64,000 bases of DNA, from positions 62,001 to 126,000 of the forward strand of contig NZ_JAMXLV010000019.1 in NCBI RefSeq assembly GCF_024054535.1. Direction: 5' to 3'. This stretch comes from Thermococcus alcaliphilus (lineage in GTDB: Archaea > Methanobacteriota_B > Thermococci > Thermococcales > Thermococcaceae). Below are positions 1 through 64,000 of this stretch, one piece after another. Numbering within the stretch: the first letter of the stretch is position 1; the number at the start of each line of letters is the position of its first letter. Position numbers and translations under genes: made by a program. The notes below the pieces were generated by a model. The model made no database searches, was not told where the DNA came from, and saw only the letters and a list, made by a program, of their open reading frames with translations.

Positions 1-629
1 GGCTTGCATATTCGTTTTCCATGGTCAACCATTGCATGATTCACATATATCCATAGATCCGTGGGTATTAATTGTTTGAGGTATTCCTCGACTTTCTCCG
101 GTGAAACCTTCGGAGGAGCTAAGCCGAGCCTTTTGCTGATTCTGTTTACGTGGGTATCCACTGGAATCGTCTGCTTTCCAAACCCGTATGCTAAAACTAT
201 GTTTGCACATTTTCTCCCTATACCCGGGAGCTTCATTAGTTCTTCAATTTTATCTGGAACTTTACCACCATATTCTTCGAGAATTATTTGAGAAGCCCTT
301 ACTATCCATTCGCCTTTCGTTTTCCAGAGGCCAACACCGTTCTTCCTCAGAAACTCTTGCATCTCTTCAATGGGTGTGTTCGCTATTGTCTCGATGTTCT
401 TGTACTTTTTAAACAACTCCCTCCACACTTTGTAAGTCACTTCATCCCTCATCCTTTGGGAGATTATGCAGTGGATCAGCGTTTTGTAAGGATCCCCAAT
501 GAGGATTTTTTCTCTAGGATAGGTCTCTATGAGTTTTTTGACTATCTCTTGGGCACGTTTTTTCTTTTCCTCCCAGCTCTCGTTAAATGTAAATCCATCA
601 GACTTGGATGATTGTAAGTTTGTTTTCAT
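1..629 (-). CDS. nth: Endonuclease III (DNA glycosylase/AP lyase), 3' truncated by window edge
   Basis: Base-excision-repair enzyme that removes oxidised pyrimidines and cleaves at the abasic site. About 209 residues are visible; the end lies beyond base 1. The helix-hairpin-helix LMKLPGIGRKCANIVLAYGF carries the catalytic Lys, and VDTHVNRISKRLGL carries the catalytic Asp. ICK at the edge is the first Cys expected of the C-terminal 4Fe-4S loop, whose other three Cys are outside. I chose the ATG at 629 because GGTGG lies six bases before it; it overlaps the upstream gene by 32 bp, which suggests co-transcription. Family assignment is firm; only the C-terminus is unseen. Confidence 0.93.
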   Translation of the reverse strand, partial: MKTNLQSSKSDGFTFNESWEEKKKRAQEIVKKLIETYPREKILIGDPYKTLIHCIISQRMRDEVTYKVWRELFKKYKNIETIANTPIEEMQEFLRKNGVGLWKTKGEWIVRASQIILEEYGGKVPDKIEELMKLPGIGRKCANIVLAYGFGKQTIPVDTHVNRISKRLGLAPPKVSPEKVEEYLKQLIPTDLWIYVNHAMVDHGKRICK

Positions 630-1029
630 TATGAACCACCAATACGGTATTTTTTGCAACCCTAACTTCTTTAAGTTTCTCGAATTTCTGGTTAAAAATC
701 TTGTGCCCTCTTTGGTTTAAAATTAAAACCTCATCGTCAAAGACAACTGCAATAATGCTTTTTCCGAGAAGCAAATCTTTAATTTCCTTTTCAAATTCAA
801 GTGTTGTGGAGAATATCTCTTCTTTGCTTAGCTCTATTGCCGTTAAGTCAGTGACCTTAATGACTTCTGGCTCTGCATATATGACCTTGAACTTGAGAGG
901 CTTTCCCAGCAGGTCTATTTCCAGAACATCACCTTCTCTGACTTCTTTTCCCTTGAGCTTTGTTTTTATGACCTCAATGAAATCGGGAGTTAGAGGTGCC
1001 TCGAACAGGGGTTTTAATATGAGTTTCAC
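598..1029 (-). CDS. Small conserved protein resembling a CDC48 N-terminal domain
   Basis: 143 residues with no membrane segment or signal peptide. Residues of about 10-65 (APLTPDFIEVIKTKLKGKEV then EGDVLEIDLLGKPLKFKV) look like the second substrate/cofactor-binding subdomain of archaeal CDC48/VAT. In that subdomain a LxGxxVxEGDxI stretch precedes an F/LxV strand and a T.x.T.IEL segment (here VTDLTAIELS). No AAA+ module follows. The rest is beta-rich and unrecognised. The GTG at 1029 has GGTGGG four bases upstream; an in-frame GTG at 1038 is possible. It overlaps nth downstream. The CDC48-N likeness is my reading by eye and not a confirmed homology. Confidence 0.7.
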   Translation of the reverse strand: MKLILKPLFEAPLTPDFIEVIKTKLKGKEVREGDVLEIDLLGKPLKFKVIYAEPEVIKVTDLTAIELSKEEIFSTTLEFEKEIKDLLLGKSIIAVVFDDEVLILNQRGHKIFNQKFEKLKEVRVAKNTVLVVHNENKLTIIQV

Positions 1030-1087
1030 GATTCCCACCCCAGTAGTTGTACTTCGTGAACTAATTAAGGGTTTTTAGGGACAAAGT

Positions 1088-1124
1088 TTATAAAAATATA
1101 TCTTTTGATATATCTGGTGATATA
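1088..1124 (+). promoter_or_regulatory. TATA box and ATATATC/GATATAT operator of the PadR-ABC operon
   Basis: TTTATAAAAATATA at 1088-1100 is an archaeal TATA box. A perfect inverted repeat, ATATATC at 1096-1102 and GATATAT at 1107-1113 with a TTTT spacer, overlaps its downstream edge. A further half site GATATA occupies 1119-1124 against the start codon. A dyad over the core promoter of a regulator gene fits autorepression by PadR; that link is inference. Confidence 0.6.
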
Positions 1125-1580
1125 ATGGAAAGGCCAAAATATAGGGGATATTTGAAACTTCTTATCCTTCATTTGCTTGAAGAAAAACCTCTACACGGCT
1201 ATGGTATAATGGCGGAGCTTGAGAAAAGGTACGAAATACCGAGCCCAAGTGCTGGAGCAATTTATCCTTTGCTGGCTAATTTAAAGAAAAACAAGCTTAT
1301 TGAGGTTGTTGAGACAGAAAAAAGAGAGAAAAAACTCTATAGGATTACGGAGAAGGGAAGGAGTTATCTTCAAGAGCATCAAAATGAGCTGAAGGAGGCT
1401 CTTGAGAAGGTTGATCGTTTTAGAGAATTTTCTAGACTTGGAGGCAGGGAGTTGTTTAAAACAATAAGAGAAATTATGGAAGTTTTGCCCTCGCTTTCGG
1501 AGTCTCAAAAGGCTGAAATCTCGAAAGAAATTGAGAAATTTACGAAGAGAATAAAGCTGATACTTCTCGGAGGTGAGTAG
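1125..1580 (+). CDS. PadR-family transcriptional regulator
   Basis: 151 residues, cytosolic DNA-binding repressor. The N-terminal winged helix has the PadR pattern LKLLILHLLEEKPLHGYGIM, then SAGAIYPLLANLKKNKLIEV (recognition helix) and KLYRITEKGRSYL (wing). Residues of about 90-150 are charged and helical, as in the PadR dimerisation domain. It is the first gene of an operon with the two ABC exporter genes; its stop lies one base before my start for the ATPase gene. An inverted repeat overlaps its TATA box, so it probably controls itself and the exporter in response to a transported compound. The ligand cannot be read from the sequence. Confidence 0.93.
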   Translation: MERPKYRGYLKLLILHLLEEKPLHGYGIMAELEKRYEIPSPSAGAIYPLLANLKKNKLIEVVETEKREKKLYRITEKGRSYLQEHQNELKEALEKVDRFREFSRLGGRELFKTIREIMEVLPSLSESQKAEISKEIEKFTKRIKLILLGGE

Positions 1581-1581
1581 A

Positions 1582-2562
1582 GTGTATGCCATTGAGGTTG
1601 AGAATCTCGTCAAGAAATATGGTGACTTTGAGGCTGTAAAGGGGATTTCCTTTAAGGTTAAAAGAGGAGAAATATTTGCCTTTTTAGGACCGAATGGTGC
1701 AGGTAAAACAACTACGGTTCACGTTCTAACTACTCTCCTAAAATTGACCTCGGGAAAGGCCATTGTAGCCGGACATGACGTGGTTAAGGAACCAATGGAA
1801 GTGAGAAAGAGGATAGGAATAGTGTTTCAAGATCCAAGCCTTGATAGGGAGCTGACTGCTTATGAAAACATGTATATTCACGGGAGGATATATGGATTGG
1901 GAGGGAATGAGCTTAAAAACAAAATAGAGGGGCTTTTGAAGTTTGTGGAGCTTTGGGAGTTTAGAGATAAGCCTGTAAAATATTTCTCAGGTGGTATGCA
2001 GAGAAGACTTGAAATTGCAAGGGCTCTTCTTCACGAGCCTGAAGTGTTATTTTTGGATGAGCCGACAATAGGACTTGACCCTCAAACAAGAGCCCACATC
2101 TGGGACTACATCAAAGCCATGAAGGAAGAGCACAACATGACGATCTTCCTAACCACCCATTATATGGATGAAGCGGAGCAGTTAGCGGATAGGATAGCGA
2201 TTATGGATCATGGCAAGATAATTGCTGAAGGAACAGCAGAGGAGCTCAAAAAGCTTGTCGGCAATGATGTTATATATCTCAAACTTGAGGCTCCAGAAGA
2301 CCTCAAATGTCTCAAGGCTGAATTCATTAGAGGATGCAAACTTTTATCGGATGGAAGGGTTAGACTTGAAGTTGTAAACGCCGCAGAAGCTTTGCCTAAG
2401 ATATTTGATCTTGCTAAGGAGCGAAATGTGAAAATTGTCGAGGTAACTTACCACAGACCAACGCTTAACGACGTCTTTCTGTACCTGACGGGAAGGGAGA
2501 TTAGGGATGAAGGGGAGACAAATACTTTGGCGTCAATGATAAGGATGAGAATGAGGAGGTGA
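1582..2562 (+). CDS. ABC exporter ATP-binding protein, DrrA type
   Basis: ATPase of a two-component ABC-2 exporter. Visible motifs are Walker A GPNGAGKTTT, signature FSGGMQRRLEIARAL, Walker B EVLFLDEPTIGLDP and H-loop FLTTHYMDEAEQ. The C-terminal tail RPTLNDVFLYLTGREIRDEG is the DrrA-family ending. I prefer the GTG at 1582 because GGAGGTGA sits five bases upstream; the in-frame GTG at 1573 would put the start inside that site. 326 residues, usual for the family. Followed six bases later by its permease and preceded by the PadR gene. Substrate unknown; drugs, lipids or toxic metabolites are possible. Confidence 0.93.
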   Translation: MYAIEVENLVKKYGDFEAVKGISFKVKRGEIFAFLGPNGAGKTTTVHVLTTLLKLTSGKAIVAGHDVVKEPMEVRKRIGIVFQDPSLDRELTAYENMYIHGRIYGLGGNELKNKIEGLLKFVELWEFRDKPVKYFSGGMQRRLEIARALLHEPEVLFLDEPTIGLDPQTRAHIWDYIKAMKEEHNMTIFLTTHYMDEAEQLADRIAIMDHGKIIAEGTAEELKKLVGNDVIYLKLEAPEDLKCLKAEFIRGCKLLSDGRVRLEVVNAAEALPKIFDLAKERNVKIVEVTYHRPTLNDVFLYLTGREIRDEGETNTLASMIRMRMRR

Positions 2563-2567
2563 AGTAA

Positions 2568-3338
2568 ATGAGGGCTTTAACAACAATGGCATACAGACAG
2601 ATCAAGCGATTTACACGGGCACGCTCAAGAGTTGTGGGAATGATAGTTAACCCATTAATATGGCTCGTGTTCTTCGGGCTTGGATGGAGTAAGGTTTTCG
2701 ACAATCCAATGGCTAGGGCAATATTTGGAGGCGTTGACTACCTAACGTTCCTCGCTCCGGGTATATTTGCAATGACGATCTTCAATCAGAGCTTTATAGG
2801 TGGAGTCAGCGTCATATGGGACAAGCAGTTTGGCTTTCTCAAGGAAGTTTTGGTAGCTCCGGCTTCCAGAAAGGAAGGGATACTGGGCAGAATCCTTGGT
2901 GATTCCTTGGTAACCTTGACACAGGGGACGATAATTCTCCTCTTGACGTTCCTCTTAGCGGAGAACCTTAAAATTAGTGGTATTTTGTCGGCTTTGGGAG
3001 TTGGATTTCTCCTCGCGGTTGCGTTTTCAGGATTTGGAGTTAGCTTAGCCTTGAGGATGGAGAGCATGGAAGGGTTTCAGATGATAATGATGGTTCTCAT
3101 GCTGCCGTTAATCTTTCTCAGTGGTGCAATGTACCCAATAGACACAATGCCCTCATGGATGAGAGCCTTAGCTTACATCAACCCCTTAACCTACGCAGTT
3201 GATGGAGCAAGACATTTCCTTGTTGGAGAAAACGTAACAAAATTTGCCCTAACAACTGACGTTGGAGTACTAGCGTTGCTGGCTCTTTTCCTTGTGGGAG
3301 TAGCCATGGCTGAATTTGAAAAAGCTACAATAGGTTGA
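2568..3338 (+). CDS. ABC-2 type exporter permease, DrrB type
   Basis: 256-residue membrane partner of the preceding ATPase. Six hydrophobic segments are visible, beginning near VVGMIVNPLIWLVFFGLGW and ending with VGVLALLALFLVGVAMAEF. The ABC-2 family signature region is FGFLKEVLVAPASRKEGILG, and MYPIDTMPSWMRALAYINPL precedes the last segment. Length and topology match DrrB permeases, which homodimerise and pair with two ATPases. The ATG lies just behind GAGGAGGTGA. It ends three bases before the 3' end of the convergent pgk gene. Confidence 0.92.
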   Translation: MRALTTMAYRQIKRFTRARSRVVGMIVNPLIWLVFFGLGWSKVFDNPMARAIFGGVDYLTFLAPGIFAMTIFNQSFIGGVSVIWDKQFGFLKEVLVAPASRKEGILGRILGDSLVTLTQGTIILLLTFLLAENLKISGILSALGVGFLLAVAFSGFGVSLALRMESMEGFQMIMMVLMLPLIFLSGAMYPIDTMPSWMRALAYINPLTYAVDGARHFLVGENVTKFALTTDVGVLALLALFLVGVAMAEFEKATIG

Positions 3339-3340
3339 TT

Positions 3341-4576
3341 TTAGCTTTTTCCTATATCTTTAAATTTTTCATAGCTTATTTTAAGTGCCTCAACAAGAGG
3401 AAGTTTTTCTCCAGCAAAAAAGGCTAACATTGCTCCACCGCCCGTGCTTATATGGGAGATTCCCTTTATGTTGTACTTGTATATGCTTGCTATTGAATGT
3501 CCCCCACCAACAACTGAGAATGCCTCACTCTCTCCTATAGCCTTAAAGACCTCCACAGTACCCTTTGCAAACTCTTCTATCTCAAAGACTCCCATAGGAC
3601 CATTTGCAACTATTATAGCAGCCTCCTGAAGTATTTCTCGATACTTTTCTATTGTCCTACTTCCTATGTCCATGATCGGTCTCTCGTCAAAAATCCATTT
3701 TTTATCGCTCAACAAATCTACTTCGACTCTCTCACCTTTGTATTCAACTGCAAAGTCTATTGGAGTTCTTACGTAAGGATAAAATTCATTCAATATCTTT
3801 TCCGCCCAATCTATGAGTTTTATTAATCCTCTTTTCTCAAGAAAGCTTATGTTCGCATCCCCAAGATCGAACCCCTTTGCCAGAGTGAAGATTTGGCTGA
3901 CCAAACCGCCTGTTAAAATCAAGTCGGCTTTTCCGTTCCTCAAAACATTCTCTGCAACTCTAAGTGAGTCCTCAACTTTTGCTCCACCTAATACATAGAT
4001 TTTGGGTTTTTCCTCGCTTTCATATGCCTTATTCAATGCTTTTAGTTCTCTCTCCATTAAAAATCCGGGTATCATTGGTTTTAACCTTGCAAAACCAACT
4101 AAAGAGGGCTGTGATCGATGAGCTGCGGCGAATGCGTCTGTAACTACGTAATCTATCAGGGGGCTAAGCTTCCTAACGAAATACGTATTCTCACACTTTT
4201 CTATGGGTGCTTGTTTGGTTTCCTCTGCCGCAAATCTGAGGTTCTCCAACATAAGTATTTCACCGGGTTTTAAAGAGGCTATCGCTTCCCTTGCACATTT
4301 TCCGAAGACATCTTCCACATATTTTACTTCGATACCGAGCAGGGAGCTTAGTATTTCGGCATGCTGTTCCGTGGTTAGGTAGTCTTCTTCATAGGGCTTG
4401 CTCTGATGAGTTCCAACAACAACCTTTGCGTTGTGTTCGAGTAGGTACCTTACGGTGGGTAAAACAGCCCTAAATCGGGCATCACTGATTATCTTTCCAT
4501 TTTTGACGGGTGAATTTAAATCCGCCCTAAAAAAGACTGTTTTCTCGTGATAGTTAAATTCTGTCAGCTTAAACAT
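3341..4576 (-). CDS. pgk: Phosphoglycerate kinase
   Basis: Interconverts 1,3-bisphosphoglycerate plus ADP and 3-phosphoglycerate plus ATP. 411 residues, usual length. N-terminal substrate residues are in FFRADLNSPVKNGKI and the basic ARFRAV segment; C-terminal nucleotide-domain motifs are NGPMGVFE and VGGGHSIASI. In Thermococcales the ferredoxin-linked GAPOR bypasses PGK in glycolysis, so the gene serves mainly gluconeogenesis. That agrees with the glycolytic-motif-like site directly upstream of its TATA box. GGTGAG precedes the ATG by four bases. Single gene, convergent with the exporter operon and divergent from the large Mrr/PepSY gene. Confidence 0.97.
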   Translation of the reverse strand: MFKLTEFNYHEKTVFFRADLNSPVKNGKIISDARFRAVLPTVRYLLEHNAKVVVGTHQSKPYEEDYLTTEQHAEILSSLLGIEVKYVEDVFGKCAREAIASLKPGEILMLENLRFAAEETKQAPIEKCENTYFVRKLSPLIDYVVTDAFAAAHRSQPSLVGFARLKPMIPGFLMERELKALNKAYESEEKPKIYVLGGAKVEDSLRVAENVLRNGKADLILTGGLVSQIFTLAKGFDLGDANISFLEKRGLIKLIDWAEKILNEFYPYVRTPIDFAVEYKGERVEVDLLSDKKWIFDERPIMDIGSRTIEKYREILQEAAIIVANGPMGVFEIEEFAKGTVEVFKAIGESEAFSVVGGGHSIASIYKYNIKGISHISTGGGAMLAFFAGEKLPLVEALKISYEKFKDIGKS

Positions 4577-4618
4577 TTTCTCACCTGAAAGAATGTAAAT
4601 GAGAAATGGTTAAAAGAT

Positions 4619-4641
4619 TATTTTAAACACCAATGGTGATA
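4619..4641 (-). promoter_or_regulatory. pgk promoter: TGM-like site abutting the TATA box
   Basis: Reading the minus strand, TATCAC-CATTG-GTGTTT (4641-4625) runs directly into TTTAAAATA (4627-4619), the TATA box of pgk. It matches the Thermococcales glycolytic motif TATCAC-N5-GTGATA in 10 of 12 defined positions. Placement upstream of the TATA box is the arrangement known for activation of gluconeogenic genes by the Tgr/TrmBL1 sugar regulator. Regulation of this gene is inferred from that. Confidence 0.6.
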
Positions 4642-4661
4642 GGCGTATTATGCAAAACTAA

Positions 4662-4669
4662 TTTATATG
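4662..4669 (+). promoter_or_regulatory. TATA box of the Mrr/PepSY-repeat gene
   Basis: TTTATATG in an A/T-rich context about 40 bases before the ATG at 4704 would place the transcription start near 4690, leaving a short leader with a GTGAT site. Confidence 0.5.
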
Positions 4670-4703
4670 AAAAATCCCTATTTTATTATGTGAGCGTGAT
4701 ACT

Positions 4704-6857
4704 ATGGGATGGACGTTGGAAATATTGAACTCTGCCTCTGATGAGGATATAATTCGTATCGTTCAACGACTCATTGAATCCTTGGGGTTTAAAGAAGCCG
4801 AGAGAATAAGAGCTGAAGAGTGGAAAATCGACTTCATAGCCTTACGTGAGGATCCAATATCTGGGCTTGAGAAGTATGCAATAAAGGTAAAAACAAAAGG
4901 GTTAGCATCTTCTAAGGAAGTTGAAGAATTTGCAGAGGCCATCATAAAAGCTAAAGCAGATAGAGGGATTTTTCTTTCTGTTAGTGGATTCACAAAAGAT
5001 GCAAAAGTGCTCCTGGGGAGAGAATACAAGGGGAAAATAATCCCTTGGGATGGAGAGAGGCTCGTTAAGGAATTAAATGACAGGGAAATTCCAGTACCCC
5101 ATGAGTTAGTTGAAAGGCTCAAAAGGGAACGGATGGAGAAAGAAGAAGAGGCCAAAAGAAGGGGCATGTTGAAGGTTATACGTTTGGATGCACCATTGTT
5201 ATACTCGTTTTCACCCAATAAAGTTCTTGAAATGGTCATGTCGCTTATGGAATCTCGGTATAAAATCAAACGAGAGGACATTTTCCTAGAAGAGCTGGTA
5301 GTTGAGCTTTCTACCGGCTATATAATTCTGTGGTCTGCTAAAAAAGACACAGAGGAGGTAAAAGACAAAGCAGTAATTTTGTCAAAGGAAGAAGTAATCC
5401 CTTTTGTAAGCAGAGACGTTGAATTGGAAAGAAAAGTATCAAGAGCCCTCTTGGAAAGCGAGTCTGCAATAAAAGCTAGTGAAGTTGAAATAACATCCCC
5501 CATTTCTCAAAATGAGGCGGTGATAGCTCTCAAATTAAAACTTGCAGATGAACTTGAGATTCCCCAAACGAATATCTATCTAAGTTCTAGAAGGAAGGTT
5601 TATGTCCCGAATAGAGCTCTATTGACACTCAAAGTGGGCATAAATTCTGCCAAGGCTGAAGTCGATCTTAAAACGAATGACATCAAAGTAGACATAACCC
5701 CTCTTCCAAAGGAAAAGCTCATTGAAATAGCCAGAGAAGAGTGCAAAAAATCTCTCGGAGAGAACTCAGAAGAAATTTCTGTAGAGGAAAAAGATTCCGT
5801 AGCTATTATAAGTGGACAAACTAAACGGTTTGTTTTTGGGATTGCTTTGCACGTCTACAGTGGTAGGATTATGAAAAGAAAGTCAAAAATGAAACGGGAG
5901 GCAATATTCTCTGAGATTGCCAAACTGTATCCTGATGGAGAAGTGATATTCTTTGATGAAAAAGAAAATAGAGCAATAGTAGACGTGATGACTCCAAAAG
6001 GAGTCGTGGTTCTTGAATTCAACTTGGAAAATGGGGAGCATAAAGTAATTGCAAACCTCCTTCATCCTTATCAGATTGCAAATTCTGCCAAGAACCTTAT
6101 TGAAAAGAATTTTGACATAAAGGGGCTTGAGCTTGTTGACTTCAAATTCTACGATGCAACCCATTTAGAGCTACTCCTTGAGAGTGTTGACGGGAAGATT
6201 AAGGTAAATGCCGATGGAAAAACGGGAGACATAATAGATTATTTCGTTGAGATAAGTCCTCAGAAAGCCAGAGAGATAATCCTCCAAAAATATAAGGGAT
6301 GGGAAATAAAGAAGCTGGAGAAAGAGAATGAAGTTTACAAGGCTGAGCTTGAGAATGACAAATCTATTCTAAGAATATCCCTTAGCAAAGATGGAAAAAT
6401 TTTGAACGAATTAGATAGACAGCTGAAAATTGAGGTGGTAAGGGAGATAGCGGAGAAATTCTTGGAAGAGAAAGGAATACCTGCAACCATAAAGGAGATA
6501 AAACTTAATGAGAACTGGAAAGTTAAATTTGTCGGAGAAGAAAGAGTGGGAGAGCTTCTGATAGGTAGAAGTTCTGGGGAAATACTAAAGAGCGACGTTT
6601 TCCTGACTGAGATAGTGATTGAGGAGAGCTACAAGAGGTATATACTGGAAAAGTTCAATGAAAAGAACCTCAATACGGAAAGGATAGTTGTTTACAAGGA
6701 AAAGGGATATGCAGTGATAAAACTAGTAGGCGATAAGTCGATTTACTATGCAAAGATAGATCTGAGAAGTGGCAAGATTTTGGAGGAAGACACGTTGCCC
6801 AAGAAAGGTTTGATGGCAAAGATAAAGAAAATCCAATTAGAGGCAAAATATAAATAA
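4704..6857 (+). CDS. Mrr-like nuclease fold joined to tandem PepSY-like repeats
   Basis: 717 residues, no signal peptide or membrane helix, so presumably cytosolic. Residues 1-140 resemble Mrr/PD-(D/E)xK enzymes: helix IVQRLIESLGFKEAE, acidic D43 in WKIDFIAL, then YAIKVKTKG (61-63 KVK), where the usual Glu/Gln of ExK/QxK is Lys, and WDGERLVKELN. From about 155 to the end an alpha-beta-beta-beta unit of 60-80 residues recurs. It is seen as AREIILQKYKGWEIKKLEKE, VREIAEKFLEEKGIPATIKE and YILEKFNEKNLNTERIVVYK, each followed by strands ending GxI, the PepSY pattern. I count seven or eight units. Catalytic activity is doubtful given the motif change. Function unknown; monocistronic, divergent from pgk. 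Confidence 0.75.
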   Translation: MGWTLEILNSASDEDIIRIVQRLIESLGFKEAERIRAEEWKIDFIALREDPISGLEKYAIKVKTKGLASSKEVEEFAEAIIKAKADRGIFLSVSGFTKDAKVLLGREYKGKIIPWDGERLVKELNDREIPVPHELVERLKRERMEKEEEAKRRGMLKVIRLDAPLLYSFSPNKVLEMVMSLMESRYKIKREDIFLEELVVELSTGYIILWSAKKDTEEVKDKAVILSKEEVIPFVSRDVELERKVSRALLESESAIKASEVEITSPISQNEAVIALKLKLADELEIPQTNIYLSSRRKVYVPNRALLTLKVGINSAKAEVDLKTNDIKVDITPLPKEKLIEIAREECKKSLGENSEEISVEEKDSVAIISGQTKRFVFGIALHVYSGRIMKRKSKMKREAIFSEIAKLYPDGEVIFFDEKENRAIVDVMTPKGVVVLEFNLENGEHKVIANLLHPYQIANSAKNLIEKNFDIKGLELVDFKFYDATHLELLLESVDGKIKVNADGKTGDIIDYFVEISPQKAREIILQKYKGWEIKKLEKENEVYKAELENDKSILRISLSKDGKILNELDRQLKIEVVREIAEKFLEEKGIPATIKEIKLNENWKVKFVGEERVGELLIGRSSGEILKSDVFLTEIVIEESYKRYILEKFNEKNLNTERIVVYKEKGYAVIKLVGDKSIYYAKIDLRSGKILEEDTLPKKGLMAKIKKIQLEAKYK

Positions 6858-7469
6858 TCAGGTCATCAAGAGGCTTTCAATTAATTTTATTGCCTCTACT
6901 ATTTTTGTTTCTGGTACTTCTTCCTCTGGCAGTTCAAGGTTTATTACGAGTCTCTCTTCTTGTGCTTCCTCATCTAACCCGTAAACCTCGAGCTCCTCTA
7001 CGTCTACGTCTTCAAAGAAGTTCTCGATCTCTGGCCCTATTACCTTCTTGTCATTTCCGTAAACTTCCACTCTAATAAGGTCATCTTTGGATGAAGCAAC
7101 AACTGCTATTTCGTAATCACCAATTCTTTTTGTGAACTTGATAAGGTTTCCATAACCTAAAACCTCTTCAGTAAACCCAAGCTTTTTCATAACTCCCCTT
7201 ATTCTCTCAATCTTTGCCTTCATCCTGTTTAGTATCTTATCTCTCAATTTATAACTCTCTTCGAGGGCTTTCTTTATGCCCTCACCAGCTTTTTCTACCT
7301 CACCTTCCCATATTCCGACTATCTTTATCCCAGAAGAAGTTGGTTTAAGCTCAATTTTTAGGTTCTCTATGTCAAAATCTTTTAAGTCTTCAATCTTAAG
7401 CTCGCTAAGGCTGAGTATCTCAAATTCGATTCTAACTAAATTGCCAAAAGCTTTCCCCTTAAATTTCAA
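6858..7469 (-). CDS. Conserved hypothetical protein, acidic C-terminus
   Basis: 203 residues, soluble. I do not recognise a family. Residues 1-60 are beta-rich (VRIEFEILSL, IELKPTSSGIKIVGIWEG), 60-100 are helical and basic (KIERIRGVMKKLG), and the C-terminal third is acidic (FFEDVDVEELEVYGLDEEAQ, INLELPEEEVPETKIVEAIK). The start is a TTG at 7469: GGTGATG lies five bases upstream, no ATG fits, and TTTTTAAA about 35 bases upstream is a plausible TATA box. Its stop abuts that of the convergent Mrr/PepSY gene. A coding assignment is well supported by codon pattern and signals, a function is not. Confidence 0.75.
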   Translation of the reverse strand: MKFKGKAFGNLVRIEFEILSLSELKIEDLKDFDIENLKIELKPTSSGIKIVGIWEGEVEKAGEGIKKALEESYKLRDKILNRMKAKIERIRGVMKKLGFTEEVLGYGNLIKFTKRIGDYEIAVVASSKDDLIRVEVYGNDKKVIGPEIENFFEDVDVEELEVYGLDEEAQEERLVINLELPEEEVPETKIVEAIKLIESLLMT

Positions 7470-7553
7470 AGGGCATCACCTAGAATGGGGAAGGCAAGTG
7501 GGTTTAAAAACTCTTCTATATGGGATCAATGAAAATAATAAAAAAGAGAGCAA

Positions 7554-9518
7554 TCATTTCCTTCTCCTAAGTAGGGCAAGCGGGATCAGAGAGAATGCTA
7601 AAAGTGCTGCAGGCCCACATGTTGATTTGCTCTCTGTTGGAGATGTTGTTTTGCTTGTAGTTTGTGCTCCTCCTATCGTCTTTTCGAATGTTGCTTTGTT
7701 TCCATAGAAGTCCACAGCTACTGCTCTTATGGTGTATTCATCTGCATCAACCCCTGGAATTTCTGCCATAAAGTAGTCTGCTTGCCCCCCGCTTGACTGC
7801 ACTGCTGGATATTTTGTGACTTTTCCGTTGGCTTCTATTTCCACGTAGATGTCTCTAATTCCAAGGTTGTCTTTGGCACTTATGTAAACCTTAAATGGCT
7901 TTCCTTTCATTGGTTTTGAAGGAGTCAAGTATGGAATGCTTATTTCAGGTTTTTCTGTGTCCTTGCCTTTGCTTATTACGAGCTGTGATACTCCTTCTGG
8001 AACGACTATTTCAAACAGTTCGTAGGTCTTATCTCCAATCTTTCTTTCTCCAAGAAGCTTGTAAGTGACGTTTGTAACACTTGCATCAACTTGTGCTCCT
8101 TCTGGGACTTCTATCGCAAACTTTCCGCTCTCTTCTCCGAGTAAGTTTATGAACTTGACGGCACTTCCAAAATCTGTCGTCCACCTAAATGTTATGAACT
8201 CCTGCGGGACTGGCAGTGAGATGAAGTCATTGAAAAGTGTTCCGAACATCTCTTCAATCTCTGGTAGTCTAACGTTGCCGTTTTCATCTATTTCAACTAT
8301 TTTTGAGCCATACCATGTTGGGCTCCTGTTGGGTCTTGGAGGGTTTGTCTCTTTGTCTGGTGCTCCTGTTGATGTTGATGTTACGAACCAGTGCTCATTG
8401 CCATTCTTATCTACATAGATGTGAAGCTTGTCGTGGTGAATGTGCCCGCTCAACACGAGCTTTATGTTGTACTTCTCGACATCTTGGAGGAATCTCCTTG
8501 CTATATCTTCCGTTGTTTTCTCTGGCCCACCGATCCAGTAGTAGCTCACATACTGAGTTAGGTTTGCCCAATCTTTGTCGTCAAATGCAGTGAATCCTTC
8601 AATTCTTCCTCCAATCCACCCTTGGGGAGCGGAGTACCAGTATGGGTGATGGACAATCACTATTGGGATCTTGTCTGGGTGTTCCTCAAGGACTTTCTCC
8701 ATCCATTCGAGCTGGTTCATATAAGGATGGGCTTCGTCTCCGTGGGAGTCTAGGGCTATAATGAGGAACTTTCCTATGGTGAGGTAATAGTCTGTTGGGC
8801 CTATTAGCTTGGGATAATAATTTGGTGGATCATCGTGGTTTCCTTTGACTATTATCGTTGGTCTTCCAGTTGCGGCTGCCCTAGAAATTATGTCAAAGAG
8901 CATTTTGTATCCTTTGCTATCTCCCGCGGTATCAACAACGTCTCCCGTGTTTATTATAACATCAACTCTGTTGTCCATGCTCCAGTAGGTGTATGCACTG
9001 TCTGTGGCAACGTAGCTGTGGAGTGGAACGATCAGACCTCCATCACAAAGTTCTTGTATTTTCTTAATATCCCTTTGGAAGTATTCTCCGCATACGTAAC
9101 CGAACTTAGTCCCGCTGGTAACGTGGGTATCGCTTACGTGTGCTATTCTAAGCACCTTCGGATATTCTTTAAGAACCCATACACCATTGGGTATAACTAC
9201 CTCTCCTTTGTTCGACTTAACTTGAAGGAAGTAAACATCTGGAACGACATTTTCGGGTATTTTGGCTTTTATTATATTTCCTTTTTCTAAAATTTCAAGC
9301 TTATATGGGCCGTTCATAACTGAAACAATTGTAAGCTCTGTAATATCAACGCCTTCTTGAGGCTGTATTTCTATTGTCTCTCCTGGAAGTGTTATAGCAG
9401 GAGCTCCGGGCATTGGCATCTTTAGGACATCTCCCGGGAGTGCTTCTGCACTTGCTGAGTTTACATTAATCAAGGACAAAGTCAGAAACGCCAGCAAAAA
9501 TGCAAGTGTTCGCCTCAT
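7554..9518 (-). CDS. Secreted metallophosphoesterase with CGP-CTERM anchor
   Basis: 654 residues acting outside the cell. Signal peptide at 1-24 (LAFLLAFLTLSLINVNSASA). A beta domain follows to about 120. The calcineurin-type phosphoesterase core then shows every metal motif: AHVSDTHVT, INTGDVVDT, VKGNHDDP, VIVHHPYW and LSGHIHHD. Ig-like strands occupy about 480-620, then a Thr/Ser-rich linker and CGPAALLAFSLIPLALLRRRK, the CGP-CTERM sorting tail characteristic of Thermococcales (CGP, hydrophobic stretch, basic end). Substrate unknown: phosphodiester, nucleotide or glycan phosphate. GGTGATACC precedes the ATG. A second CGP-CTERM gene lies beyond the ABC importer operon at 14601. Confidence 0.92.
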   Translation of the reverse strand: MRRTLAFLLAFLTLSLINVNSASAEALPGDVLKMPMPGAPAITLPGETIEIQPQEGVDITELTIVSVMNGPYKLEILEKGNIIKAKIPENVVPDVYFLQVKSNKGEVVIPNGVWVLKEYPKVLRIAHVSDTHVTSGTKFGYVCGEYFQRDIKKIQELCDGGLIVPLHSYVATDSAYTYWSMDNRVDVIINTGDVVDTAGDSKGYKMLFDIISRAAATGRPTIIVKGNHDDPPNYYPKLIGPTDYYLTIGKFLIIALDSHGDEAHPYMNQLEWMEKVLEEHPDKIPIVIVHHPYWYSAPQGWIGGRIEGFTAFDDKDWANLTQYVSYYWIGGPEKTTEDIARRFLQDVEKYNIKLVLSGHIHHDKLHIYVDKNGNEHWFVTSTSTGAPDKETNPPRPNRSPTWYGSKIVEIDENGNVRLPEIEEMFGTLFNDFISLPVPQEFITFRWTTDFGSAVKFINLLGEESGKFAIEVPEGAQVDASVTNVTYKLLGERKIGDKTYELFEIVVPEGVSQLVISKGKDTEKPEISIPYLTPSKPMKGKPFKVYISAKDNLGIRDIYVEIEANGKVTKYPAVQSSGGQADYFMAEIPGVDADEYTIRAVAVDFYGNKATFEKTIGGAQTTSKTTSPTESKSTCGPAALLAFSLIPLALLRRRK

Positions 9519-9570
9519 GGTATCACCAAAATAGTAGAGAACTCAAACGTTAAAAAAGTTGCCGCTCTTC

Positions 9571-10173
9571 TCAAGGGTTCCATCTTAACGTTGCAACTGC
9601 AAACCCCATAATCTTCTCTGCGAGTTCACTCTCCCCTCCAAGCTTTTTGTAAAGCCTATAGCCTTCCCAAATCTTGGAATAGAGCTTTTGAGCTTCCTTT
9701 ACGTTTAATGATCTAGTTGCCACATACAATCTTGTGAGGTGTATAGCCATCTCCAGCAAGTAGAAGTCAGCCCGGCTGAGAGGAGGGAAGAATAATGGGT
9801 GTATATCTTCATATGTTGGAACCAGTGAACACTCTAAAACACGTGCTTTTCCCAATTCGTCCTCTATTTCCCTTTCAACGAATTCTATTCTCCCTTCTAT
9901 ACTGGGAAGGCCCTTTATCTTCTTGATAGGGATCGATTTCGCATTTTCAAATTCTACTTCAACTGGTAGGTTAAGAGCGGCTTTTACCAATAGCTCGACG
10001 TCCCACGTTATGTGGAGGACTCCATAAGGATGCTCTTTTATATCATTGGCGCTCTTACCCTCAAAAAGCCTGAAATTCAATCTGTTGTCCTTTCTAGTAA
10101 TCCCTACTGGGGTTATATTTGACTTCGTTGTAAGGAGGACTTCGTAGATCTTTCCCTCTTTTAAAATTTCCAT
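9571..10173 (-). CDS. DUF447-family protein, possible flavin-binding split barrel
   Basis: 200 residues, cytosolic. The N-terminus KIYEVLLTTKSNITPVGITR and the conserved VLHITWDVELLVKAAL match the archaeal DUF447 family, whose structures are FMN-binding split-barrel proteins. The C-terminal 70 residues (YLLEMAIHLTRLYVATRSLN, KLYSKIWEGYRLYKKLGG) are helical. It lies 28 bp behind the importer ATPase gene on the same strand and is probably the last gene of that operon; in other archaea DUF447 often stands near cofactor or one-carbon genes. Enzymatic role unknown. The ATG follows GGGGGTTGAGCA. Confidence 0.85.
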   Translation of the reverse strand: MEILKEGKIYEVLLTTKSNITPVGITRKDNRLNFRLFEGKSANDIKEHPYGVLHITWDVELLVKAALNLPVEVEFENAKSIPIKKIKGLPSIEGRIEFVEREIEDELGKARVLECSLVPTYEDIHPLFFPPLSRADFYLLEMAIHLTRLYVATRSLNVKEAQKLYSKIWEGYRLYKKLGGESELAEKIMGFAVATLRWNP

Positions 10174-10201
10174 TGCTCAACCCCCAAAGGAAAAAAGAGA
10201 A

Positions 10202-11266
10202 TTAGAGACTTTGTTTGGGAAGCACAAGGACATCGTTTCTGTCTATGTAGAAGGTCACTTCCCCTTGGGGTCTTAGATGGGCAACGTCTTTATCGTTTAT
10301 TGTTCTGGCGATTATCCTCTTTTCTCCAAACAGTCCAACGACTTCAATGAAAAATCCGTAGTACTCTATAAGGTCAACTTTGCCCGTTATTGCCACGGCA
10401 TTTTCAATAGGATGTAAGCTGATGCGCTCTGGTCTTATCACTATGACAACTTTATCGTTTTTGTCTTTGTATGTAAGCCCATCAAGTCTGAAGTTTTCAA
10501 ATTCAACCGTTACTTTATCTCCCTCTCTTTCCACAACTTCAGCTGGAATTACATTGGTTTTTCCCATAAACGATGCGACAAACTCGGTTTTTGGCTCTTC
10601 GTAGATTTCCTTTGGTGTGCCCACTTGTTCTATCTGTCCTATGTTCATCACGGCTATCCTATCGCTTATCGCCATTGCCTCTTCCTGGTCGTGAGTGACA
10701 TAAAGAACTGTGATTCCAAGCTCCCTTTGTATTCTTCTTATTTCCGATCTCATCTCCAGCCTAAGTTTTGCATCTAGGTTTGAGAGGGGCTCGTCAAGCA
10801 GAAGTAGCTTTGGCTCTACTACTAGGGCTCTTGCTATCGCAACTCTCTGCTGCTGACCACCACTGAGCTGTGTGGGGTATCTATCTTCATATCCTTGGAG
10901 TTTAACTAATTCAAGGGCCCACTTTACTCTTTTTTCGATTTCTTGTTTGGGGAGCTTTCTTATTTTGAGTCCGTAAGCAATGTTGTCGTAAACTGTCATG
11001 TGGGGCCATAATGCGTAGTTTTGGAAAACTAGGACGGCTCCCCTTTCACTTGAGCTTTTGTAAGTTACCTCTTCATCGTCGAAGTACAGATGTCCTTCGT
11101 CGGGGAAATCTAAGCCGGCGATTATCCTCAATGTGGTCGATTTTCCACACCCACTAGGCCCGAGTAATGTGAACAGTTCTCCGTGTTTTATGTGAAGATC
11201 GATACCTTTCAGGGCAACGGTTTCACCGAAAGTTTTCACTATGCCCTCAAGCTTGACTTCAACCAT
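10202..11266 (-). CDS. ABC importer ATPase, FbpC/PotA type
   Basis: 354 residues. Walker A GPSGCGKSTT, signature LSGGQQQRVAIARAL, Walker B KLLLLDEPLSNLDAKLR and H-loop YVTHDQEEAMAISDR. The C-terminal 110 residues form the TOBE-type regulatory domain (TNVIPAEVVEREGDKVTVEF, VVIVIRPERISLH). This layout is typical of ATPases for ferric iron, polyamine, thiamine and sugar importers. It ends the trio of binding protein, fused permease and ATPase, nine bases behind the permease gene. GGTGAGAAT precedes the ATG. The ATPase alone does not define the substrate. Confidence 0.94.
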   Translation of the reverse strand: MVEVKLEGIVKTFGETVALKGIDLHIKHGELFTLLGPSGCGKSTTLRIIAGLDFPDEGHLYFDDEEVTYKSSSERGAVLVFQNYALWPHMTVYDNIAYGLKIRKLPKQEIEKRVKWALELVKLQGYEDRYPTQLSGGQQQRVAIARALVVEPKLLLLDEPLSNLDAKLRLEMRSEIRRIQRELGITVLYVTHDQEEAMAISDRIAVMNIGQIEQVGTPKEIYEEPKTEFVASFMGKTNVIPAEVVEREGDKVTVEFENFRLDGLTYKDKNDKVVIVIRPERISLHPIENAVAITGKVDLIEYYGFFIEVVGLFGEKRIIARTINDKDVAHLRPQGEVTFYIDRNDVLVLPKQSL

Positions 11267-11275
11267 ATTCTCACC

Positions 11276-13120
11276 TCATGTTAATCCAATGAATGAGTAC
11301 CTTTGCTTTGTGATAACATTAACCACCACAATCGCGGTTATCTGAACCACTATAAGCAAGACTCCCAATGCTGCTGCTATGTTTATGCTACCCGCTGCAG
11401 ACATCAAGACTTCTTTCATGAATGCTGTTATCGGAGCTTGTGCCATGTTTATTGAACCGAGGGTTATTCCAACGCTTGTTTCGCTCATTGAATAGACAAA
11501 GCTCAGCATTGCCCCACCAAAGACGTTCAAAGATATTAGCGGCATTAAAATTCCTGTTATCGTTTTCCATCTTGAAGCGCCGAGGTTTATGGATGATTCC
11601 TCTAGGGATACATGAACTTGCTGCAGGCCCGCATAAACAGATCTTGCTGCAAATGGGAGCCTTCTTATGGAGTAAGCAAGTATCAGCACCAACGCCGGAT
11701 TAAATCCATAAAGTGATGTTGGATTTAGCGGTGAATTCTCTGGAGTTACCGCTGAGAAGAAATAGAAGTATCCCATTGCAACTACAATTCCCGGTACTGC
11801 AATCGGGAGTATCACTATACTCTCCAGTATAGGACTTAGAACACCTTTGAATCTGCTTGTGGCATAGGAAGAGGTTATTGAAAGGAGCACTATGAGGATT
11901 ACAGCAGCTCCGGAATATGTAAGGCTGTTTACGATGAACCTTCTGACGTCAGGGTTCAATATCATCTCCTTGATATAGTCAATTGTAAAGCCTTGTGGAA
12001 GGACTGTTGTAGTCCATCTCTCAGAAAAGGCAAGCATGATCACACCCAATTGCGGAAAGATTGTAATTAACAATGCTGGGAGGAGGACCAAGTATATTAA
12101 GAGAGCTTGCCATGGTTTTGGATCGCTTATTCTCGGCTTCCACCTTCCACCTTTACTTAGCATCGCATATTGTCTCAAGCTTACGTACTTTCTTATGCCG
12201 AGGAAAGCAATTATTGCTAGGGTAAGCATTATTATTGAAAGAGCCGCTATTTCGGGGCTTCTTTCTCCGAGGCCATAGATGAACTTGCTGAATATCTGGT
12301 ATGACATAAGTTTCTTGGCCAATGGGTCTCCGTGGAAGACGATTGGTGCTGCTAAGTCTTCAAGGCTGAATATAAAGACTAGGGTTGCCCCTGCAGCAAT
12401 TCCAGGGAGAGCGAGGGGGAATGTTACCGTTCTGAAGAGGTGAAATCCCCTGCTTCCAAGGTTTTCTGCCTGCTCCTCAAGGGTTGGATCTATGTTGATA
12501 AAGCTCGCATAGGCATTCAAGTAAACGATTGGGTAATAAGCCATAGATTGGGCTAAAACTACACCGGCTAAACCATCTATTTTAATTCTAAACGGAAGGA
12601 TGTGGAGGACTTCGTGGAAGATGTAGTTTATGAGCCCAAATTCGCTAAACATCTGCTTTATGACATAAGCATTCACAAAAGGAGTTACCAACAATGGGAT
12701 AAAGAGGGCAATCCTAAAGAAGTTCTTCCCTTTGAAGTTGTATCTCGCCATTACAAAGGCAAAGACGGTTCCCAAAATTGCCGTAAAGAGCGTTACTAAT
12801 GCGGCAACAACAAGAGAGTTTAGCACAACTCCAAAATCCAAACCCCTGATTAAATATAAGCTCTCACCAGTTGAGGTTGTTAACTTTTGAGCGAACTCTC
12901 CTTGTGGAGGGAGTTGGATATAGTAAGAATCCATCAATATGCTCTTAAACCAGTGGAGGGAGATATTTCCATCATATGTAAAGGCAATGAGCAGCATAGA
13001 CAAAACGGGAACTATCAAGAACACTATCAGATACAAGAGGGGAAAAATGTAAGAGAAAGCGACAAGGGGCTCAAACAACGGAGTCCCAAACAGTCTTTCA
13101 CTCCATTTGCTAACCTTCAT
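11276..13120 (-). CDS. ABC importer permease, fused two-domain FbpB type
   Basis: 614 residues with two homologous permease halves, each about six membrane helices. The EAA loops that contact the ATPase are EEQAENLGSRGFHLFRTVTF in the first half and EESSINLGASRWKTITGILM in the second. Such fusion is characteristic of ferric-iron (FbpB/SfuB) and related importers. The ATG at 13120 has GGAGGTG four bases upstream and overlaps the binding-protein stop as ATGA, so translation is coupled; an upstream extension to 13174 lacks such a site. Substrate undetermined. Confidence 0.94.
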   Translation of the reverse strand: MKVSKWSERLFGTPLFEPLVAFSYIFPLLYLIVFLIVPVLSMLLIAFTYDGNISLHWFKSILMDSYYIQLPPQGEFAQKLTTSTGESLYLIRGLDFGVVLNSLVVAALVTLFTAILGTVFAFVMARYNFKGKNFFRIALFIPLLVTPFVNAYVIKQMFSEFGLINYIFHEVLHILPFRIKIDGLAGVVLAQSMAYYPIVYLNAYASFINIDPTLEEQAENLGSRGFHLFRTVTFPLALPGIAAGATLVFIFSLEDLAAPIVFHGDPLAKKLMSYQIFSKFIYGLGERSPEIAALSIIMLTLAIIAFLGIRKYVSLRQYAMLSKGGRWKPRISDPKPWQALLIYLVLLPALLITIFPQLGVIMLAFSERWTTTVLPQGFTIDYIKEMILNPDVRRFIVNSLTYSGAAVILIVLLSITSSYATSRFKGVLSPILESIVILPIAVPGIVVAMGYFYFFSAVTPENSPLNPTSLYGFNPALVLILAYSIRRLPFAARSVYAGLQQVHVSLEESSINLGASRWKTITGILMPLISLNVFGGAMLSFVYSMSETSVGITLGSINMAQAPITAFMKEVLMSAAGSINIAAALGVLLIVVQITAIVVVNVITKQRYSFIGLT

Positions 13121-14511
13121 CCTTGCACCTCCGCGAGGACACTTTGGTATTTTTCTCTTGCAGCGTCTCTCCATTCTTGCATTAGGGTGTCTCTAAATGA
13201 AGAATCCTTTGCAAGCCTGTCGTTGATCTTCTTTGCATATTCTTCTGTTAAGGTTACAGTTTCTCCAGTATCTGGATCTTTGAACTTTACAGGCTCAAGG
13301 AGCTTAGCTTTCAGCTCTTTGTACTTGTCCTCACTTATCTTCCCTTCCTTGTAGGCTTTTACTAATGAAACCCATGCTCTGTGGAGTTCTTGGTTTGCAT
13401 CGACTAATGTAGCTTTGAAGTAGAGTTGCATTGAGTTCACCGTTGCTAGGGCTTCATTGTCATCGAATTCTATTCCCTGTGTCTTTAAGGCACTCTCATA
13501 GGCCTTCTTTAGGTCGGGTCTCTTTTGTCCTTCAGGAGTATCAAAGACACTTGGATTGACTGGCAGTCTGTTTATCTCCTCATCAAGCCATATCTTCTGT
13601 CCCTCTGTTAGAACCCAATAGATAAATGCCTGTGCAGCTTCTTTGTTTTGGGAGTTTACAAGAAGGGCTATAGGATCACCGTTTATAATACTCTGTCCCT
13701 TTGGAATGATGTATTCACAAGCTGGATTCAGCTTCATTGCGGTGTATCCATAAAAGTCAATTGTGTTTCCAACGGCTATGTCTCCGGCAATTACGGCTTC
13801 TCTAACGGCGTCACTGGCATCATAGATCTTTGAATTTGCAGCAATTAGTGTGAGAATCTTCCATCCCTCGTCCCATCCAAAAGCCTGAAGAATTATCTGG
13901 TAAATCCTTGTGTTTGAAGTACTTCTTGTAGGATCGGCAATTCCCACTTGGGGTGGATCCATTGCAAAGGTCTCGCTTGCTATTTCTTCCCATCTCTGGG
14001 GAACAGGAAGGTTCCATCTCTTAAGAACGTCATGATTCACGGTAAATCCAAATGAAGATAAAGCAGCTGCAATCCAGTATATTTTCCCATCATTTCCTTT
14101 TCTTACCATGGGCATTCCAGCAATTGTTTCTTGAATCTGGGTGCCAATAAGCCCCAGAACTTTTTGATCATCTATAGGAGCAAGGTAATTGTTCTTGAAA
14201 AGATCGTCAAAGAGTGTTGGGCCTCCTCCCCATCCAATATCGGCTCCTTTTTCTATGTAAGTTGGCCATAATGACTCAGGAGCCTTTATGAACTTTATAT
14301 CCTTAATATTGTATTGTTTTGCTATGTCGCTTTGGAGGAACATCTTCTTTGCCATCACTTGTATTGTCACGTCATGTCTCGTTAAAACGACAAGGGTTAT
14401 TCCTTTTCCTTCTGTCTGTGTTCCTGTTTTGGTTTCTCCTCCGATACATCCTGCGGCAACTACACTGAACAACACGATGAACAAAACCGAAAGGCTCGCA
14501 AATTTTTTCAT
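13117..14511 (-). CDS. ABC importer substrate-binding lipoprotein
   Basis: 464 residues. The signal peptide ends in a lipobox VAAGC (Cys about 22), so the protein is lipid-anchored outside the membrane; a GGETKTGTQ linker follows. The mature part is a type II binding protein with LVVLTRHDVTIQVMAKKMF, ADIGWGGGPTLFDDL and AVREAVIAGDIAVGNTIDFY, as in the ferric/thiamine/polyamine class. After about residue 350 there is a charged helical extension (YKEGKISEDKYKELKAKLLE, NDRLAKDSSFRDTLMQEWRD) that normal members lack. The ATG at 14511 has GGGGTGA six bases upstream (a TTG three bases before it is less well spaced). ATTTAAAAATAGG at about 14546-14558 is its TATA box. Confidence 0.92.
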   Translation of the reverse strand: MKKFASLSVLFIVLFSVVAAGCIGGETKTGTQTEGKGITLVVLTRHDVTIQVMAKKMFLQSDIAKQYNIKDIKFIKAPESLWPTYIEKGADIGWGGGPTLFDDLFKNNYLAPIDDQKVLGLIGTQIQETIAGMPMVRKGNDGKIYWIAAALSSFGFTVNHDVLKRWNLPVPQRWEEIASETFAMDPPQVGIADPTRSTSNTRIYQIILQAFGWDEGWKILTLIAANSKIYDASDAVREAVIAGDIAVGNTIDFYGYTAMKLNPACEYIIPKGQSIINGDPIALLVNSQNKEAAQAFIYWVLTEGQKIWLDEEINRLPVNPSVFDTPEGQKRPDLKKAYESALKTQGIEFDDNEALATVNSMQLYFKATLVDANQELHRAWVSLVKAYKEGKISEDKYKELKAKLLEPVKFKDPDTGETVTLTEEYAKKINDRLAKDSSFRDTLMQEWRDAAREKYQSVLAEVQG

Positions 14512-14600
14512 CAATGCTCACCCCTTTTGAAGTTCAGGTGCCTATTTTTAAATTTTGTCATAAAAATGTTAAAAGTTTAAAAGAAGGGAAAGATACAAGA

Positions 14601-15668
14601 CTACTTCTTTCTTCTAAAGACCAGTGGGATTAGGATTAGGCCTACTAAAGCTGCTGGGCCGCAAACTCCTCCTCCACCGCCACCGGTTTGGGTTTCTGTT
14701 TTTGCTGCTTGTTCTAATGACCAGTGGATAATGTTTGTGACGAACGCTGGGCCATCTAAGTCAACACCGTGGTACTTTGCCTCCCATGTTGGGGTGTAGT
14801 CACCGTATGGGCTTTCACCGCTTACTATGAGAACGCTTTGCTTTCCATTGTCGAATTTAATTATCTCAACTGCCAAGAGTGGGAATACTCCAGTTTCTCC
14901 AGCTGTATAGGCATTTGCCGGTGGGTCGTTGTTCTCCACAATAGTACCGTCTTGTGAAGTCTTTACAATCCTATAAACGTTCTCTGGAATGTTTCCATCA
15001 ACGAGTTTTTGCCAGTTTCCATTATCATCAACCCATGCAACTACTGCCGGGCCGTGGTAGAGGACTTTTCCTCCATGTTGGAAGTTTTGTGTGAGCTTTT
15101 CTTTGTCTGGGGTGTTGTCATCTGGCTGCACGAGACCAACAACTCTATAAGATGCTCCGGCGTTGCTTGTTGGGTCTTCAACAGAACAGAGATCAATTCT
15201 TAAGTGTCCAACACCGAGTTGTTCAAGAACGGAGTTTGCGATGTCTTGGGCTTGGGGACCGCTACCATAGTCACTATCGGCGGCAACCCAAAGAACTTTT
15301 CCACCTTGCTTAAACCACTCTGCAATGGCTTGGATTTCATCTGGTTGGAATGGGCTTGTTGGTTGGCCGAGGATAAGCATGTCAACGTTTGCAAGGGCAT
15401 CGGCGGTTATCTTTTCTCCCAGGTGCTTAATGCCTAGAGTATCTGCGGCCATTGGATCGCCGAAGTAGCCCCATTCGACATCAGTAATAGTTTTTACAAT
15501 TCCGTGGGCGAGAGTTTTGTTGGTTCCGTATTCAAGGACGTCCTCTGCGAGGTACTTCTCGTTTTCTCCGTGGGCTAAATCTACCGCAACTGTTGCTGCA
15601 CTAGCAAAAGCCATACCAAAAAGACCAAACAACACAAAAACTGAGATTAGTATTGAAAGCTTCCTCAT
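14601..15668 (-). CDS. CGP-CTERM surface protein with GATase-like domain
   Basis: 355 residues. Signal peptide at 1-24 (LSILISVFVLFGLFGMAFAS). Residues 25-200 resemble the DUF4350/ThuA-like Rossmann fold of envelope proteins: VDMLILGQPTSPFQPDEIQA and WFKQGGKVLWVAADSDYG are strand-loop-helix units with no catalytic triad I can name. The end is TQTGGGGGGVCGPAALVGLI followed by a hydrophobic stretch and RRKK, a CGP-CTERM sorting tail behind a Gly linker. I start at the ATG at 15668 because GGTGA is five bases upstream. Probably a surface protein; ligand and role unknown. It sits upstream of the importer operon on the same strand with its own start signals. Confidence 0.88.
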   Translation of the reverse strand: MRKLSILISVFVLFGLFGMAFASAATVAVDLAHGENEKYLAEDVLEYGTNKTLAHGIVKTITDVEWGYFGDPMAADTLGIKHLGEKITADALANVDMLILGQPTSPFQPDEIQAIAEWFKQGGKVLWVAADSDYGSGPQAQDIANSVLEQLGVGHLRIDLCSVEDPTSNAGASYRVVGLVQPDDNTPDKEKLTQNFQHGGKVLYHGPAVVAWVDDNGNWQKLVDGNIPENVYRIVKTSQDGTIVENNDPPANAYTAGETGVFPLLAVEIIKFDNGKQSVLIVSGESPYGDYTPTWEAKYHGVDLDGPAFVTNIIHWSLEQAAKTETQTGGGGGGVCGPAALVGLILIPLVFRRKK

Positions 15669-15782
15669 GGCGTTCACCAAAGTATTTTATAAAACTTGAA
15701 AGTTATAAGATTTTTGACTGTGGTGCGTGTTTCAAAGAAATGCTTAAAAGAGTCATTTCGTAGGTGAAGGTAGGTGGTGTAA

Positions 15783-16910
15783 ATGGATATTGAAGAGAAA
15801 ATAAGCTTGATAACGAAAAAACCTACTGAGGAAGTGCTGACACTTGAGAATCTTAGACATTTGCTGGAAATTGGAATGCCCTTGCAACATTACATTGGAT
15901 TTGAAATAAGCGGTTACATTCATCTTGGCACTGGATTAATGGCTGGTGCAAAAATAGCCGACTTCCAAAAAGCGGGGATAAAAACGAGGATATTCCTTGC
16001 GGACTGGCACAGCTGGATTAACGATAAGCTCGGTGGGGATCTTGAGGTTATACAGAAAGTTGCCCTAACTTATTTTAAGGAGGGCATGAAGCAAAGCATT
16101 AAAGTCATGGGCGGGGATCCAGATAAAGTAGAATTCGTTCTGGCTAGTGAGATTCTAGAGAAAGGCGATTACTGGAGGACTGTTATTGATATTTCAAAAA
16201 ACGTCACCCTGGCAAGAATGATGCGATCTATAACGATTATGGGAAGACAGATGGGAGAAGCAATTGATTTTGCGAAGCTCATCTATCCAGCCATGCAGGT
16301 TGCAGATATCTTTTACCAAGGAGTCAATATAGCACATGCTGGAATGGATCAAAGAAAAGCCCACGTCATTGCTATTGAGGTTGCTCCAAAGTTGAGATAC
16401 CATCCCCTCGTTTGGGAAGGGGAAAAGGTAAAACCCGTTGCTGTTCACCACCACCTCCTCTTAGGTCTCCAAGAGCCTCCAAAATGGCCAATTGAAAGCG
16501 AAGAGGAATTCAAAGAGATCAAGGCAGCAATGAAAATGAGCAAGAGCAAGCCCTATTCAGCTGTCTTCATCCATGACAGTCCAGAAGAGATAAAGCAAAA
16601 GCTTAGAAAGGCTTTCTGTCCAGCAAAGGAGGTTAACTACAACCCAGTGCTTGACTGGGCTGAACATATAATCTTTAGGGAAGAGCCAACGGAATTCACA
16701 ATTCACAGGCCAGCAAAGTTTGGTGGAGATGTGACGTATACAACATTCGAGGAACTCAAGAAGGATTTTGCTGAGGGCAAGGTACATCCCCTCGATTTGA
16801 AGAATGCCGTTGCAGACTACCTAATAGAACTCCTCAAACCTATTAGGGAATACTTTGAGAAGCATCCAGAACCGCTGGAGCTTATGAAAGAAGTGCAGAT
16901 AACCAGATGA
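15783..16910 (+). CDS. tyrS: Tyrosyl-tRNA synthetase
   Basis: Class I synthetase charging tRNA-Tyr. 375 residues, the archaeal/eukaryal length without the bacterial S4 domain. The HIGH-equivalent is ISGYIHLGTG at about 42-51; the KMSKS loop is MKMSKSKP at about 251. YPAMQVADIFYQGVNIAHAG contains the Tyr-binding residues. GGTGGTG precedes the ATG and TTAAAAG at about 15745 is a possible TATA box. A T-rich terminator follows directly, then the convergent tRNA-Leu gene. Confidence 0.97.
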   Translation: MDIEEKISLITKKPTEEVLTLENLRHLLEIGMPLQHYIGFEISGYIHLGTGLMAGAKIADFQKAGIKTRIFLADWHSWINDKLGGDLEVIQKVALTYFKEGMKQSIKVMGGDPDKVEFVLASEILEKGDYWRTVIDISKNVTLARMMRSITIMGRQMGEAIDFAKLIYPAMQVADIFYQGVNIAHAGMDQRKAHVIAIEVAPKLRYHPLVWEGEKVKPVAVHHHLLLGLQEPPKWPIESEEEFKEIKAAMKMSKSKPYSAVFIHDSPEEIKQKLRKAFCPAKEVNYNPVLDWAEHIIFREEPTEFTIHRPAKFGGDVTYTTFEELKKDFAEGKVHPLDLKNAVADYLIELLKPIREYFEKHPEPLELMKEVQITR

Positions 16911-16912
16911 TC

Positions 16913-16926
16913 CTTTTTTCTTTTTT
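16913..16926 (+). terminator. T-rich terminator after tyrS
   Basis: Two runs of six T separated by one C start three bases after the tyrS stop, with no hairpin, as usual for intrinsic termination in archaea. It also lies just beyond the 3' end of the convergent tRNA gene. Confidence 0.6.
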
Positions 16927-16941
16927 AAAATTTGAACAGAA

Positions 16942-17029
16942 TGGTGCGGGGGCGGGGATTTGAACCCCGGAACCCCTACGGGACGGGACCCTGAATCCCG
17001 CGCCTTTGGCCAGGCTCGGCAACCCCCGC
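16942..17029 (-). tRNA. tRNA-Leu, anticodon CAG
   Basis: Folds as a class II tRNA: acceptor GCGGGGG/CCCCCGC with discriminator A and encoded CCA, D arm GCC/GGC, anticodon stem CGGGA/TCCCG around loop TTCAGGG (anticodon CAG), a long variable arm built on CCC/GGGG, and T arm CGGGG/CCCCG around TTCAAAT. The long variable arm together with CAG identifies Leu. No intron. TTTTAAA centred near 17059 lies 30 bp upstream, the expected TATA distance. Confidence 0.97.
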
Positions 17030-17054
17030 GCGTTAGTAGATGAATTCTGCAGAA

Positions 17055-17063
17055 CTTTTAAAT
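17055..17063 (-). promoter_or_regulatory. TATA box of tRNA-Leu
   Basis: On the minus strand ATTTAAAAG is centred 30 bases upstream of the first tRNA nucleotide, the standard archaeal spacing. Confidence 0.65.
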
Positions 17064-17082
17064 CTTTCTAATTGATATGGTT

Positions 17083-17727
17083 TTAATCCTCGAGCCATAT
17101 CTCTATTCTCTGAACTCCTTTTCCTATACTTGAGCGTTTAAGCTTCTTTATGTGGCCGATTTCTCTAATATCTTTTACATGTGTTCCTCCACAAGGCAGG
17201 ATTTCAAAGTCCCTGATTTGGGTTAACCTTTTCTCTCCTTCCCACCAGATTTTGACTTCGCCTCCTTCATCAACGTAGCGGTTAAAAAGCTCGATTATCT
17301 TTTCTTTGTATTGGTTAAGGTTTTCGGGATATCTTACATCGTATCTACCCTTCTCTGAACTCATGCCGCTTCCATGTAGCTGCCAGTTTCCTTTTCCAAG
17401 AACTTCATTAAATACATGGTCTAAGAGGTGCAACGCTGTGTGTATTCTCATGAGCTTATAGCGCCTTTCCCAATCGAGTTTTAATTCTACTTCATCCCCA
17501 ATGCTGAAGGCACTCGCATCTTCAACGACATGCCAGATATTTCCATCTTCATCTTTGTAGACATCTAGAACTCTAACTCCGTTTATAGTTCCCGTATCGT
17601 GGGGTTGCCCCCCTCCAGTGGGGTAAAATATGGTCTGGTCTAAAAGCAAGGCATTCTCCTTTATCTGGACTATCTTTGCCTTGGCTTCCTTCAAGTATGC
17701 ATCCTCATAATAAAGTTTTCTCGTCAT
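17083..17727 (-). CDS. alaX: Trans-acting alanyl-tRNA editing hydrolase AlaX-M
   Basis: Free-standing homologue of the AlaRS editing domain; it deacylates Ser (and possibly Gly) from mischarged tRNA-Ala. 214 residues, the length of archaeal AlaX-M (AlaX-S is about 157). The zinc ligands are in RIHTALHLLDHV and ILPCGGTHV. The N-terminal barrel contains TIFYPTGGGQPHDTGTINGV, the flexible Gly-rich stretch shared with AlaRS. AGGTGGTATAA precedes the ATG. It is beside tRNA-Leu on the same strand but with a separate promoter. Confidence 0.95.
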   Translation of the reverse strand: MTRKLYYEDAYLKEAKAKIVQIKENALLLDQTIFYPTGGGQPHDTGTINGVRVLDVYKDEDGNIWHVVEDASAFSIGDEVELKLDWERRYKLMRIHTALHLLDHVFNEVLGKGNWQLHGSGMSSEKGRYDVRYPENLNQYKEKIIELFNRYVDEGGEVKIWWEGEKRLTQIRDFEILPCGGTHVKDIREIGHIKKLKRSSIGKGVQRIEIWLED

Positions 17728-17775
17728 TTATACCACCTAATCAAAGAATATTAAAGAGAAATTAAAAACCTAATG

Positions 17776-19209
17776 CTACCTCTTCTTTAACATGAAAAGG
17801 GCAATGCCTATTAAAACTGCCGCTCCTGCTATTCCGGCTATCTGAGGGGTTGTTAAGTTTATTTTGTTTTCTTCTGATGGTAGCCTATACTTGATGTACG
17901 CCCTTGTAACGTTCCCTAAAAGGGACTGTATGTCCTCAAAGGGGGCACCGTATCTGACGAAAACGTTTGCTGTTATCAAAATTTTGTTTCCTTCTATTTT
18001 TGTTAAGAGAGTGTATCTGTTCCCCTTGACTTCCTTGCTTATATTCTCTGGAACTTCAACAATTTCCGCTTCTGGTGGAAGAATAAATTCAATTCTTAGG
18101 CTCTGATTTATCTCGTTTTGGGCTCTGTAGCCCAGCTGTGAGGGATTCAGAAGTGTTGGATCAAAGGAATATTCGTAGGTTCCGTTTACTAACTTAGTGA
18201 AGTTCTTCAAGACATAGTTGGCTTCTATTGTCAAGGGTCCCTCTTTATCCAAGCCCAATATGCTTGCATTTGCATCCTCCACGGTTATTCCTTGAGCTGC
18301 CATTCCTTGGAGGTAGTTTTGGAGGATCATGTTGGTAACATTCTCGGCTCCCATAAGGTTTATTTGAAGCTTCATGAGTTCTATTTGCTCCTTTGGCTCA
18401 AGGTATGTTTCCCTTACAAGAAGGTTGGTAGTTCCATCCTTTGAAATCTCTGCTTTTATATACTGCTCAGTTTTTACAGGTTGATACGTTTCCTCCCCTT
18501 TGTAGGGGGCTGTGTAATGAATATAAAACGCATTGTAGTCCCCGAAGAGCGCCCTGAATCCGTCTGGAGATAGGTTTTCTTCCAAGTAAATATCGGAGCT
18601 TACGATAATTTTATTCCCTTTAACTTTTGACCTTACGTAGAATTTGCTTTGTCCAAATTCCTTTGTGTATGCTTGGGGGTATTCAACCAGCTCTGCTCCT
18701 TCCGGAAGCTCTATAATAAATAAGTTATGGAGTTCTATTTTTTGAGGCAGTCCAGTGTCTGGAACTGGCATTGTTCCATATCCTCTAGTTGGATCCACTA
18801 CTATTTCCCAGTAGTCATCATATGAATAGTACTTGGCAAACTTCTCTGCATACGCTGTAAAAACTACCGTGAAGTTGTCCTCCTTAATGCTAACCAGTTT
18901 GAACGTTTGGTTTTTAGTCCTTATTCCTGCATTTGCTAAACTGGCAATGTAGTTGTCCAGCTGCTCTTTTTCGAACTTTGCTATTGCTTCTTCTTCACTC
19001 ATGTTTGTTTGGTTTAATATACTTGCGATCTCTTCTTGTATCTTGTCCTTAGGCCCTAGGATAGAAGTCATTACAGTTATTTGAGCATCCCCGTTTTGAA
19101 GCACCTTAACTTTGAGCGTAAATTCTTCTTTATAGTAATCCACAGTCTCTGCTTGGACAAAAGAAAGGCCTAGAAGGAGAATTATTAAAAAACTTCCTAA
19201 CTTTTTCAT
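17776..19209 (-). CDS. Membrane-anchored surface protein with internal duplication
   Basis: 477 residues. Signal peptide at 1-21 (GSFLIILLLGLSFVQAET) and a C-terminal membrane segment (QIAGIAGAAVLIGIALFMLK) ending in KKR, so it is displayed outside and anchored at its C-terminus. The ectodomain contains two related halves of about 210 residues; compare IELPEGAELVEYPQ, VKGNKIIVSSDIYL, FRALFGDYNAFYIHY with FILPPEAEIVEVPE, IEGNKILITANVFV, IQSLLGNVTRAYIKY. The tail lacks CGP, so it is not a CGP-CTERM protein. GGGGGAT precedes the ATG at 19209; an 11-residue upstream extension has no such site. Family and role not recognised. Confidence 0.8.
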   Translation of the reverse strand: MKKLGSFLIILLLGLSFVQAETVDYYKEEFTLKVKVLQNGDAQITVMTSILGPKDKIQEEIASILNQTNMSEEEAIAKFEKEQLDNYIASLANAGIRTKNQTFKLVSIKEDNFTVVFTAYAEKFAKYYSYDDYWEIVVDPTRGYGTMPVPDTGLPQKIELHNLFIIELPEGAELVEYPQAYTKEFGQSKFYVRSKVKGNKIIVSSDIYLEENLSPDGFRALFGDYNAFYIHYTAPYKGEETYQPVKTEQYIKAEISKDGTTNLLVRETYLEPKEQIELMKLQINLMGAENVTNMILQNYLQGMAAQGITVEDANASILGLDKEGPLTIEANYVLKNFTKLVNGTYEYSFDPTLLNPSQLGYRAQNEINQSLRIEFILPPEAEIVEVPENISKEVKGNRYTLLTKIEGNKILITANVFVRYGAPFEDIQSLLGNVTRAYIKYRLPSEENKINLTTPQIAGIAGAAVLIGIALFMLKKR

Positions 19210-19295
19210 TTTTATCCCCCAATTTCTTTTTCTAAAAACCAAATGGTGGTGGAGTATTTAACTCTATCCCTCATAAATTGAAAAAGAAGAGGAAA

Positions 19296-20573
19296 TCACC
19301 ACTTACTCTCGTCAAGTTCTCCCTCAGTTTTTGCGACTATTGTTGTTCCTGCTAGGTCACCGGTAACGTTAACCATTGTTCTGCCCATGTCGAGGATAGC
19401 ATCAATTCCGAGTATCATTGCGTAAGCCAAGGCAACGGGAGTTCCTGGCTCTAGGTGCAGTCCGACGCTCTCCAAGACCATTGCGAGCATTATTGCTCCA
19501 GCTCCAGGCACACCAGCGGTTCCAATTGAAGCCAGAACTGCCGTGATTACTATCACTAACTGCTGGCTAAATGGTAAGGGCTGTCCAATTGCGTAGGCAA
19601 TGAACATTGCACAAACACCTTGGTATAGAGCAGTTCCGTCCATGTTAATTGTAGCACCTAGTGGGAGGGTAAATGAATAAATACTTCTCGGCACGCCCAT
19701 GTTCTCTTCTGCAACACGCATTGTTACCGGTAAGGTACCGCTTGAGCTTCTTGTGACGAATGCTGTTACCATAGCGTCCTTAGCCTTGCTGAGGAACTTG
19801 ACTAAGTCTAAGCCGAATATCTTAAGGAGGAGTCCATAGACAACCACTATCTGAATTGTCAAGCCTAGGTATACTGCTACTGTAACTTTTGCCAGAGGTC
19901 CGACGACTTTTACCCCTTGGGTTGCCATGATGTAGGCTATTAAGGCGAATACACCTATTGGGGCGTACTGCATAACTCCTCTAACGATCTTGTACATCGC
20001 TTCCGCTAATCCATCAAAAGCATTGTAGAGTGTTGTTGCTGAATTTTTAATTCTCTCATTTTCGCTGTTCATGAGATAGCTAAGGGCTATTCCCAAGACA
20101 ATGGCGAAGAATATCGTTGGTAAGACTGCACCACTTGCAAGGGATGCAAAGGGATTTGTGGGCACGATGTTTAGGAGGGTCTGCACAAGAGAAGGTGCCT
20201 GTGCCTGTATTGCCTTTCCTTCTCCTGCTCCGAGTTGTAGTCCAAGGCCGGGCTTGAAGAGGTTGGCCATTATAAGTCCTATGAACACTGCAAAGGCTGA
20301 TGTTACCAAGTAGTAGACCACTATCTTTACACCCACTCTTCCGAGTCTTGCTGGACTTATGCTTGCTGCACCGACGACCAGTGAAGCTAGAACTATTGGC
20401 ATCACTAACATCTTTAAGAGCCTAACAAAGAGGTCTCCGAGAGGTTTTATTGCAGTTGCTGCTCCTGGGTGTCCAATGGCTCCTACTATCAACCCGTACA
20501 CTGCACCTAAAATCAGTCCGATAAATATTTTTCTCAAAATTGGGTATTCAAGATAGCTTTTTAGGAGCCCCAT
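19296..20573 (-). CDS. gltP: Sodium-coupled aspartate transporter (GltPh/GltTk family)
   Basis: 425 residues, a trimeric elevator-type importer of L-aspartate driven by sodium. It closely resembles the structurally known GltPh and GltTk. Key segments: [20 protein letters not shown], hairpin-1 [18 protein letters not shown] (TM7), hairpin-2 [13 protein letters not shown] and [12 protein letters not shown] with the Asp/Arg that bind aspartate. The end ELDESKW equals my memory of the T. kodakarensis protein. GGAGGTGA precedes the ATG at 20573. Transport of aspartate is inferred from the conserved site. Confidence 0.96.
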
Positions 20574-20596
20574 TGGGCTCACCTCCGAACATTGGT

Positions 20597-20669
20597 GTTA
20601 TATAGCAGTCTATGGCGGGAGAATTTTGTACTTTGTAGTATATAACTTTTTCCAAAAAAATACAAAATA
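20597..20669 (-). promoter_or_regulatory. Aspartate transporter promoter with flanking inverted repeat
   Basis: Two TATA-like elements read on the minus strand: GTTATATAC around 20637-20646 and CTATATAAC around 20597-20606. ATTTTGTA at 20623-20630 and TACAAAAT at 20661-20668 are perfect inverted arms around the upstream one, an arrangement that could bind a regulator. No regulator is identified. Confidence 0.45.
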
Positions 20670-20676
20670 TAGGGGG

Positions 20677-21423
20677 TTATTCGAACCTTAATGAGACATC
20701 CCCATAAAGAATTTTTTCTTTTCTTCCGTCCTCAAGCTCCAAGATTAACGCGCCAAGATCATCAATGTCTAAAGCTTTCCCCCTAATCTCGCCCTCTTCT
20801 CTTATTACTTTGACATCTCTGTTTAGAAGTGCTTTCTCTCTCCACTTTTGCAGTATTTTCTCGTCATTCCCACGTAGAAACTCCTCGTACCAGTACTCCA
20901 ACCGGTCTACAATGGTTTTAAATATCTCCTCTGTGGGAATTTGCACTCCTAGAACATTACTTATTGATGTTGAGGTGCTTAAGAGTTCTTCCGGAATTGG
21001 GTTATTGACGTTTAGCCCAATGCCTAGTACTATGTAGTAAACCTCCCTTTCTGAAAAACTCCCCTCTGCTAAGATACCACATATCTTTTTTTCATTTACA
21101 AGGACATCATTGGGCCATTTTATCCTAGCATCTATTCCAAATCTTTCTAGGGTTTCAACAACGGCTATTGCTCCAAGAAAAACTATTTTAACTATATGAT
21201 CAGGGGTAGTTTTTGGTTTTAATATCACACTCATCCACAGCCCGCCCCTGGGAGATGCCCACATCCTAAACTTCCTACCATAGCCACTTTTTTGAGTATC
21301 AGCCACTATTATGGTTCCTTCCTCTTCATCAAGGGCTATTCTCTTAGCATATTCGTTGGTTGAATCTATTTCCTGAAAGTATATCACTTTCTTTCCAATG
21401 TTTTTAGTGTTAAGGCCGAGCAT
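20677..21423 (-). CDS. birA: Biotin protein ligase
   Basis: Attaches biotin via biotinyl-AMP to the Lys of a carrier domain. 248 residues with no N-terminal helix-turn-helix, so it is a class I ligase and not a repressor. Motifs: [31 protein letters not shown] (biotin/ATP loop), KWPNDVLV and GIGLNVNN; the SH3-like tail has [16 protein letters not shown]. The ATG at 21423 follows GGTGAAACAA; the 9-residue extension to 21450 has no ribosome site and homologues start with MLGL. Its likely substrate, the biotin domain of the carboxyltransferase at 22445, is 1 kb away. Confidence 0.95.
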
Positions 21424-21497
21424 TTGTTTCACCATAATATATTTTGACATGCGGGATTATTTAGTTAACGATAGGTTTAAATTTCCTCTTCCCTATG

Positions 21498-21514
21498 TAT
21501 CACCAGAGGTGAAT
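21498..21514 (+). promoter_or_regulatory. TGM-like site between the fba TATA box and start codon
   Basis: TATCAC-CAGAG-GTGAAT matches TATCAC-N5-GTGATA in 10 of 12 positions. TTTAAAT at 21476-21482 is the TATA box, so the site covers the expected start of transcription, the repression-type location. The GAGGTGA part is also the ribosome site, so chance is possible. Confidence 0.45.
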
Positions 21515-21517
21515 AGT

Positions 21518-22366
21518 ATGGAAGCATACAACAACATTGGGATTAGGAGGAGACTTAGGAGGTTTTTTAGAAGGGATGGGAGGGCTTTGATTTTTGCAAT
21601 GGATCATGGATTTGAACATGGGCCAACTGATTTTGAAGAAAACTGGGAACACATCAATCCAAAAATCATAATTCGAAAAGTTGTCAGAGCTGGGATAGAT
21701 GGAGTAATGATGCTCCCAGGAATAGCGAGAATATCTGGAGAAGAGCTTGTTGGTAAGGATGTCGGTTTGATGGTAAAACTTACCAGCAAAACAGAGCTCA
21801 GACCAAAGGAAGAGTGGCTTATGCAAGATCAGCTCGGGTTTGTTGAAGATGCGATTAAACTTGGAGCCGATGCCGTAGCAGCAACGGTTTACTGGGGAAG
21901 TCCATATGAGGGAGCAATGATGAGACAGTTTGCGGAGATAGCAAGCTACGCTCACGATTTAGGTTACCCCGTTGTGCAGTTTGCCTATCCTAGGGGACCA
22001 TACATTAATGAAAAATACGGCAAGAAAGAGGACTATAGAGTTGTTATGTATGGAGCAAGGGCTGCTGCAGAGATGGGAGCAGATATGATTAAAACTTACT
22101 GGACTGGGTCAAGGGAAACATTTGCCAAAGTTGTTGACGCCGCTTCAGGCGTTCCGGTTCTCTTAAGTGGTGGAGCGAAGACAGATAATCCTCTGGATTT
22201 CTTAAAGCTCGTCTGGGAAGTTATTGAAGCTGGAGGAAGCGGAGCAGTTGTTGGAAGAAATATATTTCAGAGAGAAAATCCGGAGCCGATGATTAGAGCA
22301 CTGTTGAGGGTAATCCACAGAAATGAAGATCCAGAAGAGGCCGCAAAGGCTGAAGGGTTAATTTGA
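21518..22366 (+). CDS. fba: Fructose-1,6-bisphosphate aldolase, archaeal class I
   Basis: Reversibly splits FBP to DHAP and GAP. 282 residues, as in Pyrococcus and Thermoproteus enzymes of the DhnA family. The Schiff-base Lys is K192 in [11 protein letters not shown]; other TIM-barrel active-site segments are [33 protein letters not shown] and [11 protein letters not shown]. The ATG at 21518 has GAGGTGA at the right distance; the long open frame upstream is non-coding. Divergent from birA. A TGM-like site near the start suggests sugar control. Confidence 0.96.
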
Positions 22367-22375
22367 CTTTTCTTG

Positions 22376-22385
22376 CCTTTTTTAT
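22376..22385 (+). terminator. T-rich terminator after fba
   Basis: CCTTTTTTTATT begins nine bases after the stop codon of fba, with no stem-loop, and precedes a new TATA-like TTTTTAAAC for the next gene. Confidence 0.5.
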
Positions 22386-22444
22386 TCAAATTTGTCCAGT
22401 GTGATTTTTAAACCCCCTTTCTAAACATCTATTGGGTGGTGGGA

Positions 22445-24232
22445 ATGGTTGAGATAATTGATACCACATTTAGGGATGCTCACCAGTCACTTATTGCTAC
22501 AAGACTATCAACAAGGGATATGCTTCCAATAGCCGAAAAAATGGACAAAGTCGGCTTTTACTCTATGGAAGTATGGGGCGGAGCAACTTTTGATGCAGCT
22601 CTAAGGTTCCTAAGAGAAGACCCTTGGGAGAGATTAAAGCTTTTAAGGGAGCACATAAAGAGAACAAAACTTCAAATGCTGCTTAGAGGACAAAACGTTG
22701 TTGGCTACAGGCATTATCCAGATGATGTAGTGGAAAAATTCGTTGAACTTGCTTACAAAAATGGAATTGACATCTTTAGGGTCTTTGATGCCTTAAATGA
22801 CGTTAGGAATATGAAAACCGCAATCAAAAAGGCCAAGGAAGTGGGGGCTGAAGTTCAAGGAGCAATAAGTTACACTACCGGGAAGATATTCACTTTAGAG
22901 TATTACCTCCAGAAAGTTGATGAGCTAATTGAGCTGGATGTTGATTATATCACAATCAAGGATATGGCTGCTCTTTTGGATCCCCAAATGGCCTATGAAC
23001 TTGTGAAGGAGATCAAAGACCGCTATGGGGTAAAGGTCAATGTTCACACTCACGCAACAAGCGGTCTAGCCTCAGCAACCTACTTAAAAGCAGTTGAGGC
23101 TGGAGCAGATTTTATAGACACGGCAATTTATCCTTTAGCGAATGGTACAGCTCAGCCTGCAATTCAGAGCATCTATTACTCTTTAAAAAGCGAAGACAAG
23201 CCTAAAGTTGATATGAAGCTGATTTTTGAAATCTCTAAGTATCTGCGGAGGATTCTTGAAGAAAAATATGAGCACCTAATGAACAAGAGGGCTCTCCATG
23301 GAGATCCAAACGTTCTAATTCACCAAATTCCCGGCGGTATGTATTCAAACCTTATCTCCCAGCTCAGAGAAATGAAGGCTCTCGATAAGCTTGATGAAGT
23401 TCTAGAGGAAGTACCGAGAGTTAGGGAGGAACTCGGCTATCCACCTTTAGTAACGCCAACTTCTCAGATAGTTGGCACTCAGGCAGTGTTCAACGTTCTG
23501 TTTGGAAGGTATAAGATGATAACCGAGGAAACAAAGAACTACGTAAAAGGTCTCTACGGCAGACCCCCTGCTCCAATAAAAGAGGAAATTAAGAAGCTTA
23601 TCCTTGGAGATGAAGAGCCGATAACTGTTAGACCTGCCGATTTACTTGAACCGATGCTTGAGAAAGCGAGAAAAGAACTTGAGGAAAAGGGTTACCTTGA
23701 GAAGGAAGAAGATGTGGTGACTTACTGCCTCTTCCCACAGGTAGCTTTGGAGTTCTTTGAACTTAGAAAGCAAGGGAAGCTCAAGCCAGTAGAAGAGAAG
23801 CCCAAGGGTAAAGTGATAAAGGTCTATGTGGGTGGAAGAGAATATGAAGTTGGAGTTGAAGGGGTAAATCTTGAGGGGTTGTTTATTTCGGCTTATGTCC
23901 CTTCTGAAGCTCCTACTCTTGCTCAGGCTCCTTCAGCACCAGCTCCAGCAACAGCTTCTGCTCCGGTATCGGCTCCTTCTGCTTCGGTTGGGGTTCCTTC
24001 AGCTCCAGCAGCCGTTGGTGAGAATGTGGTTTCTGCGCCTATGCCTGGTAAGATTCTTAGGGTTTTGGTTAGGGAGGGTGATCAGGTTAGGGTTGGTCAG
24101 GGGTTGCTTATTTTAGAGGCTATGAAGATGGAGAATGAGATTCCTTCGCCTAGGGATGGTGTTGTGAAGAGAATTCTTGTTAAGGAAGGAGACACCGTCG
24201 ACACCGGCCAACCACTAATAGAACTCACTTAA
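22445..24232 (+). CDS. Biotin-dependent carboxyltransferase (oxaloacetate decarboxylase alpha / PycB type)
   Basis: 595 residues in three parts. Residues 1-300 are the TIM-barrel carboxyltransferase: TTFRDAHQSLIATR, then the metal His pair in VNVHTHATSG. Residues 300-480 are the conserved post-barrel domain (TPTSQIVGTQAVFNVL). An Ala/Pro/Ser linker at about 490-525 leads to the biotin domain, with biotinyl-Lys K561 in LEAMKMENE. The same fusion occurs in oxaloacetate decarboxylase alpha and archaeal pyruvate carboxylase B. Neither the sodium-pump beta subunit nor a biotin carboxylase is next door, so the direction of reaction is open. GGTGG precedes the ATG at 22445. The biotin domain has a different codon pattern from the rest. 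Confidence 0.9.
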   Translation: MVEIIDTTFRDAHQSLIATRLSTRDMLPIAEKMDKVGFYSMEVWGGATFDAALRFLREDPWERLKLLREHIKRTKLQMLLRGQNVVGYRHYPDDVVEKFVELAYKNGIDIFRVFDALNDVRNMKTAIKKAKEVGAEVQGAISYTTGKIFTLEYYLQKVDELIELDVDYITIKDMAALLDPQMAYELVKEIKDRYGVKVNVHTHATSGLASATYLKAVEAGADFIDTAIYPLANGTAQPAIQSIYYSLKSEDKPKVDMKLIFEISKYLRRILEEKYEHLMNKRALHGDPNVLIHQIPGGMYSNLISQLREMKALDKLDEVLEEVPRVREELGYPPLVTPTSQIVGTQAVFNVLFGRYKMITEETKNYVKGLYGRPPAPIKEEIKKLILGDEEPITVRPADLLEPMLEKARKELEEKGYLEKEEDVVTYCLFPQVALEFFELRKQGKLKPVEEKPKGKVIKVYVGGREYEVGVEGVNLEGLFISAYVPSEAPTLAQAPSAPAPATASAPVSAPSASVGVPSAPAAVGENVVSAPMPGKILRVLVREGDQVRVGQGLLILEAMKMENEIPSPRDGVVKRILVKEGDTVDTGQPLIELT

Positions 24233-24346
24233 ATTACTCTCCATTTTTTAGTTTTTACTTTAAACAGTGGGGAATTTGAGTGTTTTTGCTAATTTTTGGT
24301 ACACTTATCAAAATTTGTTCATAAAAATGCCCAAATTTCCGAAAGA

Positions 24347-24375
24347 CATATATATTACATGACTATAAAATCATG
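24347..24375 (+). promoter_or_regulatory. cstA promoter region with CATGA/TCATG dyad
   Basis: CATATATATTA at 24347-24357 and CTATAAAATC at 24363-24372 are both TATA-like. The second is enclosed by CATGA (24358-24362) and TCATG (24371-24375), a short inverted repeat that would occlude TBP if bound. GGGAGGTG stands before the ATG. Confidence 0.45.
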
Positions 24376-24402
24376 ATGAATTTCCATTGGGAGGTGCTTT
24401 AA

Positions 24403-26139
24403 ATGAACTCGGCAGTTATTATACTGGCGGCCGCAATTATATATGTGGCCATGTATTTTACTTATGGAAAGAGCCTACAAAGCAAAGTTGTCAAAGCAGA
24501 CCCAAACAGGCCAACACCAGCACACAAGCTTTATGACGGTGTCGACTACGTTCCAGCACACCCAGTAGTTCTTTATGGGCACCACTTCGCAAGTATTGCT
24601 GGAGCAGGGCCAATAGTTGGTCCAGCTGTGGCAATGGCGTGGGGATGGATACCATCGTTGCTTTGGGTATGGTTTGGAAACGTCTTCATTGGAGCAGTGC
24701 ACGATTACTTAGCTTTGATGGCTTCAGTGAGATACGATGGTAAGTCAATACAGTGGATTGCTGGAAAGATAATGAGCAAGAGAACTGGAATCGCATTTGA
24801 AGTTTACATATGGTTTGCCCTGCTCTTAGTGGTTGCAGCGTTTGTAGCTGTTACAGCAAGACTGTTGGTCTTGACTCCACAAGCCGCAACAGCAACACTG
24901 TTGTTCCTCCTAGTGGCAATCATTCTAGGATGGATGATGTACAAGATGAACGTGAACTTCTATGTTGCGACGGTTATAGGCTTAATACTCCTTGTTGTTG
25001 CAGTATGGATTGGCTTTAAGAACCCATTAATTCTCGTCCCAGGACAGACAGACGCAACAAGTGCTGCTTACACTCAAGCATACCACTACTGGAACATTAT
25101 ATTGATGATTTACATCATTGTGGCATCTTCACTGCCGGTATGGGTGCTCCTCCAGCCCAGAGATTACTTAAACGCTTATATCCTCTGGTTCGGACTCCTA
25201 ATCGGAGGTATAGCATTCATAGCCCTTGCAAAGCCATTTGAAGCTCCAGGATTTACAATGTTCTCAGCGAACGTTGTCGGTGGACAGCCATCACCGTTCT
25301 GGCCTACGGTTCCATTGGTCATTGCATGTGGTGCTTTGAGCGGTTTCCACTCCATAGTTGGTTCTGGAACATCATCGAAGCAGCTTGACAAAGAGATTCA
25401 TGGATTACTCGTTGGCTACGGTGGAATGTTCACTGAGGGATTCCTTTCAACGATAGTCATTACAGCTATAGCTGTTTACGGTGTTAAGCTCACCGGACTA
25501 AGCGCAAATGCAGTAGAATGGGGAACCCAATACATAGCCAAGGGTGGACTTGGCACTTTCATCGGAGGTTATGCTCAAGGACTTGCCGACATGTACGGAA
25601 TAGACGTCACACTTGGAAAGACATTTGCGACCCTTTGGGTTTCAGCGTTCACATTGACCTCTCTTGACACTGCCACAAGGCTTGGAAGGTTTGCATGGCA
25701 AGAAGTCTTTGGAATGGTAACCGATACAAGCCAAGGAATATGGAAGACCATCACAAACAAGTGGGTTGCTTCGATAGTAATCGCGGTACTTGGAACTTGG
25801 ATGGCATGGGGTGCTGGATACAAGGTGCTTTGGCCAGCATTTGCCGGTATGAACCAGCTATTAGCTTCAATTGCAATGATGACAGCCGCTCTATGGGCTT
25901 ACAAGATACAAAAAGCAGGAAGCTGGAGCTATGCCGTCTTAATTCCAGCACTCTTCTTATGGATAACAGTTACGGCAGGTCTTATATGGTACATAGCAGT
26001 AGTTCCACTCAAAGGAAGCACCTTAATAGCTGTGAAGGGTTCACTTCTAGTAGGTCTAGTGCTTAACTTCCTCCTAGCGTATGACTTCTACCTTGCCTGG
26101 AAGAGACCAGCCGAAGAATACGAGGCGGCTCCAGCGTGA
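24403..26139 (+). CDS. cstA: CstA-family transporter (carbon starvation protein)
   Basis: 578-residue integral membrane protein with about 14-16 hydrophobic segments. CstA hallmarks: DGVDYVPAHPVVLYGHHFAS near the N-terminus, AGAGPIVGPAVAMAWGWIPS, FIGAVHDYLALMASVRYDGK and SGFHSIVGSGTSSKQLD. In bacteria CstA imports peptides or pyruvate; the archaeal substrate is unproven, though a peptide-eating Thermococcus would suit either. A T-rich tract follows the stop, so the small genes downstream may be a separate transcript. Confidence 0.94.
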   Translation: MNSAVIILAAAIIYVAMYFTYGKSLQSKVVKADPNRPTPAHKLYDGVDYVPAHPVVLYGHHFASIAGAGPIVGPAVAMAWGWIPSLLWVWFGNVFIGAVHDYLALMASVRYDGKSIQWIAGKIMSKRTGIAFEVYIWFALLLVVAAFVAVTARLLVLTPQAATATLLFLLVAIILGWMMYKMNVNFYVATVIGLILLVVAVWIGFKNPLILVPGQTDATSAAYTQAYHYWNIILMIYIIVASSLPVWVLLQPRDYLNAYILWFGLLIGGIAFIALAKPFEAPGFTMFSANVVGGQPSPFWPTVPLVIACGALSGFHSIVGSGTSSKQLDKEIHGLLVGYGGMFTEGFLSTIVITAIAVYGVKLTGLSANAVEWGTQYIAKGGLGTFIGGYAQGLADMYGIDVTLGKTFATLWVSAFTLTSLDTATRLGRFAWQEVFGMVTDTSQGIWKTITNKWVASIVIAVLGTWMAWGAGYKVLWPAFAGMNQLLASIAMMTAALWAYKIQKAGSWSYAVLIPALFLWITVTAGLIWYIAVVPLKGSTLIAVKGSLLVGLVLNFLLAYDFYLAWKRPAEEYEAAPA

Positions 26140-26142
26140 AAG

Positions 26143-26156
26143 TTTTTTCCTTTTTT
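26143..26156 (+). terminator. T-rich tract after cstA
   Basis: Two runs of six T separated by CC start four bases after the cstA stop. They could end most cstA transcripts before the downstream gene group. Confidence 0.5.
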
Positions 26157-26187
26157 AACATTATTTTAATTTTGTTGAGGTGATTTG

Positions 26188-26475
26188 ATGAAAACTTTCT
26201 TAAAAAGGGCCTTTTACTGGATCTCTATGCCTATTCGGGTTTTATGGGAATTCAACAAGGGATTTAGGCTTTATTATCTTAGAGGGCTGCAGTGGGAGGA
26301 AGAAGAACTTGAGAATATTTTTGCCCTTCTCATTCTGGGAAGCTATATTGGGCTTCCAAACCCTCCTGTGGATCTTAGCTATAGGCTTCTTCCTCACATG
26401 ATCAGGGAGATGTATGTTATGCAGGAGAAATCCCTTAATCCATTAACGATGAAAACGGGGTGGTTAAATGTTTGA
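26188..26475 (+). CDS. Small conserved protein A, paralogue of the next gene
   Basis: 95 residues. Unrecognised family. The first 40 residues are basic and aromatic (RAFYWISMPIRVLWEFNKG), then EEEELENIFALLILGSYIGL, NPPVDLS and RLLPHMIREMYVMQ. The segment ALLILGSYIGLP is hydrophobic but short for a full membrane helix. It shares the ELEN-FAL, GS-G-P-PP, L, RL-PHM-RE-YVMQ pattern with the next gene. GAGGTGAT precedes the ATG at 26188. Its end overlaps the next gene by 8 bp, and the pair leads into an ArsA/Get3-like ATPase gene, so all are probably one operon. A client, receptor or chaperone of the ATPase is conceivable but unproven. Confidence 0.8.
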   Translation: MKTFLKRAFYWISMPIRVLWEFNKGFRLYYLRGLQWEEEELENIFALLILGSYIGLPNPPVDLSYRLLPHMIREMYVMQEKSLNPLTMKTGWLNV

Positions 26476-26737
26476 AAATCTAAAGGCATTTTTTAGGGGA
26501 TTTTTTAGTGCATTTAAGGCACGCTCTACAGAATATCTTGAGTTTGAGGAAAGGGAGCTTGAAAATGTGTTTGCACTTGTGCTCATGGGATCGTTTGTAG
26601 GCATCCCTTCCCCGCCGACGACACTTGTCATGAGGTTAATGCCCCATATGGTGAGGGAAATCTACGTAATGCAGAGAAGAGCGGGAGAAATGGACGATAT
26701 ATTTGGTGAAATCGCTGCAATGTTTGAAATAACGTGA
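26468..26737 (+). CDS. Small conserved protein B, paralogue of the preceding gene
   Basis: 89 residues. An amphipathic, Phe-rich N-terminus (MFENLKAFFRGFFSAFKA) precedes the shared core EERELENVFALVLMGSFVGI, PSPPTTL, RLMPHMVREIYVMQ. The C-terminal tail MDDIFGEIAAMFEIT is acidic and absent from protein A. It starts inside the end of protein A and stops ten bases before the ATPase gene, so translation of the three is probably coupled. The two proteins may form a heterodimer, since adjacent diverged paralogues often do. No function is known to me. Confidence 0.8.
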   Translation: MFENLKAFFRGFFSAFKARSTEYLEFEERELENVFALVLMGSFVGIPSPPTTLVMRLMPHMVREIYVMQRRAGEMDDIFGEIAAMFEIT

Positions 26738-26747
26738 GGTGATAACG

Positions 26748-27740
26748 ATGAGAGACTATTTGATTCCAAAAGAAGGATTCAGGGTCTTATTCTTCATTGG
26801 AAAGGGAGGGGTTGGAAAAACAACCAGCTCAGCTGCAGTATCGCTTGCCCTTGCAAAAAAAGGATACAAAACTCTGATAGTCTCAATAGACCCGGCCCAC
26901 AACTTGGGTGATGTGTTTGAGGTAAAGCTAAACGACAAGCCGAAGGAAATAGCTGAGAACCTTTATGCAATGGAACTCGACATGGAAAAGCTCATTAAAG
27001 CCTATTTAAAGCATCTTGAGGAGAATTTAAAGCATATGTATAGGTATCTTACCGTCATAAACCTTGAGAAGTATTTTGAGGTGCTCAGTTTTTCTCCGGG
27101 TATAGAAGAATACGCTACCCTTGAGGCTATCAGAGAGATACTGCAAAAAGGGAATGAATGGGATGTCATAGTATTTGATACACCTCCAACTGGATTAACT
27201 TTGAGGGTGTTAGCCCTTCCTGAAATTGCTCTCATCTGGACAGAGAAGCTCATAGAGATAAGAAAAAAGATTTTAGAAAAGAGGAGGGCAATTGAGAACA
27301 TACAGGGAGAGAGGAAGTTCGTGATTGAAGGTGAAGAGTATAAGCTTCCAAGTAGGGAGGAAGAAGATCCCGTGATGAAGGAGCTTAAGCAATATAAAGC
27401 TGAGATAAGTTTTGTTCGAAATGTTGTTACAAATCCAAAAAAGACCAGTGTTATAGCGGTGATGAATCCCGAAATGCTACCGTTGTATGAGACGGAGAGG
27501 GCTTACGAGGCTTTAAGAAAGTTCAAAATTCCCTTTAATCTGGTTGTTGTCAACAAAGTCATTGAGCTTGAGGAAGAAGTTCCAAGGATAAGGGTGAAGA
27601 TGGAGGCTCAAAGAAAAGTGCTTGGAGAAATAGGAGAAAAATTCAGGGGAATAGATATCGTTACAGTACCCATGTTTGAAGAAGAGCCGAGAGGGTTAAA
27701 CTGGCTTGAGAAAGTTGGAGGGTTAATAGTTGGAGATTGA
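26748..27740 (+). CDS. ArsA/Get3-family ATPase
   Basis: 330 residues, a single-domain deviant Walker ATPase of the ArsA/Get3 group. P-loop IGKGGVGKTT at 17-26 with the signature Lys; SIDPAHNLGDVF is switch I; FDTPPTGLTLRVL is switch II, close to DTAPTGHTLR of Get3. The CxxC zinc pair that holds eukaryotic Get3 dimers is missing; no Cys is visible. In eukaryotes Get3 delivers tail-anchored proteins; bacterial ArsA drives arsenite efflux, but no arsB is near. The ATG at 26748 follows GAGGTGAT. Neighbours are two paralogous small proteins upstream and a MIP18-like protein plus a membrane-anchored protein downstream. Confidence 0.92.
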   Translation: MRDYLIPKEGFRVLFFIGKGGVGKTTSSAAVSLALAKKGYKTLIVSIDPAHNLGDVFEVKLNDKPKEIAENLYAMELDMEKLIKAYLKHLEENLKHMYRYLTVINLEKYFEVLSFSPGIEEYATLEAIREILQKGNEWDVIVFDTPPTGLTLRVLALPEIALIWTEKLIEIRKKILEKRRAIENIQGERKFVIEGEEYKLPSREEEDPVMKELKQYKAEISFVRNVVTNPKKTSVIAVMNPEMLPLYETERAYEALRKFKIPFNLVVVNKVIELEEEVPRIRVKMEAQRKVLGEIGEKFRGIDIVTVPMFEEEPRGLNWLEKVGGLIVGD

Positions 27741-28020
27741 GGAAATTTATGAGGAGCTCAGGAAGGTGAAGGAACCTATAAGCGGGGAGGATATAGTTAG
27801 TCTGGGAATTGTGAGTCTGATAAGGAAAGAAGACAACAAAATAATAATCTTCCTTGGATTGGCGAGAAGAACACCTAGGCATCCGTTTGAGATGGCGGTT
27901 AATTGGGCAGTTCATGCAAGGATAGTTAAGGATATAGTAAAGGTTTTAGAGGGAAAAGTAAACTTTGAGATAATCGATGACATGACGTTTCAAAGGTATT
28001 ACCCAATAGAGGAGGTTTAA
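27730..28020 (+). CDS. MIP18/DUF59-like small protein
   Basis: 96 residues, cytosolic. EEIYEELRKVKEPISGEDIV then SLGIVSLIRKEDNKIIIFLG resembles the DUF59/MIP18 (FSCA) fold, where LxxVxDPExxxDIVxLGLV is usual; the DPE is EPI here and the reactive Cys is missing. FSCA proteins assist iron-sulfur assembly and are often paired with P-loop carriers of the Mrp/ApbC class, related to the ATPase gene just upstream. The start is a TTG at 27730 with GGAGGG seven bases upstream, inside the ATPase gene (11 bp overlap). The MIP18 likeness is by eye; the role is inference. Confidence 0.78.
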   Translation: MEIEEIYEELRKVKEPISGEDIVSLGIVSLIRKEDNKIIIFLGLARRTPRHPFEMAVNWAVHARIVKDIVKVLEGKVNFEIIDDMTFQRYYPIEEV

Positions 28021-28022
28021 TC

Positions 28023-28679
28023 ATGAAGGTTACACCGGAATTGTTGCTTTTGATAATGGCATTGGGTGCCATCGCCACTTTGCAGTTTTACAAGGGAAGG
28101 AAGCTCAATTTGACTATAATGGACTACTACCTAAGAACTATAGAGAGAGTTGTAAAGCCCAAGGACAAGGACTACGTGTGGATAGGTGGATACGTTGGAT
28201 TCAGGGCGTTTTATAAAGTAAATGAAGGCAATATTGACAAGTTTGAATACACATTAACCCTTTTGCCAAGGCAGAGCATTTTATATTTCCCTATCTCGAA
28301 GCTGATAAACAGACATGACAAGATATACTTTGTGGTAAAGCCCTATGCAGCAATCAGGCGTGAGGCTCATTTAATACAAAAAGGCTACTATCGCTTTAAG
28401 CCGAAGATTGAGGATGAAGAACTTTTGCAGAGGGAAATAGTAGAGGTAAATGGAAAGCAGTATGAAGCTCTTTTTGAAAAGAGACGAGACGTTGAAATGC
28501 TGAAGGAATTTCTCCAAGGATTTTCAAAAGTCGAAAACGTTAAGCACATTTCACTGACTCCAAAGACAAACGTACTTTATGTTTTCATGAAGCCAGAGAT
28601 AGAGACAATAGAGCAGGATGTAAGGCACATAGTGCGGTTTGTTAACGAAAGCATAAAAGAAAACCCCTTTGAGCGGTAG
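28023..28679 (+). CDS. Membrane-anchored protein of unknown function
   Basis: 218 residues. One N-terminal hydrophobic helix at 5-22 (PELLLLIMALGAIATLQF) followed by a basic stretch KGRKLN suggests an anchor with the rest in the cytoplasm. The soluble part alternates strands and helices (DYVWIGGYVGFRAFYKVNEG, KIYFVVKPYAAIRREAHLIQ, VEMLKEFLQGFSKVENVKHI) and has no motif I recognise. It lies two bases after the MIP18-like gene, with AGGAGG just before its ATG, so it is the last gene of the ArsA/Get3 group. It could be the membrane receptor of the ATPase; that is speculation from position. Confidence 0.78.
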   Translation: MKVTPELLLLIMALGAIATLQFYKGRKLNLTIMDYYLRTIERVVKPKDKDYVWIGGYVGFRAFYKVNEGNIDKFEYTLTLLPRQSILYFPISKLINRHDKIYFVVKPYAAIRREAHLIQKGYYRFKPKIEDEELLQREIVEVNGKQYEALFEKRRDVEMLKEFLQGFSKVENVKHISLTPKTNVLYVFMKPEIETIEQDVRHIVRFVNESIKENPFER

Positions 28680-28716
28680 GGAAAATCTAATAAATCCCTC
28701 TTCTAAATTTTTCTCC

Positions 28717-29649
28717 ATGATAGAGAGACTTTTCAGCCTTGGATATTCAAAGGAGTTTGCGGAGAGATATTTTGAATTATGGGGTGAGAGGGCTTTAAAA
28801 ATAGCTGAAGCCATGGAAAAACCCCTGCCTAGATGTTTTAGAGTCAATACCCTTCGTATTGAGGTTCCGAGACTTACCAAAATGCTGAACAAGAAGGGTT
28901 TTCAATTTAAGCGTGTTCCCTGGGCAAAAGAAGGCTTCTGCCTAACAAGGGAGCCTTTTTCCATAACTTCTACTCCGGAATATCTTGGTGGTCTGCTTTA
29001 TATCCAAGAGGCGTCTTCTATGTATCCTCCAATAGCCTTAGACCCAAAACCGGGAGAAGTTGTTGCGGATATGGCAGCTGCTCCGGGTGGTAAAACCTCC
29101 TACCTCGCCCAGCTCATGAAAAATGAAGGAATTATATATGCATTCGATGTTGGAGAGGAGAGGCTCAAGGAAACAAGGCTAAATCTCTCTCGGCTTGGAG
29201 TTACAAACACAATTCTCTTCCACAAAAGCTCCCTTTATATGGGAGAATTGGGAATTAAGTTTGATAAAATTCTCCTTGATGCTCCCTGCACGGGTTCAGG
29301 AACAATTCACAAAAATCCAGAGAGAAAGGCGAACAGAACGCTAGAAGATGTAAAATTCTGTCAGAATCTCCAAATGCAAATGGTAAGAGTTGCTTTGGAG
29401 AATCTCAAGGAAGGGGGCATTTTGGTTTATTCCACCTGTTCTTTAGAGCCGGAAGAGAATGAATTTGTTATTCAGTGGGCTCTGGACAACTTTGACATTG
29501 AGCTTCTCCCTCTTAGACATGGCGAACCTGCCTTAACGGCACCATTTGGGATAGAGCTTAGTGAGGAGCTCAGCAAGGCGAGAAGGTTCTATCCAGATAG
29601 GCATAATACAAGTGGATTTTTCGTTGCAAAAATAAGGAAGAAAAGCTAA
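28717..29649 (+). CDS. RNA m5C methyltransferase, NOL1/NOP2/sun (RsmB) family
   Basis: 310 residues, SAM-dependent methylation of cytosine C5 in tRNA or rRNA. N-terminal RNA-binding segment PLPRCFRVNTLRIEVPRLTK. SAM motif VVADMAAAPGGKTSYLAQLM, motif IV LLDAPCTGSGTIHKNP and motif VI LVYSTCSLEPEENE with the catalytic and release Cys. I chose the ATG at 28717: no ribosome site precedes it, but TCTAATAAAT about 27 bases upstream could be a TATA box giving a leaderless mRNA; a TTG at 28669 inside the previous gene is possible. Which RNA and position it modifies is not readable here. Confidence 0.92.
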   Translation: MIERLFSLGYSKEFAERYFELWGERALKIAEAMEKPLPRCFRVNTLRIEVPRLTKMLNKKGFQFKRVPWAKEGFCLTREPFSITSTPEYLGGLLYIQEASSMYPPIALDPKPGEVVADMAAAPGGKTSYLAQLMKNEGIIYAFDVGEERLKETRLNLSRLGVTNTILFHKSSLYMGELGIKFDKILLDAPCTGSGTIHKNPERKANRTLEDVKFCQNLQMQMVRVALENLKEGGILVYSTCSLEPEENEFVIQWALDNFDIELLPLRHGEPALTAPFGIELSEELSKARRFYPDRHNTSGFFVAKIRKKS

Positions 29650-29651
29650 AA

Positions 29652-30644
29652 TTATTCATTGGGGTTTTTCCCTTCTAAGAGTCTATCTTCAATCTCGTGC
29701 AGTCTTTTCTTCGTATCCTCGCTTAACAGGCTTTCGAGCTCTTCTCTTGCTGCCTTCGCGAGTTCAAATTTAGATGCGTACTCCTTGGACACTTCTACCC
29801 ATGGAATTTTCTTTTCCTCGACAAATACATCTATATCTGCAAATCTCTGATAGTCTCTGTACTCTAATCCTTTGAGAAGGAACTTTATTCTAAGGGGGTC
29901 TTCCCACGTTATTAGCTTTATTTTGTAAACCTTGATCCTCATGAATGGTCTTGGGTAATCCCAGTCCCACCCTTCACTTACGACATAGCCGAGATCGAGA
30001 TCTTCAAGAACTAGAAGTACCCTTTCTATGTTCTCTTCGTATCTCTTTTCGGTGTCATAGATTCTTATAGTGATCTCTTTCCAACCTTCCGGGAGCAGTT
30101 TAAAGAGTATAATTGGCAAGTCAGTTCTTAAGGTTCTGTAGACTTCTATGAAATTTTTTCTGATCAAAAACGCTTCTTTTATATCTCTTATGCTCAAAGG
30201 CTCGCTTAATTTCTTGTCCGTCACCAAGAGAAGGGTGTCTCTCTCTTCGCCCTCGTTAATACCCCTGGCGAAGCTTGTCTCTATCCCTCCATATCTTTTG
30301 GGAATTATTTCGGAAGTTTTTTCAGCTTCTTTTGGCACTCTCAGAAGAATTATCTGGGGCCCAAGGTTTGCTCTGTCAAAAGGGGCTTTTGCATTTAGAA
30401 GTTCCTTTAAAACGCTGTCACTCCGCATTTTGACCAAAAAAGCTCCCCTTTTTAGATTTAATACTGTCTTCCATTCTTCTGCAGGGGTTACAAAGATTAT
30501 TGTATCAAGTTCTCCACTTTGATTCCATGCCTCGTCAACTGAGAGTTCTTCTACTCCAAAAAGATTTTTTAGGAAACTTTCGCCACCTTCAACATCTGAT
30601 GTCCTCAAAAAGAGCATTGAAGGACCAAAACGCATTAATCTCAT
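29652..30644 (-). CDS. Conserved hypothetical protein coupled to the metallophosphoesterase-like gene
   Basis: 330 residues, no membrane segment. Unrecognised. The first 190 residues alternate strand and helix (GPSMLFLRTSDVEGGESFLK, TIIFVTPAEEWKTVLNLKRG, NLGPQIILLRVPKEAEKTSE). The middle (WKEITIRIYDTEKRYEENIE, VLLVLEDLDLGYVVSEGWDW) is beta-rich, and the last 50 residues are a charged helix (KAAREELESLLSEDTKKRL). The ATG at 30644 shares one base with the stop of the upstream phosphoesterase-like gene (TGATG), and GAGGGG lies seven bases before it. Translational coupling suggests the two proteins act together. Confidence 0.82.
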   Translation of the reverse strand: MRLMRFGPSMLFLRTSDVEGGESFLKNLFGVEELSVDEAWNQSGELDTIIFVTPAEEWKTVLNLKRGAFLVKMRSDSVLKELLNAKAPFDRANLGPQIILLRVPKEAEKTSEIIPKRYGGIETSFARGINEGEERDTLLLVTDKKLSEPLSIRDIKEAFLIRKNFIEVYRTLRTDLPIILFKLLPEGWKEITIRIYDTEKRYEENIERVLLVLEDLDLGYVVSEGWDWDYPRPFMRIKVYKIKLITWEDPLRIKFLLKGLEYRDYQRFADIDVFVEEKKIPWVEVSKEYASKFELAKAAREELESLLSEDTKKRLHEIEDRLLEGKNPNE

Positions 30645-31234
30645 CACAATCCCCTCATTAACTTATATCCCCTTTCAAAATTTGTCCCATCGGGATATTT
30701 GACCCTAACAACTTTCTTACTCCCCAAAAGGATGAAGTTCACATTTAAAAGTCCATTCAATCCATGCTTGATATTCCTGAAGTTATGTCCGTAGAGAATG
30801 AAATCAACATCTTTGGGAGGATTTAGCTGACTGAGATCATGTGCTAAGGCAAGCTTTACTTCATCTACCTTAACGACCTCTCCGGGCTTTACTATTCGAG
30901 CTTTTCTGACGAGTTTTTTGAGTACTTCCTCACTATCCTCATTTCCCGGAACAATGTATACCTCAGCTCCGGAATTCTCAAGTATATCTAATAGCTCTTT
31001 TACCCTTTCTGCATACCTTTCCTTTAATTCGGGCTTTCTTTCAAGTTTTATGTTGTCCACAAGGTCTCCAGTATGAACAATATACTCCGGTCTGCTTTTT
31101 TCTATTAGGTTTAAGATGAAAGGATATATATTGTCCGGAGTGTCGCTTATGTGCATTATCTTGGCCTCTTTACTCTCCAGTAATTCTTTTGGAAGCCCTC
31201 TTCTTCTTAAAAAGCTGGGTAAGTTTAACCTCAT
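30644..31234 (-). CDS. Degenerate metallophosphoesterase-like protein
   Basis: 196 residues, overall plan of the YfcE/MJ0936 phosphodiesterases. IMHISDTPDNIYPFIL stands where DxH is normal, giving DTP (P33 for His). YIVHTGDLVDN keeps GD. VYIVPGNEDSEE replaces GNHD by GNED. ALAHDLSQ stands for the GHxHG-type strand and ILYGHNFRN keeps GH. Two His ligands are thus missing, so metal binding is altered and catalysis doubtful. The ATG at 31234 has no ribosome site but a TATA box about 27 bases upstream, so the mRNA is probably leaderless. Coupled to the unknown gene downstream. Confidence 0.82.
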   Translation of the reverse strand: MRLNLPSFLRRRGLPKELLESKEAKIMHISDTPDNIYPFILNLIEKSRPEYIVHTGDLVDNIKLERKPELKERYAERVKELLDILENSGAEVYIVPGNEDSEEVLKKLVRKARIVKPGEVVKVDEVKLALAHDLSQLNPPKDVDFILYGHNFRNIKHGLNGLLNVNFILLGSKKVVRVKYPDGTNFERGYKLMRGL

Positions 31235-31256
31235 CACAATAATTCCAGAACAACAT

Positions 31257-31266
31257 TTTATATACC
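31257..31266. promoter_or_regulatory. Shared TATA element for divergent genes
   Basis: TTTATATACC reads as TTTATATA on the plus strand and TATATAAA on the minus strand. Its distance suits both a leaderless start at 31234 (minus) and a start of transcription near 31288 for the dehydrogenase at 31297 (plus). Confidence 0.5.
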
Positions 31267-31296
31267 TTTGGTTCTACTTCTAAGGAGGTGGAGTGT

Positions 31297-33025
<1,729 letters not shown>

Positions 33026-33095
33026 AATCTTCTTCAAAAATTTTTTAAATGCTTAAAATAAACCACATCAAGAACGTTTGTGGGAGGTAGGGAAG

Positions 33096-33512
33096 ATGGG
33101 AGACAAAACCAAAGTTCAGGTTAGTAAGCTCAAACCCGGAAGATACATCCTTATTGATGACGAGCCGTGCAAAATAGCTAACATTGCGGTTTCATCCCCA
33201 GGAAAGCACGGTTCAGCAAAGGCAAGAATTGAGGCTGTTGGAATATTTGACGGCAAGGTTAGGAGTATTGTGAAGCCAACAAGCGCTGAAGTTGATGTCC
33301 CAATTATCGACAAGAGAACGGGTCAGATAATAGCCCTCACACCAGACACAGTCCAACTTATGGACATGGAGACATACGAAATCTTTGATGTCCCGATAGC
33401 AACGGGCGTTGATGACGAAATCAAGGATAAGCTCAGAGAGGGCATTAACGTTGAATACTGGGAGACCCTTGGCAGAATAAAGATAATGAAGCTCAAAGGG
33501 GAAGGCGAGTGA
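33096..33512 (+). CDS. eif5A: Translation factor aIF5A
   Basis: 138 residues; stimulates peptide-bond formation at stalling sequences. The N-terminal SH3-like barrel carries the hypusination (or deoxyhypusination) Lys at K37 in [10 protein letters not shown]; the C-terminal OB domain starts near [14 protein letters not shown]. The ATG at 33096 follows GGGAGGTAGGGA; the longer frame from 33078 lacks a signal. TTTTTTAAATGC at about 33040 is its TATA box. Confidence 0.97.
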
Positions 33513-33520
33513 CTCTTTTC

Positions 33521-33745
33521 TTAAATTTTTATGGGATTCCTAGGGCTTCCAACAACTTTACTTGCAGTTTTAATTCCTCGCTCTATTGCTTCTTTTAAAG
33601 AATCTCTTTGGGAGATGCCTGCCATTATTGTTCCGAAGAGTGAGTCTCCAGCACCCGTGAGTTCTACAACTCTCGTTTTTCGGCGGGTACTGAGATGATG
33701 TTTTCTTTTTCATCAAGTGCAATTACTTTTCCTTTCCGAAAGCTT
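33521..33745 (-). pseudogene. PfkB-family sugar kinase remnant (C-terminal part, frameshifted)
   Basis: Two reading frames on the minus strand together give the end of a ribokinase/PfkB protein: GKVIALDEKENIISVPAEK upstream, then VELTGAGDSLFGTIMAGIS in another frame, with DSLKEAIERGIKTASKVVGS to a TAA at 33523. TGAGDS is the PfkB anion hole and catalytic Asp. The frame is broken near 33680, and the N-terminal two thirds are missing, so the gene is dead. Confidence 0.75.
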
Positions 33746-33763
33746 CGCCCTTCAGGCCGGGGA

Positions 33764-33883
33764 GGGGTCAGTCTAAAAGAAGTCATTGTGAAGAGTGACG
33801 AGGGCAAGGAGGTCATTAAGCTTAGCATAGCTGGCAAAGAAGTTTCTCTAAGACCCAATGAGAAAATTGTCGTTCCTCTTTAG
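33764..33883 (+). pseudogene. 3' remnant of an unidentified gene
   Basis: About 38 codons (SLKEVIVKSDEGKEVIKLSI then AGKEVSLRPNEKIVVPL, stop) have the codon pattern and strand periodicity of real coding sequence, but no start or upstream part. It abuts the PfkB remnant on the other strand. The C-rich/G-rich stretch AGGCCGGGGAGGGG at about 33752-33765 marks the join. It resembles the last beta strands of a larger enzyme that I cannot name. Together with the PfkB remnant it fills the 426-base gap between aIF5A and speB. Confidence 0.5.
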
Positions 33884-33941
33884 CTTTTAATCTTGCAAAA
33901 CTTTTTAACCCCTATTCTAAACCCTCTCCGGGTGAAGGATG

Positions 33942-34799
33942 ATGGAACTCCTCTATACTTATGAGACGCTAAAGCTTGAGTTCCCAATGAGCGATGTTGA
34001 GGAGGCTGACTTTGTAATCCTCGGCATTCCCTTTGACGGAACAACCTCCTACAAACCTGGAACAAGGTTCGGGCCTACGTTAATAAGACAAGCCACGCTT
34101 AATTTGGAGAGCTATATTTTAGATTACGATATTGACCTTGCAGAGGTAAAGATAGCTGACGTTGGCGATTTAGCAATCGTCGCAGGTAATCCGCTTGAAA
34201 CAATAAAAAGAGGCATTGAGACAATAGAAGAAATCAAAAAAATAAACCCTAAGGCAGTGCCTATAGTCTTGGGTGGTGAACACTCAATGACTTTTGCCCC
34301 AGTGAAGGCATTGAAGCCGAAAAGCTACGTGGTATTCGATGCCCACCTTGATTTAAGAGAGAGCTATGAAGATAACCCCTGGAATCACGCATGTGTCGCC
34401 AGAAGGATTTCAGAATTGGGGGTTAAGGTTGCCGAGTTTGGAATAAGAAGTGGCACAAAAGAAGAGGTAGAATATGCCAAAAAGGCTGGCATACCTTGGG
34501 TTCATGCAAGGGAGTACAATCTTGAAAAGTTCATAGAGGTCGTAAAAGACCTCCCAGAGCCGGTGTATGTATCTGTGGACATAGATGTCTTTGATCTTTC
34601 AATGGTTCCTTCAACTGGGACTCCAGAAGCTGGTGGATTAAGGTTTTGGGAGGTTTTAGAGGCGCTGGAATGGTTGGTGAAGAACAAAGAGGTCATTGGT
34701 TTTGATATAATGGAAGTGGCGGGAATGGAGCTTGGAGATATTACAGCCTTAACTGCCGCAAAACTCCTCTTTTACATGATTGGAATGCTTTCAAAATGA
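33942..34799 (+). CDS. speB: Agmatinase/arginase-family ureohydrolase
   Basis: 285 residues, binuclear Mn hydrolase; in Thermococcales the role is agmatine (or aminopropylagmatine) to putrescine (or spermidine) plus urea. Metal motifs: VLGGEHSMT, FDAHLDLRES and VSVDIDVFDLSMVPSTGTPE with AGGL. WNHACVARR is the substrate loop. ATGs at 33939 and 33942 are both possible; GGTGA is six bases before the second. CTTTTTAACC near 33901 is the TATA box. Convergent with the ClC gene, one base apart. Confidence 0.92.
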   Translation: MELLYTYETLKLEFPMSDVEEADFVILGIPFDGTTSYKPGTRFGPTLIRQATLNLESYILDYDIDLAEVKIADVGDLAIVAGNPLETIKRGIETIEEIKKINPKAVPIVLGGEHSMTFAPVKALKPKSYVVFDAHLDLRESYEDNPWNHACVARRISELGVKVAEFGIRSGTKEEVEYAKKAGIPWVHAREYNLEKFIEVVKDLPEPVYVSVDIDVFDLSMVPSTGTPEAGGLRFWEVLEALEWLVKNKEVIGFDIMEVAGMELGDITALTAAKLLFYMIGMLSK

Positions 34800-34800
34800 T

Positions 34801-36519
34801 TCACTCTTCTATGTACATTTCTTTTAATGCCCTATAATATGCCTTGTAAATGTCCCTCTTTGTTACAACACCAATAAGCCTTCTGTTTTCTGGACTTTCA
34901 ACAATGGGAAGAAGGTTTTGGTCGTATTTCATTAGTTTTTCAAAGGCATCCTGAGCTGTTTCATTTAAATATCCAACACCGTATTCCTTGCGCAAAAACC
35001 TCTCTATTGGTAACGTTTTTATTCTTTGGGAGAGGTTTAGGAAGTCTTTTATACCCACTATTCCCAATACGTTCATTTTTTCATCAACAACCGGAAAGCA
35101 GTCGTGGCCGGTCTTTGCAACGAGCTCCTCCACATCCCTTAGGGTATTCCATTTGTAAACAAAGATGGGCTTTACAGTCATTATCTCTCTAACGGGGATT
35201 GTCTCTAAAACAACGGGGCGACCTGTTTTTATGCGAATTCCCCTCCGCTCAAGCTTTAGGGTATATACCGAAGAGCCTTTGAGAATAAACCTGGCTGTTA
35301 AAAAGCTCGTTGTTGCAGAGGTTATAACTCCTGGAAGAAGAGCGTATCCTCTAGTGAGCTCTGCCACCATGAGTATCTGGTTTATTGGTGCTTGAGTTAG
35401 TCCGCTAAAGAACGCTGCCATGCCTGCTAGGGCATAAACGGCTGGATTGATACCAATGGTGGGGAAAAGAAGTTTTAAAATTGTTCCATACGCAGCTCCA
35501 AGTAGAGCACCAATATAAAGGCTGGGAGCGAAGATGCCGCCGCTGTGCCCGGAGGATATCATCACGGATGTTGCCACCATCTTTCCAATTCCTAAAAGGA
35601 TAAGGACTGCAAGGGGGAGCAATCCTGCAATGGCAAGCTCCATCCCTTCATAGCCAACCCCAAGTATTCCGTATTGGGGGAAGAACATTCCGATAACGCC
35701 AACACTTAGCCCTCCGATAAAAAGCTTTGTCCACAGTGGAGTTTTAATACCTTCAAATCTATCGGTGAGCCAAAACAGAAACTTTGCCCAATATGCAGCT
35801 AAAATCCCAAACAGTAAACCCATAAGGAACAGAAAGAAAAGTTCAATGTGTTCATGGGCAATCTGAATGGGAATATTGACTTCAAAAGCCTCCCCTAAGA
35901 ACAGCAACGTCACGGTATTGCCGACCACGGCAGATAGGAATATCGGGACGAGGTTTATTGAAAATATCCCCATGTAAACGACTTCAAGGGCGAACATCGC
36001 TCCGGCAAATGGAGTATTAAAAGTCCCAGCTATTCCTGCAGCTAAACCGCATGTGGTTAGGAGCTTTTTCATTTCCGAGGAGAGTTTAAAAGTCTGCGTT
36101 AAGGCTGAGGCTAATGAAGCTCCGATGAAGCCTATGGGGCCTTCTCTACCAACACTTCCTCCGCTTCCGATGGTAATTGAAGTTACCAGTGCCTTCAAAA
36201 TTGCCAGTATTCCCTTTATTTCTCCTCTTTTGAATATAACCGCCTCTATAACCTCGGGTATGCCGTTTCCCTTTAATTCGGGATAATTTTTGATTATTGG
36301 TGCGACTATGAGGCTCCCTATTGCTGGAAGCAAAATATATCCGAAGTTGTAACCGTGGTAATAGAAGGAGATGTGGGGGAGTAAAATCTCAAAAAACAGC
36401 AATCTCGTGAGAAATATTAGCTTTCTGAAAACAACCGCCCCCAATCCACCGACTACCCCTGTGAGTATAGAGAGGAAAAGAATAGTTGACCACTTCTTTA
36501 CATACTCTTCTCTTCTCAT
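34801..36519 (-). CDS. ClC-family chloride channel/antiporter with CBS pair
   Basis: 572 residues. The membrane part (1-430) shows the ClC selectivity sequences GSGGSVGREGPIGF, GIAGTFNTPFAGAMFALE and SSGHSGGIFAPSLYIGALLG. The gating Glu is present (GREGP). The cytoplasmic end has two CBS domains: IPVREIMTVKPIFVYKWNT with HDCFPVVDE, then AQDAFEKLMKYDQNLLPIVE with LIGVVTKRDIYKAYY, which probably sense adenine nucleotides. CTTTAAATACC upstream places transcription start near the ATG (short or no leader). Confidence 0.95.
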   Translation of the reverse strand: MRREEYVKKWSTILFLSILTGVVGGLGAVVFRKLIFLTRLLFFEILLPHISFYYHGYNFGYILLPAIGSLIVAPIIKNYPELKGNGIPEVIEAVIFKRGEIKGILAILKALVTSITIGSGGSVGREGPIGFIGASLASALTQTFKLSSEMKKLLTTCGLAAGIAGTFNTPFAGAMFALEVVYMGIFSINLVPIFLSAVVGNTVTLLFLGEAFEVNIPIQIAHEHIELFFLFLMGLLFGILAAYWAKFLFWLTDRFEGIKTPLWTKLFIGGLSVGVIGMFFPQYGILGVGYEGMELAIAGLLPLAVLILLGIGKMVATSVMISSGHSGGIFAPSLYIGALLGAAYGTILKLLFPTIGINPAVYALAGMAAFFSGLTQAPINQILMVAELTRGYALLPGVITSATTSFLTARFILKGSSVYTLKLERRGIRIKTGRPVVLETIPVREIMTVKPIFVYKWNTLRDVEELVAKTGHDCFPVVDEKMNVLGIVGIKDFLNLSQRIKTLPIERFLRKEYGVGYLNETAQDAFEKLMKYDQNLLPIVESPENRRLIGVVTKRDIYKAYYRALKEMYIEE

Positions 36520-36592
36520 CGACTTAGGAATAATCTCTAGGGGTATTTAAAGATTGAAGAAACCAAAGGTGGGCATATTAAAGTTTAAAAAG

Positions 36593-37966
36593 TTAAGCCT
36601 TTAAGGCTTCCTCCAGCAGCTTTAGTCCTACGTTGAGGTATTCTCTTGCCTTTTCTTCACTTCTTGCCTCTGCAAAGATTCTTATTATTGGCTCTGTTCC
36701 GCTTGCCCTTACGAGCACCCATCCATCTTCGAAAAGAACCTTTGTTCCATCGGTAGTGTCAATTTTTAGCCCTTCTTTCTCTGCAATCTCCGCAACCTTT
36801 GCCACTATTGCTTTTCTATCCCCCTCGACGTGTCTTTTGGTCTTTACTTGGTAGAACTTTGGAAGCTCGTCTATAAGCTCACTGAACTTTTTACCGCTTT
36901 TTGCAAAGATTTCAACTATCTTTGCAGCGGTCATAGCTCCATCTCTGCCCAAAACGTGATCTGGAAAGATAACTCCTCCGTTTTCCTCTCCCCCCACTAA
37001 ACCGTTGTGCTCAAGCAGTGCCCTCGAAACTATTAGATCTCCAACTTTTGTCTTCAGAACTTTTCCTCCGTAGATTTTGGCAAGCTCGTCTATTATGTGG
37101 GATGTTGCCACGGTTGTTACGACCAAACCTCCCTTGTTCTCTTCGAGCATTGCTTTCACAACTAATGCGAAGGTTTTATCTCCTTGTATGAAGTTTCCGT
37201 TCTCGTCTATGAAGACTGATCGGTCTGCATCGCCATCTTGGGCTATTCCAAAGTCCGCTCCAAGTGCTTTCACGATCTTCATAAATCCTTGGAGATTCTC
37301 TTCATTGGGTTCTGGATTTCTTGCCGGGAAGTGTCCGTCGGGATGGGCGTTTACGCTAACAACTTTACAGCCGAGCTCTCTCAAGAGATAAGGGAGCACT
37401 AAGGATCCTGCGCCATTCGAAGTATCCACCACGACAAAGGGTCTTCTCTTTCTTATTGCCTCCACATCCACCCTCGCCTTTATTGCGTCTATGTAAGGCC
37501 TTATTATGTCCCTCTCAACCAGCTGACCTATCTCGTCCCACTTAGCTCTGTAAAAGTCTTCTTTGAAGAATAACTCCTCTACAATTGCTTCTCTTTCTTT
37601 TTTGAGGCCTAGACCATTTGGCTCAAGGAGTTTTATCCCATTATATTCAGGTGGATTGTGGCTTGCAGTTATTACAGCCCCTCCATCGACTTTGAAGTAC
37701 TTGCATGCGAACTGAATCGCTGGAGTTGGTGCTATGCCCACATCTATGACGTTGACTCCAACGCTTAGAAGACCGCTTATCAAGGCATTTTTGAGCATCT
37801 CTCCGCTAACTCTTGTGTCCCTTCCTACGACAACCCAGAGCTCCTTGTCAGGCTGTTCCCTTTTTAAGAGCGTTCCAAATGCCATTCCCATTTTGAGTGC
37901 AAATTCTGGGGTTATCTTTTCATTTGCGATTCCTCTAACTCCAAACGTCCCAAATATCTTGCCCAT
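36593..37966 (-). CDS. manB: Phosphomannomutase/phosphoglucomutase-family enzyme
   Basis: 457 residues, alpha-D-phosphohexomutase. Catalytic phospho-Ser is S102 in VITASHNPPEYNG; metal loop AQDGDADRSVFID; sugar loop GGEENGGV; phosphate loop VRASGTEPIIRIFAE. Last gene of the mannosylglycerate operon, so it most likely makes mannose-1-phosphate from mannose-6-phosphate; sequence alone would also allow phosphoglucosamine mutase. Four starts in a row (GTG and three ATG); GAGGTG is best spaced for the ATG at 37966. Confidence 0.92.
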   Translation of the reverse strand: MGKIFGTFGVRGIANEKITPEFALKMGMAFGTLLKREQPDKELWVVVGRDTRVSGEMLKNALISGLLSVGVNVIDVGIAPTPAIQFACKYFKVDGGAVITASHNPPEYNGIKLLEPNGLGLKKEREAIVEELFFKEDFYRAKWDEIGQLVERDIIRPYIDAIKARVDVEAIRKRRPFVVVDTSNGAGSLVLPYLLRELGCKVVSVNAHPDGHFPARNPEPNEENLQGFMKIVKALGADFGIAQDGDADRSVFIDENGNFIQGDKTFALVVKAMLEENKGGLVVTTVATSHIIDELAKIYGGKVLKTKVGDLIVSRALLEHNGLVGGEENGGVIFPDHVLGRDGAMTAAKIVEIFAKSGKKFSELIDELPKFYQVKTKRHVEGDRKAIVAKVAEIAEKEGLKIDTTDGTKVLFEDGWVLVRASGTEPIIRIFAEARSEEKAREYLNVGLKLLEEALKA

Positions 37967-37976
37967 CATCATCACC

Positions 37977-38369
37977 TCACGTAAGTGCTTTTATAAGCTC
38001 AAGGATGATTGCTATGAAGGAATAGAATGCATAGGTAAAGACTGCAACCTGAATTAGTGCAACTCCTCCCTTTAGTGCCTTCATGTTTTCAGGTAGGAGG
38101 GGTATAGGGATTCCAATTAACACTGTACCAAAGAGGAGTATTATAACCCTATACAATGCGTCGAAGTCTATCGGAAGCTTCATCTCTGGGTAGGTTATCT
38201 CTACATTAACTCCTTGAATGGGGACGGTGATCTTAGCATTCCCAAGTCCCTTTAGAGTAAAGTAGCTTATCACAAGTACGAAGAGTATAGTGCCGAGTAG
38301 GCTAATTGAAAGGGAGGAGAGCGTTTCGCTGAGTCTTTCCCATCTGTCTTTGCAGCTTTCTTTCCCCAT
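37977..38369 (-). CDS. Small membrane protein within the mannosylglycerate operon
   Basis: 130 residues with three hydrophobic segments: SLLGTILFVLVISYFTL, YRVIILLFGTVLIGIPIPLL and GVALIQVAVFTYAFYSFIAI. Between the first two lies an extracytoplasmic-looking stretch NAKITVPIQGVNVEITYPEM. I know no family. It starts two bases after manC and ends ten bases before manB, so it is co-transcribed with the enzymes of mannosylglycerate synthesis. A role in sensing osmotic state or in solute efflux would fit the context but has no sequence support. Confidence 0.8.
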   Translation of the reverse strand: MGKESCKDRWERLSETLSSLSISLLGTILFVLVISYFTLKGLGNAKITVPIQGVNVEITYPEMKLPIDFDALYRVIILLFGTVLIGIPIPLLPENMKALKGGVALIQVAVFTYAFYSFIAIILELIKALT

Positions 38370-38371
38370 TT

Positions 38372-39754
38372 TTAGTCTCTCCCGAAGTCATCCTGGAACC
38401 TTTCAATGTCATCTTCCCCTAGATATTCCCCGATCTGAGTCTCTATGACCTCAAGGATCACTTTTCCCGGATTTTCGAGCCTGTGGACAACCCCTGCGGG
38501 AATGAATGTGCTCTCTCCCGGCCTTAGCAGTAGCTCCTTCTCTCCGATTTTTACCTTTGCAGTTCCCCTCACAACAACCCAATGCTCTGAACGATGATAA
38601 TGTCTTTGGAGGGATAGTCTTTTGCCAGGTAAGACCGTTAAGCGCTTTATTTTGTACCTCTCTCCCTCTTCAAGAACTGTATAGGCTCCCCAGGGTCTGT
38701 ATGCAGTCCTGTGTACTAGGGCTCTCTCATCTCCTTTTTCTACTAGCTTTTTGTAGACCTCTTTGACCTTTTGGGTTTCGCCCTTCTTAGCTACGAGCAG
38801 GGCATCTCCGGTGTCTATTATCACTAGGTCTTCTACTCCCACTGTTGCAGTTAGCCTCTCCGTTATTATTAGGTTGTCCTTTGAATCTACGTTTATATAG
38901 TCCCCCTTAAATCCACTTATTCTGATGGCATTTCCGTTTTCATCTTTTTCAAAGGCCTCGTATATTGCATCAAAGCTTCCTAAGTCATTCCAGTAAGTGT
39001 TTAGTGGCACTACAGCTGCTTTGTCAGTCTTTTCCATGATGCCGTAGTCTACGGAAATTTCCGGAACCTTTTCATATGCTTCTTCTATGCTTTTCGCCTC
39101 TTCAAAGGCGTTGTAGACCTCTGGAGCGAGAGTCTTTACCTCTTCAATGAACAGTGAGCTATCGAAAAGGAACATACCGCTGTTCCAGTAGTAGCCCTCT
39201 TCCACATAGCGCTTTGCGGTTTCGTAATCCGGCTTTTCTTTGAACTCCTCAACTTTGTATCCCCCTTCAAGTTTCTCTCCTGGTTTTATGTAGCCATAGC
39301 CGGTGTGGGGCTTTGTTGGCTTAATGCCGAATGTTATGAAATAGTTATCTGCAAGTTTTTCGGCATTTTCAAACGCCCTTACATAGTCTTCGTTAACCCT
39401 TATTAGATGATCTGATGGTAGAACAGCAACTTTTGACTTCCCGTAGTTCTCTTCTATAACCCTCATTCCCCAGAAAATTGCGGGCAAAGTATTTTTTCCA
39501 ACAGGTTCAAGAAGAATATTCTCCTCTGGAACTTCTATACCAAGCTCCTTCAAGTCATCTAGAACCCTAAACTTGTATTCCTTGTTTGTGACGATGAATA
39601 TCTCTTTGGGTTTCGAGAATTTTAACGCTCTTTCAACGGTCTTTTGGAAGAGGGATGCACTGTCGAAAATTCTTATAAACTGCTTTGGCATTAACTCTCT
39701 ACTCAATGGCCATAATCTAGTCCCTTTTCCTCCAGCAAGGATAAGTGTTTTCAT
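38372..39754 (-). CDS. manC: Mannose-1-phosphate guanylyltransferase / mannose-6-phosphate isomerase
   Basis: 460-residue bifunctional enzyme. The N-terminal nucleotidyltransferase domain has ILAGGKGTRLWPLSRELMPK, VLPSDHLI and FKEKPDY; the C-terminal isomerase cupin starts near RPWGAYTVLEEGERYKIKRL and has GKRLSLQRHYHRSEHWVVV and STFIPAGVVHRLEN. It supplies GDP-mannose for MpgS and mannose-6-phosphate from fructose-6-phosphate. Its ATG follows GGAGGTGATAGA and overlaps the mpgP stop as ATGA. Confidence 0.96.
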   Translation of the reverse strand: MKTLILAGGKGTRLWPLSRELMPKQFIRIFDSASLFQKTVERALKFSKPKEIFIVTNKEYKFRVLDDLKELGIEVPEENILLEPVGKNTLPAIFWGMRVIEENYGKSKVAVLPSDHLIRVNEDYVRAFENAEKLADNYFITFGIKPTKPHTGYGYIKPGEKLEGGYKVEEFKEKPDYETAKRYVEEGYYWNSGMFLFDSSLFIEEVKTLAPEVYNAFEEAKSIEEAYEKVPEISVDYGIMEKTDKAAVVPLNTYWNDLGSFDAIYEAFEKDENGNAIRISGFKGDYINVDSKDNLIITERLTATVGVEDLVIIDTGDALLVAKKGETQKVKEVYKKLVEKGDERALVHRTAYRPWGAYTVLEEGERYKIKRLTVLPGKRLSLQRHYHRSEHWVVVRGTAKVKIGEKELLLRPGESTFIPAGVVHRLENPGKVILEVIETQIGEYLGEDDIERFQDDFGRD

Positions 39755-40482
39755 TCTATCACCTCCATAAGTTCTTTTATTGTCCTTATGTTCTTAGCTC
39801 TTTTGTGTGGAATGTTTAAGGCAAATGGGTGATCAACAACCTCAAGCATCGGAATATCGTTTTCTCCATCCCCCACGGCGTAGCTTTCTACTTTTCCAAT
39901 CTTTGAGTATAAACCTATAAGCATTTTTGCGGCTTTCCCCTTATCAGTGTCTCCGGTAACAGTGTAAAATCTGCTGCCTCTGGTGATCTTAAGCCCTCTC
40001 TGCTCTATCTCTTTTTGGAATCCCTCTTTTGCCCATTTGAAAATTGTCTCTGAATATTCTCTCTTCACAGCGAGTTCTGCAAGTTCCTTTGGGAGACCAG
40101 TAAATTCGATAATCTCTTCAATTGTTGAATTCCCATAGTATTTTAGCCCAAAGCGGCTGCTTATTTCATCTAAAGCTTTTTTTATGATATCATACTTTGT
40201 GCCGAGTTCGATGACATAGTAACCCTCATTTTCCCGGCTGTATGGGAATTCAAAGCTGAAATACCCTCTTGGAATGTAAATTGCGCTCCCATTCTCAACT
40301 ATGAAGGGATCCGAGACTTTGAGTGCTTTTCTGTAATACTCCTGCTCTGCCTTTGTCTTTGAAGAGTTAAAGACTATTTTGAACCCTTTTTCCTTCAGGA
40401 AACTCACTATCTCCTTCGCTGGCTCTGGAGAGTAATCCTCTCCAATAAGGGTTTTATCCAGATCCAGGAAGATTACCTTCAT
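39751..40482 (-). CDS. mpgP: Mannosyl-3-phosphoglycerate phosphatase
   Basis: 243 residues, equal to the Pyrococcus enzyme. HAD phosphatase of the Cof/MPGP subgroup: nucleophile [13 protein letters not shown], motif [30 protein letters not shown] and the C-terminal [13 protein letters not shown]. Removes phosphate from mannosyl-3-phosphoglycerate to give mannosylglycerate, a thermo- and osmoprotectant. The ATG at 40482 overlaps the mpgS stop (ATGA) and GAGGTT precedes it; the 17-residue upstream extension lies inside mpgS and is unlikely. Confidence 0.96.
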
Positions 40483-41663
40483 AAATCGAACCTCAGGAGA
40501 GTTTCTTGGTTTGATTCGAGGGTTTTCATCCACTTTTTGATGTCTATGTTCTTTATTGGTCTCATGACCCTTGGTTTTGGCGGTTCTTCATCCTCTTTTA
40601 TTATTCCATGCATTCTGAGGTCTTCTAAAATCTGCCTTTTCAACCGCTCTGATGCAAGTTTGGAGTGGTATATTGTGGTTAAAGACAGCAGCACCATCTC
40701 CTTTACATGTTCCTGCCCCTTATCCTCGTGGAAGTGGGGATTTAACGTTTCTATCTGGAATATTTCTATCCCTTGATCAAAAACATCTTGGAACTCTTCC
40801 ACATTTTCCCAACTACCAAAGCGCTCAAGAAGATACACTATCTCATAGGGCTCTATTGAATAGCCCGTTGAAAACGGTAGAATTTCTGCAAGCTTCATTG
40901 TCATTGCGTGTTCTCCAGCATTGCCGGTTACCATTATCGTGGTTTCAAATGCAGTCTTCTCACTTATCAGCTGATTCAGATAGCGATTAGTTATTTCACT
41001 CACCCTTCCCCACTTCTTGAAATAAAGCGTTCCTCTGCTAACTTTAGGCTTGTGCCTCCAGTGGAGCCTTACCATCGTGTATTCACTTTCACTCATCAAG
41101 AATCCAGCGGCATAGTCCTTGACATATTCATTAACCGCTCCGGGTATGTAGTTGTCTGCATCAACGAATCCTACGTATTTGGCTCCTATTGCCCTAGCAA
41201 GCATTATTCCTATGAGCATGCCCTCTCCTTTTCCACTTCTCACAAGTCCTTTTTCGTCTAAGATGTCCTCGTACCCTGTCTCTCTAAACGCCTCCGCTAG
41301 CCCGGGATCTCTCTGGTGGATCATAATAACTTTCGAGTGTGTCAAATTGCAGAAGTGTTTTACTAAATCTACCTCCTGCTTGAATCTGTTGGGCCCCTTT
41401 CTTTTGCTGTTAGAGACTATTATGATTGGCGATTTGTGGGGTATTGCTTTAAGAACTCCATCAACTAAGTGTAGCTTTTCGTTTTTCATCGGCACGACTA
41501 TTGCCATTTCTCCAATGGTTTTGTAGATATCCTCCCTTGGAATATTTTGAACAGTGAACATAGGAACATCTTCAGTTTCCGTGTCCATCTTGATGACTTT
41601 TTGTAGTTCGTAAATCTTCACAGCTCCAAAGATTTCTTTATAAACCGGAGCTTCTAAAAGCAT
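40479..41663 (-). CDS. mpgS: Mannosyl-3-phosphoglycerate synthase
   Basis: 394 residues, the Pyrococcus length. Inverting GT-A enzyme of family GT55 that joins mannose from GDP-mannose to 3-phosphoglycerate. [20 protein letters not shown] starts the nucleotide domain, [15 protein letters not shown] follows, and the DxD-type metal site is [13 protein letters not shown]. First gene of the operon; the ATG at 41663 follows GGGAGGTGAT. TTTATATATAGG near 41737-41747 on the minus strand is the TATA box, giving a leader of about 50 bases. Osmotic or heat control is likely but no site is visible. Confidence 0.96.
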
Positions 41664-41775
41664 ATTATCACCTCCCAAGTGATTAGAGCAAGCAGAATAA
41701 TGAAAACACTCTGCCAGATACTTTTTATTTTTTCCTATATATAAATTTTACCCTAGGTTAAAAAAATAAAGAAGG

Positions 41776-43182
<1,407 letters not shown>

Positions 43183-43183
43183 T

Positions 43184-43200
43184 TATCACCTCCAGTGTTG
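43184..43200 (-). promoter_or_regulatory. TGM-like site in the ADP-glucokinase leader
   Basis: On the minus strand CAACAC-TGGAG-GTGATA matches TATCAC-N5-GTGATA in 10 of 12 positions and lies between the TATA-like TTTATTAATTTTG (about 43213-43225) and the start codon, the repression-type place for a glycolytic gene. The perfect half GTGATA is also the ribosome site, so the match could be partly chance. Confidence 0.45.
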
Positions 43201-43266
43201 GTATGCATTCAAAATTAATAAACATTAGCCAAGATAAACTTCAAAAACTTCCGGCATAAACTATGG

Positions 43267-44133
43267 ATGATGATAATCAAAGGTATTGGGTTGGATTCTT
43301 CATCAAAAATTGCCTTTCAAAGTCATGCTCACACTGATCATTTTGTTAGTGGAGAGTTTATAATATCCACAAAACCCACGAAGTTCCTCAGCCATCTCAA
43401 AAAAGGTGGATTCTACAAGACCTACCGATTTGGAGAGAGCTTTTACATAGGTGATTATAAAGCAAAGCTCTATCCAGCAGGTCACATGCTGGGCTCTGCT
43501 CAAATATACATCAAATTTGATGAGTTTTCACTCCTTTACACAGGGGATGTAAAGTGGTTTAAGCTTAGAACGGCCGAAAAAAGCAAATTCAGAAAGGCTG
43601 ATATCTTGGTTATTGAAGCCACCTACGGCCTTCCAATGTACAACTTTCCGACTCCCAGAGAAGCTGAAAAGAAGCTCATAGCCTTTGTAGAGGAAGCATT
43701 AGACAGAAAAAAGGTTCCAACGCTCTATGCAAATCAAATGGGAAAGGCTCAGGAACTGCTTAAAATTCTGGACGTTCATGGCTATTCTGCGAGAGTTCCA
43801 AGTGATATAAGAAAAGTCGCCAAGATCTACGAAAAATTTGGAATTAAGTTTAACAACATTTCAAATGATGGGGAGGTTGTTATTAGGGGTTTTAGAACTC
43901 AAAAGCCTATTAACGGCATCCATCCTTCTGAGCTGTTTGTTTCTGGGTTTGGGAACCTAAAGTTCAGCAACCATGCAGACTTCTGGGAGCTTATAAGAAT
44001 AATTGAGAGGGTTAAGCCTGAAAAAATTTACACACGATACGGCTATAATAGGGAATTTGCAAGGATTTTGAGAGGATTGGGATATGAAGCAAGGCCTGTA
44101 GAAGATGTTTTGCTTTCAGGAGAATTAATTTGA
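43267..44133 (+). CDS. Metallo-beta-lactamase-fold nuclease-like protein
   Basis: 288 residues. Metal motifs FQSHAHTDHFVSG (HxHxDH), PAGHMLGSAQIYI, LLYTGDVKWF and the IEATYG segment typical of the SNM1/CPSF-like and ligase-associated exonuclease branch. The C-terminal third (FVSGFGNLKFSNHADFWELI, KIYTRYGYNREFARIL) is the reduced beta-CASP-like part with the SNHAD metal residue. Probably a DNA or RNA processing enzyme; substrate unknown. ATG at 43267 or 43270, no clear ribosome site; a TATA-like AAATTAATAAAC lies about 50 bases upstream. Confidence 0.88.
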   Translation: MMIIKGIGLDSSSKIAFQSHAHTDHFVSGEFIISTKPTKFLSHLKKGGFYKTYRFGESFYIGDYKAKLYPAGHMLGSAQIYIKFDEFSLLYTGDVKWFKLRTAEKSKFRKADILVIEATYGLPMYNFPTPREAEKKLIAFVEEALDRKKVPTLYANQMGKAQELLKILDVHGYSARVPSDIRKVAKIYEKFGIKFNNISNDGEVVIRGFRTQKPINGIHPSELFVSGFGNLKFSNHADFWELIRIIERVKPEKIYTRYGYNREFARILRGLGYEARPVEDVLLSGELI

Positions 44134-44145
44134 AAGAAGAAGAAA

Positions 44146-44550
44146 TCAGAGTGATTTCAAGTATTCAGCATAAGCGTTAGCATCCATAAGCTCTTTCAAT
44201 TCCTCTTCAAGATTGCTTGGCTTTATCTTAGCAATCCAAGCTCCATATGGGTCTTCGTTGATTTTTTCTGGAGCGTCTTCAAGTTCTTCGTTAACTTCAA
44301 TTACCTCACCGCTAACTGGTGCGTAAACTTCGCTTACGGCTTTTACGCTTTCTACTTCGCAGAGTACATCTCCTTTTGCCACCTCTTTCCCAACCTCTGG
44401 AAGCTCTACATAAGCGAGGTCACCAAGCTCCTTTTGTGCATAGTCGGTTATTCCCACTAAAACCGTGCCATCCTCAAGCACTTGAGCCCATTCGTGGTCC
44501 TTGGTGTAGTATAGTCCTTCTTTAATCTTGTATTCTCCAACCTCAATCAT
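44146..44550 (-). CDS. gcvH: Glycine cleavage system H protein
   Basis: 134 residues. The lipoylated carrier of the glycine cleavage complex. The lipoyl-Lys is K70 in [21 protein letters not shown]-terminal [20 protein letters not shown] and C-terminal [14 protein letters not shown] are diagnostic. GGTGAT is four bases before the ATG at 44550. The partner genes gcvT and gcvP are not in this window, so the gene stands alone. Its lipoylation machinery is also not seen here. Confidence 0.97.
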
Positions 44551-44669
44551 AGCAATCACCATAGCCTTTTATAGCTAAAAAACATTTAAAGCTTTTCCTA
44601 ATTGTGATCACTTTTGAGCAAAATGTATTATTGAATTGACCACATAAATTAGCTTTTGAGGGAGAGTAA

Positions 44670-45951
44670 ATGAGAGACAATCGAAATTTTTGGCTCTTTG
44701 CCATGGGACGTTTCGTATCTCTCGTGGGAAGTGGAGTACAAGATGTGGCTTTGCCCTTGTTCATTCTAGATTTAACAGGCTCTGGCACGATAATGGGAAC
44801 TTTTATGATAATTTCAATGCTTCCTCGATTACTCCTATACCCAATAGCTGGCGTTTTGGGAGATAGAATCAACAGAAAGTGGATAATGGTCTGGATGGAC
44901 TTTGGGAGGGGAGTAGTTATTCTACTTCTGGCTCTTTTGGCGTCAAAAAATTTAATAACAATACCTATCCTCTTTGGGGCGCAGTTCGTTGTGTCGATCA
45001 TGAACGCCCTGTTTGGGCCGGCAACCAGTGCTATGCTGCCGGATATAGTAGAAAAAGAGGAGTTAATGAGAGCAAATTCAATTTTGATGAGCCTCAACAG
45101 CACAGCTTATATAGTAGGCCCAGCCCTTGGTGGGATAATTTATGGGATGGGAGGAATAATGATAGCGTTTCTTATCAATGGTGTGTCGTTTATAGCTTCA
45201 GGTGTTAGTGAGCTTTTTATAAGATATGAACAAAAAGTAGAGAAGATAAAAAACATTGGCGAAGTTTTTGAGGGTTTAAGAGATGGCTTAAACTACATAA
45301 GAGTCCGAAGAGGAATATTAATTTTGATGGGCTTTGCTTTGGTGATTAACTTTTTTGCGGCTCCAATATTTGCGGTTCTTTACCCTTATGTGATGAGGAT
45401 AGTTATTAAATTCACTGCAGAGCAGTACGGTCTTTTAGAGACTTCGTTTATGGGGGGTATACTTCTCGGAAACATCTTAATCGGTGCACTGTTTGCAAAG
45501 AAAAAGGCTGAGAACCTTTTAGTTAAAGGTTTGATAGTTGAAACAATTCTACTGTTGATTTTTGCCGTTTTAATGCTCCCACAAAGCATTGCATTCTTTT
45601 TGGGACCCAGCTGGAGAATGTTTGGTGCAATCGCTTTGGTATCGGTTTTAATGGGGGTTTCAAATGCCTTCGTGAACACTCCACTAAACGTGGAATTCCA
45701 GCAACTTGTTCCAACGGAATATAGGGCGAGGGTGTTTTTCGGTTTTGGAAGTTATGAGTCAGGGAATAATTCCCATAGGCTATGGTGTCGTTGGCATACT
45801 CCTCGATAAGACTCCTGCCCATTTAATTGCTCTTAGTTTAGCAGTACTGGTACTTTTCTTAGTTTTGCTATTTGTGACAAAATACTCAAAAGCTGTTTTT
45901 ATAGAATTTGAAAGTAGGAAGAAGGAAGCTGAAATGGAAGCAATGCTTTAA
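44670..45951 (+). pseudogene. MFS exporter (EntS/macrolide-efflux type), frameshifted
   Basis: Two overlapping frames make one 426-residue, twelve-helix MFS protein. The first runs from RFVSLVGSGVQDVALPLFIL through GVLGDRINRKWIMVWMDFGR (A-motif-like loop) to EYRARVF; the protein then continues in the next frame as SVLEVMSQGIIPIGYGVVGI with the last two helices and tail ESRKKEAEMEAML. The break falls in GTGTTTTTCGG (T run at 45735-45739): with four T instead of five the frame is intact. Either a recent mutation, a sequencing error or slippage. The first frame alone would lose helices 11-12. Substrate unknown; EntS-like members export siderophores or drugs. Confidence 0.85.
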
Positions 45952-45970
45952 CTCTTCATCATATCCAAAA

Positions 45971-46099
45971 GATTTAAATATCCTAATGCCAAGATAAAGG
46001 GCGATGCTTATGAGGGGGGATCGAGTTCTCCACGAGTTGGCATTCCTCTTATGCTGATCAACTTAGCTATCCCCCTAGACGTAAATCCAAGTCTTTTTC
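45971..46099 (+). ncRNA. Candidate small structured RNA with own promoter, upstream of leuS
   Basis: GATTTAAATA at 45971-45980 is a TATA box that predicts a start near 46003. From there GGGGGAT (46015-46021) pairs with ATCCCCC (46069-46075). Inside is a second hairpin, AGTTG/CAACT (46035-46039 with 46059-46063) continued by GCAT/ATGC. Unpaired CGAGTTCTCCACG and TAGCT flank it, like the guide pocket of an H/ACA RNA, and AGA (46077-46079) stands about 14 bases after the upper stem, where a box ANA is expected. GTCTTTTTCC at 46091-46100 could terminate it. No K-turn is evident. It might instead be an untranslated leader of leuS. Confidence 0.4.
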
Positions 46100-46111
46100 C
46101 TCGGTGCAAAC

Positions 46112-46122
46112 TCTTTTAAAAG
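46112..46122 (+). promoter_or_regulatory. TATA box of leuS
   Basis: TCTTTTAAAAG, about 35 bases before the leuS ATG, predicts transcription start near 46143, leaving a leader that is little more than the GGGAGGT ribosome site at 46141-46147. Confidence 0.55.
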
Positions 46123-46153
46123 ACGTTTTTAACAACATCAGGGAGGTTAGGAT

Positions 46154-49030
46154 ATGGTAGATTTCAAGGCTATTGAAGAAAAATGGCAGCAGAAGTGGCT
46201 GGAAGAGAAGGTATTCGAACCTCAGATAGATGAAAAGAAGCCAAAGTTCTACATAACGGTTGCATTCCCCTACTTGTCAGGCCACTTGCACGTGGGACAT
46301 GCTAGAACCTATACAATACCGGACGTTATTGCAAGGTTCAAGAGAATGCAGGGATACAATGTCTTGTTCCCAATGGCGTGGCATATAACCGGCTCTCCAA
46401 TAGTCGGGATAGCGGAAAGAATAAAGCACAGGGATCCCCAGACAATCTACGTTTATAGGGATGTCTACAAAGTTCCGGAGGACATTTTGTGGACATTTGA
46501 AGATCCAGTGAATATAGTAAAGTACTTCATGAAGGCCGCAAGGGAGACTTTTATCAGAGCGGGTTTTAGTGTTGACTGGAGCAGAGAATTCCACACGACA
46601 TCGCTCTTTCCGCCGTTCAGTAAGTTTATCGAGTGGCAGTTCTTGAGATTAAAAGAAAAAGGGCTGATCGTTAAGGGAACCCACTACGTCAGATGGGATC
46701 CAGTTGTTGGAACCCCCTTGGGAGATCACGACCTAATTGAGGGAGAAGATGTACAGATACTGGATTACATTCTGATAAAGTTCGTTCTTGAAGAGAAAGG
46801 CGAAGTTTACTATCTACCTGCGGCAACCCTAAGGCCCGAAACCGTTTACGGAGTAACCAACATGTGGTTAAATCCCGAGGCAACTTACGTGAAAGCCAGA
46901 GTTAAGAGCGGAGACAAGGAAGAGAAATGGATAATAAGCAAGGAAGCCGCTTACAAGTTGAGCTTCCAAGATAAGGATATTGAAGTTCTGGAAGAGTTCA
47001 AGGGAGAGAAGTTAATTGGAAAGTGGGTCAAGAACCCGGTAACTGGAGATGAGGTAATTATTTTGCCTGCTGAGTTCGTTGATCCAGATAACGCTACCGG
47101 AGTAGTCATGAGCGTTCCTGCACATGCACCCTTCGATCATGCCGCCTTGGAGGACATAAAGAAGAACACAGAAATCCTGTTGAGGTATGATATTGATCCA
47201 AGGATCGTTGAAAACATAAGCTACATCTCCCTGATTGAGTTGGAGGGCTATGGTGAATTCCCGGCTGTTGAAGAGAGTGAAAAGCTTGGAGTAAAAAGCC
47301 AAAAAGATGTGGAAAAACTTGAACAGGCCACAAAAAACATCTACAAAGCTGAATACCACAAGGGTGTCTTCAAGATTGAGCCCTACAAAGGAAAACCCGT
47401 TAACGAGGTAAAGGAGCTAGTAGCTAAGGAGATGCTCGAAAAAGGAATAGCTGACAGGATGTATGAATTCTCGGACAAAAACGTCATCTCAAGGTTTGGA
47501 AACAGAGCGGTTATAAAAATAATCCACGATCAATGGTTTATCGACTACGGAAACCCAGAATGGAAGGCAAAGGCGAGAGAAGCTTTAGCAGAAATGAAAA
47601 TCCTGCCGGAGTCAAGAAGGGCACAGTTTGAAGCCATAATAGAGTGGCTCGACAAGAAGGCCTGTGCGAGAAAAGTTGGCCTTGGAACTCCTTTGCCGTG
47701 GGATCCGGAGTGGGTGATCGAAAGTCTGAGCGACTCAACAATTTACATGGCTTACTACACCATAAGCAGAGCCGTAAATAAGTATGGCATTAAAGGAGAA
47801 CAGCTAATCCCAGAAGTTTTTGACTACATATTCCTTGAGGACTTTAGCGAGGAGAAAGAAAAGCAGCTAAGCGAAAAAACGGGCATTCCAAAAGAAGTTA
47901 TAAGAGAAATGAAGGAAGAATTTGAATACTGGTATCCGCTGGACTGGAGATGCTCGGCTAAGGACTTAATTCCAAACCACTTAACGTTCTTTATCTTCAA
48001 TCACGTTGCCATATTCAGAAAAGAGCACTGGCCGAAAGGAATAGCGGTTAACGGCTTTGGAACTCTTGAAGGACAGAAAATGAGCAAGAGCAAGGGGAAC
48101 GTGCTCAACTTTATCGATGCCATTGAAGAGAACGGGGCAGATGTGGTTAGACTTTACATCATGAGTCTAGCAGAGCACGACAGCGACTTTGACTGGAAGA
48201 GGAGTGAAGTGGGCAAATTAAGAAAGCAAATAGAGAGATTCTATGAGCTTATAATGGAATTTGCAGCTTATGAGGACAAAGACGTTGAGCTAATGGACAT
48301 TGACAAATGGCTCTTGCACAGAGTTAACAAAGCCATAAAAGGTGCCACTGAGGCTCTGGAGGAATTTAGAACAAGGACGGCTGTTCAATGGGCTTTCTAC
48401 AGCATACTGAACGACCTAAGATGGTACATGAGGAGAACAGAAGGAAGGGACGATGAAGCGAAAAAGGTTACTTTGAGGAGAGTTGCTGATATCTGGGTTC
48501 GCTTGATGGCTCCGTTTACACCACACATAGCTGAGGAACTCTGGACAAAGCTTGGTGGAGAGGGCTTTGTAAGCCTTGCCAAGTGGCCAGAGCCTGTTGA
48601 AGAGTGGTGGAACGAAACAATAGAACTTGAAGAGGACTACATCAAAGCACTAATCGATGATATAAAGGAAATTATCACCGTTGCAAAGCTCGAAAATGCA
48701 AAGAGAGCCTACATCTACACAGCTGAAGAGTGGAAGTGGAGAGTAGCGGAGATAGTCGCGGAGAAGAAGGACTTCAAGGCAGCTATGAGTGAAGTAATGA
48801 AAGATCCAGAGATGAGAAAGCGTGGCAAGGAAGTTTCAAAGCTGATTCAAAAGCTTGTCAAGGAGAGAGCTTTTGAACTCAAGCGCATCGATGAGGAGAA
48901 GGCCTTAAGACAGGCAAAGGACTTCATAGAACGCGAAACGGGGCTAGAAATCATCATAAACCCAGAGGAGGACAAGGGCGGAAAGAAGAAGCAGGCAATG
49001 CCGATGAAGCCTGCAATATTTGTGGAGTGA
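46154..49030 (+). CDS. leuS: Leucyl-tRNA synthetase
   Basis: 958 residues, archaeal-type class I synthetase. HIGH motif [11 protein letters not shown] at about 42-52; KMSKS in [10 protein letters not shown] at about 642. The CP1 editing domain spans about 160-470 with [13 protein letters not shown] and [14 protein letters not shown]. The anticodon-binding and C-terminal domains follow, ending in a basic GGKKKQAMP tail. No intein. The cognate tRNA-Leu(CAG) gene is elsewhere in the window (16942). GGGAGGT precedes the ATG; a candidate structured RNA lies immediately upstream. Confidence 0.97.
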
Positions 49031-49109
49031 GTTCTTTTTCTATCTCTTTTCTCTTAGAATATCCTAAAAGGAGAAAAGCCACTTTAAAGACCAAGCTCAA
49101 AATTCGAAA

Positions 49110-49661
49110 TTATGAGTTTACTTGAAACCTTTTTATCGTATCAATGTAAAACGGGGCTGTTGCAAATACAGAGACGAGCTCTGGGATTGCTACTCCCTTT
49201 GGAACATTGTATGCAAAATGAATGAGCCACGCTAGTATCGCAACTGTTAGAGCAGGAATAGGTAAATAACTTCTAAAGTAGACCCCATAGGCAACTAGGA
49301 ATACTGCAAGAGAGAGAAAGAACGCCACCGAGACTTTGAAGTGCAGTCCCCTGTAGATTTCATCAAAAACAGCCACCAGAATTAGCGTAAACCCGACTAA
49401 GAACCCCACAGCAGAGAAAGCTTTGCTGGTTTTGTATATGCACAGTGCTGAAACGTATATGATAAGAGCCCCTCCGAGACTCAAGCCAAAGTTAAATATC
49501 GGTGCAACGGAGCTTCTTGTGGCATGTCCAAGATCGCTTAGGGCGTTGTTTGTGATATTGAACCAATCTGAGAGAAGTATTGCTATTGCAATTGATATTA
49601 AGGGTATCGCTATTGAGAGATACGCCAGGTATAAACAGGGGGCTTTGTTTATTGCTTTCAT
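49110..49661 (-). CDS. DUF998-family membrane protein
   Basis: 183 residues with six hydrophobic segments, starting YLAYLSIAIPLISIAIAILL. ALSDLGHATRSSVAPIFNFG after the first helix is the DUF998 signature (NxxSDLG..), and VFDEIYRGLHFKVS in the middle loop is also typical. Function unknown; the fold is thought to be related to small integral membrane enzymes, and some members stand near lipid or signalling genes. No ribosome site before the ATG; CTTATTTAGG about 30 bases upstream may be the TATA box of a leaderless mRNA. Confidence 0.85.
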   Translation of the reverse strand: MKAINKAPCLYLAYLSIAIPLISIAIAILLSDWFNITNNALSDLGHATRSSVAPIFNFGLSLGGALIIYVSALCIYKTSKAFSAVGFLVGFTLILVAVFDEIYRGLHFKVSVAFFLSLAVFLVAYGVYFRSYLPIPALTVAILAWLIHFAYNVPKGVAIPELVSVFATAPFYIDTIKRFQVNS

Positions 49662-49724
49662 GGTTTTTACTTGAGACTTAACCTAAATAAGGTTTTTTGG
49701 AGAAATTTAAAATTAAAGAGGGGA

Positions 49725-51050
49725 TCAGAACTTCAAGACCCTTGCTAGAACTACCAGTGGATCCCAAACCGGGGCAAACGGTGGTGCATAGGCTAAATCG
49801 GCAAAGAAGAGGTCTTTTGTTGTAAATCCTGCTTGTAAAGCTACTGCAAAAGCATCCACTCTTGGAAGTATCTCTGCTCCAACTGCCTGTAAGCCTAAGA
49901 GCCTTCCGTTCTCTTTGTCCGCTATTGCTTTGAGCCATATCTTCTTTCCGCCCGGATAATAATGGGGTTTTGTTCTTGCCTCTATGAATGCCGTCTTAAC
50001 ATCATATCCTTCTTTTAGGGCTTCTCCTTCTGTTAGCCCGGTTTTCCCAATTTCGAGATCCATGAATTTGGTTATGGCCGTTCCAAGAACTCCTGGAAAT
50101 GTTATGTCAACACCCGCTATGTTGCTTCCCGCTACGTAGCCCATCTTGTTACCCGGTGGAGCCAATGGCACCCATACCCTTCTGCCAGTGATCAAATGCT
50201 TTGTCTCGGCAACGTCTCCAGCAGCATAGACGTTTTCAATGCTCGTTTGCATTCTCTCGTTTGTCCATATTGCTCCAGTTTCCCCTATCCTAACCCCTAG
50301 TTGTCGTGCAAGCTCTGTGTTTGGCTTGATTCCAGTGGCTATGATGACTAGATCGGCTTTATACTCCCCTGCATCAGTGACTACCTTCTCTACCTTCTCT
50401 TCTCCTTCAATCCTAAGGGTTACTTCTTCCAGACGGAGGTTTAGGTGTTCTCTGAGTTTTGCCTCTACTATATCGGTGATTTCCTTGTCAAAGGTTTTTC
50501 TTAAGACCCTCTCGCTTCTGCCGATTAGTGTTACATTCTTTCCCTGAACCACAAATGCTTCGGCCATCTCAAGTGCTATATAGCCAGTTCCAATCACCAC
50601 AACGTTCCTTACATCATTTTTCTCCACATATTCTTTTATTGCAACCGCATCTGGAGGCAGGTCTGCTGTAAAAACTCCCCTCAAATCTACACCCTCTATT
50701 GGCGGTACTTGGGGGGAGGCGCCGTTTGCAAAAACCAAGTAGTCCCACTCGTAGGTTTTCTCTTCACCATTCTCCCTTACTCTCACACTTCCTTGCTCAA
50801 CTTCTATCACTTCTGCATTCAAGTGCAGGTCAATTCCTCTCTTTTTGATGAAAAACTCGGGTGGATAGTGCATAAGTTTCTCCTTTGGAGAAATTCCTTC
50901 AACGACATAAGGCACTCCACAGGGGGCATGACTGACCCATTCAGTCGCTTCAAACACCTTTACATCCCATTCAGGTTTCAGTCTCTTCACTCTTGATGCA
51001 GTGCTCATTCCAGCAGCTCCGCCACCTATGATAACAACTGTCTTTTTCAT
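49725..51050 (-). CDS. CoA-disulfide reductase / NAD(P)H oxidase family flavoprotein
   Basis: 441 residues. FAD-binding [20 protein letters not shown] at the N-terminus, single active-site Cys C44 in [16 protein letters not shown]-binding [17 protein letters not shown] and FAD second motif [12 protein letters not shown]. Thermococcales homologues are CoA-disulfide reductases that also take part in sulfur reduction (NSR-like) using NAD(P)H; no rhodanese domain is attached here. GGTGATAAAT precedes the ATG at 51050. Monocistronic. Confidence 0.93.
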
Positions 51051-51103
51051 ATTTATCACCAAAGAAGGGTTGTAAACCTAAGGTTAAAAAAGTTAATGAA
51101 GAA

Positions 51104-52171
51104 TCAAATATTCAAAGGAAGTTTCACATAGTCGAGGACGCTTCCGTAACTCTTCTTTATCTCAACGTGTTCAACAAGCCCTTTGAATTCTCCTCCAGCA
51201 AGTCCGTCCCCGATTATAGCGCTTCCCTGGGCGGCCTCCTTTGCTTTCCCCTCAAGACCCCTCTGCTTAACCACTGGAAGGCCAAAGCGCTCCTCGAAGA
51301 GGTCTTTAACATCTTTTCTAAGCTCATCTATGCGCATAAGTCTACCAGAGAGGATTATTTCCTTGGCATCTCTCACAACGGCGAGTTCACTAGCAACTGC
51401 CTTTATAAAGCCGTCTTTCATGGCTTCCCAGGCTTTTGCAAAAGGCTCCTCGTCAAGCCTTTTGGCAAATTCCTCTGGTGGGAGTATCTTTTCTGCGGCA
51501 ATTATGCTTGCTCCTCCCCAGAAGAGGTGCCACTTCTTGATTTTTCCCATGAGATATGCCACCTCACCGTCGAGGGCACCGCTGTTCACGTATGCCGGGC
51601 CAGGGAATATCGTACCCCCAATGCCATCAACTATCTTTCCACCCTTGACTGCTCCAGCGTAATTGTAGCCAAAGCCAACCTCAAGGAGCACGAATGAAAC
51701 GTCGGAATACTCAATGTTAAGCCTCTTGGCTTGGTCGTAGATTCCAAGAACGGTTATCGCCATTTTATCCGCTGTTCCCATGTCTATTTTGTTGTATTTC
51801 CTCCATTCTGGCACAGTTGGAAGGTGTATAACGCCGGGAATAAACCACACGTTCATATTCTTTTCAGCCATCTCGCTTACCATCTTTTGCAATCCAATGA
51901 GAACTGGTATTTCTTTCATTTCTTCTTCTCTAACTAGCGTCATCTCAAAGCGGTCTTTTTCAGTTAATTCACTTATGTGCTTAAGCGGAACTCCGTACCC
52001 TGAGGGGCCGATTATTAAGTCTGCACTGAATTCTTCTATTGTCCTAACGATTTTGCTTGGCTCTTCCGCAACTACTTCACTTGGAAAGCTGAGATCGAGT
52101 TTTATCTTTCCGTCTTCAAGGCCAATAATGTCAAAGCTCTTCGTGCCTGGATCGACACCTATAACCCTCAT
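51104..52171 (-). CDS. DUF1464 ASKHA-fold protein
   Basis: 355 residues. VIGVDPGTKSFDIIGLEDGK is the phosphate-1 motif of the ASKHA (sugar kinase/Hsp70/actin) fold; VSFVLLEVGFGYNYAGAVKG and EIILSGRLMRIDEL correspond to phosphate-2 and adenosine motifs. The family DUF1464 is archaeal and resembles butyrate/acetate kinases and 2-hydroxyacyl-dehydratase activators, but no substrate is established. GGTGATAAA precedes the ATG. Probably co-directional with NMD3 upstream, 41 bp away, though each has its own ribosome site. Confidence 0.88.
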   Translation of the reverse strand: MRVIGVDPGTKSFDIIGLEDGKIKLDLSFPSEVVAEEPSKIVRTIEEFSADLIIGPSGYGVPLKHISELTEKDRFEMTLVREEEMKEIPVLIGLQKMVSEMAEKNMNVWFIPGVIHLPTVPEWRKYNKIDMGTADKMAITVLGIYDQAKRLNIEYSDVSFVLLEVGFGYNYAGAVKGGKIVDGIGGTIFPGPAYVNSGALDGEVAYLMGKIKKWHLFWGGASIIAAEKILPPEEFAKRLDEEPFAKAWEAMKDGFIKAVASELAVVRDAKEIILSGRLMRIDELRKDVKDLFEERFGLPVVKQRGLEGKAKEAAQGSAIIGDGLAGGEFKGLVEHVEIKKSYGSVLDYVKLPLNI

Positions 52172-52212
52172 TTTATCACCGGAACAAAGAAGAAGAGAGG
52201 AATTAAAAAAGT

Positions 52213-53376
52213 TTATTCCTGCTTTTTCTCCTCGATATAATATTTCCCCTTAACCCTAACGAGCCTGTAAATTTCTCCTTCCTTTACTTCAAATTCTGGT
52301 TTTTCGAGCTCAAAGGTCTCATAGCTGTTCATGTCCATAAACTGGACTTCTCTTGGAGTTGAACTCGTTGCCATAGCTTCCAGTCTCTCGTGCTCTACTG
52401 TGTCTATTTCATCTCGCTTTGCACTTTTCCAGTCTTTGTGTTCATTTTCGTGAGTGGAGAGGTTCTTTAAGAACAACCCTTTTCCGTTCACATCTTCAAC
52501 TCTGTATATGTTGCCTTTTTTGTCCCCCACTATGTCTCCTTTTCTAAACTTTGGGATTCTAACGCTAACACTTGTCCTATAAACTTCCTTGCTCGTCATT
52601 CTGTCCTGCCCAATTAGCTGATAAGCCTCACTTATACTCCCGCCATATTTATCCCTTATCGCTTGGGCAAGCTTTCTTGCAGCACTTGTTGATCCCATGT
52701 AGAAGTCTATTCCTTCTTCTTTTTCTACAGTATCTTGGATGAAGCCCATCCTGTCGCGCTTCATTATTTCGTCAACTTTTTCCTCAACTAGTTTTGAGAT
52801 TTCATCTTTCTCTTCTTTTGTTAAGACTCTATCTTCAGCTCTAACCTGCAAAATTGCCTCGAAATAACCTCCTAAGAATTTCTGGCACCTTGGACATACT
52901 GTTTGCCTTACATAGACTGTTACCATCTTCTTCTCATGGTGAAGCTCCTTTTGCATTTCATGAATTCTCGCTTTAACTTCCACTTCATAGTTGATTATTG
53001 CCGGAAAGTACTCTATGTGCCACTCAATTGGCTCAAAGCTCACATATGCAGTTCCTACGGGCACTTCTTCAATTTCCTCCAATTCCTCTTTCGGAACAAT
53101 TTTTACCTCTTTAACTCTCTCATCAAGGAGGAGGTTTTCAATGAGAGCATTATCGGCAACTTCAAAGATAAGCTCTTCAAGGTTGTAAGTTTTTGGATCT
53201 ACCCATGTCCCTCTAACCTTATAGCTCCCACAGTTTTGGCATAGCTCGGTATTTATTTCATCTTCTATTAGGAGTACGGGGTTTTCCTTTCTAAAGCATA
53301 CCTGACAGAGGCCGTCTATCAACGGCCCCCCTTCGTTCTCGCTAATTCCACATCTGTAGCAAAATCTCTCGCTCAT
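52213..53376 (-). CDS. NMD3-family ribosome assembly protein
   Basis: 387 residues. The N-terminus has the Cys pairs of NMD3: FCYRCG, GLCQVC, CQNCGS and later VCPRCQKFLGGYFEA. The middle is the eIF5A/peptidyl-hydrolase-like domain (EIPVGTAY region and YEVEVKARIHEMQKELHH). The C-terminus has FRKGDIVGDKKGNIYRVEDV, an SH3-like barrel. Eukaryotic NMD3 is the 60S export adaptor; the archaeal form probably binds the large subunit in late assembly. The ATG at 53376 follows GGTGAG; the upstream in-frame 17 residues lack a signal. Confidence 0.92.
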   Translation of the reverse strand: MSERFCYRCGISENEGGPLIDGLCQVCFRKENPVLLIEDEINTELCQNCGSYKVRGTWVDPKTYNLEELIFEVADNALIENLLLDERVKEVKIVPKEELEEIEEVPVGTAYVSFEPIEWHIEYFPAIINYEVEVKARIHEMQKELHHEKKMVTVYVRQTVCPRCQKFLGGYFEAILQVRAEDRVLTKEEKDEISKLVEEKVDEIMKRDRMGFIQDTVEKEEGIDFYMGSTSAARKLAQAIRDKYGGSISEAYQLIGQDRMTSKEVYRTSVSVRIPKFRKGDIVGDKKGNIYRVEDVNGKGLFLKNLSTHENEHKDWKSAKRDEIDTVEHERLEAMATSSTPREVQFMDMNSYETFELEKPEFEVKEGEIYRLVRVKGKYYIEEKKQE

Positions 53377-53494
53377 TTTTCTCACCACTACAAGCTGAGG
53401 TTTCATGATTAAAAACTTAACTTCCATTAGGAATTAGTGGAAGAGGGAAGGCACTCTCAAGGCCAGCAGATTTCTTCTTGGGAGAAGAACGAAA

Positions 53495-53794
53495 TTATAA
53501 CAGCTTTGCCATCTGGGCATGAGGGACGCCTTGGATGTAAAGGACTCTCTTTTCATCTACATAGCCCAGCTCAATGGCCTTTTTTACGCACCTCTCTCCG
53601 GTGAGGTTTGCTATTGTGGCCTCTTCCAGCAGGGACTCAAGCTCTTCAACTTCTCTGAGTTCACCTTTGTAGAATCTCTCTTTTACCTCTAATTTGAGCT
53701 CGCCTTCTCTAAACGTTTTACCCAAAAGCTCTTCATCACATGCAGCAACGAGAACTTCTCCCTGAACACGATAAACCTTAACGTAAATTTTCAT
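53495..53794 (-). CDS. DUF424-family protein
   Basis: 99 residues, soluble. KIYVKVYRVQGEVLVAACDE, ELLGKTFREGELKLEVKERF and ATIANLTGERCVKKAIELGY match archaeal DUF424, a compact alpha/beta protein generally found near translation or ribosome-assembly genes (here NMD3 is next downstream, on the same strand). The ATG at 53794 has GTGATA before it. Function unknown; the conserved NLTGE and Cys are of note. Confidence 0.88.
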   Translation of the reverse strand: MKIYVKVYRVQGEVLVAACDEELLGKTFREGELKLEVKERFYKGELREVEELESLLEEATIANLTGERCVKKAIELGYVDEKRVLYIQGVPHAQMAKLL

Positions 53795-53872
53795 AGCTAT
53801 CACAGGATAAAAAGAGAAGAGGGGGTTTAAAAAGTTAATTCAAGAAGCATTAAATGAAGAAAATTAAAAATC

Positions 53873-54280
53873 TCAAGAAGATTCAAGTTCCTCAATAGCT
53901 TTTTCGAGGATTTCTATTGCTTCCATCAAGTACAGATAAGCTCTCCTCATATGAACAAAGGTCTGGATGTGTCCCTTAAGTGGATGCCCAAATTTCCATG
54001 CAAGCTCATATTCCTTTTCAGCCATCTCTTTGTATTCGAGAGCCATTTCTAGTGTCTCTTCACTTACTCCAAGCTCTACGCTTTTGTTGTAGAGTTCGTC
54101 AAATTTCTCTATTCCTTCCTTGTATCTTAAATAATAGAAGTACTGGAGTGCTGTAATGGGCCTTCCGAGTGAACCCATTGATGGTATCGGGGAGCTACCA
54201 TTTTCTCCAATAGCGGTTGTTAATGGGACTGCCATAGAGACCAAAAACAAAGCCATAACTATGGCAAGGTATTTTCTCAT
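53873..54280 (-). CDS. Small secreted helical protein, unknown
   Basis: 135 residues. Signal peptide at 1-23 (KYLAIVMALFLVSMAVPLTT). The mature part is helical and rich in Glu, Tyr and Leu: ALQYFYYLRYKEGIEKFDEL, ALEYKEMAEKEYELAWKFGH, HMRRAYLYLMEAIEILEKAI, which resembles a TPR-like or four-helix packing. No anchor at the C-terminus. GGAGGGATAAA precedes the ATG and GCTTATATTC about 55 bases upstream is its TATA box. Family not recognised. Confidence 0.75.
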   Translation of the reverse strand: MRKYLAIVMALFLVSMAVPLTTAIGENGSSPIPSMGSLGRPITALQYFYYLRYKEGIEKFDELYNKSVELGVSEETLEMALEYKEMAEKEYELAWKFGHPLKGHIQTFVHMRRAYLYLMEAIEILEKAIEELESS

Positions 54281-54490
54281 TTTTATCCCTCCTGTAAGTT
54301 GCTCGTGTTAGTATTTAGGTGTTGTTGAATATAAGCATTTCGGCATTGCTGTATAAAGATGACCTCAAGCTGTTTTAGTTGTTTCACAATGGTGTAAAGC
54401 TGCTAATGGTGTATCAATAGCAAGAACTCAAAACTTATGAACAACTTCCAATATGTCTAATGAACGAGAGAGAAATAAGAGATAAATAAA

Positions 54491-55633
54491 TCAAATTCTT
54501 TCAAAAGCCAACCCAACTTCCAATGCAGTACCTAATGGCAAAACATCCTCATCAACGTTGAATCTTGGATGGTGGTGAGGATAGATTATCCCTTTCTCTC
54601 CATTTTTAATGCCCAGAGCTATAAATGCTCCCGGTACCTTTTGGAGGTAGAATGCAAAGTCTTCGGCCCCCATAGTCTTTGGAACTTCTTCTACTTTTAG
54701 TCCGAGATTTTGAGCAACCTTTCTAGCAAGAGATGCCATTTTTGGATCGTTTATGGCTGGAGGGCTTATTTCCTCTATTTTGAGCTCACACGAAGCATTG
54801 TTAGCTAATGTTATGCCCTTTAAAATCTCTTCAATTCTTTTTTCAATAAGAGCTTTTGTTTCTGGCGTGAAGAACCTATAGGTGCCATTCATATAAACCT
54901 TCTCTGGAATCACGTTAAAGGCCTCTCCGGCTTTTATTGAGCCCACACTTACAACCCCACTCTCTAGAGGATTAAGGTTTCTGCTTATGATTGTTTGGAA
55001 AGCTAAAATAGCTTGGGCTGCTATGGGAACCGGGTCGATCGTTTCGTGAGGCGAAGCCCCGTGGCCTCCTTTTCCTTCTATCTCTACATCGAACCTTCCA
55101 GCCCCTGCCATAAAGGGGCCTTCTCTTATACCAACAACACCGCTCGGCAGTTCCATCCATACATGGAGGCCAAAGATGGCATTAACTCCTTCAAGAGCCC
55201 CACCTTCTATCATCTTCAATGCTCCGTTTCCTCCCTCCTCTGCTGGCTGGAAGAGTAACCTCACTTTGTTAGGGAGCTCGTTTTCATGCTCAGCTATTAT
55301 TCTCGCTGCTCCGAGGAGCATTGCAGTGTGAGCGTCATGTCCACAAGCGTGCATTTTTCCCGGGATTCTGGACTTGTAAGGGACATCGTTCTCCTCCTGA
55401 ACAGGCAAAGCATCCATATCGGCCCTTAAAGCTATAGTCTTTTCTCCTTTGCCAATATCCGCTATTATCCCTGTTCCAATGCGCTTAATTTTGTACCCCC
55501 ACTCTCTCAGGTGTTCCTCAACAATTTTTGATGTTCTCTCTTCCTCGTAGCCGAGCTCAGGATGCATGTGAAAATCCCTGCGCCAGGCAATTATCTGGTC
55601 TTTAATTTTGAGGGCTTCTTTAAGAGGATTCAT
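54491..55633 (-). CDS. M20-family amidohydrolase/carboxypeptidase
   Basis: 380 residues. Peptidase family M20D, metal site MHACGHDAHTAML, AEEGGNGALKMIEGG (catalytic Glu), dimerisation domain GKGGHGASPHETIDPVPIAA and C-terminal YPHHHPRFNVDEDV. Thermococcales members are thermostable N-acyl-amino-acid hydrolases or carboxypeptidases acting on peptides. No signal peptide, so cytosolic. GGTGA lies before the ATG. It fits a peptide-fermenting organism. Confidence 0.93.
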   Translation of the reverse strand: MNPLKEALKIKDQIIAWRRDFHMHPELGYEEERTSKIVEEHLREWGYKIKRIGTGIIADIGKGEKTIALRADMDALPVQEENDVPYKSRIPGKMHACGHDAHTAMLLGAARIIAEHENELPNKVRLLFQPAEEGGNGALKMIEGGALEGVNAIFGLHVWMELPSGVVGIREGPFMAGAGRFDVEIEGKGGHGASPHETIDPVPIAAQAILAFQTIISRNLNPLESGVVSVGSIKAGEAFNVIPEKVYMNGTYRFFTPETKALIEKRIEEILKGITLANNASCELKIEEISPPAINDPKMASLARKVAQNLGLKVEEVPKTMGAEDFAFYLQKVPGAFIALGIKNGEKGIIYPHHHPRFNVDEDVLPLGTALEVGLAFERI

Positions 55634-55670
55634 GGGAGGTCACCCATGTAACTAAGTTCAAATTTGTATT

Positions 55671-56705
55671 TTAGCCTTTCGATGTGTACTTTGAATAGAC
55701 CCCACCAAAAAGCAACAACACGGAAAGAATAAAGGCATCCACTCCGCTCTCAAGGGCATATATTAACGTCGCCAAAACAACACTTGCGGTTTTTTTGTCA
55801 GTTTCTGATAATCTAAGCAAACTTCCAAATAGATACGCCTCAACTACCCCAAGGATTCCAAAATCCGCTATTGGCTGGCCGAAGAGGAAGTAAGTGTACC
55901 TACCGTTAAGGGTAAACATAAATGCAATTCTCCACCTTGGGTCGCTGTGGAGTAACAATTTGCCGTGGAAAAAGCCAAATGGGAGAGAGACTGAAACTAT
56001 GTTATGGAAAATCAAAAATGTAAATCCCATTCTGACCAAAAGAGCTTCAAGATTTCCACTTAAGAAGGCAACAAATAAGAAAACTGGCACTCCGATTAAG
56101 GCTTGTCTGAACGTCAATTTGTTTTCGTAATAATATGGAAGCGAGTAAAATAGGAATATCAAAAGCATCAGAGATCTAAAAGTGCCTAAAAAGAAAAGAA
56201 CCTCCAATGCTAAGAAAAGGGCAGTTTTGAGCTTCCAGTTTAGTTCGCAATACGTAAGAGAGATTCCAGACAAAAACGCAAAAAGTACTAGGGGTTTAAC
56301 AAGCCTAAACCTAAGCTCCCACTGGAAAAACGGGACACCTTCAAATAAATAGAGAATAAGTATGAAAAAGATAGAGCTCACAAGAACAAATTTTGCATAT
56401 TTCTCAAAGGATTCATATTTTTTTGATATTAAGAACACAACTAAAACAGCCAACTGGCCGTAAATTGGGAGTGCAAAGGAGAGAATGAATATGAGAAACC
56501 AGTAAACCCATTCCGGGAATCTTATTGGTTTTAAATAACCGATAACTAAAACCCCCCAACATAGCAGAGCAATAGCGAGAGCAATTGTGATTCTACTAGA
56601 GGGGAGAACCGTGGCATACAGCTTATCCTTGAGGAAGATATTTGCATAAACCATTAAAAATAAGTATGTAAAAAATGCAAGGGTAAAGAGCTTTAGGGCT
56701 TTCAT
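55671..56705 (-). CDS. Multi-spanning membrane protein, O-antigen polymerase-like
   Basis: 344 residues with about ten hydrophobic segments, from LFTLAFFTYLFLMVYANIFL to VDAFILSVLLLFGGVYSKYT. The loop GFFHGKLLLHSDPRWRIAFM between late helices and the layout resemble O-antigen ligase/polymerase and oligosaccharide-repeat-unit polymerases, though no diagnostic motif is certain. It is divergent, 57 bases apart, from an STT3-like glycosyltransferase gene, supporting a role in surface glycan assembly. GGTGGTTCA precedes the ATG. Confidence 0.75.
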   Translation of the reverse strand: MKALKLFTLAFFTYLFLMVYANIFLKDKLYATVLPSSRITIALAIALLCWGVLVIGYLKPIRFPEWVYWFLIFILSFALPIYGQLAVLVVFLISKKYESFEKYAKFVLVSSIFFILILYLFEGVPFFQWELRFRLVKPLVLFAFLSGISLTYCELNWKLKTALFLALEVLFFLGTFRSLMLLIFLFYSLPYYYENKLTFRQALIGVPVFLFVAFLSGNLEALLVRMGFTFLIFHNIVSVSLPFGFFHGKLLLHSDPRWRIAFMFTLNGRYTYFLFGQPIADFGILGVVEAYLFGSLLRLSETDKKTASVVLATLIYALESGVDAFILSVLLLFGGVYSKYTSKG

Positions 56706-56762
56706 TGAACCACCAACTTTAATAAAGTCAAAAGAACATTAAAAGGCTTAGGGGTGTAAAAG

Positions 56763-59198
56763 ATGAAAAGAGCTAAGTTTGCATTGTTCATTACGGTTTC
56801 ATTCCTTATTAGGCTTATACCTCACAGGACTTTGTTGCTGGCAGTTTATGACGAGTATCTCCATAGAGATTTGACGTTAAGAATTGTTAACAGTGGGATA
56901 GGGGTTCTTTCTAGAGATTTAGGGTCGCTTTTGGGTCTTAAAGCCTACAGCTATCCTCCCCTCTTTCATGTAATAGGAGCCCTCTTTTATGAGATTTTCA
57001 AGAGTGATTATGTGTTCTTTATCCTGCCTGCGATCTATGGCACACTTTCATTGATAGTCTTTTACTATCTCTCCAAGGAAATTCTAGGAGAAGAGAATAA
57101 AGCATTCTTGGCAACCCTTTTGGTAGGCTTTGCACCGAATTTTCTTTATAGAACTAGCCTGTATATCCCCGAAAATCTTGGCATTTTTCTATTTATCTTG
57201 GGTCTTTTGCTTATAGTAAGGTTTCTTAAAACCAGAAAAACAAACTACTTAATATACCTAGGAATCCTGCTCCCTATTTATATGGTCACACACAGAGGGT
57301 GGGTGTTTTTTGTTGGAGTTGGGCTATTAATGTTCTTTGTGTACTTCATTCCCTGGGTGAAGAGGCATCTCCACTACTTGGCGGTTTTAGCCCTTGCAGG
57401 TCTGGCCCTTTATTATGCCCCCGTAACTGGGGAGTTCATAAGGGGCCTTATTTCTAGAATGCCAAGGGAAGAGGTTACAGCTTTGGGCTATTTGAAGTGG
57501 ATTGGAGTTGTTCAGCTGATTTTTGGGGTTCTGGCAACTAAGAAGTATTTAGAGGGAGACCCAATTAGGCAGGGTTTGGCATTGTGGGCTTGGACGTTCA
57601 TGATCTTGGGCAGCATAGCGTTTAGGTTTAGGGATCCCTATGCATCCCTACCCCTTTCAATAATGGCGGCAGAGTACTTGGTGGATGAGGTATTTCCAAA
57701 GCTTCGCTTAATTCTCGAAAAAATCACTGCAGATATGAGTGGAATAGGTGCGAACGTATTTAGGAAGGCTTTGCTTAATAAAAAAGCCGTTTCCATTTTG
57801 ATAGCATTGTTTATTGTTACTCCCATTGTGCAGGGGGCTTACTCTTCATATGCCTACATAACCCCTCCAACGGTAAAGGACAAGGAGGCGTTTGAATGGA
57901 TAAAAGAGAACACTCCAGAAGATGCCGTATTTTTGGTGTGGTGGGATTTGGGATATCTATTAATAGGCAACACCCATAGAAAAGACGTTGTAATGTGGAA
58001 AAAAGTTTACCAAGGATTTTTTGAGGAAGCTCCGGATCCTCAAGAGGCAATTAGGGCATATGCAGATCACGTGGTCATGTTTAGTTCAACCCAAAAGGAT
58101 AGGGTTTACCATCTAATGAAACTCTACAATGTCAGCTATATTTATGTAGATAAGTACCGCAGGGCTTATGGTCTCATAAAGTACGGTCTTATGGAATACG
58201 CCCCTTATGATACTCATTTCAAAACGCTCTTCGTAAATGGGAACTCTGAGCTCTACCAATTCATACCAAACCCTTCCCTCATCCCGCCGGATCAGGATAA
58301 GATAGAGTATTCCGGCCGCTATGGAGCATTGGTGAACTTTTTAGAAAACTTCTGGACTGGCTACAACTATGCAGACTTTGACGAGGGATATAAGGGAGAT
58401 TACTTTTTGAATGCCAGGATTGCGGAGATATACGCTTACCTCTATCAAAAGACAGGGAATGAAAAATTCAAGGAACGCTATGAATGGCTATTAAAGTGGC
58501 TTGCATATAAACAGCTTGATAATGGGGGCTTTCCCGAAGGTGTTCCTCCAAATGACTTTACTTTGTATACAGCCTTTACATTGGAACCTCTAAGGGAAAT
58601 GCCTTTTGAAGGAAATGCTAAGGGGAAAAAGTATCTCCAGGAGAGGATCAAAGAAAATTACATCATGACCACTCCGAAAGACAAAAAAGGAGACCTATTT
58701 GCCGAGGCTCAAATGCTTCCAATACTCTATGAGTATGGCCTGCTTAATGAGACCGTGCTGAACAACATGGTAACGAAAATCCTTGAGGAACAGAGGAAAG
58801 ATGGGAGCTGGAAGAAGAGTTTGGGAGGTACTATAGTCACGGCCTTTGGTTTGGCTAGATATTACCAGATAAGTGGGGATGAAAGGGTCTTACCTGCAAT
58901 CAAAAAAGCAGCAGAATGGATCAAGGAGCAGCAAGAAGAAAACGGACGTTTCAAAGGGGAAAAAGGTTATGGTTATTCTAGAGCAACCTATGCCAATGTT
59001 TTGTTCGTGTATCATATTGTCGGAATGACGAAAGAAGAGGAACAGATGCTAAACATTATCAAAAACACCTATGATCTCAACAAGGAACCACGGCCTCTCC
59101 AAGCTACATTGGATATTTTTAGGGCTTTGAAATATGCGTATGGGATTGAGAACGCTGTTGAAACTCTCAATGAGATTCTAGCCTCGCAGAACTTTTAA
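56763..59198 (+). CDS. STT3-like GT-C protein with C-terminal alpha/alpha toroid
   Basis: 811 residues. Residues 1-360 hold about 10-11 membrane helices. The first external loop has the GT-C acidic pair D30-E31 in VYDEYLHRDLT. The soluble part begins near 380 with VFLVWWDLGYLLIGNTHRKD, close to the WWDYG motif of oligosaccharyltransferase STT3. From about 540 a repeat-helical domain has DNGGFPEGVPPN, EEQRKDGSWKKS and EWIKEQQEENGRFKG, the QW-type repeats of terpene cyclases and prenyltransferases. So a lipid-linked glycan transferase of GT-C class is likely, but not the standard AglB, which lacks this ending. A separate AglB is expected elsewhere in the genome. Confidence 0.8.
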   Translation: MKRAKFALFITVSFLIRLIPHRTLLLAVYDEYLHRDLTLRIVNSGIGVLSRDLGSLLGLKAYSYPPLFHVIGALFYEIFKSDYVFFILPAIYGTLSLIVFYYLSKEILGEENKAFLATLLVGFAPNFLYRTSLYIPENLGIFLFILGLLLIVRFLKTRKTNYLIYLGILLPIYMVTHRGWVFFVGVGLLMFFVYFIPWVKRHLHYLAVLALAGLALYYAPVTGEFIRGLISRMPREEVTALGYLKWIGVVQLIFGVLATKKYLEGDPIRQGLALWAWTFMILGSIAFRFRDPYASLPLSIMAAEYLVDEVFPKLRLILEKITADMSGIGANVFRKALLNKKAVSILIALFIVTPIVQGAYSSYAYITPPTVKDKEAFEWIKENTPEDAVFLVWWDLGYLLIGNTHRKDVVMWKKVYQGFFEEAPDPQEAIRAYADHVVMFSSTQKDRVYHLMKLYNVSYIYVDKYRRAYGLIKYGLMEYAPYDTHFKTLFVNGNSELYQFIPNPSLIPPDQDKIEYSGRYGALVNFLENFWTGYNYADFDEGYKGDYFLNARIAEIYAYLYQKTGNEKFKERYEWLLKWLAYKQLDNGGFPEGVPPNDFTLYTAFTLEPLREMPFEGNAKGKKYLQERIKENYIMTTPKDKKGDLFAEAQMLPILYEYGLLNETVLNNMVTKILEEQRKDGSWKKSLGGTIVTAFGLARYYQISGDERVLPAIKKAAEWIKEQQEENGRFKGEKGYGYSRATYANVLFVYHIVGMTKEEEQMLNIIKNTYDLNKEPRPLQATLDIFRALKYAYGIENAVETLNEILASQNF

Positions 59199-59256
59199 TT
59201 TTTTAACCTTATGATGTTTTATTTTATGAGTTCAAAAGCCATCTTTGGACAGTTAA

Positions 59257-59293
59257 TTTTAAATAGGCTCTCTCTATATCACCCACGGTTATT
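59257..59293 (+). promoter_or_regulatory. ppsA promoter with partial TGM
   Basis: TTTTAAATAG at 59257-59266 is the TATA box. TATCAC-CCACG-GTTATT (59277-59293) downstream matches the glycolytic motif in 10 of 12 positions and spans the expected transcription start near 59288. AGGAGGGA is the ribosome site. Confidence 0.4.
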
Positions 59294-59312
59294 CTAAGAA
59301 GGAGGGATCGAG

Positions 59313-61694
59313 ATGGCGTACAGATTCATAAAATGGTTTGAGGAATTGAGGAAAGAAGACGTCCCCCTTGTGGGTGGAAAAGGTGCAAACCTTGGAGAAA
59401 TGACAAACGCTGGAATTCCAGTCCCACCAGGGTTCTGTGTTACAGCTGAAGCGTACAAATACTTTGTTGAAAACGTTAGGGTTGAAGATGGAAGAACTCT
59501 TCAAGAGTGGATTATGGACATTATAAGCAAAACTAATGTTGATGACAGCAAGCAGCTCCAGGAGAATACCGCTAAGATTAGGGAAAAGATAATCTCACTT
59601 GAAATGCCTGAAGAGATTGCCAAGGAGATTGAGCAAGCCTATAAGGAGCTCAGCCAAAGGTTTGGCAAAGATGAGGTTTATGTCGCTGTTAGGAGCTCTG
59701 CTACAGCAGAAGATCTCCCGGAGGCTTCATTCGCTGGACAACAGGAGACTTTCTTGGATGTTCTTGGTGCAGATGACGTTAAGGATAAGGTAAAGAGATG
59801 CTGGGCTTCACTTTGGACCGCAAGAGCTACATTCTACAGGGCAAAGCAAGGATTTGACCACTCAAAGGTTTACTTGAGCGCTGTTGTTCAAAAGATGGTT
59901 AACAGCGAGACAAGCGGTGTTATGTTTACCGCAAACCCCGTCACAAACGATAGAAATGAGATAATGATCAACGCAAGCTGGGGACTTGGTGAGGCTGTTG
60001 TTAGCGGTGCCGTAACTCCAGATGAGTACATTGTCGAAAAGGGCACCTGGAAGATTAAGGAGAAGTTCATTGCCAAGAAAGAGATAATGATTGTTAGAAA
60101 CCCAGAGACCGGTAAGGGAACCGTTAAGGTCCCAGTTGCTGAGTATCTTGGCCCAGAATACGTTGAAAAGCAAGTCCTCACCGATGAGCAGATAATTGAA
60201 GTTGCAAAGATGGGTGCCAAGATTGAGGAGCACTACGGATGGCCACAGGACATTGAGTGGGCTTACGATAAGGACGACGGCAAGCTCTACATCGTCCAGA
60301 GCAGGCCTATTACCACACTCAAAGAGGCCGAGAGTGCCGCTACCGAAGCCGCTGAGACTGAAGAAGCTGAGGTCATTCTCAAGGGGCTTGGTGCCTCACC
60401 AGGTATCGGTGCTGGTAGAGTGGTTGTTATCTTTGATGCTAGCGAGATCGACAAGGTTAAGGAAGGAGACGTCCTTGTAACAACAATGACAAACCCAGAC
60501 ATGGTTCCTGCAATGAAGAGAGCCTCTGCTATTGTCACTGACGAAGGTGGAAGAACCAGCCACGCTGCTATCGTTTCAAGAGAACTTGGTATCCCAGCTG
60601 TTGTTGGTACCAAAGAGGCTACCAAGAAGCTTAAGACTGGCGACTACGTCACAGTTGATGGTACTAGAGGTGTCGTCTATAAGGGCATAGTCAAGAGTCT
60701 CGTCGAGAAGAAGGAAGAAGCAGCTGTTGGAGCCGCTGGTGGTCAAGTAGTAGTTGCAGGCGCTCCACTTATCACTGCAACCAAGGTCAAGGTCAACGTT
60801 TCAATGCCAGAGGTAGCTGAGAGGGCTGCAGCAACTGGAGCTGATGGTGTTGGTTTGCTTAGAGCAGAGCACATGATCCTCAGCATTGGTCAGCACCCAG
60901 TTAAGTTCATCAAAGAAGGAAAGGAAGAGGAACTTGTCGAAAAGCTTGCCGAAGGTATTAGAACTGTCGCAGCTGCCTTCTATCCAAGGCCAGTGTGGTA
61001 CAGAACACTTGACGCTCCAACCAACGAGTTCAAGGAAATGCCAGGTGGAGAAGACGAGCCTGATGAGAGAAACCCAATGCTTGGATGGAGAGGAATTAGG
61101 AGAAGCCTTGACCAGCCAGAATTACTCAAGGCCGAGTTTAAGGCTATTAAGAAGGTCGTCGAGGAAGGTTACAACAACATCGGCGTGATGCTTCCACTTG
61201 TGGGCCACCCAGAGCAGATCAGGAAGGCTAAGGAAATTGCTCTCGAAGTCGGTCTCGTTCCACACAAGGACGTCGAATGGGGTGTTATGATAGAGGTTCC
61301 AGCAGCAGCTCTCATCATAGAAGAGCTCGTTAAGGAGGGCATCGACTTCATAAGCTTCGGTACAAACGACCTTACCCAGTACACCCTTGCTATAGATAGA
61401 GACAACGACAGAATAGCTTACCTCTACGATGAGACCCACCCAGCAGTACTCAAACTCATCAAGCATGTCATTAAGGTCTGTAAGAAGCACGGAGTTGAGA
61501 CCAGCATCTGTGGACAAGCTGGAAGCGATCCAAAGATGGCTAAGATACTCGTAAGGCTTGGCATTGACAGCATCTCAGCCAACCCAGATGCAGTAGAGCT
61601 CATCAGAAAGGTTGTTGCTCAAGAAGAGCAGAAGATTATCTTCGAGGCAGCCAGAAAGAAGCTCTTTGGAGAAGAGGACGAGCTCGAGTTCTGA
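59313..61694 (+). CDS. ppsA: Phosphoenolpyruvate synthase
   Basis: 793 residues; pyruvate + ATP + water to PEP + AMP + phosphate, or the reverse direction in Thermococcales glycolysis. ATP-grasp domain LVGGKGANLGEMTNAGIPVP to about 330; phospho-His domain TDEGGRTSHAAIVSRELGIP with H417; PEP-binding TIM barrel with LLRAEHMIL, VMIEVPAAALI, FISFGTNDLTQYTLAIDRDN and TSICGQAGSDP (catalytic Cys). Heavy use of optimal codons suggests high expression. Not an intein host. Monocistronic. Confidence 0.97.
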   Translation: MAYRFIKWFEELRKEDVPLVGGKGANLGEMTNAGIPVPPGFCVTAEAYKYFVENVRVEDGRTLQEWIMDIISKTNVDDSKQLQENTAKIREKIISLEMPEEIAKEIEQAYKELSQRFGKDEVYVAVRSSATAEDLPEASFAGQQETFLDVLGADDVKDKVKRCWASLWTARATFYRAKQGFDHSKVYLSAVVQKMVNSETSGVMFTANPVTNDRNEIMINASWGLGEAVVSGAVTPDEYIVEKGTWKIKEKFIAKKEIMIVRNPETGKGTVKVPVAEYLGPEYVEKQVLTDEQIIEVAKMGAKIEEHYGWPQDIEWAYDKDDGKLYIVQSRPITTLKEAESAATEAAETEEAEVILKGLGASPGIGAGRVVVIFDASEIDKVKEGDVLVTTMTNPDMVPAMKRASAIVTDEGGRTSHAAIVSRELGIPAVVGTKEATKKLKTGDYVTVDGTRGVVYKGIVKSLVEKKEEAAVGAAGGQVVVAGAPLITATKVKVNVSMPEVAERAAATGADGVGLLRAEHMILSIGQHPVKFIKEGKEEELVEKLAEGIRTVAAAFYPRPVWYRTLDAPTNEFKEMPGGEDEPDERNPMLGWRGIRRSLDQPELLKAEFKAIKKVVEEGYNNIGVMLPLVGHPEQIRKAKEIALEVGLVPHKDVEWGVMIEVPAAALIIEELVKEGIDFISFGTNDLTQYTLAIDRDNDRIAYLYDETHPAVLKLIKHVIKVCKKHGVETSICGQAGSDPKMAKILVRLGIDSISANPDAVELIRKVVAQEEQKIIFEAARKKLFGEEDELEF

Positions 61695-61752
61695 GCTCTT
61701 TACCCTCTTTTCTTCTTAAATTAATCTTTTATTTCTGAAAGACCCATTCTAC

Positions 61753-61784
61753 GGATAATTTATCCATAATAAGCTTTTTATAGT
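61753..61784 (+). promoter_or_regulatory. MATE promoter: GGATAA-T-TTATCC palindrome and TATA box
   Basis: A perfect 13-base palindrome GGATAATTTATCC (61753-61765) lies just upstream of TTTTTATAG (61775-61783), which predicts a start near 61808. The position suits an activator. Further down, GATAT (61837) and ATATC (61859) frame a second weak dyad in the leader. Confidence 0.4.
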
Positions 61785-61876
61785 AACGTTTCGATTTTCA
61801 TTTAAGCACAAGGCGATCACTTTTGAACAGAATTAAGATATGCAATGATCAATGATATCTCACTAAGGTGGCCTAT

Positions 61877-63247
61877 ATGGACGGAGAGAAGATTCAAGCG
61901 ATGAGGCAGGAGATAGTGGAGGGCAACATAGAGAAAACAATGCTGAAGCTAGCTTATCCTTTAATAATCAACAACATGGTTCAAGTTCTTTATAACCTCA
62001 CAGATACTTTCTGGCTGGGAAGATTAGGTACGGAAGAACTCTCCGCCCCAGGGACGGCTTGGCCTCTCGTGTGGTTTTTTATGAGCATTGGAATGGGCTT
62101 TGCGACTGCAGGCTTTGCCTTTGTGAGCCAATATATTGGGGCTAAGGATTACGAGAAGGCTAATAGAGCTGCTGGGGCGCTGTATTCCTTGATGATGTTC
62201 TTTGCTATATTTGTGGCCATTTTTGGACTTTTGATCGCACCTTTCGCCCTTAAGTTCATGAAGGTCACGCCTGAGGTTTATCCTTTTGCTTTGAACTATA
62301 TTAGAGTGATTTTCATAGGTATACCTTTCTCCTTTACTTTGTTTGCATTTAACTTCCTTCTCAGGGCAGTTGGGGATACAAAAACTCCTGTGAAAATCAA
62401 CATGTTCACTGTTTTCCTTAACATTATTTTAGATCCCCTCTTGATTTTTGGTTGGTTGGGGTTTCCGAGGCTTGGAGTTATAGGGGCTGCAGTGGCAACA
62501 ATGTTTTCAAATAGTGTTGGTTCTTTGATTGGAGGATATCTACTGTTTAAGGGGAGAGTGGGAATTCATCTTACCTTGGAGAACCTCAAGCCAGAGTGGG
62601 ATTTCTATGCCAGGATTTTCAGAGTGGGACTGCCTTCAAGTGTGGGCTTTTCTACGGATGCCTTTGGCTTTGTTGTGCTTACGAGGATAATCTACATCTA
62701 TGGAACCGTCGCCTTCGCTACCTATACCATAGGAAACCGTCTTACAAATTTTATGTTCGCTATAGCTAACGGAATAAGCCAAGCAATGGGAACCATGGTG
62801 GGCCAGAACGTTGGTGCCGAGAAATATGAGAGGGCAAAGAAAATAGCAGAGAGAGCCATGCTGACCAATTTAATTGTCTTAACTGTTGGAACTGCTATAG
62901 TGGTAGCGTTCAGAGCCCAAATATTTGGATTTTTCGTGAAGGATGAAAGAGTTTTAGCGGAAAGTGCTAAGTTTGTTAGGTATTTTGCATTTTCCTTGCC
63001 GTTTTTTGGTATTTTTTCCGCTGTAAGCAACGTATTTCAGAGCTCTGGACATACCAAAAAGAGCATGATACTTGGCATGGTAAGGTTGTGGGTACTTAGA
63101 ATCCCCCTTGCATACAGCCTCGGAAAGTTTATGGCAGATACAACTGGAGTATGGCTTGGAATGGGTTTAAGTAACTTTCTGGCGGCATTAATTGGCTTTG
63201 CTTGGTTCCTTAAGGGTAGCTGGATGAAGAGGATAATAGACCATTAA
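61877..63247 (+). CDS. MATE-family efflux transporter
   Basis: 456 residues with twelve helices. Exports cationic drugs or metabolites in exchange for Na+ or H+. MATE signature regions: YPLIINNMVQVLYNLTDTFW LG in helix 1, AGFAFVSQYIGAKDYEKANR in loop 2-3, FNFLLRAVGDTKTPVKINMF and DPLLIFGWLGFPRLGVIGAA. The second half repeats the first (NGISQAMGTMVGQNVGAEKY). The ATG at 61877 has GGTGG upstream; a GTG at 61868 is possible. It forms a tandem pair with the next gene. Confidence 0.94.
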   Translation: MDGEKIQAMRQEIVEGNIEKTMLKLAYPLIINNMVQVLYNLTDTFWLGRLGTEELSAPGTAWPLVWFFMSIGMGFATAGFAFVSQYIGAKDYEKANRAAGALYSLMMFFAIFVAIFGLLIAPFALKFMKVTPEVYPFALNYIRVIFIGIPFSFTLFAFNFLLRAVGDTKTPVKINMFTVFLNIILDPLLIFGWLGFPRLGVIGAAVATMFSNSVGSLIGGYLLFKGRVGIHLTLENLKPEWDFYARIFRVGLPSSVGFSTDAFGFVVLTRIIYIYGTVAFATYTIGNRLTNFMFAIANGISQAMGTMVGQNVGAEKYERAKKIAERAMLTNLIVLTVGTAIVVAFRAQIFGFFVKDERVLAESAKFVRYFAFSLPFFGIFSAVSNVFQSSGHTKKSMILGMVRLWVLRIPLAYSLGKFMADTTGVWLGMGLSNFLAALIGFAWFLKGSWMKRIIDH

Positions 63248-63281
63248 TATTATATATTAACGCTTCGACAGGTATTTTACC

Positions 63282-64000
63282 ATGGCTAGGATAGAAGAGA
63301 TGAGAACGGAAATTCTGGAAGGGAATATCGAGAAAACTCTCTTCAAGTTATCTTGGCCTTTAATCCTTAATAACCTTGTTCATGTCCTCTACAATATAAC
63401 CGATACTTTCTGGCTTGGAAAAATTGGAAGAGAAGCTCTTTCTGCTCCAGGTGTTTCTTGGCCGTTAATTGGAACTCTCATGAACCTCGGCCAGGGATTT
63501 GCCGTTGCTGGTTTTGCTTTTGTTGGTCAGTACATAGGGGCAAAGTTGTATGATAAGGCCAATAGGGCTGCTGGGGCATTATATTCTTTGGTTCTATTTT
63601 TTGCATCTTTAACAGCGTTTATAGGGTTTTTTATAACCCCCAAAGCCTTGGAATTTATGAAGGTTACTCCAAATGTTTATCCCTATGCCCTTACATACGT
63701 TAGAATAGTTTTCTTGGGACTTCCTTTTTCTTTTATGGGCTTTGCGTTTAGTGCCCTGATGAGAGCCACTGGAGATACAAGAACTCCAGTAAAAATCAAC
63801 ATGTTTACGGTATTCCTGAATGTAATTCTTGATCCTATCTTGATATTTGGTCTTTTTGGGCTTCCTAGACTTGGTGTTGCCGGAGCTGCTGTGGCGACTG
63901 TTTTCTCAAATACCCTCGGTTCTATAATTGGAGCATACCTTCTCTTTAGTGGAAAAGCTCCCATCCATCTAAAGTCAAGGGAGCTTAAGCCAGATTTTGA
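63282..64000 (+). CDS. MATE-family efflux transporter, cut by window end
   Basis: About 239 residues visible of an expected 450-460. A close paralogue of the preceding gene: EILEGNIEKTLFKLSWPLIL, NITDTFWLGKIGREALSAPG, FVGQYIGAKLYDKANRAAGA and DTRTPVKINMFTVFLNVILD. The gap of 34 bases holds no clear terminator, so the two may be one transcript, but ATTATATATTAA at about 63247-63258 could be a separate TATA box. The 3' end lies beyond base 64000. Confidence 0.92.
   Translation, partial: MARIEEMRTEILEGNIEKTLFKLSWPLILNNLVHVLYNITDTFWLGKIGREALSAPGVSWPLIGTLMNLGQGFAVAGFAFVGQYIGAKLYDKANRAAGALYSLVLFFASLTAFIGFFITPKALEFMKVTPNVYPYALTYVRIVFLGLPFSFMGFAFSALMRATGDTRTPVKINMFTVFLNVILDPILIFGLFGLPRLGVAGAAVATVFSNTLGSIIGAYLLFSGKAPIHLKSRELKPDF

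Follow-up and report, generated by a model that had tools for sequence, protein, structure and literature searches.

An Mrr-type nuclease domain, predicted to be inactive, is fused to PepSY-like repeats in a putatively cytosolic protein of the Thermococcaceae

PepSY domains are generally regarded as regulators that act outside the cytoplasm, and Mrr domains count as restriction enzymes. A single archaeal protein carrying domains of both kinds is encoded in a 64,000-nucleotide stretch of the Thermococcus alcaliphilus genome (the window, meaning the whole stretch of DNA analysed here), by a stop-free frame that starts with ATG (Table 1). It is the sole Mrr_cat match and the sole PepSY-like protein detected in this genome, a 366-aa lipoprotein-like ORF with a weak PepSY match having been set aside. 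Both modules would here be re-used inside the archaeal cell, neither of them in its textbook role. In agreement with a sequence-only reading of the locus, which knew of no system of this kind, searches of open-licence papers found no description of the Mrr-PepSY combination, an older account elsewhere being possible. Each module is already known; what seems new, as far as checked, is their fusion, the arm of several PepSY units in a putatively cytosolic protein and the loss of QxK throughout the family.

Table 1. Coordinates of the pseudonuclease-PepSY repeat gene and its parts (positions in the window; residues of the encoded protein)
Feature	Position	Strand	Basis
Pseudonuclease-PepSY repeat gene, whole, 717 aa	4704..6857	+	ORF; orthologues
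Putative TATA-like element AATTTATATG, candidate own promoter of the gene	4660..4669	+	similar T/A-rich element in most orthologues
Mrr-type PD-(D/E)xK-like domain, residues 1-126, predicted inactive	4704..5081	+	Mrr_cat 1.2e-14; model core topology
D43, single retained catalytic position	4830..4832	+	Asp 52/55, Glu 3/55 orthologues
R-x-D-P-x-x-G-x-E-K hairpin, residues 48-57	4845..4874	+	n=55 orthologues
K61-V62-K63 on QxK columns	4884..4892	+	61 = K/A/L/R/S, 63 = H/K
Charged helical linker, residues 127-155, lowest conservation in protein	5082..5168	+	model; conservation
Three degenerate repeat-like segments u1-u3, residues 156-333	5169..5702	+	secondary structure; weak profile links
PepSY-like unit u4 (334-397)	5703..5894	+	model; profile comparison; unit alignment
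PepSY-like unit u5 (398-454)	5895..6065	+	model; profile comparison; unit alignment
PepSY-like unit u6 (455-518)	6066..6257	+	model; unit alignment
PepSY-like unit u7 (519-575)	6258..6428	+	three-unit model; fold search
PepSY-like unit u8 (576-635)	6429..6608	+	three-unit model; fold search
PepSY-like unit u9 (636-700)	6609..6803	+	three-unit model; fold search
Basic C-terminal helix KGLMAKIKKIQLEAKYK, residues 701-717	6804..6854	+	conservation; recognisable in paralogue

The Mrr_cat family (PF04471) matched residues 11-122 of the window protein with 55 bits, against a Pfam cut-off of 21, and was also matched by 22 of 23 orthologues and by all 13 orthologous N-termini tested (best 6.5e-19); these 13 showed secondary similarity to NA-iREase1 as well (best 1.6e-9). 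In the AlphaFold model of the whole protein (mean pLDDT 89, pTM 0.50), a helix (13-26) is followed by three strands (30-34, 44-50 and 54-63), a helix (70-82), a strand (87-92), a helix (98-106) and a strand (112-116), residues 13-116 displaying the alpha-beta-beta-beta-alpha-beta order of the PD-(D/E)xK core that had been anticipated within residues 1-140. In the window protein the domain is not basic (net charge -2, pI 5.4). Neither the complete sequence nor the N domain by itself found a relative in sequence searches of the PDB, and an NCBIfam match to FabT was discarded at 21 bits against a cut-off of 200.

The active site was placed by alignment with canonical Mrr_cat proteins of related genomes (L130-L134 and others), three of which (L130-L132) carry the motifs SGDQGAD, SNDQGAD and SGDFGAD, followed by AVQAK, AVQVK and AIQVK. 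D43 coincides with their Asp, and the lysines K61 and K63 occupy the Gln and Lys columns of QxK, as expected from the earlier claim that the Glu/Gln of the ExK motif had been replaced. Among the 55 orthologues, position 61 is occupied by Lys (25), Ala (22), Leu (5), Arg (2) or Ser (1), and in none by Glu, Gln or Asp; at position 63, 40 sequences have His and the other 15 Lys. In all but two of the 55, the column of the helix-1 Glu (residue 17) is taken by a hydrophobic residue (Ile, Val, Ala, Leu or Met), and the SGDxG loop that precedes the Asp in Mrr-type proteins is absent. Three of the four catalytic positions have thus been lost or changed, and the domain is predicted to have lost its catalytic centre and to be an inactive nuclease. 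Pfam alone would label such genes 'restriction endonuclease', which is misleading because the catalytic residues are gone. Conservation is instead found in the hairpin that joins strands 2 and 3, whose R48, D50, P51, G54, E56 and K57 are invariant in the main clade formed by the 55 orthologues.

The domain might still cut nucleic acid through a remodelled metal site, in which D43 would act together with E33 or another acid and K/H63 as the base, the PepSY arm restraining it until needed. The pocket does not seem free to drift, since position 43 is Asp or Glu and position 63 Lys or His in every orthologue, E33 being Glu in 54 of the 55, and migrated catalytic residues are known among PD-(D/E)xK enzymes. 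Nonetheless, the hydrophobic replacement of the helix-1 Glu, the lack of any acid or Gln at position 61 and the missing loop argue against catalysis, as does a second, diverged clade of 11 sequences that has lost D43 and residues 63-65 and yet persists under purifying selection, making retained activity unlikely.

Some genes surrounding this paralogue were also recorded. In three genomes, a gene for a membrane protein starts 2-6 bp after it (L087:8511-9449 and like genes in L088 and L089); its product has hydrophobic N-terminal segments, matches no Pfam family over the cut-off and is likely an operon partner. Upstream, a lysophospholipase-like alpha/beta hydrolase gene is found in L075, L087 and L125, preceded in L075 and L087 by VapC-like and AbrB-like antitoxin genes, all of these being named by eye. 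Separately, the N-terminus of an archaeal HTH regulator (L071:5677-6729) resembles by eye a degraded PD-(D/E)xK domain, possibly a parallel case of re-use of a dead nuclease domain.

Beyond the linker, ~560 residues form nine helix-plus-sheet segments, three of them degenerate (156-333) and six clean (334 to ~700), of which the earlier count of 'seven or eight' repeats was a fair estimate. Their PepSY-like kind was likewise read correctly, but the clean units appear in the model as alpha-beta-beta-beta-beta (alpha-beta4) rather than as the alpha-beta3 units proposed. Profile comparison links u5 with u7, u7 with u8, and u4 with both u8 and u9 at 54-75% (better direction), while u3 and u1 are only weakly linked, so that a common origin of u1-u3 is suggested mainly by secondary structure. 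The remaining unit types share 6-24% identity with u4 of the window protein. The last 17 residues, forming the KGLMAKIKKIQLEAKYK helix, are the best conserved of the whole protein (3.45 bits, against 2.3-3.0 elsewhere).

Unlike Mrr_cat, which lies above its cut-off, the PepSY family (PF03413) scores 13.1 bits in the window protein and so falls short of its cut-off of 24. The PepSY identity becomes clear only when relatives and structure are considered. PF03413 matches 20 of 23 orthologues at E<=1 (best 7.8e-9), and one paralogue passes the cut-off with 25.6 bits. A profile built from the family's own units alone retrieved the PepSY protein 9vy3 from the PDB (2.2e-4), followed by the periplasmic proteins 3db7 (0.016) and 3due (0.023). 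When u7-u9 were modelled on their own (pLDDT 94.8, pTM 0.80), they shared a fold whose best Foldseek match in the PDB is 5boi, the PepSY region of YpeB (2.2e-4, probability 1.00), with 4exr and 4fr9 lower in the list, amid propeller peptidases. The global TM-score is low, 0.28 for 5boi, and the likeness is weaker than a rigid match, which we read as hinge differences between units. When the whole model was searched, beta-propeller peptidases were returned at TM ~0.08 and rmsd >30 A, a meaningless local match of four-stranded blades that was rejected. Altogether, the models support PepSY-like units with a YpeB-like fold.

The extracytoplasmic location typical of PepSY finds no counterpart in the sequence. 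The N-terminus is taken up by the Mrr domain, and neither a signal nor a transmembrane segment was detected by hydropathy, the 19-residue maximum being 1.29 with no N-terminal hydrophobic stretch. The protein is accordingly predicted to be cytosolic, as the sequence-only reading had it.

The family is restricted to Thermococcaceae. A profile search of the 115 genomes of the class, which are also the whole phylum-wide set, found it in 64, all of them among the 94 Thermococcaceae genomes (a tally from the search listings) and spread over five genera; the 21 genomes from other families hold no copy. When 85,000 species genomes were scanned, every record retrieved bore the name Thermococcus, Thermococcaceae, Thermococcales or Thermococci; as the scan relies on short conserved peptides, it could miss distant relatives. 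In four genera the gene occupies the same single-copy locus, between pgk and a gene for a 203-aa protein, and in two genomes of one genus (g2) it lies elsewhere. Genomes without it (G010, G017, G021 and G015) have pgk directly adjoining the 203-aa gene, while G082 retains a 28-codon remnant and G077 and G102 broken copies. Inheritance is mostly vertical, copies clustering by genus in the tree except for g2 and g3 and the paralogue forming one separate clade. Purifying selection is evident, with omega mostly about 0.1; close pairs give 0-0.25 for the N domain, 0.04-0.38 for u4-u9 and about 0.07-0.23 for the whole protein, and since omega is low in each part, both the dead domain and the units are kept. 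These sequence comparisons suggest an old, non-essential and repeatedly lost protein that is well guarded where present.

This pattern bears on whether the protein could be a defence effector or a sensor of invading DNA. Inactive REase domains occur in defence systems (PMC12839542, PMC10853773) and, within defence proteins, have been suggested to sense nucleic acids or nucleotides (PMC12839542), weak PADLOC matches were obtained (PDC-S02 2.3e-6), and the patchy presence with repeated loss would suit such a role. These PADLOC matches are, however, confined to the Mrr domain, no defence neighbours were seen beside the gene, and an immune effector is disfavoured because the gene occurs once per genome, at a housekeeping locus shared by four genera, has a mostly vertical tree and is absent from viral contigs and plasmids. 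Defence is hence quite unlikely, and of the roles put forward by the sequence-only reading the immune effector loses ground, DNA sensing and a scaffold staying as candidates.

The immediate neighbours do not supply a partner. A gap of 127 bp separates the gene from the divergently oriented pgk (3341-4576, minus strand). At its other end lies the convergent 203-aa gene (6858-7469, minus strand), the stop codon of which starts at the adjoining base, and both neighbours also occur in genomes without the pseudonuclease gene. As a partner, the 203-aa gene was rejected on co-occurrence, being found in 91 of the 94 Thermococcaceae genomes whether the pseudonuclease gene is present or absent; its product has no Pfam match and belongs to a core family that was found in no genome outside the Thermococcaceae. 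No constant peptidase neighbour was found among the orthologue loci, the single case being G013 (L065), where an M48 peptidase gene in the same orientation follows after 51 bp. Within the pgk promoter, at 4625-4641, lies the palindrome AAACACCAATGGTGATA (TATCAC-N5-GTGATA with two mismatches), which resembles the Thermococcales glycolytic motif; it keeps a distance of ~47 bp to the pgk start in most relatives, including those without the pseudonuclease gene, and the window holds 7 matches of this type against 1.7 expected. As it adjoins pgk also where the gene is missing, it was rejected as a regulator of the latter. Elsewhere in the window (598-1038, minus strand), a 146-aa protein combines a CDC48 domain-2-like part (1.2e-9) with DUF6849 (2.6e-18) and has no ATPase.

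Taking all this into account, we tentatively propose that the protein is a regulator or adaptor rather than a nuclease. The dead Mrr-type domain would be a docking or sensing head, either for nucleic acid or, through the invariant hairpin, for a protein; the six to nine PepSY-like units would be an arm that binds a cytosolic client enzyme and keeps it in check, by analogy with what PepSY pro-domains and YpeB do extracellularly; and the conserved basic C-terminal helix may provide a third contact. In the cited work, YpeB regulates its partner SleB (PMC6660665) and DbfQ, another PepSY protein, binds and regulates the sensor DbfS (PMC12714742), all these partners being extracytoplasmic. From archaea, PepSY has been described in connection with secreted proteases and with a DPANN gene cluster that probably inhibits proteases (PMC4158269, PMC6393860). 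Several observations speak against the proposal: the partners just named lie outside the cytoplasm, the flanking pgk and 203-aa genes are found in genomes without the pseudonuclease gene too, the N domain of the window protein is not basic, and the fold superpositions reach only low global TM-scores. A bolder version, decidedly unlikely at present, would make it the first intracellular PepSY regulator, the pseudonuclease sensing nucleic acid such as damaged or foreign DNA and the arm releasing or restraining a cytosolic peptidase or other enzyme; if true, proteolysis in these hyperthermophiles would be coupled to the condition of their DNA.

The arm could also be passive. As a scaffold or oligomerising fibre, the repeats would provide length, with the dead domain and the basic helix at the two ends binding partners or each other. 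Six regular units in series and the high conservation of both ends fit this possibility, as do the dimers or multimers reported for YpeB (PMC6660665), but no sign of an assembly was found and the strong divergence among units suggests separate binding surfaces instead of a uniform fibre, which leaves a scaffold possible but doubtful. Binding of lanthanides, uranium or iron has been described for certain PepSY proteins (PMC11845868; UipA, cited in PMC12714742), and the units might alternatively be metal sites of a cytosolic binding or storage protein; the alignment reveals no common acidic cluster across them and the Mrr domain would be left unexplained, so this reading is highly improbable. 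For the regulator or adaptor that we prefer, the partner question is directly testable through Thermococcus genetics and a stable protein.

Compared with known systems, the window family shares with Mrr_cat proteins (PF04471; L130-L134) the fold, D43, the FTK-A motif and the overall domain length, but differs from them in lacking QxK at position 61 and the helix-1 Glu, in often having His at 63 and in its fused PepSY-like repeats. NA-iREase1 (PF22722), the NACHT-associated inactive restriction endonuclease, belongs to the same superfamily and is the second-best Pfam match of the window protein, which nevertheless scores 20.7 against a cut-off of 27 bits and contains no NACHT or other NTPase domain according to Pfam. 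The PepSY_like/BLIP-like proteins (PF11396; 3db7, 3due and 4fr9) match the units by both unit profile and fold, although they are described as periplasmic and are short (127-141 residues). YpeB of Bacillus spores, whose PepSY-containing C-terminal domain (PDB 5boi) is the top fold match of u7-u9, shares the tandem PepSY arrangement; it is, however, a spore protein controlling SleB, whereas the units of the window protein are predicted to be cytosolic, are more numerous and are fused to a pseudonuclease.
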